This document shows, piece after piece, positions 1 through 64,000 of a stretch of 64,000 bases of DNA. A program made the translations under genes and the position numbers. The notes under the pieces are model-generated. The model ran no database searches. It saw nothing but the letters and a program-made list of their open reading frames with translations, and was not told the origin of the DNA. The DNA comes from Fuerstiella marisgermanici (GTDB lineage Bacteria; Planctomycetota; Planctomycetia; Planctomycetales; Planctomycetaceae). The stretch lies in NCBI RefSeq assembly GCF_001983935.1, contig NZ_CP017641.1, positions 6,791,001-6,855,000 of the forward strand, written 5' to 3'. Numbering within the stretch: position 1 is the stretch's first letter; each line of letters starts with the position of its first letter.

Positions 1-103
1 ACTTGTTGTTTTAAGAAAACGGACCCATTTTTTTTGCTGCGGCACGTAGCTGATCGCCTGCATCATAAGTTTTTATTGTGCCGATGGTCGGCTACCTGCA
101 GGC

Positions 104-748
104 ATTTACCCGGATGTCGCCATCTCTTCTGGGACGGTAAAGAACTCGTAGTTCACACGGAGGCGTCGGGGAAAAATGTCCGACGTGTAAATACGCGGGG
201 AACAATTAGTGGTGTTAAGCAATGACATGATGCAGTTGCTGCTGGATAGCGAAATCTCTGCGGGTCGGATCACGGTAATTCCGAACTGGGCTGACACCGA
301 TGCAATTCGTTCAGTTGCTCGCGGGGAGAACCAGTCTCTGGACCATCGGCGCAAAGATGAAGTTCCACACCGTCTTACCGCGGCTGCTCTGTACTTGGTG
401 CCACTCACGAAAGAACTGCCTCAATGCCTCATGCCGAGCAAACCCTATAGCATACTGGCCGCAGGTCGCCCCTGTTTAACTAATGTTCCCAATGAGTCTG
501 AGTTGCATCGCCTGACCGTTGAGAACAGGGTGAAGACCAATGTGCGTTCGAATTCTCCACCAGTTATTCAGGCGGCAATTCGCTGCGAAAAGAGTGGTTA
601 AGAGAGTTTGTCGAACACGAATTCTGCGGCACGGCAATTGGCTGTTGCAGAGTACTCGCAGCGAAATAACTGTGAGAGATTCCGGTCGGTGCAATTGACG
701 TCGATGTCAGAAAATTCGGATTCAGAAAAAATGGAGTTGGCAAGATGA
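104..748 (+). pseudogene. Decayed WcaI-like (GT4) glycosyltransferase
   Basis: Remnant of a colanic-acid WcaI-type glycosyltransferase. In one frame I can read, in family order: IYPDVAI at 104-124, a stop TAG at 149-151 and a stop TAA at 188-190, VVLSNDMM at 206-229, ITVIPNWADTDAI near 268-306, then directly PSKPYSILAAGRP near 433-470, a stop TAA at 599-601, and ARQLAVAEYSQRN near 629-670. The frame finally closes with TGA at 746-748, overlapping the next start as ATGA. The Rossmann segment expected between the PNWAD and PSKPY motifs is almost entirely missing, so there is an internal deletion as well as nonsense codons. The retained frame and the intact overlap suggest fairly recent decay of what was a coupled gene. 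Nothing can be called in bases 1-103. Naming rests on motif memory of the family; loss of function is directly visible. Confidence 0.72.
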
Positions 749-1533
749 TGCGTTCTCTAGCAGAAAAACTTGCGAGGAAGATTGTACTTCGTCGCCGCCT
801 TGACAACGAATTTGGGCGGCGCCCCTTCTGGGCATCTCCGGACTCCGCATTGTCTTTACTGAAGCCTGGTTTCGAAACATTCGAGGACCTCGCAGAGGTA
901 TGTCGGACCTTTGTGAAACCAGGGGACTGCATTTGGGACATTGGTGGCAATCTGGGCCTATTTAGTCTCATGGCAGCTCATCGTGCCGGTGCCGATTCCG
1001 TTACCGTTTGTATCGAACCGGATCCAGTCCTGGCCTCGCTGGTTCAAAGAACTGTGCTGCTGCCGGAAAATACGGATCGGCTAATACACGTGCTGTGTTC
1101 TGCGGTGTCCAATGAGTCAGGCATCGCTCAGTTTGCTGTCGCTGCGAGAGGTCGATCCTCGAATTCATTGTCGGTCGCGGGCGGGCGCAGTCAGGCAGGA
1201 GGCGTACGGTACGAACAGTATGTGCCGACAGTCACTGTCGATCAGTTACTGGGCAGTTTTCCGTCTCCAAATCTGATCAAAATCGATGTTGAAGGAGCAG
1301 AGGAGATGGTGTTGCGGGGGGCTGAACGCACGCTCACTGAGTGCAGGCCGTTCGTTTATATCGAAGTTGGAGCCGATCACATCAATGGTGTCACACGCAC
1401 GTTAGACAGACACGGCTATTCACTCTTCGATCCGATGCGACCAGCATCTGGTGAACCGATCCGGGAATGCTGTTTCAATACTCTTGCGATCCCATCGGAG
1501 TGTGTAGATGCTCACCGACAAAAAGCTGCCTAA
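745..1533 (+). CDS. FkbM-family SAM-dependent methyltransferase (1)
   Basis: Predicted class I methyltransferase of the FkbM type (262 aa), a family that O-methylates sugars and secondary metabolites using S-adenosylmethionine. The glycine-rich SAM loop DIGGNLGLFS lies at about residues 65-74, an acidic post-I strand CIEPDP follows, and the family signature KIDVEGAE is at about 179-186. No signal peptide or membrane segment is seen, so it should act in the cytoplasm on nucleotide- or lipid-linked sugars. The ATG overlaps the stop of the decayed glycosyltransferase upstream (ATGA), and a second FkbM gene follows after 14 bases. Position in a polysaccharide cluster supports sugar methylation; the exact acceptor cannot be deduced. 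Confidence 0.88.
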   Translation: MMRSLAEKLARKIVLRRRLDNEFGRRPFWASPDSALSLLKPGFETFEDLAEVCRTFVKPGDCIWDIGGNLGLFSLMAAHRAGADSVTVCIEPDPVLASLVQRTVLLPENTDRLIHVLCSAVSNESGIAQFAVAARGRSSNSLSVAGGRSQAGGVRYEQYVPTVTVDQLLGSFPSPNLIKIDVEGAEEMVLRGAERTLTECRPFVYIEVGADHINGVTRTLDRHGYSLFDPMRPASGEPIRECCFNTLAIPSECVDAHRQKAA

Positions 1534-1547
1534 AGAGAAGGGTTAAG

Positions 1548-2378
1548 ATGTCTGCTGCCGTAAAACTCAAAAATATTGTCGCAGGAATTTCTCGTTCCTG
1601 CGTAGGGCGTCGTCAACTGATTCGTGGAGGTCGGTTTTTGATGAACGCAGGAATGCTGCGGGGGTCCAACGATCCGCGGACGAACGGTGAGCTCGACTAT
1701 CTCGAGCGCATGATCAGGGCCAGCGGCGATCGCTCGCCGGTTGTAATCGACGTCGGTGCGAACTATGGAATTTACTGTTCTCATGCATCGAAATTGATGG
1801 AAGGGAATGGGCGAATTTTTGCTGCTGAACCCTGCAGAGCTACCTTCGTTCAACTTCAACAAAATACGGCCGGTCTACCTACCGACATTGATTGCATGAA
1901 CGTTGCTTTTTCTGACAAGCAGGGTGAGGCACAATTGTACGTGGTCGGTGCAGGCGCGGGCACAAATTCCCTGGAAGCCGAAGTCACGCCCACAGATGCG
2001 ACAGAACGCGTTGCTCTTATGACGCTCGATCACTTCATAACGGCAGCTCGTCTCGATCAAGTCGATCTCGTCAAAATTGATACCGAAGGACATGATTATG
2101 CGGTGCTGTGTGGAGCACGGCAGGGCATCGGATCGGGAAAAATCAGAGCGCTGCAATTCGAATACAACTGGAGATGGATCTCTCAGCGGTCTTTCCTGCG
2201 CGACGTGTTTCAGCTAATCGCGGACGTTGACTATCAATTCGGGAGGGTGACGCCTGATGGCATCGAAGTCTACGACCAGTGGCATCAGCGGATGGAGACG
2301 CTTGTTGAGGACAACTACGCCATATTCCATAGTGACCTTGGGAAGCATCTAAAATTGATCTCTCCCCCAGGCGCATAA
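1548..2378 (+). CDS. FkbM-family SAM-dependent methyltransferase (2)
   Basis: Second FkbM-type methyltransferase, 276 aa from the ATG at 1548. I prefer that start because AGAGAAGGG lies just before it and because the longer frame beginning at 1467 would run deep into the preceding gene. The SAM-binding loop DVGANYGIY is near residue 68 and the FkbM signature KIDTEGHD is near residue 176, both at the spacing seen in the first copy, but the remaining sequence is strongly diverged, so this is not a recent duplicate. Probably cytoplasmic and acting on a different sugar position or residue of the same glycan. Confidence 0.88.
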   Translation: MSAAVKLKNIVAGISRSCVGRRQLIRGGRFLMNAGMLRGSNDPRTNGELDYLERMIRASGDRSPVVIDVGANYGIYCSHASKLMEGNGRIFAAEPCRATFVQLQQNTAGLPTDIDCMNVAFSDKQGEAQLYVVGAGAGTNSLEAEVTPTDATERVALMTLDHFITAARLDQVDLVKIDTEGHDYAVLCGARQGIGSGKIRALQFEYNWRWISQRSFLRDVFQLIADVDYQFGRVTPDGIEVYDQWHQRMETLVEDNYAIFHSDLGKHLKLISPPGA

Positions 2379-2426
2379 GCTCTCTGATTCCCTTTTCTCT
2401 CTGCCGTGTTTTCGGGAGGTAAACTC

Positions 2427-3116
2427 GTGAGCATTCGTTCCGCAATTAAGAATCGAATTACCCCTTCAGCCCTCAAGGCATTGCAGAATGTCAACTATGA
2501 ACTGCATTTGGCGCAGGTTCGTATGGCGAACCGTCTGTTTCCATATCGCATTCTCAAGAGACGACAACTCGTCCGCCAGTCCGGTATCAAATTGCACTGG
2601 GGATGCGGTCCACGCCATTTGGATGGTTGGTTAAACGTTGATGGATGGGCATCGCCAGCGACAGACTACGTACACGATCTCCGAAATCGTCTGCCACTCG
2701 CAGATAACTCTGTGGAACTAATCTTCACAGAACATGTACTTGAGCACATAGAGTTCAACAAAGCTCGAGATGTTCTCGCAGACTTTTACCGGGTCATGCA
2801 GCCTTGCGGGCGGATTCGAATCGTCATTCCCGGACTTGCGCAGTGCTGTACTGCCTATGCGTCAGGCGAGAGAGAGTGGTTTCGCCGAATCGACGGACCT
2901 TGTATGTCAACCGGGATGGGCTTCAACCGGGTGTTCTTCGCACATTTTCACCGTTTCATCTATGACTTTGAAACCCTTGCAATAATCATGCGAGAAGCCG
3001 GTTTCTCAGAAGTGCGCGAGTGTGTTCACGGCGGCAGCAGTGACGAACGACTCCGCCTTGAAACAGACGATGAATCGCGACAGCTCGTGAGCCTTTACGT
3101 CGAAGCCGTCAAATAG
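2427..3116 (+). CDS. Class I SAM-dependent methyltransferase, polysaccharide-cluster type
   Basis: Small methyltransferase of 229 aa. It begins at GTG 2427, chosen over GTG 2406 because GGGAGG at 2414-2419 sits seven bases before it. The motif LHWGCGP near residues 55-61 followed by GWLNVDGW is the SAM-binding start of the short methyltransferases common in surface-polysaccharide loci, and EHVLEHI near residue 101 is the post-III motif typical of the Methyltransf_11 group. A basic, roughly 50-residue N-terminus precedes the catalytic fold. Genes on both sides belong to the same cluster on the same strand. It could methylate a sugar or an acyl or amine group. Confidence 0.8.
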   Translation: MSIRSAIKNRITPSALKALQNVNYELHLAQVRMANRLFPYRILKRRQLVRQSGIKLHWGCGPRHLDGWLNVDGWASPATDYVHDLRNRLPLADNSVELIFTEHVLEHIEFNKARDVLADFYRVMQPCGRIRIVIPGLAQCCTAYASGEREWFRRIDGPCMSTGMGFNRVFFAHFHRFIYDFETLAIIMREAGFSEVRECVHGGSSDERLRLETDDESRQLVSLYVEAVK

Positions 3117-3242
3117 TCAAAATCTCTCTTGCTCGTAACACCTCGAGCAGCGAGTCGACACTCCAAGTGTTTTTTCAATCGAGCTGCAACCCTGTTTCGC
3201 TTCTGACTAGGTTGGTCGCGATAGTTGCGTGCTCAGGAAATC

Positions 3243-4751
3243 ATGAACAGTACAAGTGCGAAAGCCCTCCGGGGTACCAAATGGTCGCTGGCTGGCGCGG
3301 TCTGCACCAAAGTGGTGTCGTCCGTCTCTCAACTCATGCTCGCATGGTGGTTGACGCCAGAGGATCTTGGAATCGCCGCGTACGCTGTAGCGTTTACCAG
3401 TGTTTTCGGGTTTCTGCACGTTGGCGGATTGCATGTCATTCTTGTGACTCGTCGCCGCCAATTCCTGAGAACGGCAAGTCAGGCGTTTTATGTCGCTGTC
3501 TCCATTAATCTCGCGCTTGCAGTGGGGCTCACCAGCGCATCGGCATGGGCTGCAGCATTCTATGATCAGCCGTTGCTGCGACCGCTGATTTGTATTTGCG
3601 CCCTCTCCCTGCCGATCGGTCAATTCGCATTGGTTGAATCCGCCTGGCTGGTTCGCACGATGCAGTTTCGGACCCTTAACGAAGCCACTGTGTTGCAATC
3701 TCTTGTTCGACTTGGAGGTCAGGCGGCTCTGGCCCTGATGGGATTAGGAGCATATTCAATCCTTATCCCGGAAATCCCCGCGGCACTGACACGAGTCTTG
3801 TATGTGCGATCTCGATCGCGGCGCATTCCCTTACTACCACCGCTGCCGAGGCAATGGTTGTCACTTTGGAAAGATGCTGTTTTTCTGAATCTAAGTGGTT
3901 TTTTGGCTGGATTCCGACATCACGGACTCATCTTGATTTTGGGATTGACGCTATCCGCATCTAACGTCGGACTCTTCAACTGGAGCGTCCTGCTGGCCAC
4001 TCAGGCAGCACATTTTCTCGCTGCTAATCTATCAAACGTTTTCTTATCCATGTTTGCCAAGAGTGCAGGTAATAGAGAACAGCAGACGGATCACTTCGTG
4101 AGAACGACGGGGCTCCTATGCAGCGTGCTGGTCCCGATAGCAGTTTGTCAGGCATTGCTGGCTCCTGAGTTCATCACTTTATTATTCAGTGCCCGGTGGC
4201 AACCCGGTATTGGCGTGGTCGTTGTCGTATCAATCGGCATTGCGTTATATCCACTCGTTGTAACCTCGCAGGCGCTTCTGTTGGCACAGGAACGCTACGT
4301 GGCTCAGGTGCTCCTCAACGGCGTTGCCGTGCTGTTAGCCGTCCTTGCTGCAAGCACCGCATTTCTCAATGCGAGCTTGTTCGAAATCGCGGTCGCAGTT
4401 GTTACCGCAAACGCTGGGTGTTCTATCCTGCAAGCAGTGGTTGCCTTGAAATTTGAGCGGGTTGCCGTTGGGAAACTGCTGGGAATGCCTTTACAAACCT
4501 GCATTGCTTCAGTTCCTGGCGGCTTGCTGACCTACGCACTTCTACGCAGCGACTTCTTCAGTCATCCCGTCATGCGTATCGTCGTTGTTCTGATTGTCTT
4601 TCCCTGCAGCTATTACGCGATGATGCGGTTTGTGGCGCGATCGACACTGAATGAAATGAAACGCTGCCTTAGTGTGCTTTGGGGGCATAACACCAGAAAC
4701 GCACCGTCCTGTTCTGCAAAGTCTTTGCCAACTTCAGCCACTGCACAGTGA
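3243..4751 (+). CDS. Wzx-like polysaccharide flippase (MOP/oligosaccharide transporter family)
   Basis: Integral membrane protein of 502 aa that should move lipid-linked repeat units across the inner membrane. The start at ATG 3243 is preceded by AGGA, which favours it over the in-frame GTG at 3225. The N-terminus (ALRGTKWSLAGAV, then LMLAWWLTPEDLGIAAYA) is the classic opening of the lipopolysaccharide-biosynthesis flippase family, and roughly a dozen hydrophobic segments run to about residue 475. The length is usual for the family. The stop overlaps the polymerase start as GTGA, so flippase and polymerase are probably translated together, as expected for a Wzx/Wzy-dependent pathway. Confidence 0.88.
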   Translation: MNSTSAKALRGTKWSLAGAVCTKVVSSVSQLMLAWWLTPEDLGIAAYAVAFTSVFGFLHVGGLHVILVTRRRQFLRTASQAFYVAVSINLALAVGLTSASAWAAAFYDQPLLRPLICICALSLPIGQFALVESAWLVRTMQFRTLNEATVLQSLVRLGGQAALALMGLGAYSILIPEIPAALTRVLYVRSRSRRIPLLPPLPRQWLSLWKDAVFLNLSGFLAGFRHHGLILILGLTLSASNVGLFNWSVLLATQAAHFLAANLSNVFLSMFAKSAGNREQQTDHFVRTTGLLCSVLVPIAVCQALLAPEFITLLFSARWQPGIGVVVVVSIGIALYPLVVTSQALLLAQERYVAQVLLNGVAVLLAVLAASTAFLNASLFEIAVAVVTANAGCSILQAVVALKFERVAVGKLLGMPLQTCIASVPGGLLTYALLRSDFFSHPVMRIVVVLIVFPCSYYAMMRFVARSTLNEMKRCLSVLWGHNTRNAPSCSAKSLPTSATAQ

Positions 4752-6409
4752 CTGGTTCAGGAAAGGAAACCGCCGTAATTTCAACCAGCACTGCCGATTC
4801 ACGTTTTCTCACCAAACGTAAACGTTCCCGCCGAGGTGATTCACGAAATCCCGGTCGCCGCACGTCGAGGGCCACCAGTCGACTTCCCCGTGCAGTTGGC
4901 AGCGAGCAGGTAAAATATTCCGGATTGTGCATCCGCAATATTTCTGTGTTACTGCTTCTCGAATCATTGATTCTACTGTATTTCATTTCGGCAAAGCCTC
5001 AGGCAGCCGTGCTGCTGTTTTTTGGAGTCATTAACTTTTTGGCATTGGGAGGGGCTGGTGTCACAGAACTGCTGCGCAGCCGTGGTGTTCCACGTCCGAT
5101 TGCCCCTTACCTTCTTGCAGGTGCATTAAGGCTGGGGGCTGGACCGTGCCACATAGCAGCGTGTATCTGGTTCGGTTTCAAGAATTCCATTCGCTTTGGT
5201 CCGACTGCAGTCCAGGATCATCTAATGGCGGCATTTGCTCTTTTCGTGTTCGGGGATGCCCTGCTGATAGGTGCATTTTGGCTTTGGACAAGACACTCTA
5301 CCAGGCTAAGCAATAGGCCATCCCCAAAGCGAACCCGTTTTGTCTACAACAGGGCGATTCTGACCACAACGACGAGGAGTCTGCTGGCTGCTGGCTGGGG
5401 CTTGAGCATACTGACGTACATTGGATTTCAGGGGCTTCGCGCGTCTAGCGTTCTGGCTACGCTTACGACGGCTCTTCCGTCAAGCGCTGCGCTGCTGATG
5501 TTCGCGTCGGCTCGATCTATGCGGGCAGGCCGAACAGCGGCTCTGCAGACGGCATGGTTCGTGACGGCCATCAACATTGGTTTTGGTATGCAATCGGCAG
5601 CCAAAACGTCTACGTTAATTGCCTTGATGCCTGGTCTCATGCATTTGCTGGGAAGTTTGTGGGAACGGCAACGCAAAGGAACGTTAAGGGTTCGCCTCCG
5701 TCCCGTTATTGCTGGCAGCGTCATTTGCTGGTTGGTTGTCCTCTTCGTTTTTCCATTCGTTCAACGGTTGCGATATTATGAACTGTCAACACGCGGGAAC
5801 TTTCAAGACCTGAATCGTTTCGAAATTTCTACCGACGTCCTGGCGGCGAGCATCCCTGGCACTGCAGAATTCCACAAGGTGCATCGCTTCCCAAATCATG
5901 GCATGTGGAGCTTCACTGCACGCCAAATGAACGTTCTCGCCGTCGCGTTCAGTATGCAATATGTTGATGAACACGCCAACTTTGCCGGACGGTTTTTTAA
6001 AGACGGCCTTAGATCCACTATCCCGCGAGTTTTTTGGCAAGGCAAACCAATCTATGCGCCAGGCAAGATCATTGCAAAGTTAGCTGGACATTCAAAGAAG
6101 AACCAAACGCAGCTGGACGCTGGCGATATGGTTGGAGGGCTATATCTGGACCTCGGTATGCGAGGTGCGTTCTTCGGTATGGTCACCACTGGACTGCTGC
6201 TCGCGATCATGTGGAAACGGTTTGGACAAGATGCCTGCACAAACCCAGCGTCAGCCGTGGCAATGATGTTAATGTATATCTGGACCTTCAAGCATTTCGA
6301 AAACGGAATCGATTGGAATGTGCAGGGCTGGACATTACTCGTTGCTCTAGTCTTTGCCCAAAAAATCTGGGAAACATTTGTTGGATTTCATCCGAAGGAC
6401 GTTGCATGA
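4748..6409 (+). CDS. Wzy-like polysaccharide polymerase
   Basis: Multi-pass membrane protein of 553 aa, likely the enzyme that joins flipped repeat units on the periplasmic face. A basic, hydrophilic leader of about 60 residues is followed by around ten hydrophobic segments. A large periplasmic loop contains FFKDGLRSTIPRVFWQGKP, resembling the IPR-F-W-KP loop of many O-antigen polymerases, and GGLYLDLGMRGAFFGM lies before the last membrane segments. The start is GTG inside the flippase stop (GTGA) and the end overlaps the next ATG (ATGA). Polymerases are poorly conserved, so the call rests on topology, loop motif and position beside the flippase. The true start could lie a few codons downstream. 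Confidence 0.72.
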   Translation: MTGSGKETAVISTSTADSRFLTKRKRSRRGDSRNPGRRTSRATSRLPRAVGSEQVKYSGLCIRNISVLLLLESLILLYFISAKPQAAVLLFFGVINFLALGGAGVTELLRSRGVPRPIAPYLLAGALRLGAGPCHIAACIWFGFKNSIRFGPTAVQDHLMAAFALFVFGDALLIGAFWLWTRHSTRLSNRPSPKRTRFVYNRAILTTTTRSLLAAGWGLSILTYIGFQGLRASSVLATLTTALPSSAALLMFASARSMRAGRTAALQTAWFVTAINIGFGMQSAAKTSTLIALMPGLMHLLGSLWERQRKGTLRVRLRPVIAGSVICWLVVLFVFPFVQRLRYYELSTRGNFQDLNRFEISTDVLAASIPGTAEFHKVHRFPNHGMWSFTARQMNVLAVAFSMQYVDEHANFAGRFFKDGLRSTIPRVFWQGKPIYAPGKIIAKLAGHSKKNQTQLDAGDMVGGLYLDLGMRGAFFGMVTTGLLLAIMWKRFGQDACTNPASAVAMMLMYIWTFKHFENGIDWNVQGWTLLVALVFAQKIWETFVGFHPKDVA

Positions 6410-7467
6410 CAAGGGAAGTCCCGAAGTGGCTGTTTGTCGGGCAAATCGACACTGGATATATCAACACTGCCCAGATGCGACTCGCTGTGATTCGACGAGC
6501 GTGTCCGTTGGCGGAAGCGCTGTGCGACATCAAGTATCACAGGCTGGGAGGACGTTGGGGCGGGGCTTTGTTCCGAAAACTGACATTCGGTCCTCCAATA
6601 AGCCTATTAAACCGCGACGTCATTCGACTGGCGACCCGGGTTCGGCCGAATGTCATATGGTTTGATAAAGGGAACTGGATTACTGGAGCGACACTCAAGC
6701 AACTCAAAAATATCTGCAATCCGACACTGGTACACTACACGCCAGATCCAGCATTTTTCAGTCACTGCACAAGACACTTTTTAAATGCTGTGTCAGATTA
6801 CGACTTGGTGGTGTCAACAAAGGAATACGAACGGGACGCATACGAGCAAGCTGGCGCTTTGCGTTTGAAGATTCTTCCGCCGACATTCGACTCGCAGATA
6901 CACAAGCGCATAATGCTGACGCCGGCCGAACGCCAGCGATTTGAGTGCAACGTCGTTTTTATTGGTACCTACAACCGCGAAAGAGATCGTCCGTTGATCG
7001 CCCTTGCGCGAGCTGGTATCAAGCTTGCAATCTGGGGCAACGGATGGGAAGCCTGCGAAGCGAACGAGTTGCGCGAGTACATCCGTTATGAGCCATTGAG
7101 TGGAGATGACTACGCAAAAGCGATTAATGCGGCTGACGTTGGCCTTGGGCTACTCTGCAAACTTCACCCGGATCAGTCCACGACACGGTCGGTCGAGATA
7201 CCGGCTTGTGGAACCATGTTGGTGGCCGAACGGACCGTCGAACACCTCCGTCTGTTTCGTGAAGGCCATGCCGCCGAATTCTTCAGTTCTGAGGATGAGC
7301 TCGTCAAGAAAGTTCGCGACGCACTCAGTCGTCCGTCTTATCGGCAGCACATTGCGGACAACGGTCGACGTAGGGTTCTTGAGTTGAAATGTGATGTTGG
7401 GGAGCAAATGGATTCTTTGATTGCCGAAGTGCACTCGGTATTCGCCAGCAAACGGAAGGCAGCATAG
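6406..7467 (+). CDS. CgeB-like glycosyltransferase
   Basis: Glycosyltransferase of 353 aa resembling the CgeB/Glyco_trans_1_2 group. The start is ATG 6406, overlapping the polymerase stop as ATGA; the open frame reaches 124 codons further upstream but that part lies inside the polymerase gene. The N-terminal half contains VHYTPDPAFF, typical of the DUF3880-like domain, and the C-terminal half has VVFIGTYNRERD, AIWGNGW and a donor-site-like stretch STTRSVEIPACGTMLVAE followed by FREGHAAEFFSSEDEL. This matches the usual order of the family. Predicted cytoplasmic or peripheral; donor and acceptor sugars unknown. The next gene starts inside its stop codon (TAGTG). Confidence 0.83.
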   Translation: MTREVPKWLFVGQIDTGYINTAQMRLAVIRRACPLAEALCDIKYHRLGGRWGGALFRKLTFGPPISLLNRDVIRLATRVRPNVIWFDKGNWITGATLKQLKNICNPTLVHYTPDPAFFSHCTRHFLNAVSDYDLVVSTKEYERDAYEQAGALRLKILPPTFDSQIHKRIMLTPAERQRFECNVVFIGTYNRERDRPLIALARAGIKLAIWGNGWEACEANELREYIRYEPLSGDDYAKAINAADVGLGLLCKLHPDQSTTRSVEIPACGTMLVAERTVEHLRLFREGHAAEFFSSEDELVKKVRDALSRPSYRQHIADNGRRRVLELKCDVGEQMDSLIAEVHSVFASKRKAA

Positions 7468-8279
7468 TGAATACGCCTGACTCTACTTTGTCGATGGCCG
7501 CAGAGCACCAGCCAGTTGCGACGTGGCGAGATCGCTTATACCAGTCTTACGTAAGCTCCGGGCAAGCCGCAGAAACGGCGTCGCACAGCGAACCATTTCG
7601 TCTGCGTGACTATCCTTATCTTTGTCAGCGAATCCCACCACAGCTTCCTGAGTCAAGGTCCGCTCGGATTTTGGATCTCGGTTGTGGCCATGGAGGATTG
7701 CTTTATTGCCTGAAAGAGTGGGGTTACAAGAATGTTGCAGGCGTTGATGTCTCGGAGCAGCAGGTCAGTCTCGCTCACCAAAAAGGCCTTTCCGAAGTCG
7801 CCCGTGGCGACTTGTACAGATTTCTGGATGAACAGACCGCGCCGGCTAACGTTATCTTTCTGATGGACGTGATTGAGCATCTGAATCGGGAAGAAATGTT
7901 CAAGCTGCTGGATTCCGTTCATCGAAGCCTTTCGCCAGACGGCAAATTGATTCTGCACCTCCCAAACGCCTCAGGCATCTTCGGAATGTCCGTGCGATAC
8001 GGAGACATCACACATGAGCAAGCATATGCAGCACGTGGTATCGAACAGTGCCTTTCGGTCTGTGGATTCGAAAACATCACCATCTATGAGGATAAGCCCG
8101 TCGTTTACGGTGTAAAGAGTTTGGTTAGAAGAGTCGTCTGGAACGCTCTAACCGCGCCAGTGCGGCTTCTTTATGCGGCGGAGTCCGGGCATTTTCCCGT
8201 GGCGCTCAGTCAAAACGTACTCGTTACCGCTGAAGCAAAGCATGCGTCCGACCTTAACCTCTGTCTAAGAGCAGCTTGA
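7467..8279 (+). CDS. Class I SAM-dependent methyltransferase (Methyltransf_23-like)
   Basis: Methyltransferase of 270 aa starting with GTG at 7467 inside the stop codon of the preceding gene. The SAM-binding motif ILDLGCGHGG is near residues 68-77, the acidic motif VAGVDVS follows, and FLMDVIEHL near residue 133 is the post-II motif of the UbiE/Methyltransf_23 group. About 65 residues at the N-terminus (QSYVSSGQ region) resemble the cap found in methyltransferases that act on glycolipid or nucleotide-sugar substrates. No membrane segment is obvious. It is sandwiched between a glycosyltransferase and a third FkbM gene, so glycan modification is the likely role. Confidence 0.85.
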   Translation: MNTPDSTLSMAAEHQPVATWRDRLYQSYVSSGQAAETASHSEPFRLRDYPYLCQRIPPQLPESRSARILDLGCGHGGLLYCLKEWGYKNVAGVDVSEQQVSLAHQKGLSEVARGDLYRFLDEQTAPANVIFLMDVIEHLNREEMFKLLDSVHRSLSPDGKLILHLPNASGIFGMSVRYGDITHEQAYAARGIEQCLSVCGFENITIYEDKPVVYGVKSLVRRVVWNALTAPVRLLYAAESGHFPVALSQNVLVTAEAKHASDLNLCLRAA

Positions 8280-8281
8280 AC

Positions 8282-9079
8282 ATGAAAACAGCAGCATGGC
8301 CACGTGTGAAACGAGTTGTCGCCGCAATTCTGTGCAGCAATGCAATGGGCAAACTCGTCAGCTGGATCTATCGCGATCGAATTCCATGGCATGGAATCGT
8401 TGTTAACGTCGCAGATCCAGCCGTTTTACCGCGGAACAAAGCGGCTTTGCGCTTTGGGTTCTACGAAAGTGCGGAGCGGCGATTCGTCAAACGCTACCTA
8501 CTTCCGGACGTTGATGTCGTGGAACTTGGGAGCAGTATCGGTGCGATGAGCAGTCAGATAGCACAGCGACTCCAGGCAGGTGCACGTATGATCTGCGTCG
8601 AGGCCAACCCGCGGACGCAGACCACGCTAACGAAAAACCTGGACCAGAACGCCGCTGGCCTCCAAGTAGAATTGATTCACGCAGCCATTGCGTACGATGG
8701 CGTGGATGTGGAAATCGGTTTGTCCGAAAATAACCTTAGCTCCTTTCGTGAGCGCGACGCTTCTGATGTTCAACGTGTCATGGTGCCAGCAGTGACGCTG
8801 TCGAATTTGCTGCGGCAATCGGGTATGGAAACGTACCAGCTTGTGGCAGATATCGAAGGAGCCGAAGCCGAAATCCTAATGAAGGACGGTGATGCTCTAA
8901 AAAACTGTAGTCGGGTGATTATTGAGCTGCACGACACAAGTGTTACGGGAGTCAGCTATTGCGTTGCTGAACTCGTAAGCATGTTCGAGGCACTCGGGTT
9001 CACTATCCTCGATGAATACGGCCCGGTTGCTGTGTTCGAGAATCGGCGCTTTACTTCGTTCAGGGCTCTTTCTGCCTGA
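8282..9079 (+). CDS. FkbM-family SAM-dependent methyltransferase (3)
   Basis: Third FkbM-type methyltransferase, 265 aa from ATG 8282. A TTG at 8276 overlapping the previous stop is an alternative start two codons upstream. The loop VELGSSIGAMS lies near residue 80, CVEANP follows, and the family signature reads DIEGAEAE near residue 190. The first position of the glycine loop differs from the other two copies (SSIGAM against GGNLGL and GANYGI), in keeping with different substrates. The following glycosyltransferase starts after 36 bases. Cytoplasmic; the acceptor is not predictable. Confidence 0.87.
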   Translation: MKTAAWPRVKRVVAAILCSNAMGKLVSWIYRDRIPWHGIVVNVADPAVLPRNKAALRFGFYESAERRFVKRYLLPDVDVVELGSSIGAMSSQIAQRLQAGARMICVEANPRTQTTLTKNLDQNAAGLQVELIHAAIAYDGVDVEIGLSENNLSSFRERDASDVQRVMVPAVTLSNLLRQSGMETYQLVADIEGAEAEILMKDGDALKNCSRVIIELHDTSVTGVSYCVAELVSMFEALGFTILDEYGPVAVFENRRFTSFRALSA

Positions 9080-9115
9080 GAGAACTCCGCAATTCTGTCA
9101 ATCGCTGCAGCTGCC

Positions 9116-10297
9116 ATGTCATATTCCGTCACTGTTCTGGCACCACATCTGGTTCAGTATCATGCCCCGATTTACCGCGCGCTTTCCGCATCTGTACGCG
9201 TGCGTTTGAATGTGCTGTACCAGGACACAACGGGTGCGGTGGGGCGTCGTGACGATTCGATGGGGGCTGATATCCACTGGAATGCCAGTCTTTTGGATGG
9301 ATACCAACATACCTTTCTCAAGAATTGGTCACCCACGAAAGGTGCTGGCGCTTTCTTTGGCCGTGTCAATCCAGGCATAGTCCCACGGATGCTATTTGGT
9401 TCGAGTGATGCGGTGTTGTTGCAGGGCTACCAGAGCTTCACGAATATCGCTGCGTTCATGGCACTTGTGCCGCGCAGTACTAAAGTGTTGTTCCGCGGAG
9501 AAGCGACGCTCAAGGAGCAATTTGGAATCCACGAACATATCAAGCGTGCAATGTTGAAAGCAGTTTTCGCATTGAGTGATGTCGTGTTCTATTCCGTTCC
9601 CGCCAACGAAGAGTACTTCTTGCACTACGGTTGTCCGAAACACAAGCTCTATCCCCTGCCGTGTGCTGTGGACAACGACTTCTTTCGGCAACAACGTATT
9701 GCACACTCGAATTCGCGTGATGAAACTCGAGACCACCTCGGGTTCTCGAAAACGACGACTGTGCTCTTGCTTGTCGGGCGAATGGCGCCGTACAAAGGGC
9801 ATAGCCAGCTCTTGCAGGCAGCTGCGCATGCGACAGCAAATGGCAGCGACCTGGGAATCATATTCCCAGGTGACGGACCTCTGCGCTCCGAACTTGAAGA
9901 TGAGGCGACTTCGCTACTTGGAAACAGGGCAAAATTCGTAGGGTTTCAATCGCCGGAAACACTTTCGCGGTACTACGTTGCCAGTGACGTCTTGACGATC
10001 TGTTCAAACTACGATCCATCTCCCAAAGTGCTCAATGAGGCGTTGAACTTCGAACTCCCTTTGATCGTGTCGGACTGCGTAGGACAGATCGGTGATTCCG
10101 CCCGACATCAGGACAATGCCATCGTCTTCCCGACTGGAGACGTTGGAAAACTTGAGGATGCCGTAACGCAACTGGCATCTGATGAGGGGCTGCGGCGCCG
10201 TATGGGAGCCCGAAGTCTGGCTCTTGCAGATCAGTATTCACTCAAAGCAGACGTTGATTGTTTCCTGAACGCCCTTGATTCGGTAATCGCCTTATGA
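9116..10297 (+). CDS. GT4-family glycosyltransferase (1)
   Basis: Retaining glycosyltransferase of the GT4/GT-B type, 393 aa. The N-terminal domain begins MSYSVTVLAPHLVQYH. The C-terminal donor domain opens with LLVGRMAPYKGH near residue 220, and a C-terminal motif reads CSNYDPSPKVLNEAL near residue 296, equivalent to the E-x7-E region although the first Glu is replaced here by Asp. That replacement occurs in a subgroup of GT4 enzymes. The downstream gene starts within its stop as ATGA, so the two are coupled. Likely adds one sugar of the repeat unit on the inner face of the membrane. Confidence 0.87.
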   Translation: MSYSVTVLAPHLVQYHAPIYRALSASVRVRLNVLYQDTTGAVGRRDDSMGADIHWNASLLDGYQHTFLKNWSPTKGAGAFFGRVNPGIVPRMLFGSSDAVLLQGYQSFTNIAAFMALVPRSTKVLFRGEATLKEQFGIHEHIKRAMLKAVFALSDVVFYSVPANEEYFLHYGCPKHKLYPLPCAVDNDFFRQQRIAHSNSRDETRDHLGFSKTTTVLLLVGRMAPYKGHSQLLQAAAHATANGSDLGIIFPGDGPLRSELEDEATSLLGNRAKFVGFQSPETLSRYYVASDVLTICSNYDPSPKVLNEALNFELPLIVSDCVGQIGDSARHQDNAIVFPTGDVGKLEDAVTQLASDEGLRRRMGARSLALADQYSLKADVDCFLNALDSVIAL

Positions 10298-11601
10298 CTG
10301 TAAGTCCTGCGACCGCTCCAATAGAGTTGGCCCCGGAAGTCGACGTTGTGTTTGCGACGACCGGCAAAGAACGGCATTTCTTCGGCTATTACGATAAGAG
10401 TCCGCTCGATAGCACAGACTCAAAGTTGCTTTGCCATCGCTACACAGGCGACGATCGGCATCTGGTCACGCGTGACGACCACTGCGAGGTCGGGTATTTC
10501 TGTTTGCACTCCGGACAATTCACGGCCTTGATGGTCACCGACGCGTTTAACTGGCAGCAGGGATCTATGCTCCAATGGCTAGGGCCGAATCACTCTGATG
10601 AAGTTATCTGGAACGACATTGAGCAGGGTCAGTATGTCGCACGCATCATGAATATTCACAGTTTGGAGACTCGTACCGTTCAACAGACGATCTACGGCGT
10701 AAGTCCCGATGGGCAATGGGCCGTTTCTCCGTCGTTTGAGCGTCACGAATACTGCCGCCCTGGCTATCGGTACCGCGGTGTAAACAACAAAGCCTGGGAG
10801 AGTCCTCGTGATTGTGATGATGGAGTCTTTCGAGTCGATCTAGTGAAAGGTGGAGCCAAGCTATTGATCAGCTTGGCAGAGCTGAAACGCCTGAGCCCAC
10901 TTGCCAGCATGGATGGGACGGAACACTATGTCGAGCATATGCTCGTCAATCCCGCGGGCAACCGATTTACGTTTCATCACCGCTGGAAGCTCCCCGACGG
11001 AGGTATCTACACGCGAATGTATTGTTGCGATTCGGATGGTAAGAATTTGCAGATGCTGAATGATAGCGGATTCTATTCACACCAAACTTGGAAAAGTGAT
11101 GATGAAATCGTAGTCACAGGTCGCGTTCCCAGCAGGGGGGGGCAGCTACGATATTCTTCCAATCGACTGAGGCATTTCATGCGTCCGCTGCTAAGACTGG
11201 CGCGTAGACTTCCGGCCGAAATGACGGCGCCCATCAGGAGTCGACTCATGCCGTTTGGGTATCTGAAATTTGACCTGCGGAATGAAAGTTGTGATGTGCT
11301 GGAAGGCGGCAAGTGGGGAGATGGCCATCCATCGTTTCACCCAAGTCACCCGAGTTGGATGCTGTCAGACACCTACGCCGATCAGGACGGCATCCAGGAT
11401 TTATTTCTTTACAACATCCTGACCAAAGAACGCACAACAATTGCCCAGTTTCCCAGTCCGATTGAATATGCCGCAAAAGGCTATCGGTGCGACCTCCATC
11501 CTCGCTGGGACCGAAGCGGAAATCGAGTCATCGTCGATACGCTGTGCACCGGCGTTCGACAGGTGTTCGTCCTGGATGTTCACAAACTTGTAGCATCCTG
11601 A
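10294..11601 (+). CDS. Beta-propeller-like protein of glycan clusters, function unknown
   Basis: Protein of 435 aa without signal peptide or membrane segments, translationally coupled by ATGA to the glycosyltransferase before it. The first part carries KERHFFGYYDKSPLD, then LLCHRY, EVGYF, and NWQQGSMLQWL; later blocks (YGVSPDGQWAVS, VNPAGNRFTFHHRW, CDLHPRWDRSGNRVIVDT) have the S-P-D-G or N-P-A-G turns and terminal W/F strands expected of beta-propeller blades similar to TolB or oligogalacturonate-lyase repeats. I recall similar proteins from other polysaccharide loci as hypothetical proteins. Conserved His, Asp and Arg residues in the opening blade (HFFGYYDKSP) suggest a binding or catalytic site. 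Lyase, hydrolase or scaffold roles are all possible. Confidence 0.7.
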   Translation: MTVSPATAPIELAPEVDVVFATTGKERHFFGYYDKSPLDSTDSKLLCHRYTGDDRHLVTRDDHCEVGYFCLHSGQFTALMVTDAFNWQQGSMLQWLGPNHSDEVIWNDIEQGQYVARIMNIHSLETRTVQQTIYGVSPDGQWAVSPSFERHEYCRPGYRYRGVNNKAWESPRDCDDGVFRVDLVKGGAKLLISLAELKRLSPLASMDGTEHYVEHMLVNPAGNRFTFHHRWKLPDGGIYTRMYCCDSDGKNLQMLNDSGFYSHQTWKSDDEIVVTGRVPSRGGQLRYSSNRLRHFMRPLLRLARRLPAEMTAPIRSRLMPFGYLKFDLRNESCDVLEGGKWGDGHPSFHPSHPSWMLSDTYADQDGIQDLFLYNILTKERTTIAQFPSPIEYAAKGYRCDLHPRWDRSGNRVIVDTLCTGVRQVFVLDVHKLVAS

Positions 11602-11691
11602 CTGCGACATCGGCCATTGCACGTTGCCTCTATGCTGGCGAGATCCTGATTTCGACTTCGCAATTGTGTGTATGAATTGGGGAGTGAACTT

Positions 11692-12768
11692 ATGCCACAC
11701 GGATCAGAATCCACTATGCCTTTGCCCGTTAAGTTTTTTCAGCGCAAGACCCGGCCATCCGGAAACTTCAGCCTCGAGTTCGTTTTCGAAGATGTGCGCA
11801 ACCGTCTTGCGGGAAGAATAGTGGCGCGAATTTGTGAGGCCCCTTTCTATAGCAACGGGTTGCTCAGACGCTTTGCGATCCTAGTGCACGCATTTTTTTG
11901 TCAGGACCAACGGCATTTGAATCATGTGACCGGTGATACAACGTTCACCGCTGTTTCACTGAACAAGCAACGAACGATTCTGACGATTCTGGATTGTGGA
12001 GCAGCAAGGGACGGAGTCGGCATCAAGCAGACGATTATTAGAAAACTCTGGTTCGAATGGCCCGCCAAAAGAGCAGCTTGTGTCACGACGATTTCGGATT
12101 CAGTTAAGCGGGAAATCGTGGAGCTTACAGGTTGTTGCCCGGACAAAGTGCATGTTGTACCAGTTGCAGTTTCAGACGCTTTCCGTCCTCACCCCAAAGA
12201 ATTCAATGTCACGAAGCCTCGGATTCTGCATGTGGGCTGTGCGCCGAATAAGAATCTGCCTAGGCTGATCGATGCTCTCACAAATTTGGAGTGCACCCTC
12301 GTCGTAGTTGGAAAGGTGGACGAATCGACAGTTGCGAAACTTGGTGATTGCAATATCGACTATGAAGTTCACATAAACCTTACGTTACCGGAAGTTGTGC
12401 AACAATATGTGAATGCCGACATGTTGTCTTTTGTCTCGACGTACGAAGGATTCGGAATGCCGATTGTTGAAGCGCAGTCAGTTGGGCGCCCCGTGGTGAC
12501 AAGCCAGACCAGTTCAATGCCGGAAGTTGCCGGTGATGGAGCCTGCTTTGTTGATCCGCTAGATGTAAATTCTATTCGGCGAGGTATTGAAAGAGTCATT
12601 GCCGACGCGTCATACCGCAGCACTTTGATCGAAAATGGCATGAAGAACGCAAAACGTTTCAATCCTGACGTGATCGCTGAGCAGTATCTATCTTTGTACT
12701 GCCAATTTTGGCCGACGTGTGATCAAGAAAATCCGTCGGAGCGTATCGCTCTTCGGTCTGCTGCCTAG
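11692..12768 (+). CDS. GT4-family glycosyltransferase (2)
   Basis: GT-B glycosyltransferase of 358 aa. ATG 11692 is chosen because GGGGAG lies six bases upstream; the in-frame GTG at 11668 adds eight residues without improving the fold. TISDSVKREIVELTG is the usual linker before the donor domain, RILHVGCAPNKNLPRLIDAL opens that domain, and STYEGFGMPIVEAQSVGRP near residues 247-265 is the canonical E-x7-E donor-sugar motif. NVTKPR and the short N-terminal domain resemble the mannosyltransferase branch of GT4. Next gene (asnB-like) is 93 bases downstream. Confidence 0.88.
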   Translation: MPHGSESTMPLPVKFFQRKTRPSGNFSLEFVFEDVRNRLAGRIVARICEAPFYSNGLLRRFAILVHAFFCQDQRHLNHVTGDTTFTAVSLNKQRTILTILDCGAARDGVGIKQTIIRKLWFEWPAKRAACVTTISDSVKREIVELTGCCPDKVHVVPVAVSDAFRPHPKEFNVTKPRILHVGCAPNKNLPRLIDALTNLECTLVVVGKVDESTVAKLGDCNIDYEVHINLTLPEVVQQYVNADMLSFVSTYEGFGMPIVEAQSVGRPVVTSQTSSMPEVAGDGACFVDPLDVNSIRRGIERVIADASYRSTLIENGMKNAKRFNPDVIAEQYLSLYCQFWPTCDQENPSERIALRSAA

Positions 12769-12861
12769 TCAGGGCGTTTGCACCGTCGTCTCTCGTTTGC
12801 AGTCTGATCGCTGATCGCTGCTCGTGTACTCAACATCAATCTACTGAACGGATTCAGTGAT

Positions 12862-14709
12862 ATGTGTGGTCTGGCAGGAATCGTCTCACCGTCTCTCCCT
12901 AGGCAAAGTTGTGAAGCAAAATGCCGCGAAATGCTATCTCTCTTAAGACATCGGGGTCCTGACGATGAAGGGTTCCTAAGTGATTCGGAGAATGGAGCGT
13001 CAATGGCGCACGCTCGATTGTCCATACAGGATCTGAGTTCCGCCGGTCGGCAACCGATGTATTCAGATGACGCGCGGTATGTGATCTGCTTCAACGGTGA
13101 GATCTATAACTTTCATAAGTTGCGAGAGGGACTGCTTAAGACTGGTGAGTCTTTTCACACCGGAACGGATACGGAAGTCATCCTCAAACTGTATCAGCGA
13201 CACGGAGCTGATGTGGTCAGCTATCTGGAAGGTATGTTCGCCATCGCAGTCTGGGATACAGTCGAGGGGCAATTGTTTCTCGCTCGCGACCCGCTGGGTA
13301 TCAAGCCACTGTATGTGTGGGAGGTCGGCAACAGCATTGCCTTTGCATCAGAAATCCGAGCAGTGCTTGCCGCTGATCTGGGCCCACGAAACTTAAACAA
13401 AGACGCCCTATTCGATTATCTCAGACTGGGATCGGTCCAGGAGCCAGACACGCTCGTCGAGGGCATATGGCTGTTGCCGCCGGGCAGCACAATGGCATGG
13501 AAGGGCGGAAATTCAAGTCAGAGTCAGTACTGGGAGTTGCATTCGCGCTTCGCAAATAAGCCGGATATTGGAGACACGGCTGAGGCGATTTCTGTCACAA
13601 GAGCGGCGCTGGAGTCGACGGTTGAGAAGCACTTTGTGAGCGACGTGCCCGTCGGTATCTTTCTGAGCGGTGGCATCGACAGCACTGCTTTAGTAGCGTT
13701 GGCCTCCACTATGGGACACGATTCTCCGGAGACATTTTGTATCTCTTTCAATGAAAAAAATTTCAATGAAGGATCGCTGGCCGAAAAAACGGCGATTCAC
13801 TTCGGCTCGCAGCATACGGACTATCGGATGACTCCTGTCGCCGGTGCCAAACTAGTTGAAACGTACTTGGAATCGATGGACCAACCCTGCATTGACGGCT
13901 TCAACACGTTTTGCGTTTCCCGAGTTGCAAAGGAAGCAGGGGTTAAGGTCGTGCTTTCCGGCCTTGGCGGGGATGAGCTATTCGGAGGTTACCCTTCGTT
14001 TCAGAAGGTGCCGGCGTTAGCCAGGCTGCACAGGTTGTCACGCTACATGCCCGCAAGGCGCGCTTTAGGGCGTCTTGTTGAGCGGCATGGATCAACATCG
14101 CAGGTTCGACGACTGGGATCCTTTCTCCAGACAGCGGGCGGAGTAGCTGAGGCATGGACAACCATGAGGGGGTTCTTCACTCAAAACGAATCCATTGGTG
14201 TGGCGCGGTGGTTGACGCAACAGAAAGACGTCCGATGCGTCCGAGCGTTGAGATTCGATACTCCACACTTTCAACTTGATGAGCTCGCGCATGTAAGCGC
14301 GCTTGAAACAATTGGCTATATGCGTAATCAGTTGCTCCGCGAAAGCGATGTCATGAGCATGGCTGCCGGGCTCGAGTTGCGAGTTCCATTCGTTGATCGA
14401 GCCTTTGTTGACTCGATCAACAGAATCCCAAGCAATATCCGACTACAGAAGGGCAAACAATTGCTGTTGGACGCCGTTCCTGAGATTCCGTCATGGATTC
14501 GCGAGTCGCCCAAGCGGGGATTCCGATTTCCATTTGGCGAATGGGCGCAGGGAGCATGGAGCGATACTTTCGGTGATATTCACGCGGATTGCCCTGTGCC
14601 GTGCGATACCTGGTATCGCTTGTGGACCATTTTTGCGTTGCGCCATTTCCTGCGGGTCAACAAGGTCGACTGCTCTGGAGTGAACCACTCTCTATTAAAG
14701 GCAGCCTGA
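12862..14709 (+). CDS. asnB: Asparagine synthase (glutamine-hydrolysing), AsnB type
   Basis: Amidotransferase of 615 aa, close to the usual AsnB length of this branch. Residues 1-200 form the class II glutaminase: the catalytic Cys follows the initiator Met (MCGLAGIV), and RLSIQDLS and CFNGEIYN are the glutamine-binding motifs. The synthetase half carries the ATP-pyrophosphatase loop FLSGGIDSTAL near residues 267-277, LSGLGGDELFGGYP, and the C-terminal SPKRGFRFPFGEW. All catalytic elements appear intact. Copies inside surface-polysaccharide clusters often act on sugar acids or glycan-linked carboxylates rather than making free asparagine, so amidation of a uronic acid in the polymer is a reasonable inference here. 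Confidence 0.93.
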   Translation: MCGLAGIVSPSLPRQSCEAKCREMLSLLRHRGPDDEGFLSDSENGASMAHARLSIQDLSSAGRQPMYSDDARYVICFNGEIYNFHKLREGLLKTGESFHTGTDTEVILKLYQRHGADVVSYLEGMFAIAVWDTVEGQLFLARDPLGIKPLYVWEVGNSIAFASEIRAVLAADLGPRNLNKDALFDYLRLGSVQEPDTLVEGIWLLPPGSTMAWKGGNSSQSQYWELHSRFANKPDIGDTAEAISVTRAALESTVEKHFVSDVPVGIFLSGGIDSTALVALASTMGHDSPETFCISFNEKNFNEGSLAEKTAIHFGSQHTDYRMTPVAGAKLVETYLESMDQPCIDGFNTFCVSRVAKEAGVKVVLSGLGGDELFGGYPSFQKVPALARLHRLSRYMPARRALGRLVERHGSTSQVRRLGSFLQTAGGVAEAWTTMRGFFTQNESIGVARWLTQQKDVRCVRALRFDTPHFQLDELAHVSALETIGYMRNQLLRESDVMSMAAGLELRVPFVDRAFVDSINRIPSNIRLQKGKQLLLDAVPEIPSWIRESPKRGFRFPFGEWAQGAWSDTFGDIHADCPVPCDTWYRLWTIFALRHFLRVNKVDCSGVNHSLLKAA

Positions 14710-14846
14710 TTAAAATACAGATTCAGATCTGGATCGACGCCTCAATTCACAGTGATTCGGTATGTGCTGTTTGCACACATTTTGTCTAGCCTCAAAACCG
14801 GCGATCCAAATCAACACTGTATCCGAAGCCATGGAAGGTCCCTCAA

Positions 14847-15989
14847 GTGTCACTCAAAGTTCTCCATTGCGTTGCTGGTTTGAACGCTCGCGACGGTGGT
14901 CCGGCACGATCGGTCCCGGCACTCGCGAACGCAGTCGGTATGGCCGGGGCTGACGTACGTGTGTGGAGTCGCCAGCCGGCGACGATTAGCCTGGCGGATT
15001 TCAAACACACGAAATTTGTATCTGGAACCCTAAACGCAAACGTAACGGATGACTGGGTTCCCGATGTGATTCACGATCACGGACTATGGTTGGACTCAAA
15101 TCATAGTGTTGCGAAGCTGGGACGGAAGAACCGAATTCTTCGAATTGTCAGTCCGCGAGGCATGCTGGAACCCTGGTGCCTGCGACACCGACAGTACAAG
15201 AAACTCCTCGCGTGGCTTCTTTACCAGCACCGCGACCTCTTAAGTTGTTCGTGCCTGCATGCCACTTCGCAAAGTGAAGTCGACCAATTTCGCAGGCTGG
15301 GTCTGAAGCAACCAATCGTAAACCTACCCAATGGTGTCGCGTTGCCCAATCCTCTTGAAACCGCAAGCATCGAAAGCGAACTGCAAGCATCTGAGACGCG
15401 GGAAGCTCTGTTTCTGTCCAGAATTCACCCGGTAAAGGGACTGCCCAACTTAATAGAAGCATGGAATAATGTGAGACGGCCGGGCTGGCGATTGAGAATC
15501 GTGGGATCGGATGAAGACGGCCACAAATCTGTCATCAAATCGTTGATCACGGAACACCGATTGAATGACAGTGTCACAATCGAAGAAGCAGTTCATTCTG
15601 ATATGAAATGGACACTCCTCCGAAATGCGGATTTCATGGTCCTGCCATCGTTCTCTGAAAATTTCGGCATCGTTGTCGCAGAGGCTTTGGCAGCGGGCAC
15701 ACCTGTCATTACGACAACGGGTACTCCATGGAAACGGGTGCTTGAGAAACAGTGCGGCTGGTATGTTGCTCCTACAGCCGACGGCATAGCAAAAGCCCTG
15801 ACGATAGCTATGGGCACGACAAAACCTGAACTGAAAGAAATGGGGCATCGCGGGAAAGAATGGGTGCGTGAGGAATTTTCATGGCAGGACATTGGCCAAA
15901 AAATGCTGACTGCATACTGCGCTGTCCTTGGGGGGAAGTTTAAGGGCCTGTGGGGCAAACAATGCATTGAAAGAAAATGTGCAGCATAG
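14847..15989 (+). CDS. GT4-family glycosyltransferase (3)
   Basis: GT-B glycosyltransferase of 380 aa with a GTG start at 14847, preceded by GGAAGG. The opening VLHCVAGLNARDGGPARSV is typical of GT4 enzymes that bind the acceptor with a GG-PA-S loop. The donor half has LFLSRIHPVKGLPNLIEAW and the motif SFSENFGIVVAEALAAGTP near residue 268, giving an intact E-x7-E pair. IVSPRGMLEPW and LPNGV match the WbaZ/RfaB-like branch. No membrane segment. It probably adds an internal sugar of the repeat unit. Confidence 0.9.
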   Translation: MSLKVLHCVAGLNARDGGPARSVPALANAVGMAGADVRVWSRQPATISLADFKHTKFVSGTLNANVTDDWVPDVIHDHGLWLDSNHSVAKLGRKNRILRIVSPRGMLEPWCLRHRQYKKLLAWLLYQHRDLLSCSCLHATSQSEVDQFRRLGLKQPIVNLPNGVALPNPLETASIESELQASETREALFLSRIHPVKGLPNLIEAWNNVRRPGWRLRIVGSDEDGHKSVIKSLITEHRLNDSVTIEEAVHSDMKWTLLRNADFMVLPSFSENFGIVVAEALAAGTPVITTTGTPWKRVLEKQCGWYVAPTADGIAKALTIAMGTTKPELKEMGHRGKEWVREEFSWQDIGQKMLTAYCAVLGGKFKGLWGKQCIERKCAA

Positions 15990-16125
15990 AACTAAGGACA
16001 GCTCCTGCCTGGTTTCTAGCATGTTTGGATGTTCACTAATCTGGTCCGCCCACACCTCAGAGGCTACTCGGCAATGGATCTTACAATCCGCAACGACGCT
16101 GCTTTACGATAAAGTCAAAACTGCA

Positions 16126-17061
16126 ATGCTTCCCATCACTGTAATCATCGCCGCAAAGAATGAAGAATCGAACATCGCGAAATGCGTCGCGGCCTTACCC
16201 GAGTTTGAGAGAATTGTGGTGCTTGACTCCGGAAGCACTGATGCCACGGCCAGCATCGCAGCAAATTATGGTACAGAGGTTTTGGAGTTCGACTACAAGG
16301 GCGGTTATCCCAAGAAACGTCAGTGGGCGTTGGACAGTCTGGATATTCAGACTCCCTGGACATTGCTGCTGGACGCTGATGAAGTTGTCACTGAAAGCTT
16401 TCTGGACGAACTGCGGGCGGTGACTTCGTCGCAACGGTCGGACGACGGATATTTGGTCACAAAAGGCTTTCATTTTTTGGGGAAGCGCTTTCGCTTTGGT
16501 GGTTTTTCTCACTCTGCCGTGCTGCTGTTTCGGACTGGTTGTGCTCGATTTGAACACCTGCTTGACGAAGACAGTGACGCCCTTGATATGGAAGTGCACG
16601 AACGACTGATTGTTGACGGCACGGTTGGCGTCATAAAAGCGCCGCTGATTCACGAAGACTTCAAGGGGCTGGAAGCATACGTTGCTCGACACAATAAGTA
16701 CTCGACATGGGAAGCGAAGGTTCGCTACCAGCACTTGCATGGAGGCGATTGGGGTCAGTCCGCGATTACTCCCAAGCTCTTTGGAAATGCTCAGGAACGA
16801 CGTCGTTACTTAAAGACGATTGCCGTTCGGATTCCATTCGAGCCGTGGTTGTGGTTTTTTTACCATTACATTGCGAGACTTGGCTTCCTTGAAGGGCGGC
16901 CGGGCTTGATTGCCAGTCAGATAAGAGCGAGTTACATCGCACAGGCACGTTCGAAGCTTTACGAAATGCGACTGCAGTTGGCGGGTCGTTCTCATCAATC
17001 AAATTCTCTGCGGCAGCCAGTTCCGGAGCCAGTGTCCACCGCCGCTCAAAAGGCGGCGTAG
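16126..17061 (+). CDS. GT2-family glycosyltransferase (WaaE/KdtX-like)
   Basis: Inverting GT-A glycosyltransferase of 311 aa. The frame is open from 15928, but homology-like sequence begins at ATG 16126 (MLPITVIIAAKNEESNI), so I start there; the extension would overlap the previous gene. LDSGSTDAT and LLLDADEVVT are the nucleotide-sugar and metal-binding motifs, and FRFGGFSHSAVLLFR with the EVHERL region is characteristic of the WaaE/KdtX group that transfers glucose or a heptose-like sugar in LPS core assembly. The C-terminal third is aromatic and basic (PFEPWLWFFYHYIARLGFLE), likely a membrane-associated helix pair. In this locus it could start the repeat unit or modify a core sugar. Confidence 0.87.
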   Translation: MLPITVIIAAKNEESNIAKCVAALPEFERIVVLDSGSTDATASIAANYGTEVLEFDYKGGYPKKRQWALDSLDIQTPWTLLLDADEVVTESFLDELRAVTSSQRSDDGYLVTKGFHFLGKRFRFGGFSHSAVLLFRTGCARFEHLLDEDSDALDMEVHERLIVDGTVGVIKAPLIHEDFKGLEAYVARHNKYSTWEAKVRYQHLHGGDWGQSAITPKLFGNAQERRRYLKTIAVRIPFEPWLWFFYHYIARLGFLEGRPGLIASQIRASYIAQARSKLYEMRLQLAGRSHQSNSLRQPVPEPVSTAAQKAA

Positions 17062-17193
17062 TAGACGTCGCCGCAACATTGAACCAGACACGAGCCGCCA
17101 ACTAGTTTCACTTGTTTCGTAGGCTCTCCGAAATAGCTCAAGGTGGTGGAATTGGTGCCGCCAAAGTGCTTGAGTGTAAGGCTGTTGATTCGT

Positions 17194-17766
17194 ATGACTG
17201 TTGAAACTGACTCTCGGCGCAGCTCTGCTGATTACACTCGCGCAGAACAGATCGGGCGTGTGTTGTGGAACGCGTTACAGCCACTTTTCGCCTATAGTCC
17301 GCGGCTGATGTACGCCTGGCGGAATTTTTTGCTAAGGCTGTTTGGCGCTGAGATCGGCTCCAAAGTGCAGATCTACCCATCCGTCCGGATCTTCACTCCG
17401 TGGACCCTGGCAGTCGGAGCGGGCGTCACGATCGGCGACAACGCGCGGATTTATAACGTCGGGCGAATCGTCATTAATGATGACGTGACGATCTCTCAAA
17501 ACGCACACTTATGTGCGGGAACGCATGACTATCAACGCTCAGACATGCGGCTCGTAAGGACGCCGATAGTGGTCCAATCCAATTCATGGATTTGCTGCGA
17601 CGCATTTGTTGGCCCTGGCGTGACGATTGGAAAGAATGCCATCGTTGGCGCCAGAAGCGTTGTCTTTAAAGACGTTGGTGAGGGGCTAATTGTTGGTGGC
17701 AATCCGGCGAAGTTCATTCGGTATCGCGCAGAAAAGAATTGCCACAACCACCTCAAGTCGGCTTAG
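17194..17766 (+). CDS. WcaF-like acetyltransferase (left-handed beta-helix)
   Basis: Hexapeptide-repeat acyltransferase of 190 aa, similar in length to colanic-acid WcaF; the frame is open from 17143 but ATG 17194 gives the family length. After an alpha-helical N-terminus (ALQPLFAYSPRLMYAWRNFLLRLFG), the left-handed parallel beta-helix repeats run from about residue 60: IGSKVQIYP, VGAGVTIGDNARIY, IVINDDVTISQNAHL, then CAGTHDY with the catalytic-type His, and GPGVTIGKNAIVGARSVV. It should use acetyl-CoA to O-acetylate a sugar. It is the last gene of the polysaccharide cluster on this strand. Confidence 0.87.
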   Translation: MTVETDSRRSSADYTRAEQIGRVLWNALQPLFAYSPRLMYAWRNFLLRLFGAEIGSKVQIYPSVRIFTPWTLAVGAGVTIGDNARIYNVGRIVINDDVTISQNAHLCAGTHDYQRSDMRLVRTPIVVQSNSWICCDAFVGPGVTIGKNAIVGARSVVFKDVGEGLIVGGNPAKFIRYRAEKNCHNHLKSA

Positions 17767-18380
17767 CCAAGCAGTGAATTCGCCAGGCGAAGTGGCGGAT
17801 TACCGCTCACGTGCCGCAGCTCGCGTGCTGACTCAACGGGCAATGCGACAAGTCTGACTATGAGTAATGCAGGCCTCGCAAGTTCCATATTTTTCGCTTG
17901 GTTCGTTCTGCTTTGACAAGGCCTCCTGCTAAATCTTCGTCTTTGAGGTCCGGTTGGTCGCGACAACGTCCGGACCAGATCGGCGCTGCGAAATCTGTGA
18001 CCGAATTGGTATTCACGAGCACGGCGGCTGCTCGCTGGAAGCAGACGCTACCGGCTTTGTTGAACCAACGCATAGGACCGATGGGTGGGAACGCGGTCCG
18101 ACGCTTTTGCCCGGACGAAACCTGGATCAAGGTGGCACCGCATTCGGGCGGCGGCACTTTTTGCAGCAACGCGGACGGTTGCCGACCATTCTGCCAGTCC
18201 GTTCGCTGCGGTCGGTTTGTCCTGGAAGTAAGTGATCTGTTTCCCCCACTTTCGGCTTTTCCGGTTAGGCAAACTTTTGCGATAACCCGGATGTACAGAA
18301 CGCCGCGCTTGCGTGCCAGGTTTGCACGCTGAATGAAAATATCTGCGCCTCGCACAACCGATATCAAGGACTCTAGTACA
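17767..18380. other. 614-bp gap without a recognised gene
   Basis: Separates the polysaccharide cluster from the next gene pair. Open frames exist on both strands (17898-18332 plus, 17858-18409 minus), but their translations are rich in Arg, Cys and Pro, show no domain I recognise, and overlap one another. AAGGA at 18366-18370 before the ATG at 18381 is the ribosome-binding site of the following gene, so its promoter probably lies in the last 100 bases. The long antiparallel frames could be remnants of a lost gene. Confidence 0.4.
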
Positions 18381-18923
18381 ATGCGACCACTTATCGTTTG
18401 GACAATCATCTTCTCAATGACCGTGTTACCGGTCCCCGCCTCGTTGGCCGGTCAGAAGACGGCCGCCGATGCGGTCCAGTTGCAAAACGTCGAACTCAAC
18501 AAAGCTGGCCGAGTGGCTGGCCGGGTGTTGGACGCTACGGGTGCCCCCCTGGCGAACAAGGTCATCGAAATCCGCACCGCCAAGGATGTGCAGAAAAAGA
18601 AGACTGGTAAAGACGGCAGCTTTTTCATCGAAAGTGCCGTCGGCGGAAACTGCGCACTGGTCGTTGAAGAGCGTGCTTACGCTTGCCGACTGTGGAAAAA
18701 TGGCACGGCACCACCGAAATCGCTGACGTCATTTGGCATCGTCCACACGGACGGCCCGATTGTTCGCGCACAGGATTGCGGCGAAGGCTGTGACGACGGG
18801 TATGGCGGAAGCTACGGCCGTCTGGGCGGAATCTCTGGTGGACAGCTGCTGGGTCTTGGACTACTTGCTGGAGCCGTGGTGGCCATCGTTCTGGCAGTTG
18901 ACGACGATGATGATGGCAGCTAA
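18381..18923 (+). CDS. Secreted protein with carboxypeptidase-regulatory-like domain and Asp tail (paralogue A)
   Basis: Unrecognised protein of 180 aa, starting at ATG 18381 after AAGGA. Residues 1-23 form a signal peptide (IVWTIIFSMTVLPVPASLAG). A beta domain follows (VQLQNVELNKAGRVAGRVLD, TGKDGSFFIES) that looks like a carboxypeptidase-regulatory-like or CNA-B type fold. Then comes YACRLWKNGTAPPKSL with a possible disulfide between this Cys and the one in GGNCALVV. A Gly-rich linker precedes a single C-terminal hydrophobic helix (GLGLLAGAVVAIVLAV) and a tail of five Asp residues before GS. It is probably exported and anchored by the C-terminal helix with the acidic tail in the cytoplasm. 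The downstream gene encodes a paralogue with the same plan. Function unknown. Confidence 0.75.
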   Translation: MRPLIVWTIIFSMTVLPVPASLAGQKTAADAVQLQNVELNKAGRVAGRVLDATGAPLANKVIEIRTAKDVQKKKTGKDGSFFIESAVGGNCALVVEERAYACRLWKNGTAPPKSLTSFGIVHTDGPIVRAQDCGEGCDDGYGGSYGRLGGISGGQLLGLGLLAGAVVAIVLAVDDDDDGS

Positions 18924-18960
18924 TCAGCATTCGCTGAAAAACGATAACGCTCGAAACCTG

Positions 18961-19012
18961 AACGGTTCGGCAGACCTGTGATCCACAGAGTTTGCTGAAC
19001 CGTTTCTTTTTA
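18961..19012 (+). terminator. Rho-independent terminator after paralogue A
   Basis: A 12-bp stem, AACGGTTCGGCA (18961-18972) with TGCTGAACCGTT (18993-19004), one G-T wobble, enclosing a smaller CTGTG/CACAG stem and followed by TCTTTTT. It lies 37 bases after the stop of the gene at 18381, so the two paralogues are transcribed separately or with strong attenuation between them. Confidence 0.85.
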
Positions 19013-19093
19013 CCAGGTTGTTACAGCGTGCCTGGGTTCCGTAACCGGATCGAGTTGAGAGTTTGTGGCGTCGGAAGGGAGACCGTCGTCAGG

Positions 19094-19108
19094 CGTCAAT
19101 TTCTGACG
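19094..19108. promoter_or_regulatory. Inverted repeat upstream of paralogue B
   Basis: CGTCA-N5-TGACG, an exact 5-bp dyad 49 bases before the ATG at 19158. Size and position would suit an operator for a small dimeric regulator, but a short dyad can arise by chance and I see no matching copy before paralogue A. Confidence 0.3.
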
Positions 19109-19157
19109 TCCGATCTTTGTAACGGACGGAGTACACATTTCAGCAAGGATTCAAAAA

Positions 19158-19712
19158 ATGCGGATCACCACCACGTGGCTGCTTGCCATAACGCTTCTTA
19201 CATCGCCTCAAATGCTTCAGGCCGCCGATTCTGCGGCAACCAAAGCTTCCACAGCCAGCGATGCCACTGTGCAGCTGAAGAATGTTGAGCTTTCGCCAAA
19301 TGGGCATTTGGTGGGTCAGCTCGTCACATCGGCGGGGCACGCAGTTGCGGGGCAGAAGCTCACAATGACGGTCGGCAAGCAACAGCAAACGATCGAAACG
19401 GACAAAGCTGGAAAATTCACCGCTCGCGTCGCAGGCAGCGGCCAGTGTGTTATTGCTGTCAGCGACGACGTGTACGCCTGCCGAGTTTGGGCTCACGGAA
19501 CAGCTCCACCACGATCGTTGCAGAGCATCGCGATTGTGCAGCCGACAAACAGCACCGTACGTGGCCAGTATGTGTTTGCCCCGTTGACTCGCCTGAGAAT
19601 GCTGACAACGACTCAAAAGGTAATTTTGGGCTTAGGCGTTGGTATTGGTGCCGGAATTGCCATCGGCGCAGCCATCGACGACGACGATGACAAGAAGCCA
19701 GACGCCAGCTAG
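19158..19712 (+). CDS. Secreted protein with carboxypeptidase-regulatory-like domain and Asp tail (paralogue B)
   Basis: 184-aa paralogue of the protein at 18381, with AAGGA before its ATG. Shared features in the same order are: signal peptide (residues 1-22), VQLKNVELSPNGHLVGQL, TDKAGKFTARVAGSGQC, the motif YACRVWAHGTAPPRSL, a C-terminal hydrophobic helix rich in Gly (KVILGLGVGIGAGIAIG) and five consecutive Asp residues followed here by KKPDAS. Overall identity looks modest, so the duplication is old, yet the Cys pair, the GTAPP turn and the acidic tail are kept. The linker that is Gly/Cys-rich in paralogue A is replaced by a short LTRLRMLTTTQ stretch. Function unknown; an envelope role is inferred only from topology. 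Confidence 0.75.
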   Translation: MRITTTWLLAITLLTSPQMLQAADSAATKASTASDATVQLKNVELSPNGHLVGQLVTSAGHAVAGQKLTMTVGKQQQTIETDKAGKFTARVAGSGQCVIAVSDDVYACRVWAHGTAPPRSLQSIAIVQPTNSTVRGQYVFAPLTRLRMLTTTQKVILGLGVGIGAGIAIGAAIDDDDDKKPDAS

Positions 19713-19759
19713 TTCGGCCGGGTAAATTCACCGTCGAGGTGAACAAACGCTTGCCACCT

Positions 19760-19851
19760 GATCGACCCGCCACACCCACAGCTGGGGGCGGGTGATCACT
19801 ACGCTACGAAAATTGCTAACAGCCTGCCGTCGAATTCTGCGGCAGGCTGTT
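19760..19851. terminator. Two tandem hairpins between convergent genes
   Basis: The first hairpin is GATCGACCCGCC (19760-19771) with GGCGGGTGATC (19787-19797), one bulge. The second is a perfect 12-bp stem, AACAGCCTGCCG (19818-19829) with CGGCAGGCTGTT (19840-19851), followed by only a short T stretch. They sit between the end of paralogue B and the end of the convergent CsrA-like gene, which fits a bidirectional terminator. Confidence 0.6.
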
Positions 19852-19930
19852 TCGTGCGCTAATTGCTGGTTGGTGCAAACTAAAGGTGGCGGGACCACAT
19901 CGAAGACCTTTCCGATGCGGGTTTTGGCAA

Positions 19931-20116
19931 TTACGCCAGAACCGCTTCCTGCTCGCTGCGGCATTCTGCTGAATCCACAAGTTCCACTTCGACGTGACCC
20001 TCTGGTCCATCAATTTCGAGCACCACTCCATCACCTTCGACTTCCAACACTTTGACTGTGAAGTTACCCAGCCGAATGGATTCACCGGCTTGAATATCGA
20101 ATAGATGGTTTTGCAT
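19931..20116 (-). CDS. Divergent CsrA-like small protein
   Basis: 61-aa protein, the same length as E. coli CsrA, if ATG 20116 is used; GTG 20128 would add four residues. The core reads GESIRLGN, VKVLEVEGDGVVLEIDGP, which parallels the CsrA pattern GES-x-IG, V-x-VLE-x-x-G-x-x-VRLGIDAP. The segment that carries the RNA-binding Arg in CsrA (VHREEI) is replaced by HVEVELVD, and the LGI glycine is Glu, so classical GGA-RNA binding is doubtful. It stands alone on the minus strand, convergent with paralogue B. Alternatives are a CsrA-fold decoy or an unrelated small beta protein. The CsrA relation is my own pattern match, not a search result. Confidence 0.55.
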   Translation of the reverse strand: MQNHLFDIQAGESIRLGNFTVKVLEVEGDGVVLEIDGPEGHVEVELVDSAECRSEQEAVLA

Positions 20117-20634
20117 GAACTGTACCACTTACCTGAGGGAAGCCGTCGGAAATCAACTGTTGGAGAGGATCATCGAGGGCACGGACGTAGGAAGAAAGTT
20201 CAACCCGTCGTTATCCTGAACGCGAGGCTAGAAGGCGCACAGAACGTGCAGCTCGCTGAGCCAGAATACGGGCGGTTTCAAAGACTAGCGGTCTTTATAA
20301 TGGCTGCTTAATTCTACGACAACGTGGAAACGTCGTCATGTGTAAACTTCCGGCGACCTTTTTTGGATTCGTTATTTTCACGGTCATTGACTTGCAACGT
20401 CAACACTTGATCGCTTCCGGTAACGTGATGTGTAGTACGCGATGTCGTCGCTCGAAGTCGAAGCGCCGCGCGGCTACAACTCGGCTTTAAACGTTACAAC
20501 ATAAGTCCCGTTCGCCATTATTCCGACGCCTTGAAATTAGGTGTGAAGGCTTCTGCAGAAGCGATCGCAAACGTTGGGATTCGGTCCTCGAACATATCTT
20601 CAATTCGTCAAAAAATTTAAGCCGTAGTACTTCC
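20117..20634. other. 518-bp divergent intergenic region
   Basis: Lies between the divergent CsrA-like gene and the M3 peptidase gene, and must hold both promoters. A plus-strand frame of 68 codons (20105-20311) overlaps the CsrA-like start and has no recognisable features. I see no RNA gene or strong hairpin. Confidence 0.4.
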
Positions 20635-22716
20635 ATGAACAGCAACAACCCGCTCTTGCAACAGTCCGGTCTGCCTGCTTTCGATCGCATTCAGCCCGAA
20701 CATATTGAACCTGCCGTGACGGCTCTGCTGGAAACTTCAGCCACGCTGCTTGAAGAAGCTGAAGGCGCTGAACCCGGCAACTGGGACGCGCTGATGGCGC
20801 CACTGGGGAAGATTGATCTGCTGTTCGAATACGGTTGGTCGCCAGTCAGTCATTTGCTGGGTGTGGCTAACAGCGACGAGCTTCGAGACGCTCATGAAGC
20901 AATGCTGCCAGGCATCGTCGAATTCAGTCTGAAGCTGAAACAGAGCAAGCCGTTGTACGAACGTTTTCTCGCGCTGCGAGATTCGGATGCCTGGGCGCAG
21001 ATGAGTTCCGCTCAACAGCGCATCGTCGCGCAGTCAATTCTCAGCGCCGAACAGGCGGGAATTGCTTTGGAGGGTCAATCCCGCCAACGCTTCAACGAGA
21101 TTGCTCAGCGACTGTCGCAACTGGCCAGCGATTTTTCCAACAACGTGCTGGACGCCACCAAGGCCTGGTACCTGGATATCACCGATCCGGCCGATGCCGA
21201 AGGATTACCGGGCAGCTTTCGCAAGATGGCTGCCGCCGCATGGTCGTCGGCCGAAGAGAATAAGGACGCAGAAGCGGCGACTCCGGAGAACGGCCCGTGG
21301 CGAGTCAAGCTGGACGCTCCCAGCTTTGGCCCGTTTATGGAACATTGCCGCAACCGCTCACTTCGCGAACAGGCGTACCGCGCGTACATCAGTCGGGCGT
21401 CGTCCGGTGAGAAGAATAACGAACCGCTTATTTCTAAGATCCTGCAACTTCGCAAGGAAAAGTGCGAGCTCCTTGGCTACGAAAATTATGCAGAGCTAAG
21501 TCTTTCGCAGAAGATGGCTGCGGACACGGCCGCCGTGCAGAAAATGTTTGACGACTTGTTGGGAGCGTCGCTGGAAGGGGGCAGGGCAGAACTGATCGAA
21601 ATCACTGATCTGGCGCACGAAAACGGGTTCGACGGCGAACTGGCTCATTGGGACGTGGGTTTCTGGGCGGAACGCCTGCGCGAACACCGCTACAACTTCA
21701 CTGACGAAGAACTTCGGCCGTACTTCTCGCTTGAACGAGTCCTCGATGGGTTGTTCAGCCTGTGCCACCGGCTGTTCGGCATCACAGTTAAACCTGCGGA
21801 TGGGAAAGCGCCTGTCTGGCATAAAGACGTTCGCTTTTTTGATGTGTTTAATGAGCAGGACCAGCATATCGCCAGCTTCTATCTGGATCCCTACTCCCGC
21901 CCCGAGAACAAACGCGGCGGAGCGTGGATGGGTGACTGCATTGTTCGTTCGGTCACGCCGGAAGAAACGCGATTGCCGGTGGCTCATCTGGTCTGCAACG
22001 GCACTCCGCCGGTCGGAGACACGCCTTCGCTTATGACGTTTCGCGAAGTCGAAACTCTGTTTCATGAATTCGGTCACGGACTTCAGCACATGCTGACAAC
22101 GGTTGACCTGCGGGATGCGTCGGGGATCAACGGCGTCGAATGGGACGCGGTCGAATTGCCCAGCCAGTTTATGGAAAACTGGTGCTATCATCGCCCGACT
22201 TTGCTTGGCATGGCTATTCACTACGAGACCGGCGAAGTGCTGCCTGATGATTTGTTCGAAAAGATCTGCAAGGCGCGCACGTTTCGAGCTGCTTCACAGA
22301 TGCTGCGGCAGGTCCAGTTTGGCATGACGGACATGCAACTGCATTCCAGCTTCGATCCCAATGGCACAGAGAGTGTGTTCGACGTGCATCAACGCATTGC
22401 CGAACAGACGTCGCCTCTGCCACCGCTGCCAGAGAACCGGTTCCTGTGCGCATTCTCGCACATCTTTGCGGGAGGTTATTCGGCGGGCTACTACAGCTAT
22501 AAGTGGGCGGAAGTGCTAAGTGCCGACGCGTTCTCAGCATTTGAAGACGCGGGGCTGGACAACGACGAAGCCGTGGCGACGACCGGCCGCAGGTTTCGAG
22601 ACACCGTGCTTGCCGAAGGTGGCAGCCGACATCCGATGGACATCTACCGCGACTTCCGAGGCCGGGAACCCAATACGGAGGCGTTGCTGCGACACAACGG
22701 ATTGGTAGCGTCGTAG
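20635..22716 (+). CDS. prlC: M3 family oligopeptidase A (PrlC-like)
   Basis: Cytoplasmic zinc metallopeptidase of 693 aa, matching the length of oligopeptidase A, which degrades short peptides including cleaved signal peptides. The zinc motif FHEFGHGLQHML lies near residues 476-487 with the two His ligands and catalytic Glu intact, and the third ligand region follows (GVEWDAVELPSQFMENW, with the Glu of VEL). The N-terminus (GLPAFDRIQPEHIEPAV) is the typical start of the family, and no signal peptide is present. The C-terminus HIFAGGYSAGYYSYKWAEVL is highly characteristic. It appears monocistronic; the next gene begins 158 bases downstream. Confidence 0.95.
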   Translation: MNSNNPLLQQSGLPAFDRIQPEHIEPAVTALLETSATLLEEAEGAEPGNWDALMAPLGKIDLLFEYGWSPVSHLLGVANSDELRDAHEAMLPGIVEFSLKLKQSKPLYERFLALRDSDAWAQMSSAQQRIVAQSILSAEQAGIALEGQSRQRFNEIAQRLSQLASDFSNNVLDATKAWYLDITDPADAEGLPGSFRKMAAAAWSSAEENKDAEAATPENGPWRVKLDAPSFGPFMEHCRNRSLREQAYRAYISRASSGEKNNEPLISKILQLRKEKCELLGYENYAELSLSQKMAADTAAVQKMFDDLLGASLEGGRAELIEITDLAHENGFDGELAHWDVGFWAERLREHRYNFTDEELRPYFSLERVLDGLFSLCHRLFGITVKPADGKAPVWHKDVRFFDVFNEQDQHIASFYLDPYSRPENKRGGAWMGDCIVRSVTPEETRLPVAHLVCNGTPPVGDTPSLMTFREVETLFHEFGHGLQHMLTTVDLRDASGINGVEWDAVELPSQFMENWCYHRPTLLGMAIHYETGEVLPDDLFEKICKARTFRAASQMLRQVQFGMTDMQLHSSFDPNGTESVFDVHQRIAEQTSPLPPLPENRFLCAFSHIFAGGYSAGYYSYKWAEVLSADAFSAFEDAGLDNDEAVATTGRRFRDTVLAEGGSRHPMDIYRDFRGREPNTEALLRHNGLVAS

Positions 22717-22833
22717 CGTACCGTCGCTTGACTCTCAAGAGGCGAGCCTATTACGGTCACCAATGCCAGCATACTGCAGACCTCCACCGCGCGGTGAACA
22801 GCGTGATCGCAACGTATTTAGAAAGCTGAACGT

Positions 22834-22855
22834 GCTCGACTTCGGAAAGTCGAGC
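22834..22855. repeat. REP-like palindrome before sthA
   Basis: GCTCGACTT-CGG-AAAGTCGAGC, followed by TACGTC. A perfect 9-bp stem with a tiny loop, 20 bases before the sthA start codon. It resembles, in layout and in the trailing CTACGT, the larger inverted repeat at 46350-46407. Confidence 0.55.
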
Positions 22856-22874
22856 TACGTCAAACACATCAACT

Positions 22875-24290
22875 ATGACAACAAGCACACTCACACCAGA
22901 TTCCACCTACGACGTCATCGTCATCGGCACCGGCCCGGGCGGGGAAGGTGCGGCGATGGAAGCGACCAAACAAGGTAAGTCGGTGGCTGTTGTTGAAAAG
23001 CAGCCGCGAATTGGTGGGAACTGTACTCACCTGGGCACTATTCCCAGCAAGTCGCTGCGAGCCGCCATCTACCGCATGATGGAAGTTAACAACAGCACTC
23101 ACTTTCAGCAGTTGGGAGTTCACCTCGACGTCGGCTTTCGCGACCTGCGTCGCAGTGCTCAGGCGGTCATTGAAAAGCAGGTCGCGATGCGTCGCGGTTT
23201 CTACGACCGCAATGACGTCACGGTCTACAATGGCACGGCCTCTTTTCTGGACGCCAATAGGGTGCAGGTGGACGAACCTGACGGTGACACCAGAATTTTG
23301 TCCGCGTCGTCATTCGTCATCGCGACAGGCTCACGCCCCTACAATCCGCCGGACGTAGACTTCAACCATCCGCGCGTCTTCGACAGCGATACCGTCCTGG
23401 ACATGTCGGAAACTCCGCGAGCCATGACGATTTACGGCGCGGGCGTGATCGGGTGCGAATACGCTTCGATGTTTCGCAACCTGTCGGTCAAGCTGAACCT
23501 CGTTAACACGCGAAGCAACTTGCTGGACTTTTTGGACGACGAAATCTGCGACGCTCTTAGTTACCACATGCGAGACACGGGCGTACGGATCCGCAACAAC
23601 GAAACCTTCGACCATGTCGAAACCTTCGACGACCATGTGGTGGTGCATCTGAAGTCCGGCAAGCAGCTTAAGAGCGACGTCCTGTTGTGGGCCAACGGAC
23701 GTTCCGGGAATACAGAGAATCTGGGCCTCGACACGATCGATATTACGCCCAACCATCGTGGGCAGATTGAAGTGAACGAAAACTTTCAGACGATTCACGA
23801 GCACATCTATGCCGTTGGTGACGTCATTGGCCCGCCGGCTCTGGCCAGCGCGGCGTATGTGCAGGGACGCGTTGCTGCTCGGCATCTGGGCAATGGGCAT
23901 TGCGAAGCGTTCGAAATGCAGCATGTGCCGACCGGGATTTACACCAGCCCGGAGATCAGTTCGCTCGGCAAAACAGAAAAGCAGCTCACGGAAGAATGTG
24001 TCCCGTACGAAGTCGGCCACTCGATGTTCAAAAGCCTCGCGCGAGCCCAGATCATGGGGCATCCGGTTGGCATGCTGAAACTGTTGTTCCACCGGGAAAC
24101 TCTGGAGATCCTCGGCATCCATTGCTTCGGTGTGAACGCGTCTGAGATCATTCACATCGGCCAGGCCATCATGGCTCAGCCCGGCGAAGCAAACACGCTT
24201 CTGTATTTCATGAATACCACGTTCAACTATCCCACCATGGCAGAAGCGTACCGGGTTGCAGCGTTGAATGGGTACAACAGGTTGCTTTGA
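22875..24290 (+). CDS. sthA: Si-specific soluble pyridine nucleotide transhydrogenase
   Basis: FAD-dependent enzyme of 471 aa (E. coli SthA is about 466) that exchanges electrons between NADPH and NAD+. The FAD loop [17 protein letters not shown] begins near residue 15, and [16 protein letters not shown] near residues 48-63 is the SthA form of the disulfide-reductase motif, with only the first Cys, which separates it from lipoamide dehydrogenase and glutathione reductase. The second Rossmann motif is [15 protein letters not shown], followed by [14 protein letters not shown] and the dimer-domain ending [20 protein letters not shown]. Soluble and cytoplasmic. It is convergent with the signalling array that follows. 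Confidence 0.95.
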
Positions 24291-24396
24291 GCGTGAAGTA
24301 TGCTTCGCCTACTTGTTCGGAACGCTGCGACCGTATTCAGCGTGACTGCCGATCCTGCATCAAACTGTCCTGCGTCTCCAATGCCCTGCAAGAGAC

Positions 24397-24834
24397 TCAG
24401 TCGGCAGCAAGGCTGTTGAAGAACTCAACATAAGCCTTGATGTCGAGATCCTTGGTTTGGAAACCATCGGCTCCAACCTCAGTTGCCTCTTCCATATCTC
24501 TGGGGCTATCAGAGTTGGACAACACCACAATAATCGGAATCTGCGAAAACTCGCGTTCCTGTCTCACACGTTCGACAATTTCGAATCCGTCGAGTGCCGG
24601 CATGTTCAGATCCATGAGCACCATCGCCGGCAGTGTTTTCTCTCCCAGCTTGACTTGTGCCATGTACTCAAGAAATTCAGTTCCGGACAGGAACGTTAGG
24701 AATGGATTTCTAAGTATAGAACGGTCTTACAGGCGACGAGCAATATCGAGATCTGCCTCTGAGTCATCCACCATGACAACAGGGGCACGGTGGTTGAGGC
24801 ATTTAACGTTATTTTGATTCACTGGCCTGGCCAT
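24397..24834 (-). pseudogene. Rcp1-like single-domain response regulator with in-frame TAA
   Basis: A complete receiver in one reading frame apart from one TAA at 24729-24727. Before the stop: APVVMVDDSEADLDIARRL, with the acidic pair. After it, without any frame change: DRSILRNPFLTFLSGTEFLEY, MVLMDLNMPALDGFEIVERV (phospho-Asp), PIIVVLSNSDSPRDM and ADGFQTKDLD (conserved Lys). Total about 144 codons, the size of Rcp1-type regulators. The start (ATG 24834 or GTG 24822) overlaps the upstream kinase stop, the usual pairing of Rcp1 with its kinase. A codon for Tyr at the TAA would restore it. Either a recent nonsense mutation, a sequencing error, or readthrough; the conserved downstream half argues that decay, if real, is very young. 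Confidence 0.8.
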
Positions 24835-26707
24835 TGAGAGTGAACTTAAAGTGAACAAAGTCTTCGCCGGAATCCAGCCAGATTTGCCCGGAATGTCGTT
24901 CAACAGCGCGGCGACATAGCGAGAGCCCAGTCCCCGTGCCATCTTCGTCATTGGTGAGTCTGGTGAACAGGTTGAATACTGACTGGTGGTGTTTGGTTTC
25001 GATTGAAGAACCCGTGTTCCGAACGCCGAGGATGGGGCCATTCTGTGAATCTTCTACCGTAAACCGTAGTTCAAAGCCTGCCTGCTTTGCGTATTGAACA
25101 GCATTTTCTACCAGCTTGCGATAGATCAATTGAACGAGGCTTCGATAGCAACTGACCACCGGCAGCGATTCGACGACTACAACAGCCTCCGTGCTCTCGA
25201 TTTTACTCTGAAAATTATCGAGAATTTCTTCAACAACAGATCTTAAATTGACGTCTTCGCGGACGAGGAATTCGTCGCCGATACTGGTGAAGATTCGGAA
25301 ATCCGCAATCTGCTGGAGGGCTCGATTACATTCCCGTTTCATCGTTTCTATGAGCGGTGCCGTTTTGTTCGAGTCGGATTCACTTATGTCGTCGATGACC
25401 AGGTTCGACAGAGTTGCGATGCGTCTGATGGGTTCTCGCAAATTGTGCGAGGCGATATGGGCAAAGTGTTCCAGGTCCTGATTGGCCAGCCGAAGTTCTT
25501 TGTTCGTGGACAGTAACTCTGCCTCGTGACTTAGCAGGGATTCTCGCATGTCCTGAAAAGACCGCGCCAGCGAACCCAGTTCGTCGTCTCTTGCTACCGG
25601 TAAGCTATTCGTCGACCTGCCAGCGCGAAGAGCTTCGACGGCGACTGCGATATTTGCGATTGGTCGCGTCAAGCGTTCTGAGAGTGCGAAGGCAAACACC
25701 ATACCGATGACAAGCATCGCCGCTACGATCAAGCCCGTGTGGAACGTGATTGTGTTGGCAGCCTGACCGATGTCTTCAAAGGTCGCGAATACTCCCAGCG
25801 CGAGTTCGCGATCCGTCGAAAATGGTCTGAGCTTCCGGAAATGCACTGAGGAGCCGCGGGGCAATTCTGGATTCTGTTGAGGGAACGTCAGCGAAGTTGT
25901 GTCGCTTTCGAAAAACTGTTCCAGTTGATGAAAGTCGCTTTGGGCTTTGGCCTCGTGTCCAAGATCGAAGCCGAACGTTTGTGACTTGTCGGGGTGAAAG
26001 ATGTAGTCCCCATGATCATCGGTGAGGTAGTAGACATATCTGCCATCAGCGTTTGAGGGCAAGTGCTTTTCTGCGAACGGCTGGAAGTCGAGGTTGATTA
26101 TCACGATGCCGGCTGGGCGCTCGTCGGCATCAAATATCGGCATCGCCACGCGCAGCATGGGACGATGCGGGATTTCGATCTGGCCTTTCTCCCGATTCAG
26201 ATTGATTCGCGAGTAATAGATCTGGTCACGCGGAAGGGCGATCGTTTCCTGAAAGTACAGTCGTTCACCCTTCCGTTGCAAATCTGATTCGGCGGGACGA
26301 AAAATCTTATTGTCCACTCGGTCGAGCCGCACGCGTTCGCGACCTTCGTCCTGCACACCGATCAACCGGACCTGTGCGTAGTAGGGTTTGGCTCTAAGCA
26401 TCTCTGCGAAAATGCTGGCGAGCTGGTCCCTGGTCTCCGAGTCCGCCGCGGTGCTGTCGTCTGCCTCAGCATCAGCAAGGATGTTCTTAACGATTGGTAG
26501 TCCGGCTAACAAGCGGATGTCGTGACTGATCTCATCGAAGGCGAGCGACAACCTGTCTTCGCTGATCGTGGCTTGTCGTTGAAGGCCTTCAATCTGAAGC
26601 CCCTCAATGATGCTCATGTATCCCCAAATCGCTGACGCGGCGATACCAATCGACGATGCCGCGACAAGGCTGAGAACGAGCAGGCGAATTTTCTGAGCAA
26701 TACGCAT
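24809..26707 (-). CDS. Membrane sensor histidine kinase, dCache/HAMP type
   Basis: 632-aa kinase. A first membrane helix (about residues 9-31) is followed by a large periplasmic sensor with RPMLRVAMPIFDADERPAGIV and RYVYYLTDDHGDYIFHPDKS, which is the pattern of a double Cache domain binding small ligands. The second membrane helix is near 322-345, then a HAMP stretch, then the H-box HFAHIASHNLREPIRRI with the phospho-accepting His near residue 419, and a HATPase_c domain ending GTGTGLSLCRRAVERHSG. The H-box with SHNLREP is of the phytochrome-like branch, whose partners are Rcp1-type regulators such as the overlapping downstream gene. The G-box is shorter than usual. Confidence 0.9.
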   Translation of the reverse strand: MRIAQKIRLLVLSLVAASSIGIAASAIWGYMSIIEGLQIEGLQRQATISEDRLSLAFDEISHDIRLLAGLPIVKNILADAEADDSTAADSETRDQLASIFAEMLRAKPYYAQVRLIGVQDEGRERVRLDRVDNKIFRPAESDLQRKGERLYFQETIALPRDQIYYSRINLNREKGQIEIPHRPMLRVAMPIFDADERPAGIVIINLDFQPFAEKHLPSNADGRYVYYLTDDHGDYIFHPDKSQTFGFDLGHEAKAQSDFHQLEQFFESDTTSLTFPQQNPELPRGSSVHFRKLRPFSTDRELALGVFATFEDIGQAANTITFHTGLIVAAMLVIGMVFAFALSERLTRPIANIAVAVEALRAGRSTNSLPVARDDELGSLARSFQDMRESLLSHEAELLSTNKELRLANQDLEHFAHIASHNLREPIRRIATLSNLVIDDISESDSNKTAPLIETMKRECNRALQQIADFRIFTSIGDEFLVREDVNLRSVVEEILDNFQSKIESTEAVVVVESLPVVSCYRSLVQLIYRKLVENAVQYAKQAGFELRFTVEDSQNGPILGVRNTGSSIETKHHQSVFNLFTRLTNDEDGTGTGLSLCRRAVERHSGQIWLDSGEDFVHFKFTLNGQASESK

Positions 26708-27069
26708 TGCAATGCACCAAGTCGCATTTCTTCGCCTGAGTGATTTCGATACCCGAACGCTTCATGCTATTGGAACGAAATAAAGCGGCTAAGTCGAGCG
26801 CAGGCGCGGCGGGCGTCCCTTGGTGACAGACGTCTTTCACTGAGAAGAACGCCTATTGGAGCCGGCGCGGTGGAGCTTGGTCTGCAGCGGGTGCGAAGAG
26901 TCGACCGACACGGAATAACGTGGGCCGTCAACCGCTGCCAAGGTGCTGCCACAGTGCTCAAGCACTGCCAAGCCATCGACGAACTGGATTCGAGGTCTGA
27001 CCGCATAAACGTTTCGGTCACTGATTTGTCGCGACTGTGCAGTCGTTTGATCTTCCAGCCACGCTATCT
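26708..27069. other. 362-bp gap inside the signalling array
   Basis: Separates the single receiver (ending 27070) from the dCache kinase. Minus-strand frames here (for example 26767-27021) have no recognisable domain. The kinase and its overlapping receiver therefore probably have their own promoter in this interval. Confidence 0.4.
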
Positions 27070-27474
27070 TTAGATCACCGCATCTGGAGCTGGGCTAGCT
27101 GTCAGATTCATGCTGGCTTCGATAGCAGCACAGAGTGTTTGAGAGTCGCAGGGTTTGTGAAAGACCCGAGTTACTCCGAGTTCAGCGACAGCGCGTTCTG
27201 CGTTTCGATCCAGGATCGTACCGCTCAGCATAAAGCGTTTAACGTCTGGGAATCGGGTTCGTATTCCTGCAAGAAACTGAAAGCCTGTTGTGCCGGGCAT
27301 TTCGTTGTCGCACACAAGGGCATCAATCTTCGTGCTGCCCAATATTGCGGTCGCTTCTGCCGCAGAGATCGACGTCGTGACGTCGAATCCGTACTCGTTG
27401 AGTTGACGCGACAACGCTCGCAGGAGTGACGCATCATCATCAAGTAAAAGTACACGTGGCATTGAGTCGTTCAT
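27070..27474 (-). CDS. Single-domain response regulator (CheY-like)
   Basis: 134-aa receiver without output domain. RVLLLDDDASLLRAL gives the acidic pocket, DALVCDNEMPGTTGFQFL the phospho-accepting Asp near residue 57, FMLSG the switch Ser position, and VFHKPCDSQTL the conserved Lys. All residues needed for phosphorylation are present. A GGAG lies upstream of ATG 27474; ATG 27462 is an alternative. It follows the receiver/HD-GYP-like gene by 33 bases and is probably the last member of the upstream operon. Receivers of this style (CDNEMPG, HKPCD) are usual beside HDOD and HD-GYP regulators. Confidence 0.9.
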   Translation of the reverse strand: MNDSMPRVLLLDDDASLLRALSRQLNEYGFDVTTSISAAEATAILGSTKIDALVCDNEMPGTTGFQFLAGIRTRFPDVKRFMLSGTILDRNAERAVAELGVTRVFHKPCDSQTLCAAIEASMNLTASPAPDAVI

Positions 27475-27507
27475 GTCGCATCATCTCCAGGATTGGTTGT
27501 GGTTAGT

Positions 27508-28650
27508 TCAGGCTGTTGTGAAAACATATATCGGTTCTTTGACGTTATTATTGCTCGCCATCTTCGACAGAATGCCGATCATCGATCTGGTAATTTCCTG
27601 ACCCCGCCCGACAAGTAATCCGCCGGACTTGTTCAGGATGTCCTCGGACACCACCATTCCCGTACGTAGCTGGCACACGTTTAACTTCATCAGGCTGGCC
27701 GAAAACAGCTGCTTGAATGCTGCTTCGAATGCGTTCAGGACGTCAGGGTCATACTTGTGAGCGTCTTCTTTTAGAAGGTCCAACGCTTCGACTTTGTTTT
27801 TTGTACGTGCTTCATGACTGTCAAAGTCGAGACACACCTTTAGGATTCTTGCACCGAGCGGTATGTCCGTGCCACGAATGCCCTCCGCAGGTGCCCCGGT
27901 GCCGTCAAAGCACTTTTCCTGATAGCCAACGATTCGTGCGACGTCGGACAGTCGCGGTATGTTGCCTAGAAGGCTTTTCCCGATGGCAGGGTGCTGGTCA
28001 AACGCCACACGTTCCAACGCGTCCAGTTCCTGACCGTTCATGATTTTTCTTAAGGTCGATTCAGACAGAGTGATGCAACCCAGGGCGGACATCATCGCGG
28101 CAATCTCGATCTCCCAAAGGTTGCCCGCGCCCAGTGATGCTGCGAGAGCCATGGCAATTCTCTTCACTCGAGACGCACGCCCGAAGGCAATGGGATTGAC
28201 GATTCCCAACACGTCAAACAGTACTTTGACACTGCCCTTCAGCGTGCATTCAAGCAATTCCCGCTCAGCCGTCACGAGTTGATATTGTCGAATTCCGTCA
28301 CTAACGGTGGCAGCCATAGTTTCCATTGAGCACGGCTTGGAGAGGAAACGAAAGATGTTTCCTTCGTTGACCGCTTCAATGGTGGAGTTCAGATCTGCAT
28401 AGCCCGTCAGCATGACTCTAACGGTGTCCGGAGATTTCTGTCTGATAATCTTGAGCATCTCGACGCCTGTCATCCCCGGCATCCGCATGTCGGAGATAAC
28501 AACGGCGAATGGGCCATCTTCGTCAACCATTCTCAGGCCAGCAGATGGTCCATCCGCAGTGTACAGATCAAAATCGTCCGACAGATGACGATCGATCGCA
28601 CTCAAAATTTTGGAATCGTCGTCGACGAAAAGAATTTTGGGCTCACTCAT
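27508..28650 (-). CDS. Response regulator with degenerate HD-GYP-like output domain
   Basis: 380-aa protein starting at ATG 28650, preceded by the strong ribosome-binding site AGGAGGAG; the frame itself runs upstream to 28677. The receiver (about residues 4-120) is complete: ILFVDDDSK, VVISDMRMPGMTG, MLTGY, FLSKPCS. The output region (about 150-335) follows the HD-GYP plan, with DQHPAIGKSLL and YQEKCFDGTGAP, but the metal-binding HD pair is absent (MMSALGCI where LLHDIGKI is expected) and the HHE of the second motif is YQE. Cyclic-di-GMP hydrolysis is therefore unlikely, and the domain may bind a ligand or a protein partner. Five bases separate it from the HDOD gene. Confidence 0.82.
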   Translation of the reverse strand: MSEPKILFVDDDSKILSAIDRHLSDDFDLYTADGPSAGLRMVDEDGPFAVVISDMRMPGMTGVEMLKIIRQKSPDTVRVMLTGYADLNSTIEAVNEGNIFRFLSKPCSMETMAATVSDGIRQYQLVTAERELLECTLKGSVKVLFDVLGIVNPIAFGRASRVKRIAMALAASLGAGNLWEIEIAAMMSALGCITLSESTLRKIMNGQELDALERVAFDQHPAIGKSLLGNIPRLSDVARIVGYQEKCFDGTGAPAEGIRGTDIPLGARILKVCLDFDSHEARTKNKVEALDLLKEDAHKYDPDVLNAFEAAFKQLFSASLMKLNVCQLRTGMVVSEDILNKSGGLLVGRGQEITRSMIGILSKMASNNNVKEPIYVFTTA

Positions 28651-28655
28651 ATTGG

Positions 28656-29825
28656 TTACTCCTCCTGACTTAGGCAAAGGTCACGCCAACTGGCAATCTT
28701 GCCTTCGCATTCAATCGTTGCCAGATACTCGGACAACTCCTGGTCATCTGCCCCATTGGCGACTTCGTTGGCAGCCCACACAACGGATAAAACAGACAGG
28801 GATTTTTCTTCGGCCTGTTCAGGACGATGGTGCAGGGACACAACCTCAATAATTGACTGCGGCAGCCCCCACAAATTCAACAGGTAAGCGCCAACAGCCG
28901 CATGATCGGTGTTAAGAAATTCATGTTCTGCTTCCCACAGCGAAGTGTGATTTGAGGCGGCTGTCTGAAGGATCCGGCTGTATGCTTCGGTGTCTGAAGT
29001 TGCAAGAATCAGCTTTCCCACGTCATGAAGCATGCCCGCAGTGTAGGCGTCGTTGACATCACCGCCTGCCATGCCCTCCGCTCGTGCAATTTGCTTAGCG
29101 AAGTTGGCAACGTTCAGACTATGAGTCATTAGTGTTTCCAGCGAAAATTCGCTTCTTGAATCATCAACGAATTCTGTGAAAACACCGGTCGTCAGGACCA
29201 GAGCCTTAATAACATCGACACCCAGCATACAAGCGGCCTGCCCCGGCGAATGTACCTGCTTTCCCATGCCAAAGGCCGCAGAATTGACCAACTGCAGAAT
29301 CTTGGCGGACATCGCCATGTCCTTTTCGATGATGCGGCCGACGTCCGTTAAGGCAAAGTCTTCAGACTGAATCGCTGCGTTTAGTTCTGCGTAGACTGAC
29401 GGGATGCTCGGCAGTCCCGGGAGATTAGTTATCGTCTTCCTGAGGCTTTCCGAATTTAGGGTGTCGCGCATCGCGCAGGCTCGCGATATCGTTGATTTCA
29501 GAGTCTCGGCATCGCACGGCTTAGAAAGATATTGGTGCATCGGTTGCACTGCGCGAAGGACGGCTTCCTTGTTGGCTTGGCCGGAAAGCACAATTCGCAC
29601 AATGTGGGGATAGAGTTTGCTGACTTCGTGCAGCAGCTCCGCACCGTCCATTCCGGGCATTCGCATGTCCGTGATAATGGCATCGAAGTCTTCGTTTGCC
29701 AGCATCTCTAACGCTTCTGTTGCGTCATTTGCGAATTCCGCCTCCCACTCAACGTCGGCAGCATCCAGCATTCTTTCCAGGGCACGCAGCACCTGGGGTT
29801 CATCATCGACGAATAAGACGTTCAT
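28656..29825 (-). CDS. Response regulator with HDOD output domain
   Basis: 390-aa protein. ATG 29825 overlaps the preceding kinase stop as ATGA; the open frame starts five codons earlier. The receiver is complete (VLFVDDEPQ, AIITDMRMPGMDG, VLSGQ, YLSKPCD). The HDOD domain begins near residue 135 with LPGLPSIPSVYAELNAAIQS, then DMAMSAKILQLVNSAAFGM, and it retains an HD pair in MLHDVGKL near residue 268, which many HDOD proteins lack. HDOD proteins are regulatory scaffolds in chemotaxis, biofilm and stress signalling. With the degenerate HD-GYP protein immediately downstream, the two outputs may act as a pair. Confidence 0.9.
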   Translation of the reverse strand: MNVLFVDDEPQVLRALERMLDAADVEWEAEFANDATEALEMLANEDFDAIITDMRMPGMDGAELLHEVSKLYPHIVRIVLSGQANKEAVLRAVQPMHQYLSKPCDAETLKSTISRACAMRDTLNSESLRKTITNLPGLPSIPSVYAELNAAIQSEDFALTDVGRIIEKDMAMSAKILQLVNSAAFGMGKQVHSPGQAACMLGVDVIKALVLTTGVFTEFVDDSRSEFSLETLMTHSLNVANFAKQIARAEGMAGGDVNDAYTAGMLHDVGKLILATSDTEAYSRILQTAASNHTSLWEAEHEFLNTDHAAVGAYLLNLWGLPQSIIEVVSLHHRPEQAEEKSLSVLSVVWAANEVANGADDQELSEYLATIECEGKIASWRDLCLSQEE

Positions 29826-31627
29826 GTAAGCACCGCGCAATCACTTTGAGCTGAAGTGGCTGCCGCCTCATCAGCTGGAATCTCCATTGGTAGTTCGATA
29901 ACGAAACGAGTTCCGACGCCTTCTTCTACGTGAAAAGTGAGTCGGCCTTTGTGTTTCTGGGTGACGACAGAGTGGGCTATGGAAAGTCCCTGTCCGGTTC
30001 CTTTTCCCACGTCTTTCGTGGTGAAGAACGGATCGAACACACGGTCGCGGATTTCTTCCGGAATCCCACCTCCCGTGTCACCGATCTCAACAACGACATG
30101 CGTATCTGTTTGGTGGCTTCGAATTGTGATCAAGCCTTTTCCTGTACTCCCGCCGTCTGTCATGTCGCTGATTGCGTGTGCAGAATTGACGATGAGGTTC
30201 AGGAAGACCTGGCTTAGTTCCCCTGAAAGGCCCAGCAGGCCTTCAATTTGCGGGGCCAGTTTCAGGTCGACGTCTGCGACGTATTTCCATTCGTTGGTGG
30301 AAACAGTCACTGCTGTTTCAAGGAGGTGATTGATATCGACGGGCGATTTTTCCTCAACACCAAGGTGTGAGAGTTCTTTCATCGCTCGGACAATGCGAGA
30401 TACATGGCGGACACCGTCGATTGAATCGCTAAGCGCTTCGGGCAGTTGGGTGTACAGCTTCGTCAGCTTGAGCTTTTTTTGCTGAGCCACCATCCTGTCA
30501 GCCAGTTCAGCTTCGAAATCTGATTTCTGTGCTAATTCGGTGAGTTGCGTTGAGGACTGAAGGTAGTCGATCAAGCGATCAAATTTTGACTTCACGAAAT
30601 CCAGGTTGTCCCCCAGGTATTGCATGGGGGTATTGATCTCATGAGCAATTCCGGCGGCCAGTTGTCCGACCGACTCCAGTTTTTGAGCCTGCTGTAGTTG
30701 CTGCTCAACAATGCGCCGATCCGTCAGGTCCGTACCAAGGACAAGCAAACCATGGCACTTTCCGTCGTCCAGCACCGGGTAACAGGACAGACCAATTACC
30801 ATGCTCCTGTTATTGGAATTGACAAAGGTGGTTTCGAACCGGCTTGTCGCTTGAGCTTTTGAACTTCGAAAGAATTCCTGCACTTTTTCCGGGCTGTCCC
30901 AGCGTATCGGCAGCTCGGGCAGGGGCAATCCCAGGACTTCTTTTTCGGTCAGCTCGAGCAAGTCGGCGGCTCGGTGATTCCACCGTTTGACCTTCAGGTC
31001 TGCATCAACACCAATCAGCACGGAATCAATCGCGTCCAACAAACGATCCGCGTCCCGTTGCGCCAATTCCAGGTCTCTGGTCCGCTCAGCAACCAGATGC
31101 TTCAGCTCTTCCTGGCGCACGGCGACGGCTCCGGCAAGGCGGTGCTTTTCGACCAGAGCCATTACCATTTGAAGGACTTCAGCATTGTCAAATGGCTTCT
31201 TTAAAATCAATAGGCGATCGCACTTCCCCAGACGCTTTGCGATATCGTTCCATGTGTTGTCTGAGTGAGCGCTACAGATGACGACCTGAAGGTCAGGATC
31301 AACCTCCCACATTTTTTCGATGGTTGTGAGGCCGTCCCAACCGGGTGGCATTCGCATGTCGACGAAGGCCATGACGTACGGTCGACCGGCGGTGACGGCT
31401 TCGCTCACGAGGCGTAGTCCATCGGCCCCCTGAAAAGCGGAATCGAGTTCCACTTCCACTGTCTCAATGCTTTCTGGTGATTTCTCACCAAAAAACGCAG
31501 AAGCGGCGGTGGTCAATTCGGTATTGGATTTGCGAGCCCCTAAAATTTTTTGGAAGTCTTCATGAATGGCAACGTTGTCATCGACGATCAGGATCCTTGG
31601 ACGTGGGGCAGGCGTTGGAGGCAGCAT
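29822..31627 (-). CDS. Hybrid sensor: N-terminal receiver, PAS and histidine kinase
   Basis: 601-aa cytoplasmic protein with no membrane segment. The N-terminal receiver (about residues 10-165) is long: [18 protein letters not shown], then an insertion before [12 protein letters not shown] and ILKKPFDN; the family of receivers with [10 protein letters not shown] is specific to such hybrids. A coiled linker ([20 protein letters not shown]) leads to a PAS domain (about 205-310). H-box [19 protein letters not shown] has its His near residue 328 and belongs to the HEINTP branch. The HATPase_c domain ends [30 protein letters not shown] in two halves of the usual G1/F-box order. It takes input on its own receiver, so it probably relays from the two upstream kinases to the HDOD/HD-GYP receivers. 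Confidence 0.92.
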
Positions 31628-31711
31628 GTTTTCATCTTTCGTCTGGTCGAAGTAGAGTTTCGATCTGCAGCGCGCCGCAGACCAGATTGCGGCGCGACCA
31701 TTTGTTCGTAA

Positions 31712-34063
31712 TTATTGGGCTACAAGTTTGGCGGAAGGCATTTCAAGATCTGGCGAATTGTGGCCAGCGTCGGATGCATGGTCAGCCCCGAGTGGCAGGA
31801 ATAGCGAAAACACAGATCCTCGATTGATCCCGTCGCTACGAACGTGCAGTTCACCGCCGAGAGCCTTGGCAGCCTGTGCACATGAGTGCAGGCCGAAGCC
31901 ATGGCCGTCGCGTTTGGTTGTGAATCCAAAATTCAGCACTTTTGAAACGACGCTCTCCGTCATTCCAACTCCGTTGTCTTCCACGATAAATTCAACGCGT
32001 TCGTTGTTCATCGTACGCGTTCGGACGGTGACAATTCTTGGTCGTCCAGTGATGTCCGCCACCGCATCCTGTGCGTTCGCGATAAGGTTTGTCAGCACTT
32101 GAAGAATTTTGTGACGATCGGATAAGACGGTTGGGCAATCGTCGATTTCCGTTTGAATCTGTATTCCGCTTTTCGCATGCCGACTCTCACAAATCTGCAC
32201 TGCCTGATTCATCAATTCGACGGGAGATTCCGGCAACCGAACAGGAGATGCAATGACCTCTTCCTGTTGGACACGGATGATTTCTCGAATGTGCTGAATT
32301 TGTTCAATTAACCTGCGGTTCTCATCTTTGAGTTGCGTCTGGTCATCGATTAACGCAGATGAAACCTGTTCCAGAAATCCAGGAAAGTGGACGCCGCGCG
32401 GGTCGTTCGTCAGGAAGTCTTCGAGGTCTTCAGCATGTTGGCGCAGGATTTCGCTGGCTGCTGCCAGTTGCGAAACGGCACTCTGCTCAAGGATTTTGGA
32501 AATGGCCCCTGACGATGTCGTGACGCTGTTCAGGACGTTACCGACATTGTGCAGAACACCAGTCGCCACTTCCGCTATTCCCGCTTTGTGAGACGATTCA
32601 ATCAGTTGCCGATTGATGTCAGCAATCTGTGTTTCGGATTCCATTCTCGCGGTTTCGTCATGAGCGATAATGGTAAAGCGGGTCTTGCTGTCGACGCTGA
32701 CTCTTCCGATGGAAATGCGGCATGGGAACACGGTTCCGCTCAACCTGCGACATCGTGCGGTAAGGTCGTTTCCGTCATGCGTGGTGTCTTTCGCAGCTTC
32801 GACAAGATCTTCGAATCGAGCATTCACCAGCAAAGCATCGATGGGCAAATTCACCAACGATCGTTTCCATTCGAATACCGTGTGAGCCGCGTGGTTAGCT
32901 GCCAGAATCGTGCCAGCTTCCGACACTGACAAAATTGCTTCGGACGCGTTTTCCAGAATGGACCGAGTCCAGAGTTCGCTTTCACTCAGTTCTTTTGTCA
33001 TCCGATTGGCAATGGCCAAAGCATTTTCTCTCTGTCGCCCGAGGCCGGAAATAACTGCGAACAAAAGCATGTCAATCGTCAGCCCGCCACACACAACCCA
33101 CGAGCTAAGAGAAGACTCACTGCCCGATACAAACTTCGGCTTCGCCGCAATTTGAAGTGTCCATTCGCGTCCGGATAGCGTGACAGGTACCTGAGCATAC
33201 AGATCTCCGGGAGGTTCCGGCCGATCGCCGTCAAGATTGGATTCACTATTGAACAGCAGGTTTGGTTCAGAAGTGACCCTGCCATCGAAGATACGACACT
33301 CAACATCTGCCACGGATTCATTGATCGTCCCTCGCATCAGATCATCGCATCGAAACGCAGCATACACCCACCCGCGGAGTGCGGTTTTTCGCTGGGCAGG
33401 AGTGTCAAGATTTGCTTCGTTTCGGTAAACAGGCAGGTAGCACAACACCCCTGCCTGAACGTCCTCATCAGTTTCCTGAACGAGTGTGATCTTTCCGGAA
33501 ATGGCCGGAAATCCGCTGCTGGCGGCGGTATCCATGGCTTTGCGGCGAGTCGCATCAGAATACATGTCGTATCCAAAGGCGCGACGGTTGCGCCAGTCAA
33601 ACGGTTCGATCAGAACAATGGCTGTGTAGTCCTCTCGATCTCCCTGGGGAGTCACCTGGTAGTCAGGAAAGCCTTCCGCACGCACCGCGGCGACGTGAGC
33701 TGCCAGTTGTTTCTGTGGCACAGGGACAGCAAACCCCATCGCCTGAATGCCAGGAAAGTACCGTGGGAGACGGCAGTGCTTCACGTAGTTCGCCCAAGCC
33801 GTTCGGTTGACGTCGTCAGTAGCGCTGAACAGGCTGACGCCGCCTCGCAGGACCTGCTCATACTCCAACATACGCTCGCTAATGCGACTTTGAATTTCCG
33901 AAACACGAAAGGCGAACCTTTCGCGGTGCCGCTGTGCAACATGAAGGTTGGTAAGATGCCACGCCAAAAATGTCAGCAGCAACGATCCGCACAGGATGAT
34001 GCGCGCACCATTGCGACTATGCGCAAGCTGCAAAATGCGGCTGAATTTTGAAATGGCGTTCAT
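31712..34063 (-). CDS. CHASE-PAS sensor histidine kinase with LHNVGN H-box
   Basis: 783 aa from ATG 34063; the frame is open to 34219 but the extension lacks features. A membrane helix near residues 22-42 is followed by a periplasmic CHASE domain (about 65-300, with PGIQAMGFAVPVP and the DREDYTAIVLIEPFDWRNRR block), a second helix near 320-345, a PAS domain (about 365-490), and a kinase core. The H-box reads EVATGVLHNVGNVLNSV, with the His near residue 508 followed by NVGN instead of E-x-RTP. The ATPase domain ends TTKRDGHGFGLHSCAQAAK. Both unusual motifs are shared with the kinase just upstream. CHASE domains sense extracellular small molecules. Confidence 0.92.
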   Translation of the reverse strand: MNAISKFSRILQLAHSRNGARIILCGSLLLTFLAWHLTNLHVAQRHRERFAFRVSEIQSRISERMLEYEQVLRGGVSLFSATDDVNRTAWANYVKHCRLPRYFPGIQAMGFAVPVPQKQLAAHVAAVRAEGFPDYQVTPQGDREDYTAIVLIEPFDWRNRRAFGYDMYSDATRRKAMDTAASSGFPAISGKITLVQETDEDVQAGVLCYLPVYRNEANLDTPAQRKTALRGWVYAAFRCDDLMRGTINESVADVECRIFDGRVTSEPNLLFNSESNLDGDRPEPPGDLYAQVPVTLSGREWTLQIAAKPKFVSGSESSLSSWVVCGGLTIDMLLFAVISGLGRQRENALAIANRMTKELSESELWTRSILENASEAILSVSEAGTILAANHAAHTVFEWKRSLVNLPIDALLVNARFEDLVEAAKDTTHDGNDLTARCRRLSGTVFPCRISIGRVSVDSKTRFTIIAHDETARMESETQIADINRQLIESSHKAGIAEVATGVLHNVGNVLNSVTTSSGAISKILEQSAVSQLAAASEILRQHAEDLEDFLTNDPRGVHFPGFLEQVSSALIDDQTQLKDENRRLIEQIQHIREIIRVQQEEVIASPVRLPESPVELMNQAVQICESRHAKSGIQIQTEIDDCPTVLSDRHKILQVLTNLIANAQDAVADITGRPRIVTVRTRTMNNERVEFIVEDNGVGMTESVVSKVLNFGFTTKRDGHGFGLHSCAQAAKALGGELHVRSDGINRGSVFSLFLPLGADHASDAGHNSPDLEMPSAKLVAQ

Positions 34064-34152
34064 GGAAATACCTACGCGAAAACTCTGTTCCGACGTCCTA
34101 TACATGAGAGAAGTGCAGATTCCACGATCCAAAATGGGACGAGTGTTCTTCG

Positions 34153-36087
34153 CTATTCTGTTCGCTCCGGTACTGATTCGCTTATCGTGGGCAGGCGAAG
34201 CACAAACGTGGCTCCGCACCCCGGCCCGTCACTCTGGGCCGAAAGAGATCCCCCAAAATCCGCGGCGGTAATCGCGCTTGAGTGCAAGCCGAATCCATGC
34301 CCACCTGACTTATTCGTGAATCCAGGCTTGAACACCATGCCCAATTCTTCGTTCGAGATTCCGACCCCTTGATCAATGACAGCGATACTTACCGAGTCAT
34401 CCTGTGTTTCAATGCTTACCGTCAGTTGTTTGTTATCGAGGCTGCTTTTGCTCATCGCTTCTTTGGCGTTAGTCAGCAGGATCGTCAGCACGTCCAAAAC
34501 TCGTTGCCGGATCGCTCGCACTGGCGGGACGTGCTGAAATCTGGTGACAACATGGATTTGATGCCGTTTGAATGCTTCATCCTGCATGGCAAGCGCGGTG
34601 TCCGTCAGCTTTACCAGGTCAATGGGTTCGCGGCATTCTTTCTGGCCGGCAAACGTTTCGTGTGAGGCGACGATATCTTTGATGTTCTCGATGCTCTCCA
34701 TAAGCGTTTGCACTTCTTTCATTCCATCCGTCCGTTCTGCCAGCAACTGATTGGATAGTTCGCCCAATAGCGTGGGGAAGTGCTTCCCTTGCGGATCGAC
34801 TGTCAGGAATTTGCCAAGGTCGTCAGCATGCTCTTCAATCACATGCGATGCTTTTTCGAGGTGAACGACAGAGCTTCCGGACAGCGACTCACGCAGTACT
34901 CCGGCCGCGACATTGATGCTGTTCAGTGCGTTTCCAACATTGTGCAGGACGCCTGTTGCGATCTCGGCTCTGCCAGCCACGCGTGCTGCCGCTCTTAGCT
35001 CTTCATTCAGCCGTGCGCGCTCACGTTCGGCCTCACGTGCAGCTGTGACATCACGGCCAATCTGAATCATGCCAACAAATTGCTCGTCTTTGTCAAAGAT
35101 GGGCCGCATCTCAATTTGAATGGATATCTCACGCCCATCTTTTCTTCGTTTGTGGACCTCAACATCGAATGGTCGCTGATTTTTGACACCATCCAGCATT
35201 GCTGTCACTGTTTCCTCACGGGTGCTGGGTCCGCGTAGGACTTCGATGGGACTGTGGCCGATGACTTCAGTGTCCCGATACCCGGTTATTCTGGTGAAGC
35301 CATCGTTGACCCATTCCACTCTTCCAAGGCTGTTCAGGATGATCACCGAGTTATCGGTGTATTTGGCGACAAGCGCGAGTCGCTCTGCATCCGCCCGTGC
35401 CGTCTCCAGCTCTATTGTTCTGCGCCGCACGGTTTCCTCGATATCACTATTAAGTGATTCCAGTTCAGCCTGTCGGTCGCAAACTGAGCTTACGTCCTGT
35501 TGTGACTTCATAATGTTGAACATCAAAAAGATGTCCTCGAAAATTACCCACGCAGCGTGCTCCAGCCAGCGATATGGACTGGCTGTTGTCAGGCCGTACA
35601 CGGATAAAGGCCACCAGATACCTCGCAAAGCATGGTCCATCGTGATGACCACTGTTGTTGCGACCAGCACTTTCCAGTCTCTGTAGAACGCGACGAAAGC
35701 CAGTGATCCAAAAACGTGAAAATGAGTTTCCAGGCGGCCACCCGATAGATGAATCAGCAACGCGCTCCAAAGCCCCTGCGACACGGCCATCATTAGCCGA
35801 CTCTGCTGACTTCCCGGATTTAGCCAGACGGCAACGATTGGCCCGCCTGAGATTAATCCACCCAGCAGAAAAGCGGCCCAGATATGAATATGTACGTGCG
35901 ATGTCTGGCCAATCCAGGTCTTTGGCGAGATCAGGCATGCGGCGACAATACCGCACACGAACTGGACAACCATCAGTGCAACGAACAAACGATCGACTCG
36001 CGTACAGTGCTCCCGATTGAGTTGCTCGCGTAAGTCGTTTCGTCGTTGGATGTTTTCCGGGTTCAGGCAGACAGGATTGCTACTCAT
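34153..36087 (-). CDS. His-rich multi-TM PAS histidine kinase with LHNVGN H-box
   Basis: 644-aa kinase. The first 190 residues hold about five or six membrane helices with many His residues: HVHIHIW, ETHFHVFGSLAFVAFYRDW, TMDHALRG and LEHAAWVIFEDIF. This His pattern suggests a heme or metal centre in the membrane, which I infer but cannot prove. A coiled linker leads to a PAS domain (about 240-360, VNDGFTRITGY, IEMRPIFDKDEQFVGM), then the H-box EIATGVLHNVGNALNSI (His near residue 383), and a HATPase_c domain ending NKSGGHGFGLHSSA. Its ATG overlaps the stop of the thioredoxin-like gene as ATGA, linking the two. Confidence 0.92.
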   Translation of the reverse strand: MSSNPVCLNPENIQRRNDLREQLNREHCTRVDRLFVALMVVQFVCGIVAACLISPKTWIGQTSHVHIHIWAAFLLGGLISGGPIVAVWLNPGSQQSRLMMAVSQGLWSALLIHLSGGRLETHFHVFGSLAFVAFYRDWKVLVATTVVITMDHALRGIWWPLSVYGLTTASPYRWLEHAAWVIFEDIFLMFNIMKSQQDVSSVCDRQAELESLNSDIEETVRRRTIELETARADAERLALVAKYTDNSVIILNSLGRVEWVNDGFTRITGYRDTEVIGHSPIEVLRGPSTREETVTAMLDGVKNQRPFDVEVHKRRKDGREISIQIEMRPIFDKDEQFVGMIQIGRDVTAAREAERERARLNEELRAAARVAGRAEIATGVLHNVGNALNSINVAAGVLRESLSGSSVVHLEKASHVIEEHADDLGKFLTVDPQGKHFPTLLGELSNQLLAERTDGMKEVQTLMESIENIKDIVASHETFAGQKECREPIDLVKLTDTALAMQDEAFKRHQIHVVTRFQHVPPVRAIRQRVLDVLTILLTNAKEAMSKSSLDNKQLTVSIETQDDSVSIAVIDQGVGISNEELGMVFKPGFTNKSGGHGFGLHSSAITAADFGGSLSAQSDGPGCGATFVLRLPTISESVPERTE

Positions 36088-36737
36088 AACTGACCTCCCG
36101 GGCCACTTGGGTAAATCGTGCAGCCATAGGTTGGGTAATGTCTGTTCTGAACATCGCGTCCGTTAAGCACGTCGATGGCTGCGGCGTAGGCTGTAGAATC
36201 GCCTTCGTGTCCGCGCCCCGCTGTGATACCACCACTGAATGAACACTGACCATCCTCATCGAATACGATGACATGGCCGGACGTCGTTGCGTGAAATTGC
36301 TTCGCCTCTCGTCCGTCAGAATCAACCAGAAGGTTGCCGGGGCTAATCGCATTTGCGCTGTTCCACATATCCGATTGCGCCCAGCTGTCTGTTTGCTGTG
36401 CCGGCTTGTAGAAAACGAACTTGATAGCGACTGGTTCAGCGACGCTTGCCATCATCTGCTCAAGTTGCCGGAGCGCAGAACGACTACAAGGACAATGAGG
36501 GTGAAGAAACATCAGTAGCGTTCGTTTATGAGTGGAAGGAGTCAGCTGTGTATCCTGTGGCCATCGGTCCAACATTGTCGCCCCCGGCCCCGGAGCATTT
36601 GAATACGCTGTCAAAGCTCCAATGCCAGCCAACACGACCAACAACCAACTCCCTAGAACCGCTCGCACGGCCCAGCGACGGATGCGATCAGTTTGCAGTG
36701 CCGAGTGGGGACTCGAGAGTTTGTTGGTACTGGACAT
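36084..36737 (-). CDS. Membrane-anchored thioredoxin-like protein with CxC motif
   Basis: About 217 aa from ATG 36737; the longer frame to 36806 adds 23 residues before the same helix. One N-terminal membrane helix (AVLGSWLLVVLAGIGALTAYS) positions a thioredoxin-like domain outside the cytoplasm. The active-site region is LLMFLHPHCPCSRSALRQLE, where CxC replaces CxxC. GHVIVFDEDGQCSFSGGITAGRGHEG is a strand pattern seen in similar proteins that I recall being annotated as RedB-like. A further Cys occurs near the C-terminus in YPTYGC. It is the first gene of the signalling operon and its stop overlaps the His-rich kinase start, so it likely reports or adjusts the redox state of that sensor. Confidence 0.78.
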   Translation of the reverse strand: MSSTNKLSSPHSALQTDRIRRWAVRAVLGSWLLVVLAGIGALTAYSNAPGPGATMLDRWPQDTQLTPSTHKRTLLMFLHPHCPCSRSALRQLEQMMASVAEPVAIKFVFYKPAQQTDSWAQSDMWNSANAISPGNLLVDSDGREAKQFHATTSGHVIVFDEDGQCSFSGGITAGRGHEGDSTAYAAAIDVLNGRDVQNRHYPTYGCTIYPSGPGGQL

Positions 36738-37660
36738 GTTCACACCTGCGAGGCGACGACATAAAATTAACCCCTGTGGGCTACTGGTGGTGTATCGAGC
36801 GGTCATGCCATCGTCTGCGTGAAACTTGTGCTCGTTAAGTAAAGTTGCGGGGTAATCCCAATCGCGGGTTTTCGCATTTTCGCGGTGACCGTTTCGACCG
36901 CTTCAGCTGCCCCGCGCAGGCAGCATCCAGACAACCGGAAGGTCGTGGTTGACGAGCGAGTTCGTTTCGACTGCAGTTCCACGCGGAGCTGCCGCTAAGG
37001 CTTGTGACTCGACGCGTGCGCTATCGAACCTGCGCATTCAACGTTGCACGTACGAGTGGTGTTCAAAGGTTATAGGGCGCCTTTGGTGAAGTACCACCCG
37101 GCAGGATGCGTTTTTTATTAGCCGTAGGCATCACGCTGTGATTTGGCTTGCGCCGAACGTCACGCCGCTTCAGGTCTGCGGCAGCGTGGTCGGTTTACGA
37201 TGGTGCCATGGGGTGGTGCAACGTACAGACAACGCATGCGTGTCCTGCTGATGTCGCGGTGGGCCATGACGAGGCTACCGAAAAACACGGCCCGGGTTTT
37301 CCAGACCGTGGCAAGCGTTCAGCGAAACTTGCACTTAGCCCCGGAAGAATTGGCAACTTCTGAACGGAGCGGTGGCGGGCTGGCATATCTTCCAGCCGTT
37401 CCCTGTAGGAAGACCTGGGCTTGAACCAGCGCGACTAAGTCCTGCGCACAGCGGTGCCTCTTTGTAGGTTCCGGCAGCCCGACGGAACTTCTGGCTTCGC
37501 CAAACAGAGCGCAGAGTGGGGCGGCTTGAAGGGGTGAGTGGCGACGTTGGTCGATAAGCGAACGAACGTGCGCGGCGGGAAGGTTTTAGTTCGCCTTTGC
37601 CGAGGTGCCCCTCGGGCCACTGGCACCTACGGAGACACCTCGCCGAATACTGCGAAACGA
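36738..37660. other. 923-bp region with no recognised gene
   Basis: Contains the promoter side of the minus-strand signalling operon (about 36740-36900). The rest (36900-37600) shows scattered frames under 100 codons on both strands with no recognisable domain. A 7-bp inverted repeat AGGTGCC-N12-GGCACCT at 37603-37628 lies just downstream of the minus-strand gene ending at 37661 and may help terminate it, though no T-run follows. No tRNA or other RNA gene seen. Confidence 0.4.
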
Positions 37661-38707
37661 CTATCCCTGCTTCTGCAGCTCTTCCGCCTTCTTCTTCAGC
37701 TCGGCTGCTTTTTTGATCGTTTCTTCGGACTTCTTCTTTGTGTCCTCGATCTTTTTGGCGGCGGCGTCAGCAGCTTTTTTGGCGTCGTCGGCCGCTTTCT
37801 TTTTGGCTTCCAGGGCCTTCTTGGCGCCCTCGGCGGCCTTCTTGGCTTCTTCGACAGCCTTCGTGGTGTCCGCAACAGCTTTGTTGGCGGCATCAACCAC
37901 AGCCTTTGGTGCATCCGCATTCTTCTTCAGATCTTCGACAGCTTTCTTAGCACCTGCCAGAGCCTTTTCGGCAGCAGCGACGGCTTTGTCTGCGGTCGCA
38001 GCGACGGCGTTTTCAGCATCAAACGCCTTCTTGGCCTCCTCGGCCTTCTTCGCGGCTTCGGCAGACGCTTTTTCTGCGGCGGGGATTGCAGCGGCCAGTT
38101 CTTCGACTTCTTTGGCCGCGTCCTCAGCAGCTCGGCCAGCTTCGACAATCGCTTTCTCGCGGTCGCGTTTGAAGTCGGGCACAATTTCAATTTCCGGCAA
38201 CGCGGCTTTCAGTTCTTCCTCGCCCGCTTCAGTTACCTTGGTCTGCCAGACGAACAACTTTTTGAGGTTCTTCAGGCCGGCGAGTTCCTTTAATGCGGCG
38301 TCAGTGACGGCGGTGCCGTAAACATTGAGGTATTCCAGCTTTTCCAAGCCCTTTAACTGAGCGACTCCGGCATCAGTCACGGCCGTCTTTTCAAGATGCA
38401 GCCTCGCCAGGTCTTTGAGACCCGCCAAATGAGCCAATCCTGCGTCAGTGACCTTGGTGCCGCGCAGATTCAACGCGTACACGTTGCCCGCGCCGGCCAG
38501 AATTTTGAGCGTGTCGTCGGTGATCTCTTTGTCTGACAAGTGGAAGGCGATTGTCAGTCGCGTGTCGTTTTGAGCCAGTTGCATGGCCTGGCCGCCCGCG
38601 TCGGTCACGGCCTTGATGAGTGCTTTGTCGGCATCAGAAAGTTCTTCCTGAGCGATTGCGGGCACAACGGTAAGTAGACTGAGCAGCAGAATTGAGGCGG
38701 GTTTCAT
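37661..38707 (-). CDS. Secreted leucine-rich-repeat protein with Ala/Lys coiled-coil tail
   Basis: 348 aa with a signal peptide (MKPASILLLSLLTVVPAIAQ). Residues 55-170 contain about five leucine-rich repeats of the pattern VTDAGLAHLAGLKDLARLHL, one every 23-24 residues, as in the planctomycete LRR proteins. Residues 185-348 are a low-complexity helix of Ala, Lys and Glu (for example AAKKAEEAKKAFDAE), predicted to form a long coiled coil and resembling histone H1- or TolA-like sequences. The combination suggests a protein-binding head on an extended periplasmic rod. No partner gene is adjacent; the mla operon diverges 300 bases away. Long frames on the plus strand here are shadows of the biased composition. 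Confidence 0.85.
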   Translation of the reverse strand: MKPASILLLSLLTVVPAIAQEELSDADKALIKAVTDAGGQAMQLAQNDTRLTIAFHLSDKEITDDTLKILAGAGNVYALNLRGTKVTDAGLAHLAGLKDLARLHLEKTAVTDAGVAQLKGLEKLEYLNVYGTAVTDAALKELAGLKNLKKLFVWQTKVTEAGEEELKAALPEIEIVPDFKRDREKAIVEAGRAAEDAAKEVEELAAAIPAAEKASAEAAKKAEEAKKAFDAENAVAATADKAVAAAEKALAGAKKAVEDLKKNADAPKAVVDAANKAVADTTKAVEEAKKAAEGAKKALEAKKKAADDAKKAADAAAKKIEDTKKKSEETIKKAAELKKKAEELQKQG

Positions 38708-39007
38708 GGCGGAAGTGTCCTGAATTAGGGCGAAGGGAGGCTTGCTGTCGTGTTTGGAGCGGCGACTTCAGGCCACCGACACCGCCCAGCCTATTCACTT
38801 TCCCCACCAGTTTCAACATTCAGGCCGGGGACGCGTTGGCAGGCGGACAGTACGCACCGGCGGGCGGGGGCGTGGTAACGGGGGTGGACGCGGCGAAAGC
38901 TGAACTGCGGGCGTTGGTCCTGAGCGTCGCCGGAGCGTCTGGTTTGGGGTCGAACTGAATCCCTGTTGTGAAATACAATGCCCGGCAAGCAAGGACGCTG
39001 AATCTCA
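38708..39007. other. 300-bp divergent intergenic region
   Basis: Between the divergent LRR gene and the mla operon, so both promoters should lie here. It contains a solo inverted copy of the 89-bp repeat described below (38848-38890). No other structure seen. Confidence 0.5.
38848..38890 (-). repeat. Solo copy of the 89-bp intergenic repeat, inverted
   Basis: Plus strand reads AGTACGCACCGGCGGGCGG then GCGTGG, the reverse complement of the conserved core of the tandem array at 41935-42392 (CCGCCCGCCGGTGCGTAC). The outer part has diverged. It sits just upstream of mlaE, whereas the array sits just downstream of mlaD. Confidence 0.65.
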
Positions 39008-39865
39008 ATGAACGCTACGGCAACTCAAAATCCGATCTCACTGATCGGCCGGATCACGCAGGAGTTCTTCTGCGGATTTGGCGGCGTGACCATGTTCAGC
39101 CTGAAAATGCTGGCTCAGCTACACAAGGGCTTGCCGCGGCGGCACACCATCGTGCCCATTCTGTACGAAATCGGTGTCCGCAGTATCCCCGTCATTCTGG
39201 TCACGGGCACCTTTATCGGAATGGTGCTGGCCGTGCAGACGTACCAGCAATTCAAAATGATGCACATGGAATCCCGGTTGGGAGCCATCATTACGATGAC
39301 GCTGGTTTCGGAACTCGGGCCGGTGCTGGCCGCGACAATGCTGGCCGGGCGCGTCGGTTCGGCGATGGCAGCGGAACTTGGCACCATGCGCGTGACCGAA
39401 CAAATTCACGCCATCAGCGCTCTCGGCGCGAATCCGTTGAGGTATCTGGTGGTGCCTCGGTTTCTGGCCTGCGTGGCTCTGATTCCGCTGCTGACGGCCA
39501 TCGCCGATGCGGTGGGGATTGCGGCCGGTTGGGCGTTTAGTTGCGGCGTGCTGGGGATCAACTCGCACCATTATTGGATGTATGCCGAACAGTTCGTGAC
39601 CGGCTGGGACGTCATGGCAGGGCTAATCAAAAGTGTCTTCTTTGGCTGCAGTATCGCGATTATCGCCTGTCAACAGGGCTTCCACTGCGGAGCGGGTGCT
39701 GAAGGTGTGGGCCGCGCGGCGACTCAGTCGTTTGTGCTTTCCTTCATCGCAATCCTCGGGATGGACTTTCTACTGACAGTCGTGCTGAACACGACTTACT
39801 ACCTGATCTGGCCGGGAGCCGTTTCGCTAGCGACATTGCTGCCTTTTGCGGGGTTTGCGGTATGA
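39008..39865 (+). CDS. mlaE: MlaE-type ABC transporter permease
   Basis: 285-aa inner-membrane permease of the Mla/Ttg2/YrbE phospholipid transport system. After an N-terminal amphipathic part, TGTFIGMVLAVQTYQQ, LVSELGPVLAATMLAGRVG and MRVTEQIHAISALGANPLRY are the signature stretches of the family, followed by five or so hydrophobic helices. ATG 39008 gives a family-typical length (about 260-285). Its stop overlaps the ATPase start as ATGA. With the next two genes it forms the permease-ATPase-MCE core. No MlaB (STAS), MlaC or MlaA gene is visible in this window. Confidence 0.95.
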   Translation: MNATATQNPISLIGRITQEFFCGFGGVTMFSLKMLAQLHKGLPRRHTIVPILYEIGVRSIPVILVTGTFIGMVLAVQTYQQFKMMHMESRLGAIITMTLVSELGPVLAATMLAGRVGSAMAAELGTMRVTEQIHAISALGANPLRYLVVPRFLACVALIPLLTAIADAVGIAAGWAFSCGVLGINSHHYWMYAEQFVTGWDVMAGLIKSVFFGCSIAIIACQQGFHCGAGAEGVGRAATQSFVLSFIAILGMDFLLTVVLNTTYYLIWPGAVSLATLLPFAGFAV

Positions 39866-40668
39866 CAGGTCAGACGTCGTCACCAGCAATCGAGATCGCC
39901 GACACGCGCTGCGTGTTTGGAACTCAGAAGGTCCTGTGGAATGTGGACCTGGCCATCAATGCCGGGCAGACGGTCGCGATCGTCGGCGAAAGCGGTTGCG
40001 GCAAGAGTGTCACCATGAAGGTGATGATGCAGCTGCTGACTCCAACAGCCGGCACGCTGCGCTGGTTCGGCGGAGACGTGGCCGATATGACGGAGGCAGA
40101 ACGCCAACGCCAGCGGCTTCGGCTGGGCTACCTTTTTCAGGGAGCCGCCTTGTTTGACAGCCTGACGATTTACGAAAACGTTGCCTTCGGACTTCGGCAG
40201 ACGGGGCAAACCAACGAACGAGAAATCAAAGCGACTGTGCTGGCGCGGCTGGAAGAAGTCGGGCTGACGGCCGACATCGTAGACAAACGGCCTTCGGAAA
40301 TATCCGGCGGCATGCAAAAACGAGTCGGGTTGGCTCGCGCTTTGGCGCTTAGCCCGGACGTGATGTTCTACGACGAACCAACAACGGGGCTGGACCCGGT
40401 GAACAGCCGTCGCATCGATGACCTGATTCAGTCGATCCGCGATTCGCGCGGCGTGACGGGAATTATCGTGACTCATGACTTGCGCACGGTTCAGCGAGTG
40501 GCCGACCGCATCGTGATGCTGTACCCGCGGCGCAAGCTGAACGACGACGAGAACCAGGTGATCTTTGACGGAACTCTGGCGGAACTGGCGACGAGTTCTG
40601 ACGAACGGATTCGAGAATACATCGGTGACGAGTTGGATGGCAACATCGTCAACGCATCTGCGGCGTAG
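39862..40668 (+). CDS. mlaF: MlaF-type ABC transporter ATP-binding protein
   Basis: 268-aa ATPase. Walker A is GESGCGKS near residue 43, Q-loop FQGAALFD, ABC signature SGGMQKRVGLARALAL, Walker B DVMFYDEPTTGLDP, and the switch His is in IVTHDL. The GAALFDSLTI and SGGMQKR forms are specific to the Mla/MCE ATPases. It starts within the permease stop (ATGA), so the two should be made in fixed ratio. It powers lipid movement between the membranes together with MlaE and the MCE protein downstream. Confidence 0.95.
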   Translation: MTGQTSSPAIEIADTRCVFGTQKVLWNVDLAINAGQTVAIVGESGCGKSVTMKVMMQLLTPTAGTLRWFGGDVADMTEAERQRQRLRLGYLFQGAALFDSLTIYENVAFGLRQTGQTNEREIKATVLARLEEVGLTADIVDKRPSEISGGMQKRVGLARALALSPDVMFYDEPTTGLDPVNSRRIDDLIQSIRDSRGVTGIIVTHDLRTVQRVADRIVMLYPRRKLNDDENQVIFDGTLAELATSSDERIREYIGDELDGNIVNASAA

Positions 40669-40776
40669 ATTCAGTGGCCACGGGACAGTGCCCTCGTCAG
40701 GTGTGGGGCGAGCTTCCGCGAGCCAGATGCCGACACTGCCTTGAAAGTCACGCGAAATCGCGGAGGAAGCAACTTC

Positions 40777-41892
40777 ATGGACGAACGAAATCAGGAATTC
40801 AAAGTTGGCTTCATGGCCGTTGTGGCGCTGGCTGCTGCGGTATTCATGGTGTTCAAGTTTGGAGAGATCGGCAACCAGTGGAAGTCGGGCACTCGGATCA
40901 GCATCGTCCTGCCCAACGCGGCCGGCATCTTTCCACAAACACCTATTAACATGAGCGGCATTCGTATTGGAAGTGTCGAAACACTCACGCTGGTGGCCGA
41001 AGGACGCGGCGTGATGGTGCGCGCAGTCATTGATGAGGATTACACGTTCCGCAACGATTCGACCGCACAGGTGACTCGATCGCTGCTGGGTGACGGATCG
41101 ATTGAGATCATTCCCGGCAGCGAAGGAAAGGCCATTGTGGAAGGCGACCGCATCGCCGGTCGTTCGGCCAGCGACCCGACGGCCGTGGTGGCTCGAATGG
41201 AACAACGCATCTCTTCCACGCTGGCATCGTTCGAACACACTGGCAAAGAATGGGGGCGCCTGGGCAACAACCTTAACCAGCTTCTGGAAACCTCCGGCCC
41301 CGACGGCGTGAACACCATTCAACGGTCTGCCGCCGCGTTAGAACAGTTCACTCGCACCATGAAAGCCGCTGAAGACACTCTGGCGTCGGCGGGCAACCTG
41401 ATCAACGATCCGCAATACCAGCAACAGCTTCAGCAAACACTGGCCGCACTGCCTGAAATGTTGAATGAAACTCGCGGCACACTAAAGGCCGTGAACTCGG
41501 TCATTCGCCAGGTCGACACAACAGTGGCCAACATCAACGTCGCCACCACGCCGCTGGCTCGTCAAAGTGAAACGATGGTGAACCGACTGAGCAAGTCGCT
41601 GGATAATATTGAATCGATTACCGGCGAACTCGCGATCGTATCGCGTTTGATGAATCGCGACGGCGGCACCATTAATAAGTTGCTGACCGATCCAGCGGTC
41701 TACCGAAATCTGAACGCCACTTCGGCGTCGCTGGCCGTCATGCTTGAAAACCTTAAACCGGTGATCGCCGACATGCAGATCTTCAGCGACAAGGTGGCTC
41801 GCCATCCGGAACTACTGGGCGTCCGAGGCGTTGTGCGTGGCAGCGATGGTGTGAAGGACGCGAACGTCACGCCGGCATCGTTTGAACGGTAG
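40777..41892 (+). CDS. mlaD: MlaD-like MCE-domain protein
   Basis: 371 aa from ATG 40777, preceded by GGAGGAAG; the TTG at 40741 is less likely. One N-terminal membrane helix (KVGFMAVVALAAAVFMVFKFG) is followed by an MCE domain (about residues 40-125, INMSGIRIGSVETLTL, GSIEIIPGSEGKA). The remaining 240 residues are a long helical region with heptad-like pattern, longer than in E. coli MlaD, similar to planctomycete and mycobacterial MCE proteins. It should form the periplasmic lipid-binding ring or tube of the transporter. It is separated from the ATPase gene by about 110 bases, which include a short GC-rich stretch. Confidence 0.92.
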   Translation: MDERNQEFKVGFMAVVALAAAVFMVFKFGEIGNQWKSGTRISIVLPNAAGIFPQTPINMSGIRIGSVETLTLVAEGRGVMVRAVIDEDYTFRNDSTAQVTRSLLGDGSIEIIPGSEGKAIVEGDRIAGRSASDPTAVVARMEQRISSTLASFEHTGKEWGRLGNNLNQLLETSGPDGVNTIQRSAAALEQFTRTMKAAEDTLASAGNLINDPQYQQQLQQTLAALPEMLNETRGTLKAVNSVIRQVDTTVANINVATTPLARQSETMVNRLSKSLDNIESITGELAIVSRLMNRDGGTINKLLTDPAVYRNLNATSASLAVMLENLKPVIADMQIFSDKVARHPELLGVRGVVRGSDGVKDANVTPASFER

Positions 41893-41934
41893 CAAAACGC
41901 ACCCTCCGCATTGATCGCGGGTGAGAACAAGCAC

Positions 41935-42392
41935 GTCGGCGGTTCCGCTTCCACACCGTCACCCGCCAGCCACGCCAACCGCCCGCCGGTGCGTACCGGC
42001 TTTCAGCGACCATCTGGAGCAACGCCGGCGCTTCTGGTTCCACACCGTCACCCGCCTGCCACGCCAACCGCCCGCCGGTGCTTACCGGCTTTCAGCGACC
42101 ATCGGGAGCAACGTCGGCGCCTCTGGTTCCACACCGTCACCCGCCTGCCACGCCAACCGCCCGCCGGTGCGTACCGGCCTCCAGTGACTATCGGGAGCAA
42201 CGCCGGCGCTTCTGGTTCCACACCGTCACTCGGCTGCCACGCCAACCGCCTGCCGGTGCGTACCGGCCTCCAGCGACCATCGGGAGCAACGCTGGCGGTT
42301 CCGCGTTCGTTTGGTAACTCGCCCGCCGGCGATTCCGCTTCCACACCGTCACTCGCCCGCCACGCCAACCGCCCGCCGGTGCGTACCGGCTA
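41935..42392. repeat. 89-bp GC-rich tandem repeat array
   Basis: Direct repeats with the landmark CACACCGTCAC starting at 41952, 42041, 42130 and 42219, exactly 89 bases apart, then a fifth at 42342 after a 123-base interval that contains a diverged insertion. Each unit holds a hairpin, GCCGGT-GCGT-ACCGGC. Units differ at only a few bases. The frames that run through it translate to repeated HANRPPVRTG-like peptides because 89 is not divisible by 3, so coding is very unlikely. It ends next to the PEGA lipoprotein stop at 42390 and fills the space downstream of mlaD. Confidence 0.92.
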
Positions 42393-42791
42393 GAGTCCGT
42401 GCAGTGCGTCGCTACGCAGCGATCGTCCGCGCTGAATGACATTTTGAGCGTTGTCCTGCTGGCGCGGCTGCATCTGAATGTCGTAGCGACGGTGATCGCG
42501 GATGTGAGTGCCCAGGAAGTTGTCGCTGAAGAAGTCCAGCGGAAATCGCTGATACCACGGCGGGTTGATGTCGATGAACTGCGTTTGAGTTTCGTAGCCG
42601 TCCTTCAACAGTTGCACTTCCCGAGTGCCGTACCATGTGTAATCGATGGATGTTGGCGTATACCCAACGTCCTTCCCGTCAATGCGCACCAGAGCTCCGA
42701 CGGGGTTCGAGTTGATCGTGAGCCGTCGATGAACGCAACCTGTCTGCAGAAACGTCAGCAGCAGTGCGAAGGTGATGAAGGTTCGACGCAT
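42390..42791 (-). CDS. PEGA-domain lipoprotein
   Basis: 133 aa from ATG 42791 (ATG 42800 adds three residues). The N-terminal hydrophobic stretch ends FLQTGC, an imperfect lipobox with Gln at -3, so lipid attachment is likely but not certain. The PEGA domain follows: LTINSNPVGALVRIDGKDVGYTPTS and REVQLLKDGYETQ, about 65 residues. The remainder (PPWYQRFPLDFFSDNFLGTH) matches the C-terminal part common in planctomycete PEGA lipoproteins. Role in the envelope is unknown. The stop lies at the edge of the tandem repeat array. Confidence 0.85.
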   Translation of the reverse strand: MRRTFITFALLLTFLQTGCVHRRLTINSNPVGALVRIDGKDVGYTPTSIDYTWYGTREVQLLKDGYETQTQFIDINPPWYQRFPLDFFSDNFLGTHIRDHRRYDIQMQPRQQDNAQNVIQRGRSLRSDALHGL

Positions 42792-43303
42792 GGGTGTCAA
42801 ATAATGCGAATGGCACGGCCAACAAGACGGGGCGGGCCTTCGATTGGGAGGTCTTTCAGTTTGCAGCGATGCACAGGAATCCGTGCAGCGTAACTCAAAA
42901 TCGCCGATCCACCCAAGACCAGTTTTTCGCGCATCGTTGCTGCTTCACACCTGCACAAGGTGGCTGTCGGTAGTGTACAAACGATTCCTGGGGCGCGTGC
43001 CTTCTCAGGTTTGGAAAAAACGGCCGGTGGAATGGATTCCGGCGGCGAATTGGTGGAGGTTGCACCGACCAATTTTGCCGTACGAACACTCACAACTCGT
43101 TGTCATTGACTGATTTGCCATAAAATTTGAGCGGGCTAGACTTCTTCGCAGCCAAAACTTCTTGAAGGCATTGATGTGAAGAAACCCGTGCGAGTTCGGA
43201 CAGGTCTTGCCGTGATGTTGCAGAGGCCTCCGGTCAGGAAGCAGCTTCCTTTTCACCTGGCCGGATGCAGCTCAATGGGCAACGAGTACCAGAAGTAAAC
43301 ACG
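42792..43303. other. 512-bp divergent gap with a doubtful small frame
   Basis: Region between the PEGA lipoprotein and the PP2C gene. A minus-strand frame (42797-43093) ends five bases before the lipoprotein ATG; its last 45 codons begin MREKLVLGGSAILSYAARIP and could be a small upstream gene, but the ribosome-binding site is poor and I recognise nothing. Otherwise featureless. Confidence 0.3.
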
Positions 43304-44647
43304 ATGACCGACCAGCCGCAGGTTCAATACGCTTCCCGAACGGATGTCGGGATGCGCCGAGCGGCCAACCAGGATTCCGTCGTTATTCGGTTGAGTAACG
43401 AGTATCAGGAATGGAACGAATGCGGCCACCTGTTTGTCGTGGCAGACGGGATGGGTGGGCATTCCGTTGGAGACCTCGCCAGTCGCATCGCCGTCGATTC
43501 GCTGCCGATCGCGTATTTCAAGGTGGATGCCGATTCAATTCCGGACCGTCTTCGCAGCGCCATCATCGCGGCCAATCGATCGATCAGCGACAAGGCGCGA
43601 GAGAACCCGGAATTTGCCGACATGGGCACGACGTGCTCAACGCTGGTCCTGTCGACGGCTGGTGCCTTTGTGGGGCACGTCGGGGATAGCCGCGTTTATC
43701 GAGTGCGCGACGGTCATATTCAGCAGCTGACTTTCGACCACAGTTTGCAGTGGGAAATGGTGCGGCAGGGCAGGGCGACGATCGAAAACGTCGACATGCT
43801 GCATCCGCGCAACGTGATCACGCGTTGCCTCGGTCCGGACCAGAATGTGCCGATCGATATCGAAGGTCCGTTTCAGGTATTGCCCGAAGATCGATTCGTG
43901 ATCTGTTCGGACGGCTTGACGGGGCATATGTCGGACAGTGAAATCGGAGCCATCGCCAACAGCATGCCCCCTGGCGACGCGGCTCGTTTGTTAATCAACC
44001 TCGCCAACTGCCGCGGCGGCACAGACAATGTGACGGTGGTGGTGGCTCGAGTAGAATCGTTCCCGACTCAGACCGGAAAGTTTGTCGATTCTCCCAGGAA
44101 GTTCGTCCCCGCCAAAACGACCGAACTATCGCCCAAACCTTCCGGAAGCATCGCGAATCGGATTTCGATGTCCCTGTTCCTGCTTTTGGGTGTCAGCGGT
44201 TTAGGCCTGTTGGCGTTGGGCGAGGTCCAATACGGTCTCTGGTTGATTTGCCCAGCGCTGATTCTGGGCTTTCTGAGCATGATCGCGTCCACCAACCGGC
44301 AGGTGGCAGAATCCAGTGCTTTGGCAGACACCGCAGAATTTGAGACGCCCGCTATTCCGGGTCTTCAGCCGCTGGAAGGTTCGCGCCCGGCCGCCAATTC
44401 GCCGTATCGAACGGCACCGGCCGAGATTGATCCGGGCTTCCTGGAGTTGCTCGCCCAGGCTCAAAGCGAACTCACCACGGCAGCGCGGGAAAACGGCTGG
44501 AAGGCCGACTTTGATTCACTGGCGAACATGAACCGGCAAGCACTGGTCGCCACGAAGGAAAACAAGCTGGAGCAGTGCGTGCAAATCCGAGCTCAGGCGA
44601 TCGATGACCTGATGAAGGAATTGTACGCCAATTCGCGGCACGGCTAG
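43304..44647 (+). CDS. PP2C-type protein phosphatase with membrane anchor
   Basis: 447 aa from ATG 43304 (ATG 43265 would add 13). Residues 1-250 are a bacterial PP2C/Stp phosphatase: RTDVGMRRAANQDS, LFVVADGMGGHSVGD, AFVGHVGDSRVYRVRDG, FVICSDGLTGHMSD and GGTDNVTVVV, with all metal-binding Asp residues kept. Two hydrophobic helices follow (LFLLLGVSGLGLLALGE and WLICPALILGFLSMIA), so the phosphatase domain faces the cytoplasm from the membrane. The last 120 residues form a helical domain of unknown role. It likely opposes a Ser/Thr kinase such as the one at 47144. Confidence 0.92.
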   Translation: MTDQPQVQYASRTDVGMRRAANQDSVVIRLSNEYQEWNECGHLFVVADGMGGHSVGDLASRIAVDSLPIAYFKVDADSIPDRLRSAIIAANRSISDKARENPEFADMGTTCSTLVLSTAGAFVGHVGDSRVYRVRDGHIQQLTFDHSLQWEMVRQGRATIENVDMLHPRNVITRCLGPDQNVPIDIEGPFQVLPEDRFVICSDGLTGHMSDSEIGAIANSMPPGDAARLLINLANCRGGTDNVTVVVARVESFPTQTGKFVDSPRKFVPAKTTELSPKPSGSIANRISMSLFLLLGVSGLGLLALGEVQYGLWLICPALILGFLSMIASTNRQVAESSALADTAEFETPAIPGLQPLEGSRPAANSPYRTAPAEIDPGFLELLAQAQSELTTAARENGWKADFDSLANMNRQALVATKENKLEQCVQIRAQAIDDLMKELYANSRHG

Positions 44648-44749
44648 GATCGAGCATCGGCCGAAAATGCCGGTTTCGCCTGTACCTGGGGGAGCCAACC
44701 TCGTAAACTTCGCGCTTTGAATCCACTCAACGTAAACAGGGAGGTTTGC

Positions 44750-46342
44750 GTGTTCTTCTTGAAAAGCATTCGACGCCGCCTGGTCACCGGATTTACGGTT
44801 GCCTTTGTGCTGCTGCTACTGATGGCCAGTGCTGCGATCTGGGGCCTGAATCGCCATCAGCACGCGGTCTCCACCATTCACCACCTTGTCCATCACAGCC
44901 CGGACAAAGCTCAGTTGGAATCCGCCATCAATCGGATCATCCTGCCGTTCACGCCTTCCAAAAGCGAAGTGGCAGAAGCGATGCAGAAGGATTTTCTGTC
45001 GCGCATCGTGACCGCTCGCAAAGAAGCCGACACCTACTATCGTCGCAGCGAAGAAGCGGCACGCGATCCGAGCCAGTTTGTGCCTGGTCGAGGCGGTACG
45101 TACCCGCTGCTGACGCGTTACATGGATAAGGTGTACGAAGGTCTGGGCAATCTTGACGCGCTCGCAAGCGAATTTCAGTTTGCCCCTGGCACCGATGAAA
45201 AGACCCGAACCACTCACATCGCTGCCATCAAACAAGCGGCCATGGAACAGGTTGCCGTCCTGCACGAAAACCTGAATCGACTGCCCGACTACGACAAACA
45301 GAAACACGTTGCAGCGTCACTGATCGGCGAGCAACGGCAATCGACTCGCATGCTGAAGAACGTGCGAATCATCATTCTCGTCGCCGTGATCGCGTACGGC
45401 ATCACGATCTTCTTCGGCTTCCGCTGGGTGTCTAATCCTTTGCGAGCCATCGCGAGTGGCGCATCTCGCATTGCCAACGGCGATACGGATTACCGGCTCG
45501 AACCAGTCTCCCACTGGAAGGATGAATTCTTCGACCTGACCGAAAACTTCAACCGCATGGCAGACCGGTTTCACGAATCGGAAGACCATCTCAGCGCAAA
45601 GGTCGAAGAACGCAGCCGTCAACTAGTGCGATCCGAACGGCTGGCTGGAGTCGGTTTTCTGGCGGCCGGCGTGGCTCACGAAATTAACAATCCGCTGCAG
45701 GCAATGTCGATGGCGGCGGAATCCGTCCAGTTCCGACTGCACGAGCACCTTCCGCCGGACAACGCTGATACGAAGGAAGTGATGGAACGCCTGGACATGA
45801 TTCAGCGTGAATCCAAACGCTGTGGCCAGATCACACGCCGACTTCTGGACTTCGCTCGCAACGAACGCCAGGAAAAACTGCCGGACGATCTCACGCGAGT
45901 CATCGGCGAAGTGCTGGCCATGATTCGCCCGATGAGTAAGTATCAGGATCGCGAAATAATCTTCGACCGCAGTGCGCCGCTGATTATGGAAATCAACGCA
46001 TCGCAGATGAAGCAGGTGATGTTAAACCTCATCGCCAACGCGCTGCAGGCCACGGATTCCGGTGGGCGAGTGGAAGTGCGTATCGAAGAGCACACCGACT
46101 GGGTCGTCGTAGCCGTCAAAGATAATGGACACGGCATGAAGCCGGAGAACGTGGACAATCTTTTCGAGCCGTTTTACACAACGAAGGAAACCGGTGAAGG
46201 TACGGGACTCGGTTTAAGTATCACTCACCGCATTGTGGTCGACCATTCGGGCACGATTGACCCTCACAGCGACGGGCCTGGCAAGGGCAGCACCTTCCGG
46301 CTAAGGTTGCCCAGACGACAGCCGCAACAAAAGGCCGCGTGA
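44750..46342 (+). CDS. HAMP-domain sensor histidine kinase (HEINNP type)
   Basis: 530 aa. GTG 44750 is chosen because GGGAGG lies five to ten bases before it; a TTG at 44717 is possible. A membrane helix (RLVTGFTVAFVLLLLMASAAIW) and a second one near residue 205 (IIILVAVIAYGITIFFGF) enclose a mainly helical periplasmic domain, suggesting a four-helix-bundle sensor. HAMP follows (NPLRAIASGASRIANGDTDY). The H-box GVAHEINNPLQAMSMAAES has its His near residue 310, and the ATPase motifs are NLIANALQAT, DNGHGMKPENV and GTGLGLSI. No cognate response regulator lies beside it, so it is an orphan in this window. Confidence 0.93.
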   Translation: MFFLKSIRRRLVTGFTVAFVLLLLMASAAIWGLNRHQHAVSTIHHLVHHSPDKAQLESAINRIILPFTPSKSEVAEAMQKDFLSRIVTARKEADTYYRRSEEAARDPSQFVPGRGGTYPLLTRYMDKVYEGLGNLDALASEFQFAPGTDEKTRTTHIAAIKQAAMEQVAVLHENLNRLPDYDKQKHVAASLIGEQRQSTRMLKNVRIIILVAVIAYGITIFFGFRWVSNPLRAIASGASRIANGDTDYRLEPVSHWKDEFFDLTENFNRMADRFHESEDHLSAKVEERSRQLVRSERLAGVGFLAAGVAHEINNPLQAMSMAAESVQFRLHEHLPPDNADTKEVMERLDMIQRESKRCGQITRRLLDFARNERQEKLPDDLTRVIGEVLAMIRPMSKYQDREIIFDRSAPLIMEINASQMKQVMLNLIANALQATDSGGRVEVRIEEHTDWVVVAVKDNGHGMKPENVDNLFEPFYTTKETGEGTGLGLSITHRIVVDHSGTIDPHSDGPGKGSTFRLRLPRRQPQQKAA

Positions 46343-46349
46343 ATTCAAC

Positions 46350-46407
46350 CACGTAGCCGCGTCTCTCCCAAACGCGAAATCGAGTCTCGGAGAGACTCGG
46401 CTACGTG
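46350..46407. repeat. Long inverted repeat (REP-like or terminator)
   Basis: CACGTAGCCGCGTCTCTCC (46350-46368) pairs with GGAGAGACTCGGCTACGTG (46389-46407), 18 of 19 bases, with a 20-base loop that itself contains CGAGTCTC. It starts eight bases after the kinase stop. No T-run follows. The arms resemble the palindrome before sthA, so a dispersed REP-type element is more likely than a simple terminator. Confidence 0.65.
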
Positions 46408-46462
46408 TCGACGGTAGGTTCTCATCTGCCGGTCGCCTCAGATTTTCAACTGCCCTGCCATC

Positions 46463-47026
46463 ATGTCCGACGTCACCGTTCTTCTAAACGCTATCGAACA
46501 GGGGAAGGCTCGCAGTGAGGACCTGCTGCCGATGGTGTATGACGAATTGCGTCGTTTGGCGGCCGGACATATGCAGCGCGAACGTCCCGGCCAGACTCTG
46601 CAGGCCACGGCGTTGGTCCACGAAGCATTTCTTCGACTGGTCGGCAATGACGACGCCACATGGGAAAACCGCCGCCACTTCTTCGGTGCGGCCGCGCTAG
46701 CTATGCAACGTATTCTTGTTGAGCAGGCTCGCCGCAAACAACGCCGGAAGCACGGTGGGGACGTGCAGCAAGTTCATCTGTCCGACATGGATATCGTGGC
46801 TGAAAACCTTTCCGCTGCCGACGACCTGCTGGCGATCGACGAAGCTCTGCAGGAATTCACCGACCAGGATCCGGACAAGGCCGAACTGGTACGACTTCGC
46901 TACTTTGCTGGTCTGACTGAACCCGAAGCTGCCGCCGCCCTCAACATTTCCCGCGCCACCGCGTCTCGCTGGTGGACGTATGCGAAGGCCTGGCTGTTTG
47001 CCCGGGTGAACGGCAGCGCTGAATGA
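46463..47026 (+). CDS. ECF sigma factor, TIGR02999 family
   Basis: 187-aa RNA polymerase sigma factor. The opening VTVLLNAIEQGKARSEDLLPMVYDELRRLA is region 2 of the TIGR02999 (Sig-70_X6) group, which is much expanded in planctomycetes; QATALVHEAFLRLV and NRRHFFGAAALAMQRILVEQAR follow in standard order. Region 4 near residue 135-185 (KAELVRLRYFAGLTEPEAAAALNISRATASRWW) carries the helix-turn-helix. It ends 117 bases before the large Ser/Thr kinase, the usual pairing in this group, where phosphorylation is thought to control the sigma factor because no anti-sigma factor is encoded. None is seen here either. Confidence 0.94.
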   Translation: MSDVTVLLNAIEQGKARSEDLLPMVYDELRRLAAGHMQRERPGQTLQATALVHEAFLRLVGNDDATWENRRHFFGAAALAMQRILVEQARRKQRRKHGGDVQQVHLSDMDIVAENLSAADDLLAIDEALQEFTDQDPDKAELVRLRYFAGLTEPEAAAALNISRATASRWWTYAKAWLFARVNGSAE

Positions 47027-47143
47027 GCTGCGTGGCTGGCTTCGCCCCAAAAATCCACGGGTCCTGCAGAATTCTGTGAGGCGCTTTGCTTTTGGTTGTC
47101 GCATGACTGAATAGAACGATTACTCTATTCGGCGGAGCAACCC

Positions 47144-50100
47144 ATGTCAGACGCGGAAAACCCAGAGAAAAGCAACGATTCCACCACTGAGTCTGACTCA
47201 GTAGTCGGCGACGGTGCGTCTTCGATTTCTCCGAATTCCATCGAAGGTCTCTTCCTTCAGGCCCTGCAGAAAGAGACGCCGGCCGAACGAGAAGCGTATC
47301 TGGACGAAGTCTGTGGCGACGACGAGCAACGCCGTCGCCGACTGAAGGCGCTGCTGCTGGCGTTTGACGATGCGGGCAGTTTTCTGGAAACGCCAGCCGC
47401 TGGTCCTCGCCCAAACGGCGAGATCTCGCTTAGCTTTCTGAAGCCGATCGACAAGGATGGTTGCCTGGGCGCTATCGGTCCGTATGAAGTGCTGGAAGTC
47501 ATTGGGCGAGGTGGCATGGGCCTCGTGTTGCGAGCCGTCGACCTTAAACTCAACCGTGTCGTCGCCGTCAAAGTGCTGCTGCCGGAACTGGCCGCCAATC
47601 CGAACGCTCGACGACGTTTTCTGCGAGAAGCTCAGGCCGCTGCGGCCGTCAGTCATCCGCATGTGGTAACAATTCACGCAGTGGAAGAAGCAAAGGACGC
47701 TGACGACGGCACATCAACTCCGCCGTTTCTGGTGATGGAATGCGTCGTTGGTCAGTCGCTGCAGCAGAAGCTGGACAACGTCGGATCGCTGCGGTTGGCG
47801 GAAACCCTGCGCATCAGCCGGCAGATTGGCGAAGGTCTGGCGGCCGCTCATAAGCAGGGATTGATTCACCGCGACATCAAGCCCGCGAATATTCTTCTGG
47901 AAAACGGCGTCGAGCGAGTCAAAATCACCGACTTCGGACTGGCTCGAGCGATCGACGATATAACGGTCACTCGCACCGGAGAAGTCAGTGGCACTCCTCA
48001 ATACATGTCGCCCGAACAGGCAGGAGGCGAACGAGTCGACCATCGCAGCGATCTGTTTAGTCTGGGCTGCGTGATGTACGCCATGTGTACCGGACACAGT
48101 CCGTTTCGCGGCGACAGTCTGGCTCACGTGATCAAACGAGTCACCCAGGACACCCCACGTCCGATCGCCGAACAGAATGCCGAAGTGCCGCCGTGGCTGG
48201 TTCAAATCATCGACTGCCTGTTGCAGAAGAACGCCGATGAACGCTTTCAAAGTGCGGAAGGCTTGGTCGCCATTTTGGATCAGCATCTGGCCAGAATTCA
48301 GCAGCCGACAGATTCGGGAAGCCATTCGCTGATCAACCAACAGGTGCCCGCAGGTGCGGCTCCCGGGGTTTCACAGCCCAATGAGTCGACTGCACCTCAG
48401 CCTGGTCATCGGGGACCGGACGAAACCATAATGCCACAATGGCTACTAACACCTGTCGCGCCCTGGCGTCTGCGTCTTTCGAATTGGTTGCTCCTGATCG
48501 GAATTCCAGCTTTGTGCAGTGGACTGCTGGGAATCGCGGCAGCGGCAAATAACTACCAATTGCAAATCGCGTCGCTTCGCCCGATTGATCCACTGACGCT
48601 GACATTCTGGTTGCTCGGACTTGCTCTCGTGACATTGTTGCCCGCTGCCGTACTGCGTGTCTCAGAACGAAAGACACCACCGTCAGCAGGTTCGCTGATT
48701 GCCTGGTTTCTGGTGGGCGGTCCAATCGGAATCATTATCTGGCTCCTCGAACGCGAGCACTTTCATCGGCGGATGCAGAATTCCGTGAGCGAAGATCGAG
48801 CTTCCAGCCGTCACGATCTGCCATCACCGCCCACGCCGCAACTACCCGCTACCGAACGGATGACATCCGCTCAATTCAGCGAAGCCGGATCGCCGGTAGT
48901 GGAGTCCGGACGAGGACACACTTCGCCTAAACGCGCTCAAGCGGCTCCTGCCGGACAATCGACCCATGCGCGGGTCGGAAGCTACCTGATCCGAAGTTCC
49001 GTTTTCTGCTGGGTGCTGCCGTTAACGGTCATGGTGATCGGCCTGATTGTTCAGGAAGGTGACCTCATGGAAACTGGTGGTCCGTTTTGGGCAATTGCCA
49101 CACCTTTCTGTGCGCTCGCGGCTGGGATTGGTTATGTGCTGCGATATATCATCGATAAGAAGCAGGAAAAACATGCTCCACTGTTCCTTGCCCGTTTTTT
49201 CACCGGCGCTACGATTGTTGCATTCCTGGTATCCGTCGCATTCTTGTGGCAGGAGCGGCGAGAACAGATTATGCCGAAGTACAGACCGCCAGAGCAAGGA
49301 ATGCTCATGGACGAGCACGCGCGCTCAGGCTCTCAGGATTTCGCTTCTGGAGCAAATGCCGGAAGCGAACCCATGGAATCGAAGTCAACGACCGTCGTCT
49401 CTGAGATTAAGGGAGCTGAATCCACCGTGATGTCCGCTCAACCGGCGGAAGGCGAGCGAGCGGGGACGTTGCAGGTGACGGTGGAAGATGATGGCATGCG
49501 GTTGGTGGTGCGTCGCAAAAGTGCCTTCGGCGGCTATGTGCCTGGTTCGGAACAGCAGGTGGACAATGTCGGGTATTCGCAACTGCGTCTGCACCCCGGT
49601 GACTACGAACTGGGCATTCAGGATCGGTTGTTCGGCTGGCCGTTCGCGTTTCGAACTTCCAACATCAATGTGAAGGAAGGGGACAGAGAGGAATTCACGG
49701 TCAAACGCGATCTGGCCGCGCTGCCACAGAAGTCTAACAACCTCATTCTTTGGGACGGCGTCGAGTTCCGGCCGTCGGATGGCTTTCTAAGCTGGAGTGT
49801 CAATCAGCGATTTGCCATCAACCAACTTCTGGCATCGTTCGAAAAGCCTGTCGCAACGGACGAGATCGTTTCCCGGACAAGTGCCAATATCAAATACCTG
49901 AAGAAGGCGCACGGAAACAACTTCTATCCGGATTCCGTTCCCGAAACGATCACCGACATCTTCGACCCGCTGCCGGAGTTCATCGTGCCCGGTGAAGCTG
50001 ACGGCACGCTCCAACTGGCCCGTCCATCGCGAGCAACGGTTGAAGTGTCGCTGCTGACTGGCGGACTGGATGTCACGATTACTGCTCTGGACAAGAACGC

Positions 50101-50632
50101 TGGCGTGGCAACCCGGCGTCTCGGCGGCTTCGCGACGTTGCCGAGCAAAACGTACCCGCTGCCTGCTGGTGAGTACGAAGTTGCAGTGAGCGATGCCATT
50201 GCCCATTGGTCGCAGTACGACAGCAATACGTTTCAAAGCCAGAACCTTACGAGGAAGGTGCTGAAGTTGAAGCTGGAAGCTGATGCCAGCGAAGAACTTG
50301 AATTCAGCCGCGATCTGCAGGCTTTGGTCGATTTCGACACGACCTCCGTCAATATCGTGAACTTCGAGACTCTGAAGTTTGTGTGGGGTAAGTCAGGCGT
50401 GTTTTCGAACGCCTCGTACAATTGCAACCATGCTCAGGCTAAGTGCGTGCAGCGATTGTTGAAGGCAGTGATCGATGAAACACACGACGTCGCGGAATCG
50501 GAATTAGTGGAAACTGGTGGTCAGCCCATGAAAGAGCTGTTTCCCGGCATCACCAATAAGACGGGCCATTGGGCATTGATCAAGCCCGGCGAAAAACCGA
50601 ACACCTGGCGGCTGGCCCCGCTTAAAGAATGA
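47144..50632 (+). CDS. Giant membrane Ser/Thr protein kinase with duplicated C-terminal module
   Basis: 1162 aa. A N-terminal domain (FLQALQKETPAEREAYLDEV, region of residues 35-90) is typical of planctomycete kinases beside ECF sigma genes. The kinase (about 110-395) has GRGGMGLVLRAVD, AVKVLLPE, HRDIKPANILL, DFGLARA and GTPQYMSPEQ, all catalytic residues present. About six hydrophobic helices follow between residues 440 and 705. The last 390 residues contain two tandem copies (near 773-950 and 953-1162) of a beta-rich module (GTLQVTVEDDGMRLVV, LHPGDYELGIQD) plus a helical part ending VPGEADGTLQLARP or IKPGEKPNTWRLAPL. The modules are probably extracytoplasmic sensors. Confidence 0.92.
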   Translation: MSDAENPEKSNDSTTESDSVVGDGASSISPNSIEGLFLQALQKETPAEREAYLDEVCGDDEQRRRRLKALLLAFDDAGSFLETPAAGPRPNGEISLSFLKPIDKDGCLGAIGPYEVLEVIGRGGMGLVLRAVDLKLNRVVAVKVLLPELAANPNARRRFLREAQAAAAVSHPHVVTIHAVEEAKDADDGTSTPPFLVMECVVGQSLQQKLDNVGSLRLAETLRISRQIGEGLAAAHKQGLIHRDIKPANILLENGVERVKITDFGLARAIDDITVTRTGEVSGTPQYMSPEQAGGERVDHRSDLFSLGCVMYAMCTGHSPFRGDSLAHVIKRVTQDTPRPIAEQNAEVPPWLVQIIDCLLQKNADERFQSAEGLVAILDQHLARIQQPTDSGSHSLINQQVPAGAAPGVSQPNESTAPQPGHRGPDETIMPQWLLTPVAPWRLRLSNWLLLIGIPALCSGLLGIAAAANNYQLQIASLRPIDPLTLTFWLLGLALVTLLPAAVLRVSERKTPPSAGSLIAWFLVGGPIGIIIWLLEREHFHRRMQNSVSEDRASSRHDLPSPPTPQLPATERMTSAQFSEAGSPVVESGRGHTSPKRAQAAPAGQSTHARVGSYLIRSSVFCWVLPLTVMVIGLIVQEGDLMETGGPFWAIATPFCALAAGIGYVLRYIIDKKQEKHAPLFLARFFTGATIVAFLVSVAFLWQERREQIMPKYRPPEQGMLMDEHARSGSQDFASGANAGSEPMESKSTTVVSEIKGAESTVMSAQPAEGERAGTLQVTVEDDGMRLVVRRKSAFGGYVPGSEQQVDNVGYSQLRLHPGDYELGIQDRLFGWPFAFRTSNINVKEGDREEFTVKRDLAALPQKSNNLILWDGVEFRPSDGFLSWSVNQRFAINQLLASFEKPVATDEIVSRTSANIKYLKKAHGNNFYPDSVPETITDIFDPLPEFIVPGEADGTLQLARPSRATVEVSLLTGGLDVTITALDKNAGVATRRLGGFATLPSKTYPLPAGEYEVAVSDAIAHWSQYDSNTFQSQNLTRKVLKLKLEADASEELEFSRDLQALVDFDTTSVNIVNFETLKFVWGKSGVFSNASYNCNHAQAKCVQRLLKAVIDETHDVAESELVETGGQPMKELFPGITNKTGHWALIKPGEKPNTWRLAPLKE

Positions 50633-50705
50633 GTTCCAGGCTTGGGCGAATCTACCTACAGCGTTTCACTCTGACTTGTGGCCGCGAAAATCGGTTATTG
50701 TCCTA

Positions 50706-50723
50706 CGTGGGCCGGTTCCCACG
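50706..50723. repeat. Small palindrome between convergent genes
   Basis: CGTGGG-CCGGTT-CCCACG, 6-bp stem, preceded by CTA and followed by AGCC. It lies between the convergent kinase and TadE-like genes and may be a terminator for either side or another short dispersed palindrome. Confidence 0.4.
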
Positions 50724-50814
50724 AGCCAGAACCGTCCACAACAAAACGTAAATTGCTCTAACCGAAGCCGCAACCGCCTGCGGCGGCCCGAAGAAAACGC
50801 AACGGCGGAAATCG

Positions 50815-51282
50815 CTATTCGTGGCGCATGGTGGTTTCGGCGCGAAGAGTGCGGCCGCTGAGATATCTGCCAGCGAGATAACTGACTTTGTTATAGGGCA
50901 CGGACACAGTGACGGTCACGAGGTCGTACGGTTGAGCATTGACAAGCTGGTGGCCGGTGGTGTTGTTGTTCGGGTCGGGCGTGATCGTAATACCGACGGT
51001 GATGTCAGAACTGGCCGCCCCAACAGAGGCCGACAGCTTGTCCTGAATGTATTGTTCGATCGTCGTGTTATCACTGCCATCCAGCACGGCTCGCCTCGCC
51101 GCTTCACGCGCTGCGTTGGTCACCAGCTGTGCGACCATCATGCCGCGGCCGAATTCGACGATGCCCAGGATCACCATGAAGAACATGGGTATAACAATGG
51201 CCGCTTCGACCAGTGCGGCGCCTTTTCGCGGAGCGTTACGCCGCGTGCTGAATCTGGTTGTGTTGGGGAGTTGAAGTCTCAT
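50815..51282 (-). CDS. TadE-like pseudopilin family protein
   Basis: 155 aa. A basic N-terminus (NTTRFSTRRNAPRKGAALVEAAIVIPM) leads to a hydrophobic helix with the TadE-type ALVEAAIVIP signature, where the Glu corresponds to Glu+5 of type IV pilin-like proteins, then FFMVILGIVEFGRGMMVAQ and AAREAARRAV. The C-terminal 95 residues are a beta-rich soluble domain. TadE and TadF are minor pseudopilins of Flp pili. No TadA, TadB, TadC or flp gene is in this window, so the secretion machinery must be elsewhere, or the protein serves another surface structure. It follows the VWA protein on the same strand after 80 bases. Confidence 0.86.
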   Translation of the reverse strand: MRLQLPNTTRFSTRRNAPRKGAALVEAAIVIPMFFMVILGIVEFGRGMMVAQLVTNAAREAARRAVLDGSDNTTIEQYIQDKLSASVGAASSDITVGITITPDPNNNTTGHQLVNAQPYDLVTVTVSVPYNKVSYLAGRYLSGRTLRAETTMRHE

Positions 51283-51362
51283 CTTGATAATCTGCTATTC
51301 GAACCTTTAACAGGATCTGTGCGGCCACGGAAGCCTATTGGGGACTGTTATTCTGGGGGCTG

Positions 51363-53516
51363 CTATTCGACCATCCTTGAACCAGGTCTGTCGATAATGA
51401 ATTTCAGCACATCGACCAGTTGCTGTTCGTATTCGGCAGGGTTGCCTGATCCTCGGGAACTCTGTCCGTTGACATCGGTACTCGCTATGCGAGCGACTCG
51501 GTCCATGAAGTCGTAGTCCGTTCCGAGACCCATGCCGACACCGTACATTCGGCCTCGCTGAGTTCGGTAGAATTGCTGTGTCTGCATCAGCACGGAATTA
51601 AACCAGTCGTAACCCGTCGGGTAGAACTCATCACTGCTGTTGGCCGAAATGTAATCGTCAAGTTCCGTCTGCTCGGCGTCCCATGAGTTCGGCATGCCGT
51701 CGGTGACGAGCACAATGACTTTCGACGTGAATGACCGTCCCTGAGCACCAATCGGATCATCGTTCGGATTCGACGCGGCCGTTTTTTGGCGAAGGTGTCT
51801 TCTCGCGAGATCGATACCACTTTCGGTGGAAGTTGTCGCTCCGATGTCACTCGCAGCCTGCAACGTTGTGCAGGCCAGCATTGCCGCATCGAAATCGGAA
51901 GTCAGTGGTTGAACAATATTTGGGCCGTGCCATCCATCGCGTCCGTCAAACGTCACGATCGACACGCGGTCACCGCCTCCGGCTGTCACCAGTGCATTTT
52001 TCTCTTTCACGTGTTGAAGCCCGGCAATCAAGGCGCGGCGCACGGAATGCATTGGTTCGCTGCGAGGTGGAAACTGATAGACACCGCCCGCCGTCGTTTC
52101 AGAACGAAACGGACAGTCCGGATTCAGAGCTGATAGCGGTGTTTTGCCGGTGAGATTCGGGTTTGAGTTGGAGCTGTTGTCAAACTCAGGAGATCGTTCG
52201 CGACCCCAGTCCATCATGAACTGCACATAGGTTCGATACCCAATCCAGTTCCTCCATCCCCACGGTGCGGACGCTGTTGGAAACGAGGTTGTATTCGGGT
52301 TGTTGAAGTTGTAGATGCGGTCTCCGTCATAATTGACCGGCAGCCATGTCCATTTGTACTCACCGCGCCGAGGGCAGCCCGGATAGGAGTTAGCAACAGG
52401 GCTTGGTAAAGCTGTCAGGCCGAGTGATGCTGCGCTCCACAATCCGCCATTGTAGACGCGTGCGGCCATAAGCATTTGAAAGCGGAATTCGGTCGCGAGG
52501 CCGTTCGTGCCGGTGGGATGCTCAAGCCAGCCGGTTGTTGGTGGAGTCGGCGGGCCCCCAGATGGAGGCGGCGTATAGTCATCGTCGTCATCATCGTCGG
52601 GCGGCGGCTCTTCGCCGACATAGGTGCCACGCATGATGTAGTCGAGATACCGCGACCAGTAGTTGAAGTTCACCGCAGAGTCGGGTGTCGGCAGGGCGTT
52701 GGGAAGTACGGATGCGATCTGGTTGTCAATGATCCATGCGTAAGCTTTTTGTTTGCGAGTTGGCTCATCATCGGAATTAAATATTCGGTACGTCGCGGCA
52801 ATCGCAGTGTCCGTTAAAGGGCCGTCGTCTTTCGTCATCTCGGCGTACGCGTACTGATCTGCCGACACGCCAAGCGGAGCGCCAAGGTACTCTTCCGCTC
52901 CCGGATAAGTGCCGAACCCGAAGTCCGAATACACCCGTTGCATCAGGTCGGTGGCGACGGTCGAGTAGCTGGTGGCTGAATATTGAGCGGTAATGGCGTC
53001 GGTGGCCCAGCAGGGTTCTGTGTCATCATTCATGGAACCAGAAAGGTCCACCACAAAAACAATGTCGCGCGGGTTCAGCATTCCGATCGCGGAGGCACTC
53101 ATGTCATAGGTGTCGGTCCCCATAACCGGCGCGAAGAAGTGCTTTTGGTTGGTCACTCGAGCGGTCACGCGAACGGCATTCGCGGACGTCGGGTCTGCTA
53201 CAAACGACTTCGCCGAAAAATCGAAGAAGCCGAGTTCAATGTCGGAATCGTCGATCGTGACTGGATCGCCAGCCGCCTTGTTCAACAGCGCGATGCTTTT
53301 GGCAGACGCCCTTGCGGTCTCAGCGCCGACAGGTATGTCCTGAGCGGCGGCGAGTGCGGCGGCGTCTGCAGTGCCTTGTAGTTGAGTTCGCACGACAGCC
53401 ATGTGGCCCACGTCGACCGTCAGCGATACAAAGGCCATGACGGCTACCAGCAGAATGACCGCCAGAACCAGTATGACACCTCGTCGCGTCTGTTTTTCGC
53501 CTATGTGTTTCTTCAT
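51363..53516 (-). CDS. TadG-like protein with von Willebrand A domain
   Basis: 717 aa from ATG 53516 (the frame extends to 53570). The N-terminal helix RRGVILVLAVILLVAVMAFVSLTVDVGHM and QLQGTADAAALAAAQ are the TadG/pilus-assembly (TadE-like N-terminal) signature. A VWA domain starts near residue 148 with IVFVVDLSGSMNDD, the MIDAS metal site DxSxS, and continues through VSIVTFDGRDGW and VIVLVTDGMPNSWD. A Pro/Asp-rich linker (seven consecutive Asp near residue 320, flanked by PPP) interrupts the domain, so VWA halves may be separated by a large insertion. Surface adhesion is the usual role. The first Met gives AAGQ-like residues that lack a ribosome-binding site. Confidence 0.88.
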   Translation of the reverse strand: MKKHIGEKQTRRGVILVLAVILLVAVMAFVSLTVDVGHMAVVRTQLQGTADAAALAAAQDIPVGAETARASAKSIALLNKAAGDPVTIDDSDIELGFFDFSAKSFVADPTSANAVRVTARVTNQKHFFAPVMGTDTYDMSASAIGMLNPRDIVFVVDLSGSMNDDTEPCWATDAITAQYSATSYSTVATDLMQRVYSDFGFGTYPGAEEYLGAPLGVSADQYAYAEMTKDDGPLTDTAIAATYRIFNSDDEPTRKQKAYAWIIDNQIASVLPNALPTPDSAVNFNYWSRYLDYIMRGTYVGEEPPPDDDDDDDYTPPPSGGPPTPPTTGWLEHPTGTNGLATEFRFQMLMAARVYNGGLWSAASLGLTALPSPVANSYPGCPRRGEYKWTWLPVNYDGDRIYNFNNPNTTSFPTASAPWGWRNWIGYRTYVQFMMDWGRERSPEFDNSSNSNPNLTGKTPLSALNPDCPFRSETTAGGVYQFPPRSEPMHSVRRALIAGLQHVKEKNALVTAGGGDRVSIVTFDGRDGWHGPNIVQPLTSDFDAAMLACTTLQAASDIGATTSTESGIDLARRHLRQKTAASNPNDDPIGAQGRSFTSKVIVLVTDGMPNSWDAEQTELDDYISANSSDEFYPTGYDWFNSVLMQTQQFYRTQRGRMYGVGMGLGTDYDFMDRVARIASTDVNGQSSRGSGNPAEYEQQLVDVLKFIIDRPGSRMVE

Positions 53517-53907
53517 AGCGCACCGCAGCCTTAAAATTTCCTGCTGCCGAACTTTTTGTCCGGCAGCCACAGGGAAAATAGTTCACGAAGCTGCGGCCAG
53601 CGCGAAATCCTTGGGGGATTTCGGACAACCACGTGTGCGGATGTGTTTCTGGATCGAATTTACATCCTTCAAACAAGCAGCGTAAGACCTGCCACGCGCC
53701 GGGACCCGGTACCGCCGGTTTTAGGGGTTCCGCCACTCGATAACTTTCTGCTGGCAGCACGGGGCCTGAGTTGGACAGAACATCTTGCAGGCAAGAATCA
53801 GTCTGTCGTGTTTCCCACTGGCGATGGCTGTGGTTTGTGGCCTATACTGTTGCAGGAAGCCCTCGAAAGTCCCGTCTTTTTACTGCGTCTCCGCTCGGAA
53901 ACCACGC
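53517..53907. other. 391-bp divergent region
   Basis: Holds the promoters of the TadG/VWA operon (minus) and the small membrane protein at 53908 (plus). Frames across it overlap on both strands without recognisable features. No hairpin of note. Confidence 0.4.
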
Positions 53908-54096
53908 ATGTCGCCAATTGCTCAAAATGTTGTTTATGGTTCTCTGGTCGTTGCCGGACTGCTCGGACTGGCATGTCTGATCGACCTGATTATGGGCGTT
54001 CCGTTCGGTGGACAGACGCTGTATGACATTCTGTTCATCATCTCCGCAGGCATAACCGCTTACCTCGGCATTGATTGTCTGAAGGAAGCAAAATAG
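53908..54096 (+). CDS. Small two-helix membrane protein
   Basis: 62 aa if ATG 53908 is used (the open frame reaches back to 53785, but that part is Cys-rich and unlike protein). MSPIAQNVVYGSLVVAGLLG starts a first helix; FGGQTLYDILFIISAGITAYL forms a second, with a conserved-looking DLIMGVPF between them and GIDCLKEAK at the end. I recall short proteins of this shape, ending YLG-x-D-x-LKE, from planctomycetes. Function unknown, no operon partner. Confidence 0.65.
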   Translation: MSPIAQNVVYGSLVVAGLLGLACLIDLIMGVPFGGQTLYDILFIISAGITAYLGIDCLKEAK

Positions 54097-54491
54097 CTGA
54101 CCGGTATAACCGGACTCGGAGCACAGGCAGGGCAGCCAGGCGCGCCCGCAGGAAGCTCAAACGCGGCACAACGCGCAGGCCGCGAATCGACGTCGCAAAT
54201 TGCCTTGCTTCACACAGAAACACCGGCTGAACGACCGCAGGCGACGCTAGCAACGGCGGCAAATTTCCCAGCTTACGCCACCCGCATAACAGTTGCCGGA
54301 ATGGGCATGAGTTCACGTCGGTTAATGAGCTTAACGTTGTCAAGACGCGCTTTCGGCAGAGTCGATAGCTTCCGGCAGTCGGGCACATCACGCATCAAAC
54401 ATGCAATGCGTGTAGCCAGCACAATCCGTTTCATGTGCCCGCAGAAATTGACTCCGCCTGACGGCGGACGCCAGATCGGGAGACACAAACA
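54097..54491. other. 395-bp gap upstream of the cysteine-rich gene
   Basis: No gene recognised. Frames on both strands are Arg/Pro-rich and overlap one another. The promoter of the gene at 54492 should lie in its last 150 bases; GGGAG occurs 12 bases before that ATG. Confidence 0.4.
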
Positions 54492-55532
54492 ATGCGACTC
54501 ATCACTACACTCGCCTGCGCTATCGGCCTGCTCAATACCTCTGCCGTCGTTGACGCGGGGCTGTTCGACTTTGGGCGTGGCAAGCAGCAACTAAGCTGTG
54601 CCGAAGACTGTCAAACAGCCTGCCGCCCGCGAATCGCTCGGCCAAGCTGGATTAACATTTTCAGCCATCAACGAAAGTCGTCCAACTGTTGTGACACTGG
54701 CGGCTGCACAATCGGGAGCAACGCATCATGCTGTGCGCCCGACGGTTGCGCGCCGATTTGTGAAAGCACATGTTGTGCTCCGGCGGCGTGTAGTTGTTCG
54801 GCGTGTTGTGGCGAAGGAGGCCTTTGTTCGCCAAACGGCTGCGGCGACCTGCTGACAGGCTGCTTCAACCCCAACTGCCATCACGACGGATGCTGCAGTC
54901 CGGCTACAAAATGCGAAGTTGCGGAGCTGATCGCCGAGTCGAAAACCGCCTGCTACGCTCGCCACCGCCGATCCGCCATTCACAAGCTGGGTGACCACTA
55001 CGATTGTTGCTGTCACCCCGAAATCATGAACGCTTTCATCTGTGCCCTGAATGACAGCGACGAACGAGTGCGTGCCAAAGCGGCCGACGAAATCGGCGAT
55101 CAGATGCGTCGCAATCGCTGCATCTGCGGTGCTCCCGTGATTCGCGCGTTGAAGTTCAGCCTGGCAGACTGTGATCGGCACGTCCGTCGCCAGGCGGAAG
55201 AAGCGTTGCAGCTTTGTGGCTATGACATCGTGGATGGTTGTTGTCAGGGCCAGTACTGTGCCGCACCGTGCGATAGCTGTGCTGCTCAGCCGTCGGTCGC
55301 TCCGTTTGCGACGCCGTCAATGTCTGACGAATTGCTCCCGGCAGACGGGATGAATAGTCCGATGCCCGTTCCGGAAAGTTCTATGCCACCTGCGACACCG
55401 GACGTTCCTCAATCGGAAGCCGAAGCCGCCGATGAGCCGACCGTCACGACGCTGCAACACTTCTTCACTGGCCAGGTGCATGAAATTCAACAGGTTTCCG
55501 CCGACTGCGGTCTGGCGACTGCTGTGGAATAG
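54492..55532 (+). CDS. Secreted cysteine-rich HEAT-repeat protein
   Basis: 346 aa with a signal peptide (LITTLACAIGLLNTSAVVDA). Residues 35-150 are extremely Cys-rich, with CC pairs and CxC spacings (SCCAPDGCAPICESTCC, SACCGEGGLCSPNGCG). Residues 155-245 form two HEAT-like helical repeats (MNAFICALNDSDERVRAKAADEIGDQ and IRALKFSLADCDRHVRRQAEEAL), typical of planctomycete secreted proteins. The C-terminus is Pro-rich and acidic (PVPESSMPPATPDVPQSEAEA). It probably sits in the periplasm or cell wall, where planctomycete walls are rich in disulfide-linked Cys proteins. The Cys-rich part may be cross-linked or bind metal. Confidence 0.85.
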   Translation: MRLITTLACAIGLLNTSAVVDAGLFDFGRGKQQLSCAEDCQTACRPRIARPSWINIFSHQRKSSNCCDTGGCTIGSNASCCAPDGCAPICESTCCAPAACSCSACCGEGGLCSPNGCGDLLTGCFNPNCHHDGCCSPATKCEVAELIAESKTACYARHRRSAIHKLGDHYDCCCHPEIMNAFICALNDSDERVRAKAADEIGDQMRRNRCICGAPVIRALKFSLADCDRHVRRQAEEALQLCGYDIVDGCCQGQYCAAPCDSCAAQPSVAPFATPSMSDELLPADGMNSPMPVPESSMPPATPDVPQSEAEAADEPTVTTLQHFFTGQVHEIQQVSADCGLATAVE

Positions 55533-55585
55533 TTGTTTGCCGGGATTGAGCCCGCGTTCTTGATACGTTCAGCGTAGGATCTGGG

Positions 55586-57841
55586 ATGCCGGAGTCTCAC
55601 GATCAACCAGGAATAATGGCCCGCCTGCTGACGCTTGTCGCGTTGCTGTGGGCGGGCTGGTTCCTGTGGTTCTTCTTTGGTCAGACGCTACCCAATCTAT
55701 CGACCGCCGACGCGCCGATTTCGCGAAGTGACATTGTCACGGAGATCGGCAACAACCCGTTTTCGCTGTTGAACCCGCTCGACTATTCGTCTCGCGCTGG
55801 CGCCGATTCCGGTTGGAAGTTTTTGCCGCAGCGGATGCCGTTTGTCGGCACGGCTCTGCTGCTGTGGCTGGCCGCATGGTGCCTGGGCCGAGCCGTTCTG
55901 CAGACACTGTTTGTTCGGAAAAACTTGCTGTGGTCCGAATGCTTCGTGCTGGACATGGGCGTCGGCATTTCGTTGTTGACGTTGTGGGTACTGGCCTGCG
56001 GTGTTGCGGGGCATCTGTCGACCGCTGCCGTGCTGACCCCGTCAGTTGTTGCCTTTAGCGTTGTCATCATAGGCTGGAAACGCGGTGTCGCCGATTGCGG
56101 TGCGCTGGTTGAAAGTTCGCTGGCATTTGAAGCGGGCCCGCCGAATCGAAAACTCGCCTGGTTGCTGACCTTCATGGCGCTGCCGTTTGCGTGGCACATC
56201 ATTCTGGGCGGAGTGACGCCACCGTTCGATTTCGATGTCCGCGAATACCATCTGCAGGGGCCGAAGGAATGGTTTCTGGCCGGGCGAGTCACCACGCTGG
56301 AACATAACGTTTACACCAGCTTTCCGTTTCTGAGCGAAATGCTGAGTCTGGCGGCGATGGTGTTGCATGGCGACTGGTGGCAGGGAGCGATCTCCGGCAA
56401 GCTGACTCTGGCAGGGATTCAGTTCCTGTCAGCCATCTGCGTGTACGCGATGGGACGCCGCTGGCTGGGCGTGATTCCTGGCTTAATCGCAGTCGTCGCT
56501 CTGGTGTCGACGCCATGGACGATTCGGATTTCGATCATCGCTTACGCTGAAGGCGCATTGACGTTTTATCTAACAGCAACCGCGATGGCCGCGCTGCTTG
56601 CTGTTCAACAGTCGGCGTGGCGGGCCCGAGTTCGGCTAACAGCGGTCACCGGTTTTCTGGCGGGCAGCGCGATGGCCGCCAAGTACCCGGGCGTGCTGTC
56701 GGTGGTAATTCCGGTGGGCGTGTTTTTGCTGGTTCGATCGCAGTCGGCGGATGAAGGTGATGCAAGCGGAGCAGGGCGGTTGTTAAAGCTGTCCGTCGTG
56801 TTTGGTCTGGCGGTTTGTGCAGCGGTTGGGCCGTGGCTGCTTCGCAACGCCGTCGACACCGGGAATCCCGTCTACCCGCTGGCCTACAGTGTGTTTGGAG
56901 CCGCCGACTGGAGTCCCGCGATGGACGCCAAGTGGAAGGCTGCTCACAGCGCACCCGATCACAACGTCGCGGCGATTCCCGCTCACATCGATGACGTGGC
57001 TGCTCGCAGCGACTGGCAGAACGGGTTCCTGTTTGCGTTTGCAGTTCCTGCACTGATGCTGGCGTGGCGGTACCGTCCGATCGGATGGATCGCGTTGCAC
57101 GTTGCATGGATGCTGGTCACATGGTGGGCGTTGACTCACCGCATCGACCGCTTCTGGATTCCCATCATCCCGCTGCTTGCGATCCTGGCTGGTGCCGCGT
57201 GGAAGCTAAGCGACGGGAGATTGTGGCGATCCGCATTGGTGGTATCACTGGTCGCGTGCTGTGCGTTCAACTACGGCTTCAGTCGTTTGGATGGCATCGG
57301 GTTTCATGTTGGCATGATGGACATGACGGAAGCAAAGCGAAAAACGGTTCGCCGCGACATGAAGTTGCTTAACGAAACTCTTCCGCGTGATGCTCGAGTG
57401 TTGATGGTCGGCGAAGCGGAAGTCTTCAATTCAGAATTTCAGCTCGTCTACAACACCGTCTTCAACGACAGCATTTTTGAACAATGGACGAGCCGCACCG
57501 ACCAGCCTGACGTCGCTGTCGGTGATCGAGGAATGAAGTCCGCTGCAGAAATTCGAGACACCTTGCGCGAGCATGAGATCACTCACGTGTTCGTCAATTG
57601 GTCAGAAATCCTGCGTTATCGAATGACGTACGGCTACACCGACTACGTGACGCCGCAGCGTTTTCTGCAGCTCGAAGAAATGGGCATTCTGCAGCCACCC
57701 ATCGTCATGGCGACGGGTGATTGGAATGGGCGCAGCGATGCTGAACAACAGGAAGTTTCGTCGTGGTCGGGCGCAGAATCGTTGCGGAGTGGGCCGGGCA
57801 GCTGGACCAGCATGCTGCTATACCGGGTCACTCAGGAATAG
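55586..57841 (+). CDS. GT39/PMT-like integral membrane glycosyltransferase
   Basis: 751 aa, about 11-13 membrane helices. A large first loop (residues 30-95) is followed by paired helices; the loop GVTPPFDFDVREYHLQGPKEW near residue 210 carries the acidic metal-binding pattern of PMT-type enzymes (the Asp/Glu before YHL). WTIRISIIAYAEGAL and AMAAKYPG are helices typical of the PMT_2 group. The last 200 residues are a soluble periplasmic domain (TLPRDARVLMVGEAEVFN, HVFVNWSEILRYRM), common in planctomycete members of this family. It should use a polyprenyl-phosphate sugar made by a DPM1-like enzyme such as the one encoded convergently at 57929. Confidence 0.83.
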   Translation: MPESHDQPGIMARLLTLVALLWAGWFLWFFFGQTLPNLSTADAPISRSDIVTEIGNNPFSLLNPLDYSSRAGADSGWKFLPQRMPFVGTALLLWLAAWCLGRAVLQTLFVRKNLLWSECFVLDMGVGISLLTLWVLACGVAGHLSTAAVLTPSVVAFSVVIIGWKRGVADCGALVESSLAFEAGPPNRKLAWLLTFMALPFAWHIILGGVTPPFDFDVREYHLQGPKEWFLAGRVTTLEHNVYTSFPFLSEMLSLAAMVLHGDWWQGAISGKLTLAGIQFLSAICVYAMGRRWLGVIPGLIAVVALVSTPWTIRISIIAYAEGALTFYLTATAMAALLAVQQSAWRARVRLTAVTGFLAGSAMAAKYPGVLSVVIPVGVFLLVRSQSADEGDASGAGRLLKLSVVFGLAVCAAVGPWLLRNAVDTGNPVYPLAYSVFGAADWSPAMDAKWKAAHSAPDHNVAAIPAHIDDVAARSDWQNGFLFAFAVPALMLAWRYRPIGWIALHVAWMLVTWWALTHRIDRFWIPIIPLLAILAGAAWKLSDGRLWRSALVVSLVACCAFNYGFSRLDGIGFHVGMMDMTEAKRKTVRRDMKLLNETLPRDARVLMVGEAEVFNSEFQLVYNTVFNDSIFEQWTSRTDQPDVAVGDRGMKSAAEIRDTLREHEITHVFVNWSEILRYRMTYGYTDYVTPQRFLQLEEMGILQPPIVMATGDWNGRSDAEQQEVSSWSGAESLRSGPGSWTSMLLYRVTQE

Positions 57842-57928
57842 TGAACGCGTTGTGGATCGCGTCACTTCCTCAGGCTTGCAGCGTTCGTTCGACGCCTTCG
57901 GTAGTGCATGGCGGACGGCATGACCCGG

Positions 57929-58921
57929 CTACTGAGCGGGCGTGGATTCTGGTGTTACGTTTGCCTGGCCGTTGCTGCATTTGCGTTCGGAAATGCTGTA
58001 CGAATCCTTCGCCTTGCCCGTGTACGCCACGATTAACTCCGCGAGCAGTCCAAGTGACATTGCCTGACCGCCCAGTAGAGTCGCCGCGATTGAATATGCG
58101 AGCAGCGGTCGACCACCGATCGGATCGACTGCGATGACGGGCACGACGTGCATCAGGCACCACAGCAGCGAAAGGTAGCCAAGCCCCAGCATGCCAATGC
58201 CGAAAAAGAACAGCCCGACGGCTCCCAGAGCATGTTGTGGCCGACGGCCGAAGCTAATTAGAAACGTGACTGTCAGAGCGTCCAGCAGCCCTCGCATAAA
58301 ACGCCGCACGCCGTATTTCGATTCACCATGTTGTCGAGAACGATGGTTCACGGGCAGCTCAGTCACTTTGAAACCACGAGCGAACGCCAGTACCGGGATG
58401 AACCGATGCAGCTCGCCATAGATGCTGATTTCTGCCGCGACGTCCGAGCGAAACATTTTCAGGCCGCAGTTGTGGTCGTGCAGTGTCAGCCCCGTCATGG
58501 TGCTCACCAGCCAGTTGAATACCTTGCTGGGATAAACTTTGTGCCACGGATCAAGCCGTCGTTTCTTCCAGCCATTGACGACATCGAATCCCAATTCGAT
58601 TTTCTTCAGCATCTCCGGGATCTCGGCGGGGTCGTCCTGCAGGTCGGCGTCCATCATGAGGATCAGATCGCCGTCGGCCGCTCGCATGCCGGCGGTGAGT
58701 GCAGCCGCTTTTCCGAAGTTGCGACGAAAGCGGATCCCGCTGATCCGGCTATCGGATTCGATCAGTTCTGAAATGACCTGCCACGAAGAATCCGTTGACC
58801 CGTCGTCGATGAAGATCAGTTCGAAGCGGTCGACGGCAGTTTCCGCGACAGCAACGATTTCGTCCCACAACTGACGCAGGCTGCCTTCTTCGTTCATGAC
58901 GGGCACGATAATCGACAACAT
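57929..58921 (-). CDS. DPM1/GtrB-like polyprenyl-phosphate glycosyltransferase (GT2)
   Basis: 330 aa. [25 protein letters not shown] and [11 protein letters not shown] are the GT-A donor and metal motifs of the DPM1/GtrB/ArnC branch, with [12 protein letters not shown] and [11 protein letters not shown] (acceptor loop) in place. Two C-terminal helices ([21 protein letters not shown] and [19 protein letters not shown]) anchor it in the membrane. It should transfer a sugar to undecaprenyl phosphate, supplying a GT39-like enzyme such as the neighbour at 55586. It follows the 58-aa membrane protein and ExbB-like gene on the same strand. Confidence 0.92.
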
Positions 58922-59007
58922 AGCACGCGGCTTTCTATTGTTTCGGTTTTGGTTTCGCCGGCTTCCTGCCTCCTATTGCTCCGTCGGCTGCTATCTTTGG
59001 CAATCGT

Positions 59008-59184
59008 TCAATCACCGCTGCGCATCTCTTTGTAGCCAGCGTAAATCACGATGCAGATTCCGATCGGCACGCCCCAGGCCCACGCCAGATTCGCGGTGGC
59101 AAACGTCGCAACTATACAGACGAAACCACCGACCTTACCGATCATTTCCCAATTCTTCCAGAGTAGTTTCTCGGGGTCGCTCAT
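59008..59184 (-). CDS. 58-aa small membrane protein
   Basis: A short gene I translated by hand: ATG at 59184, stop TGA at 59010-59008. It begins MSDPEKLLWKNWEMIGKVGG, then a hydrophobic helix (FVCIVATFATANLAWAW) and a second (GVPIGICIVIYAGY) ending KEMRSGD. The composition is that of a small two-helix membrane protein. It lies 62 bases after the ExbB-like stop on the same strand, and 86 bases before the GT2 gene, so it is probably co-transcribed. Function unknown. Confidence 0.7.
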   Translation of the reverse strand: MSDPEKLLWKNWEMIGKVGGFVCIVATFATANLAWAWGVPIGICIVIYAGYKEMRSGD

Positions 59185-59246
59185 GCGTCAGTCTTTCGCT
59201 TTCGAGGCTGCTCCCTTGAGCTACCCGCCTGTTCTCAATTGCGTTT

Positions 59247-60152
59247 CTACGTTTGCTTCGGCTTGACGGGCTTCTTCCCGCCAGTTGCTCCATCCCCCGC
59301 CGGGCGAGGCTTGATCTGACCTCGTTCTCGCAGTGCTTCGCCGGAAATAAGATGCACGAGTTCCTGACCCAGCCGGTCCATTTCCACCACCAGCGCGTCG
59401 ATCTTTCCGGCCAGATACATGTAGGCCGTAAGTGCCGGGATGGCAATGAACAGCCCGATCGCGGTGGTGAGAAGTGCCATCGCAATTCCGCCCGCCAGTT
59501 GTTCCGCCTGGCCCATGGCGTTGCTTTGAGCAATGCGGTTGAACGCCTGAATCATACCAATCACGGTTCCCAGCAGTCCAATCAAAGGACTCACTGTTGC
59601 GACGCCGTTGAGGACTCGCAGCCGTTTCTTCAACTGGCTGATCTGCCGTTCTCCGCCATCGATGACCGCTTGTTCGATCTCGACACTCGGCTTACCCCAC
59701 TTGCGAACGCCATGCAGAAAGACGTCCGCCATCGGGCTGCCGTCCTGTTGGCAAACCGCAATCGCGTTTGGTTTGTCCATTCGTCCGGAACGCAGGTGCT
59801 GCAGAAAACGGTCCACGAATGCTTTCGGGATCACGCGCCGATGTCGCAACACGACCAGCCTGTCGACCGCACAGCACACAGCGACAATGGAAGCGACAGC
59901 AAAGACGATCGCGAAGGGCCAGCCGACGGCCGACACAATTTCCTGAGGCGAGCTGGGAATTGCTGACGGCGTCGCTTCCAAACCTGCCGTCTCACCAGCC
60001 GCGTTGACTGGGTCTAATTCTGACGCGGGTTCCTGCCCCACGACTGCCGTAGACATCAACGCCATCGCAAGCAGGCAGGCAGCAGAGCCTCGCGCGAACG
60101 TGAAAACGCCAGGCCACGCCTGCGGCGCACGAGAGTAAGACGGGGTCGCCAT
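59247..60152 (-). CDS. MotA/TolQ/ExbB-type proton channel protein
   Basis: 301 aa from ATG 60152; the frame is open to 60215. A signal-like hydrophobic stretch ([16 protein letters not shown]) precedes a low-complexity linker and the first channel helix ([24 protein letters not shown]). The channel core has [20 protein letters not shown] and [21 protein letters not shown], the standard ExbB/TolQ helices, with the Thr and Pro positions kept. The N-terminal secreted extension is typical of planctomycete ExbB proteins. No ExbD/TolR partner is present nearby, which is unusual; the 58-aa protein downstream is too short and lacks the Asp motif to be one. Confidence 0.9.
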
Positions 60153-60530
60153 TGAGATCGGGATTCCAGAGTTCTGAGAAATGTTCGCTCTCGCACAAAG
60201 CGGACGGCAGCACATAGTGTAGCAGTCAGCATGGCAGGTTTCGGCACACTTTCTGCGATTCGCGGCTGCATATGGGGAAGCCCCGCCTCAAATTGTCCGG
60301 CACGCGTTTTGCTTCTGTAACTTTGGTGACATGAGTGAAATGGGCGGCTGTGGCCAGAGCGAAGTATTTCATGGCCGTTGCCGACGCATTTCGGAACCAG
60401 CCCATTTTTCTCAGCACCGTCAGCGACCGGAGAGATCTTTCAACGACCAGTCAGAACAAGTGATTTGTCGGGGTGAATGGGAGTCCGGTTACTGAGGCGA
60501 GACCATTCATTTAGCAATGAAAATGAGCCC
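60153..60530. other. 378-bp divergent region
   Basis: Between the ExbB-like gene (minus) and the unrecognised secreted gene (plus). It must hold both promoters. No repeat or RNA gene seen; short frames on both strands have no features. Confidence 0.4.
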
Positions 60531-61622
60531 ATGCCATCGCTTCCATCCAATCGCCTGGTCATTCGTGTGTCGCTGATCTGCCTCATAAGCATCGTGTCAC
60601 TGACGTCGACCAGTGCTCAGCCGACGGCACCGCCGATCATTCCAGCTTCGCCATCAGTGACCGAACCTGTCCGGCCGCCGACTCCTTCTGACTTCGGGAT
60701 CGTGATTCGACTATCTGAAACCTTGCTGCAACCCAAGGAGCCGTCTGTGTCGCGGACGACGCCCGTGCGTGAGATGGTAGCCGGAGCATGCAGCGTCGGA
60801 ACGGCGGACACCAACGGGCAATTGACTGTTGACTTTAAACCGAAGAGTGACGGGATCGCGATGAACCTGATTTTTCAGGGCACATCCGTTTCCCAAACCG
60901 TGGTACGCCAAAGCTCGGCTCGCATTTCCAGTACCACTTCAACTCAGGTGATGGTCAGCACTCCGATTGACTTCGATCCAGCATCGGGATTCAGGTCCGG
61001 GCAGGCACTAAGCGATGCGAAGGTTGTGAACGTCTGCCGAAATGTGGCCGCTGAGAAACGCGGCCTGCGAGGTCTCATTGTCCGCCGCGCGGCAAAGAAA
61101 CAGCTCGCCGAAAAACAGCACGAAATCCGACACGCATGCGAGCAATCGACTCGCAAACAGGTGGCCACAGATACGAAGAGCGAAGTGGACAAGCAGCTTG
61201 AGCGGTGGAACCAGCAATGGGCGACGCTGCGACAAATGCTGGGTGGACAGGCGTGGTATCGCGAAGACAGCAACACATTTCTGGCCAGCGACGAGAACCA
61301 CGTGCACGTGTTTATTCGAGCCGCCGCAGACGACATGGACGAGACGACCGCAGCAGGACCGCCGATACCCTTTCCGCCGAAACAGCTTCCCGCTGCTGAA
61401 CGAGGAAGCCTGGTTGAAATCATCTTCTACGAAGACAAACAAACCAAGCAGGAACTGGCTGCTTTGCTGAGCCTGGTGGAAGCCATGATCAGGCAGCAAA
61501 CGGCCGACTTGCCAATCTCCGACAGGTTGTCGATCGACACGATTGTAGGGAAGAACTGGGTGAAACTAAGCGTCACTAAAGACGCGTCGCCCGCACCGGT
61601 AAGGCAGCTCACCAGCAATTAA
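60531..61622 (+). CDS. Secreted protein of unknown function
   Basis: 363 aa from ATG 60531. Signal peptide at residues 1-30 (IRVSLICLISIVSLTSTSAQ). A Pro-rich stretch (TEPVRPPTPSDFG) follows, then a beta-rich region resembling a periplasmic domain with repeated Ser/Thr strands (GQLTVDFKPKSDGIAMNL, SSARISSTTSTQVMV), a basic helical segment near residues 180-240 (RGLRGLIVRRAAKKQLAEKQ), and a C-terminal alpha/beta part. The pattern resembles secreted planctomycete proteins of about this length that I cannot name. No neighbour suggests a role. Confidence 0.65.
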   Translation: MPSLPSNRLVIRVSLICLISIVSLTSTSAQPTAPPIIPASPSVTEPVRPPTPSDFGIVIRLSETLLQPKEPSVSRTTPVREMVAGACSVGTADTNGQLTVDFKPKSDGIAMNLIFQGTSVSQTVVRQSSARISSTTSTQVMVSTPIDFDPASGFRSGQALSDAKVVNVCRNVAAEKRGLRGLIVRRAAKKQLAEKQHEIRHACEQSTRKQVATDTKSEVDKQLERWNQQWATLRQMLGGQAWYREDSNTFLASDENHVHVFIRAAADDMDETTAAGPPIPFPPKQLPAAERGSLVEIIFYEDKQTKQELAALLSLVEAMIRQQTADLPISDRLSIDTIVGKNWVKLSVTKDASPAPVRQLTSN

Positions 61623-61671
61623 CGCCAATGCTGCTGAGCTCCGCCGATGTGTTCTTGAGGCTGAATGGACG

Positions 61672-64000
61672 CTAAGACTGCTTCGCCTTTTTCAGGCTTT
61701 CCAGCAGCTTGCGGAACTTCTCTTCGTTGATCTTCTTCAGTGTCTCACCCGGCTTGGCGAGTTGCAGTTTGCCTTTCATGACCACTTCGTCCGGAAGCAG
61801 ACATTCGCTGGAATTGCAGGCCTGGAAGTGGACGTGGAACTCAAGTTCCGCAACCTTGGCTGTTTCCTTTTCGTCAATTTCCAATATGCCGTACACCATG
61901 ATCTTACCGTCGTAGACGTGTGTCGCTGTTTCAAACAGTTGCAGGGTGTGGTGCTTGGGATATTTGAGCTTGGTGAGCTTCACTTTTTGCTTCGTGTTGA
62001 TTTCGACTTTCGTCGGCTTCATGTAGTCGGGGTTCGAAGGGTTCGCATTGATGTGCCAGCCATCTTTGATGTCGAGCTCAATCGCCACATAACACTTTCC
62101 TCCGCGCGGAAGCTTGTTGTACAGCGGGTAGATTTTTACCTTCACCAACTTCGGCTTCTCATCCTTGGCGGCAGTATCGTCCGGACCCGGCACGAAAGGC
62201 TTGAATGCCGTCTGCTCAATTACGGCTGCAGTGCTGGCGTTTGGATTGGCATCGTCAGGCGTGCCAACGGTGGCCGGTGTCTTGTCGTTGTCAGAGCCGG
62301 TCAAAATGTAGTTCGAATTAGGGCTTTGCATCCGCTGCTCGGAAGCCGCCGTCAAGGTTGCACCGATTGTTTTGACGTGGCTAACGCTCTCAGCGTCTGC
62401 CTCGCGATCTTTGGCCGTTGTCAGCCAAAGATCGAGCGACCGTGCTAGCCCGCAGCAGGAGGCCGGCGATTTTTCCAGCACTGGTGCGAATCGCTGCAAG
62501 GTGTCGGCTGCGATGCTGCGAAACTGTGAGGACTTGTTGTGTTGGTCGAGGCGAATCAGATTGCGAACCGACACGCTGTTGGCAGACGCGAACACGGAAT
62601 CGTAGACAGAGCTGGTGCGTGCGATGAGCTGTTCGTGGTTGCTGGATGTGAAGTAGAACGCCTGCAGCGTTTCGTCGTAGAACGATTCCACCTGTTGGCT
62701 TGCCAACTTCGTCGCTTCTTCCAGCCATTTTTGATCGTTTGTTGTGGTGTGCAGTTCCAACAGAGCGTCGACCAGGAATGCATAGTCGTCCAGATAGCCG
62801 TTATGCTTTGGTGCCCCGTTGCGCCACGTCCGGAGAAGATTGCCGTCTGCTGAACGCAGGTTTGTCAGCAGGAAATTGGTCGCCCGTGCTGCAGCGTCTG
62901 TGTCCTGGGGCCTCTGTAGTTCGCGTCCGCTGTACGCCAGGGCTCGAATCATGAGGGCATTCCACGCAGTCAGAACCTTGTCATCAAGAAGTGGGCGTTC
63001 ACGCTTCGACCGAACTTCCAGCAGCTTCGAGCGATGCTGCTGCAGTTTTTCTTCCAGGCTGGATAGTTCCTGCTTCTGTTCCGCTGCGACGGCAGCCAGT
63101 GGACTTGGCAGGTGCAATACGAAGCCATGTTCGAATGAGTTTTCTGCATTCAGTCCATACACTTGTTCGAACAGCGAGCTGTCTTTAGCTCCCAACGTGT
63201 CCTGGATTTCCTGCTTCGACCAGACATAGTATTCGCCTTCGATGGCGTTGGTTTCTGCATCCAGAGCGGAACAGAAACCGCCTTCGGGCGTTGTCATGTC
63301 GCGAAGCACAAAGTCGGCGATCTCAGCTGCCACTTCGGCCAGCAGGTTATTGTTACTTAGCCTGGCTGTCCGCGTATAAACGCCCAGCAGCATGGCCTGG
63401 TCGTACAGCATTTTTTCGAAGTGCGGGACGAGCCACTTTCGGTCGGTGCTGTAACGATGAAAGCCGCCAGCAAGGTGATCGCGAATTCCTCCACGAGCCA
63501 TCTTTAGCAACGACTGTTCGACGATGTCCAGCAGGTCTTTGTCACCAGACGCTTCGAAGGCATCCAGCACCAGTTCCATCCGCGGCACGTTAGGAAAACG
63601 TGGCCCATCCGGATTGGTTGCTTTAAAGTCGACGCCGCCCCAGACCGGGTCGTACATTTCCTGGACCTCATCCACGGCAGCGGTCACGAGGTCGGCGTTC
63701 AGTGCTGTCGCTTCCAGGTCAACACCGGGCCGCGTCATTCGCTGCACCTGAGCCGCCATCAGCTCTCCGGATCGTTCTAAGGCCTCACGGTTGTTGTTCC
63801 ACAGGGTGGAGATCTTCGTGGCGGCCGTCAAAAATCCAGGACCACGTTCAGGGCTGTCATTTGGAGGCAGGTAGGTTGCGCCGGCAATCGGGTTGCCTTC
63901 AGGCGTGAGGAACATCGATAGCGGCCAGCCTCCGCCGCCTCGACCGCCCACAAGTTGCTGGTACACCAGCAGACTGGTCATGTAGATGTCGTCGATATCC
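61672..64000 (-). CDS. DUF255 thioredoxin-fold/glucosidase-like protein fused to a DsbD N-terminal-like domain (partial)
   Basis: Runs off the right edge; 776 codons are visible. The first codons in the window read DIDDIYMTSLL, continuing into GGRGGGGWPLSMFLTPEG, the hallmark of the DUF255 (YyaL/SSP411) family, whose thioredoxin domain lies further upstream. An (alpha/alpha)6-barrel follows (GGFHRYSTDRKWLVPHFEKM, GGFCSALDAETNAIEGEYY, LLDDKVLTAWNALMIRAL). After residue 600 a separate domain begins: KIYPLYNKLPRGGKCYVAIE, DGWHINANPSNPDY and HFQACNSSECLLPDEV, which matches the N-terminal domain of DsbD, with a Cys pair in CNSSEC. The fusion points to a redox role in the envelope. Confidence 0.9.
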   Translation of the reverse strand, partial: DIDDIYMTSLLVYQQLVGGRGGGGWPLSMFLTPEGNPIAGATYLPPNDSPERGPGFLTAATKISTLWNNNREALERSGELMAAQVQRMTRPGVDLEATALNADLVTAAVDEVQEMYDPVWGGVDFKATNPDGPRFPNVPRMELVLDAFEASGDKDLLDIVEQSLLKMARGGIRDHLAGGFHRYSTDRKWLVPHFEKMLYDQAMLLGVYTRTARLSNNNLLAEVAAEIADFVLRDMTTPEGGFCSALDAETNAIEGEYYVWSKQEIQDTLGAKDSSLFEQVYGLNAENSFEHGFVLHLPSPLAAVAAEQKQELSSLEEKLQQHRSKLLEVRSKRERPLLDDKVLTAWNALMIRALAYSGRELQRPQDTDAAARATNFLLTNLRSADGNLLRTWRNGAPKHNGYLDDYAFLVDALLELHTTTNDQKWLEEATKLASQQVESFYDETLQAFYFTSSNHEQLIARTSSVYDSVFASANSVSVRNLIRLDQHNKSSQFRSIAADTLQRFAPVLEKSPASCCGLARSLDLWLTTAKDREADAESVSHVKTIGATLTAASEQRMQSPNSNYILTGSDNDKTPATVGTPDDANPNASTAAVIEQTAFKPFVPGPDDTAAKDEKPKLVKVKIYPLYNKLPRGGKCYVAIELDIKDGWHINANPSNPDYMKPTKVEINTKQKVKLTKLKYPKHHTLQLFETATHVYDGKIMVYGILEIDEKETAKVAELEFHVHFQACNSSECLLPDEVVMKGKLQLAKPGETLKKINEEKFRKLLESLKKAKQS

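Follow-up and report, generated by a model that had tools for sequence, protein, structure and literature searches.

In Fuerstiella marisgermanici, the seven genes g1 to g7 appear, on balance, to form a single signalling operon built from two portable units and presumably read as one transcript. They lie within the window, the 64,000-nucleotide stretch of contig NZ_CP017641.1 (positions 6,791,001 to 6,855,000) that was analysed and whose own numbering is used throughout, where the first-pass annotation had described one array of nine signalling proteins. ORF translations and a profile scan agree that all nine genes are on the minus strand and encode the domains given for them, and g1 to g7 do form a tight same-strand run, but a 362-nt gap ahead of g8 breaks the array. 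Since parts of the array are conserved in distant genomes, the arrangement is more than chance.

Gene Organization

The junctions from g1 to g7 consist of two ATGA overlaps and gaps of 5 to 84 nt. The overlaps, each of 4 bases, join the g1 stop to the g2 start (36084..36087, minus strand) and g4 to g5, whereas g5 and g6 do not overlap and are separated by a 5-base gap. The g2/g3 gap is approximately 47 nt if g3 starts at the ATG at 34105, although an overlapping GTG start at 34219 is possible, and the g3/g4 and g6/g7 gaps measure 84 and 33 nt, respectively. A GC-rich hairpin in the g3/g4 gap (31671..31696) was considered as a terminator and rejected, because the transcribed (minus) strand has no T-run and the fold z is only -1.29. 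A promoter pattern scan found 5 sites against 8.1 in shuffles; promoter patterns of this kind say little in planctomycetes.

The Thioredoxin-Like Protein and Its Membrane Partner

The first gene, g1 (36084..36737, minus strand), encodes a membrane-anchored thioredoxin-like protein with an HPHCPC motif (H79, C82, C84), in which residues 82 and 84 constitute a CxC, and a C-terminal cysteine, C206. These four residues (HPxCxC plus the C-terminal Cys) are unchanged in 75 of 75 sequences. The AlphaFold model of g1 has a pLDDT of 94.7, the nearest solved folds are 2ywi, 3u5r, and 2cvb, and hydropathy places a hydrophobic anchor at the N-terminus. The SCO1/SenC family PF02630 has no match in g1, whose HPHCPC motif differs from the CxxxCP of SCO1/SenC, and DUF6436 (PF20029) reaches 17.3 bits, under its 27.3-bit cut-off, which is passed by the distant CxC partners in loci L194, L197, and L199.

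Gene g2 (34153..36087, minus strand) encodes, according to the profile scan and a structural model, a His-rich six-helix membrane sensor domain followed by PAS and histidine kinase domains with an LHNVGN box. The membrane domain, which covers about residues 1–230 and whose family is labelled 4TM here, has no credible Pfam assignment; in a scan of 25 members, six families each hit a single member, with a best E of 0.011. Comparison of its fold with the PDB gave weak matches (best E 0.07), and helices four and five are poorly separated by hydropathy. Residues E120, H122, H152, E176, and H177 are unchanged in 81 of 81 sequences, and there is no invariant Cys. The predicted topology would put the conserved histidines of g2 at or near the outer face of the membrane and the kinase inside. 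The LHNVGN box is indeed common to the kinases g2 and g3, but it is no oddity of these two, a pattern search having found it in 22 of 80 4TM proteins.

The association of the two genes was followed in other genomes using the best 80 of at least 555 membrane-domain matches, chosen blind to thioredoxin. A thioredoxin gene lies directly upstream of the 4TM gene in 78 of these 80 loci (73 recognized by script and four, L107, L127, L143, and L145, by inspection, with L142 cut by a contig end), bearing out the co-conservation expected of the pair. Of the 28 thioredoxin genes in a set of 58 genomes, 27 sit next to a 4TM gene, but only 27 of the 34 4TM genes there have a thioredoxin gene as neighbour. 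The pair spans many bacterial phyla and, judging from these sequence comparisons, a g1-type thioredoxin and a His-rich 4TM domain form one cassette. Seven distant 4TM matches also have a thioredoxin-like neighbour, six of them with a CxC, and lack the HxH in the alignment. Unpaired 4TM genes suggest that the membrane domain can work alone. They include 10 kinases from the phylum of L133, where genome matches to the thioredoxin are weak or absent.

It is improbable that g1 and g2 stay together only as a co-inherited block, with no functional contact between them. The distance correlation between thioredoxin and 4TM domain (r 0.66) exceeds that between 4TM domain and its own kinase (r 0.33; 67 of 80 loci), with a bootstrap difference of 0.24–0.41, although tight overlap and co-inheritance would also raise such correlations, and some 4TM genes have no thioredoxin beside them; the G014 and G033 genomes, which each hold such a gene, lack any match to the thioredoxin at E 1e-15. 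Against block inheritance, the pair stays intact while the kinase cores, the hybrid receivers, and the neighbouring genes around it are swapped, and the two exceptions among the 80 loci, L094 and L096, keep a strong thioredoxin match elsewhere in the genome. Other neighbours do not recur, any one Pfam family being shared by no more than 3 of the 97 upstream and 2 of the 72 downstream ORFs scanned. That scan took in 97 of the 119 upstream and 72 of the 88 downstream ORFs that were unlabelled, with no sequence longer than 330 residues after trimming; the ORFs left out were those labelled as signalling and others removed by hand, mostly short or overlapping. With nothing recurrent, the flanking genes were set aside as a guide to function, and the non-signalling ones gave no hint of copper or respiration.

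The HxH motif of the 4TM domain was also considered as proof of docking and rejected, since its Fisher p of 3e-8 takes no account of shared ancestry; on a 117-row tree, independent pairs gave 5 adjacency changes, too few for a sign test to reach 0.05. The unpaired class in this count (n = 17) comprised the 10 genes from the phylum of L133, L094, L096, and five of the seven unpaired genes from the 58 genomes, omitting two unpaired genes without a locus, eight weak distant matches, and the split copy L190/L200.

The HDOD and Pseudo-HD-GYP Unit

The second unit begins with g4 (29822..31627), a REC-PAS-histidine kinase with an AHEINTP box, recognized by profile scan and pattern. It overlaps g5 (28656..29825), a REC-HDOD protein with its HD residues kept, whose HDOD domain (PF08668) scores 184.9 bits against a cut-off of 22.9 (E 1.5e-54). 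Next come g6 (27508..28650), a REC-pseudo-HD-GYP protein identified by motif comparison, and g7 (27070..27474), a stand-alone receiver found in the profile scan; all four are on the minus strand. The catalytic motifs of HD-GYP phosphodiesterases are HD, HHE, and GYP, and the HD and HHE residues are absent in g6 and in 8 of 11 compared relatives, a comparison that excludes L077 and L141, whose HD-GYP matches are too weak. Both g6 (263.4 bits) and g5 (147.9 bits) fall under the curated 400-bit cut-off of the NosR family (NF053512). HATPase_c is above cut-off in g2, g3, g4, and g8, with H-boxes placed by pattern; receiver acceptor motifs were located by pattern in g5–g7, and the acceptor Asp by eye in g4 (FVDMRMP) and in the C-terminal piece of g9 (LMDLNMP). 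DNA-binding, GGDEF, and EAL domains were all absent from the array in the profile scan, in keeping with the earlier view that its outputs are HDOD/HD-GYP-like instead of DNA-binding, and a phosphorelay with non-DNA-binding outputs is the sensible reading.

Matches to the pseudo-HD-GYP profile occur in 7 of the 58 genomes at E 1e-45; a REC-HDOD gene adjoins in all seven and a 4TM kinase is in the cluster in five. In G032 the 4TM kinase has no thioredoxin gene beside it, yet is joined to REC-HDOD and pseudo-HD-GYP genes, one verrucomicrobium has the two genes and such a kinase in the window's order, and in G005 a g7 relative (45% identity) comes after the pseudo-HD-GYP gene. By this gene-order comparison, REC-HDOD and REC-pseudo-HD-GYP constitute another conserved unit, one that is found joined to such kinases time and again.

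The remaining members of the array are the ones that could suggest nine unrelated signalling genes lying together by chance in a signalling-rich planctomycete genome. Gene g3 (31712..34105, minus strand, start chosen by eye) encodes a CHASE-PAS-histidine kinase (CHASE domain E 6.9e-65), and only two of the 80 loci (L087 and L090) have a CHASE kinase close to the pair. Beyond the gap that splits the array, g8 (24809..26707, minus strand; ORF and profile scan) encodes a Cache-HAMP-HisKA kinase, with dCache_1 at 43.7 bits, just under the 45-bit cut-off, and HK_sensor_dom_bact at 63.4, above its own. The assignment of g9 (24397..24819, minus strand, start by eye) as a receiver, presumably Rcp1-like, holds for the piece after an in-frame TAA at 24729–24727, where Response_reg matches, but this stop interrupts the gene, which is therefore broken or mis-sequenced. 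Genes g8 and g9 probably constitute a unit separate from g1–g7, and a similar kinase and Rcp1-like receiver were seen, among labelled loci, in L042 only. Nevertheless, a planctomycete from a different family (L039/L075) and an Opitutaceae MAG (L068) both have the types of g1, g2, g4, g5, and g6 together, and L052/L105, L042, L100, L134, and L135 have those of g1, g2, g5, and g6. Chance assembly of all nine genes is thus very improbable, and for g1, g2, and g4–g6 it is largely refuted by the neighbourhood data.

Proposed Mechanism

Our preferred reading, to which we give slightly better than even chances, is a two-unit operon in which a thioredoxin-gated membrane sensor (unit A) feeds the REC-PAS kinase, HDOD, and pseudo-HD-GYP relay (unit B). 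In unit A, membrane-anchored g1, its thioredoxin fold facing the periplasm, would dock on the six-helix domain of g2 and change the state of that domain, rich in outward-facing histidines. The signal may be the redox state of the periplasm or a metal, with copper as the leading candidate, and would move from the HPxCxC motif in g1 to the histidines of HxH and E-x-HFH in g2. Unit B (g4–g6, here with the lone receiver g7) would take phosphate from the input kinases and act by protein contact, g6 serving as a putative non-catalytic regulator. The most likely system is an accessory sensor in the periplasm, gated by redox state or a metal and working in the style of SenC beside RegB, that drives a phosphorelay into non-DNA-binding regulators, its ligand and chemistry being conjectural. 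The pairing suggests a so far undescribed device of two genes by which redox state or metals are sensed outside the cell; full-text literature searches listed no description of the pair.

A possible but doubtful alternative is that g1 is a maturation factor, loading metal into a 4TM cofactor site or keeping it reduced, while the domain itself senses quinone, light, gas, or heme state. Most core residues persist where no thioredoxin adjoins (L241, L183–L189, L191, L193, and also L235 keep E120, H122, H124, H152, and H177), some being lost in L236 and L192, and a SCO1/SenC gene occupies the thioredoxin slot in L202 (E 3.6e-25); PMC9147068 describes SenC as a protein that binds copper and for which a chaperone activity has been proposed. 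The lack of an invariant Cys, however, makes the 4TM domain an unlikely thiol client, and the 10 unpaired kinases from the phylum of L133 also speak against a maturation role.

Returning to the sensor reading, a broader version of it is tentative: the pair might be an undescribed, phylum-crossing extracytoplasmic metallo-redox sensor class, in which a metal ion or electrons go from the HPxCxC protein to an outward-facing HxH + E-x-HFH histidine site in the six-helix domain, the module occurring in many kinases and at least one c-di-GMP enzyme and here driving a relay whose end point is an HD-GYP without catalytic activity, paired with HDOD. For a sensor domain with no Pfam name, having an almost constant partner gene opens its function to testing. 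Kinase cores are swapped around a pair that stays the same, a clear example of a portable input module, and the recurring REC-HDOD/REC-pseudo-HD-GYP pair offers a defined setting for learning the roles of HDOD regulators.

Comparison with Known Systems

The 2cvb/2ywi thioredoxin-like family and DUF6436 resemble g1 in fold and C-terminal Gly-Cys, but g1 has in addition the N-terminal hydrophobic anchor and HPxCxC at the active-site position. For the g2 membrane domain, the best PDB fold match is the six-TM domain of Pseudomonas aeruginosa ImcA (8wcn; TM 0.50 by query length), in which six helices likewise precede a signalling domain in the cytoplasm (PMC10904736); the match has an E of 0.07 and 11–13% identity, with no sequence match, and the main text of the ImcA paper does not contain the word "thioredoxin". 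Myxococcus RedC-F was rejected as a relative, the redCDEF passages of PMC3018481 mentioning no thioredoxin partner.

In Rhodobacter, the RegB-SenC-RegA (PrrB-PrrC-PrrA) system likewise combines the gene of a membrane kinase with that of a thioredoxin-fold protein located in the periplasm. RegB crosses the membrane several times and has a quinone motif and a redox Cys. In contrast, g1 has no SCO1-SenC match and carries CxC instead of CxxxC, and whereas RegA is a DNA-binding regulator, the outputs here are HDOD and pseudo-HD-GYP proteins in an array with no DNA-binding domain. The nitric-oxide systems NosP-NosK-NosR and H-NOX/HnoK-HnoD share with this array the combination of accessory sensor, kinase, and REC-degenerate HD-GYP, as described in PMC12570481 and PMC6335343, and g6 is similar to the NosR model, at 263 bits against a cut-off of 400. 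NosP is given as a heme-binding FIST protein and NosK as having no predicted membrane span (PMC12570481), whereas the accessory protein of this array has a thioredoxin fold and a membrane anchor, and its kinase is itself a membrane protein. The array has no EAL regulator.

Organization of the array

The array consists of nine minus-strand genes (g1 to g9 in transcription order), running from 36737 to 24397. The first, g1, encodes a protein that is thioredoxin-like (Trx) by profile and fold, with no Pfam family above cut-off, and g2 an unnamed membrane domain, here termed 4TM, followed by PAS and HATPase_c domains. Pfam assigns CHASE, HATPase_c and a weak PAS to g3, REC, PAS and HATPase_c to g4, REC and HDOD to g5, REC and HD_5 to g6, REC to g7, and a Cache-type sensor with HAMP, HisKA and HATPase_c to g8; g9, an Rcp1-like receiver gene, is broken by an in-frame TAA (24729-24727), its REC match lying on the piece after the stop. 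The g1/g2 and g4/g5 joints are ATGA, and gaps of 5 nt (g5/g6), 33 nt (g6/g7), about 47 nt (g2/g3), 84 nt (g3/g4) and 362 nt (g7/g8) separate other neighbors. The first-pass annotation, which described one nine-gene array with several ATGA or 5-base overlaps, was thus correct as to the nine signalling genes and the two ATGA joints; the g5/g6 joint is a gap, and the spacings, the 362-nt interval and the g9 stop indicate that g1-g7 likely form an operon, with g8-g9 a separate, partly broken unit. A GC-rich hairpin in the g3/g4 gap (31671-31696), whose transcribed strand has no T-run, might serve as a processing site or belong to a repeat element. Upstream of the array, as judged by eye, 37661-38707 (minus strand) encodes a repeat-bearing protein with an Ala/Lys-rich coiled-coil-like tail. 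The host genome, a single 8.92-Mb contig, contains eight HDOD matches and one copy each of g1 and the membrane domain.

Conservation of the Trx-4TM pair

A search with g1 against 58 genomes (Fuerstiella marisgermanici and 57 relatives) gave matches in 21, nearly all followed by a g2-type membrane domain with varying kinase parts after it. The membrane domain alone, searched against a species-representative collection, gave at least 587 pattern matches, at least 555 of them confirmed; the best 80 loci were kept and, by record titles, span Planctomycetes, Verrucomicrobia, Acidobacteria, Omnitrophota, Melainabacteria, Hydrogenedentota, Chloroflexi, Phycisphaerae, Bacteriovoracaceae and others. 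By script, 73 of these 80 have a co-oriented g1-family gene no more than about 1.2 kb upstream; four more loci (L107, L127, L143, L145) have one masked by an over-long ORF, and in L142 its end is visible at the contig edge. Trx therefore precedes 4TM in 78 of the best 80 of at least 555 matches, which bears out the proposed association of the thioredoxin-like gene with the His-rich kinase. L094 and L096 have no Trx gene beside 4TM and a strong copy elsewhere in the genome. One pair lies in a MAG titled Euryarchaeota (L073), a bin perhaps mislabelled or contaminated.

Within the 58 genomes, counted from coordinates with fragments of one gene merged, 4TM adjoins 27 of 28 Trx genes (in the exception, G001:C467, the gene after Trx encodes a receiver protein) and Trx adjoins 27 of 34 4TM genes. 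The seven unpaired 4TM genes (G003:C27, G004:C11, G014, G032:C17 at 143805, G033, G035:C14 and G039:C10) count against a strict pairing rule; G014 and G033 lack any Trx match genome-wide at E 1e-15. Stops or frame changes within Trx or 4TM genes of G001:C51, G002:C45 and G004:C11 represent decay or assembly errors.

The L133 phylum (by title, L133 is a Bacteriovoracaceae MAG) was sampled more deeply, with 4TM present in 22 of 114 genomes. Strong matches L179-L182 and a split copy (L190/L200, in G071) are paired; ten loci (L183-L189, L191-L193) have no Trx match within the locus, and their genomes contain weak matches in eight cases (E 3e-10 to 1e-13) and none in two. Seven distant, weak 4TM matches (L194-L199, L201) follow a small protein whose N-terminus is hydrophobic and which has a C-terminal Gly-Cys; this protein retains CxC in L194-L199, has lost it in L201, and passes the DUF6436 cut-off in L194, L197 and L199. 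At L202:646-1293 the slot immediately before a distant 4TM kinase, which a receiver gene follows, is filled by a SCO1/SenC gene (E 3.6e-25).

Conserved residues and co-variation

H79, P80, C82, C84, D139 and C206 are invariant in 75 thioredoxin-like proteins, as are E120, H122, H152, E176 and H177 in 81 membrane domains, where H66 (79), H68 (76), H113 (80) and H124 (79) are nearly so. AlphaFold models are confident (pLDDT 94.7 for g1, 90.1 for the membrane-domain protein); the 4TM model has six long helices, and hydropathy gives six peaks, two overlapping. Assuming that the kinase is inside, H66/H68, H113, E120, H122/H124, H152 and E176/H177 are predicted at or near the outer face, and the anchored Trx domain would lie on the same side. 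In fold searches the nearest structures to g1 are 2ywi, 3u5r and 2cvb, and the membrane domain resembles ImcA (8wcn) weakly (E 0.07).

Where Trx, 4TM and kinase stretches were all usable (67 of 80 loci), pairwise distances correlate at 0.66 for Trx-4TM, 0.33 for 4TM and the kinase of the same protein, and 0.30 for Trx-kinase. H-boxes vary by pattern across the 80 loci (HExRTP-like 34, LHNVGN 22, AHEINTP 9, HELKNP 1, other 14), and in an Acidobacteria MAG 4TM is fused to GGDEF and EAL in place of a kinase, with Trx upstream (L110:8250-10499). It is therefore the pair that stays constant and the output that changes.

Both histidines of HxH (H66 and H68) are kept in 72 of the 79 paired alignment rows (81 minus L094 and L096), in 23 of 25 additional paired rows (three from the L133 phylum and 22 from relatives, at least four of whose genomes were already aligned) and in 4 of 17 unpaired rows, all four from genomes with Trx elsewhere; L241 has Trx elsewhere and no HxH. 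Since Trx adjacency changes only five times on the 4TM tree, too few to give an independent-pairs test power, the association of HxH with adjacent Trx is suggestive only.

The HDOD/pseudo-HD-GYP output unit

Among the 80 loci, where contig ends often cut the flanks, an HDOD and/or HD-GYP regulator is in view in 13. Eight of 11 HD-GYP-like regulators compared have, like g6, lost the HD and HHE residues (L068, L072, L075, L080 at 7055, L100, L105, L134, L135), which L066, L080 at 3664 and L137 keep. At E 1e-45, a profile built from g6 and these eight relatives matched in 7 of 58 genomes, each time beside a REC-HDOD gene, and in five the cluster includes a 4TM kinase (G000, G003, G032, G035, G038), that of G032 having no adjacent Trx. 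The G044 cluster has a PAS kinase; in G005 the contig begins inside the HDOD gene, with a g7-like receiver further on. In an Opitutaceae MAG (L068), Trx, a 4TM kinase sharing 42% identity with g2 across 624 aa, REC-HK, REC-HDOD and REC-pseudo-HD-GYP follow one another as in the F. marisgermanici array, the CHASE gene being absent. L087 and L090 have a CHASE kinase in the vicinity of the pair, and in L042 a kinase and Rcp1-like receiver follow the 4TM kinase. On a quick 4TM tree, linkage of the unit requires eight changes for nine linked rows, which suggests that it was joined repeatedly or lost repeatedly. In L134:10554-11723 and L135:8771-9952 the HDOD partner also lacks HD residues, so both members look non-catalytic there.

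Proposed mechanism and comparison with known systems

The HPxCxC motif, invariant C206 and the SCO substitution suggest that g1, anchored in the inner membrane, may report the redox or metal state of the periplasm; it would act on the outer histidines of g2. From the domains, phosphate would pass from g2, and perhaps also g3, to the receivers, and g4 would integrate receiver input with its own PAS domain. The regulators g5 and g6 may work by contact. For such action by a degenerate HD-GYP regulator, HnoD is a precedent, said to suppress the HnoB phosphodiesterase through direct interaction (PMC6335343). A further precedent for a regulator such as g6 is NosR, described as a phosphorylation target of NosK in a system with an accessory sensor (PMC12570481). 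No credible Pfam match to 4TM was found for 25 members scanned, nor any sequence match in PDB, and among the papers listed by full-text literature searches, most subscription papers lying outside their scope, none describes the pair in its title or opening abstract lines. Of known systems, SenC beside RegB (PMC9147068) offers the closest parallel to the thioredoxin-fold protein, and the pair is best classed as a known kind of arrangement in a new form, namely a kinase accompanied by an accessory protein in the periplasm.
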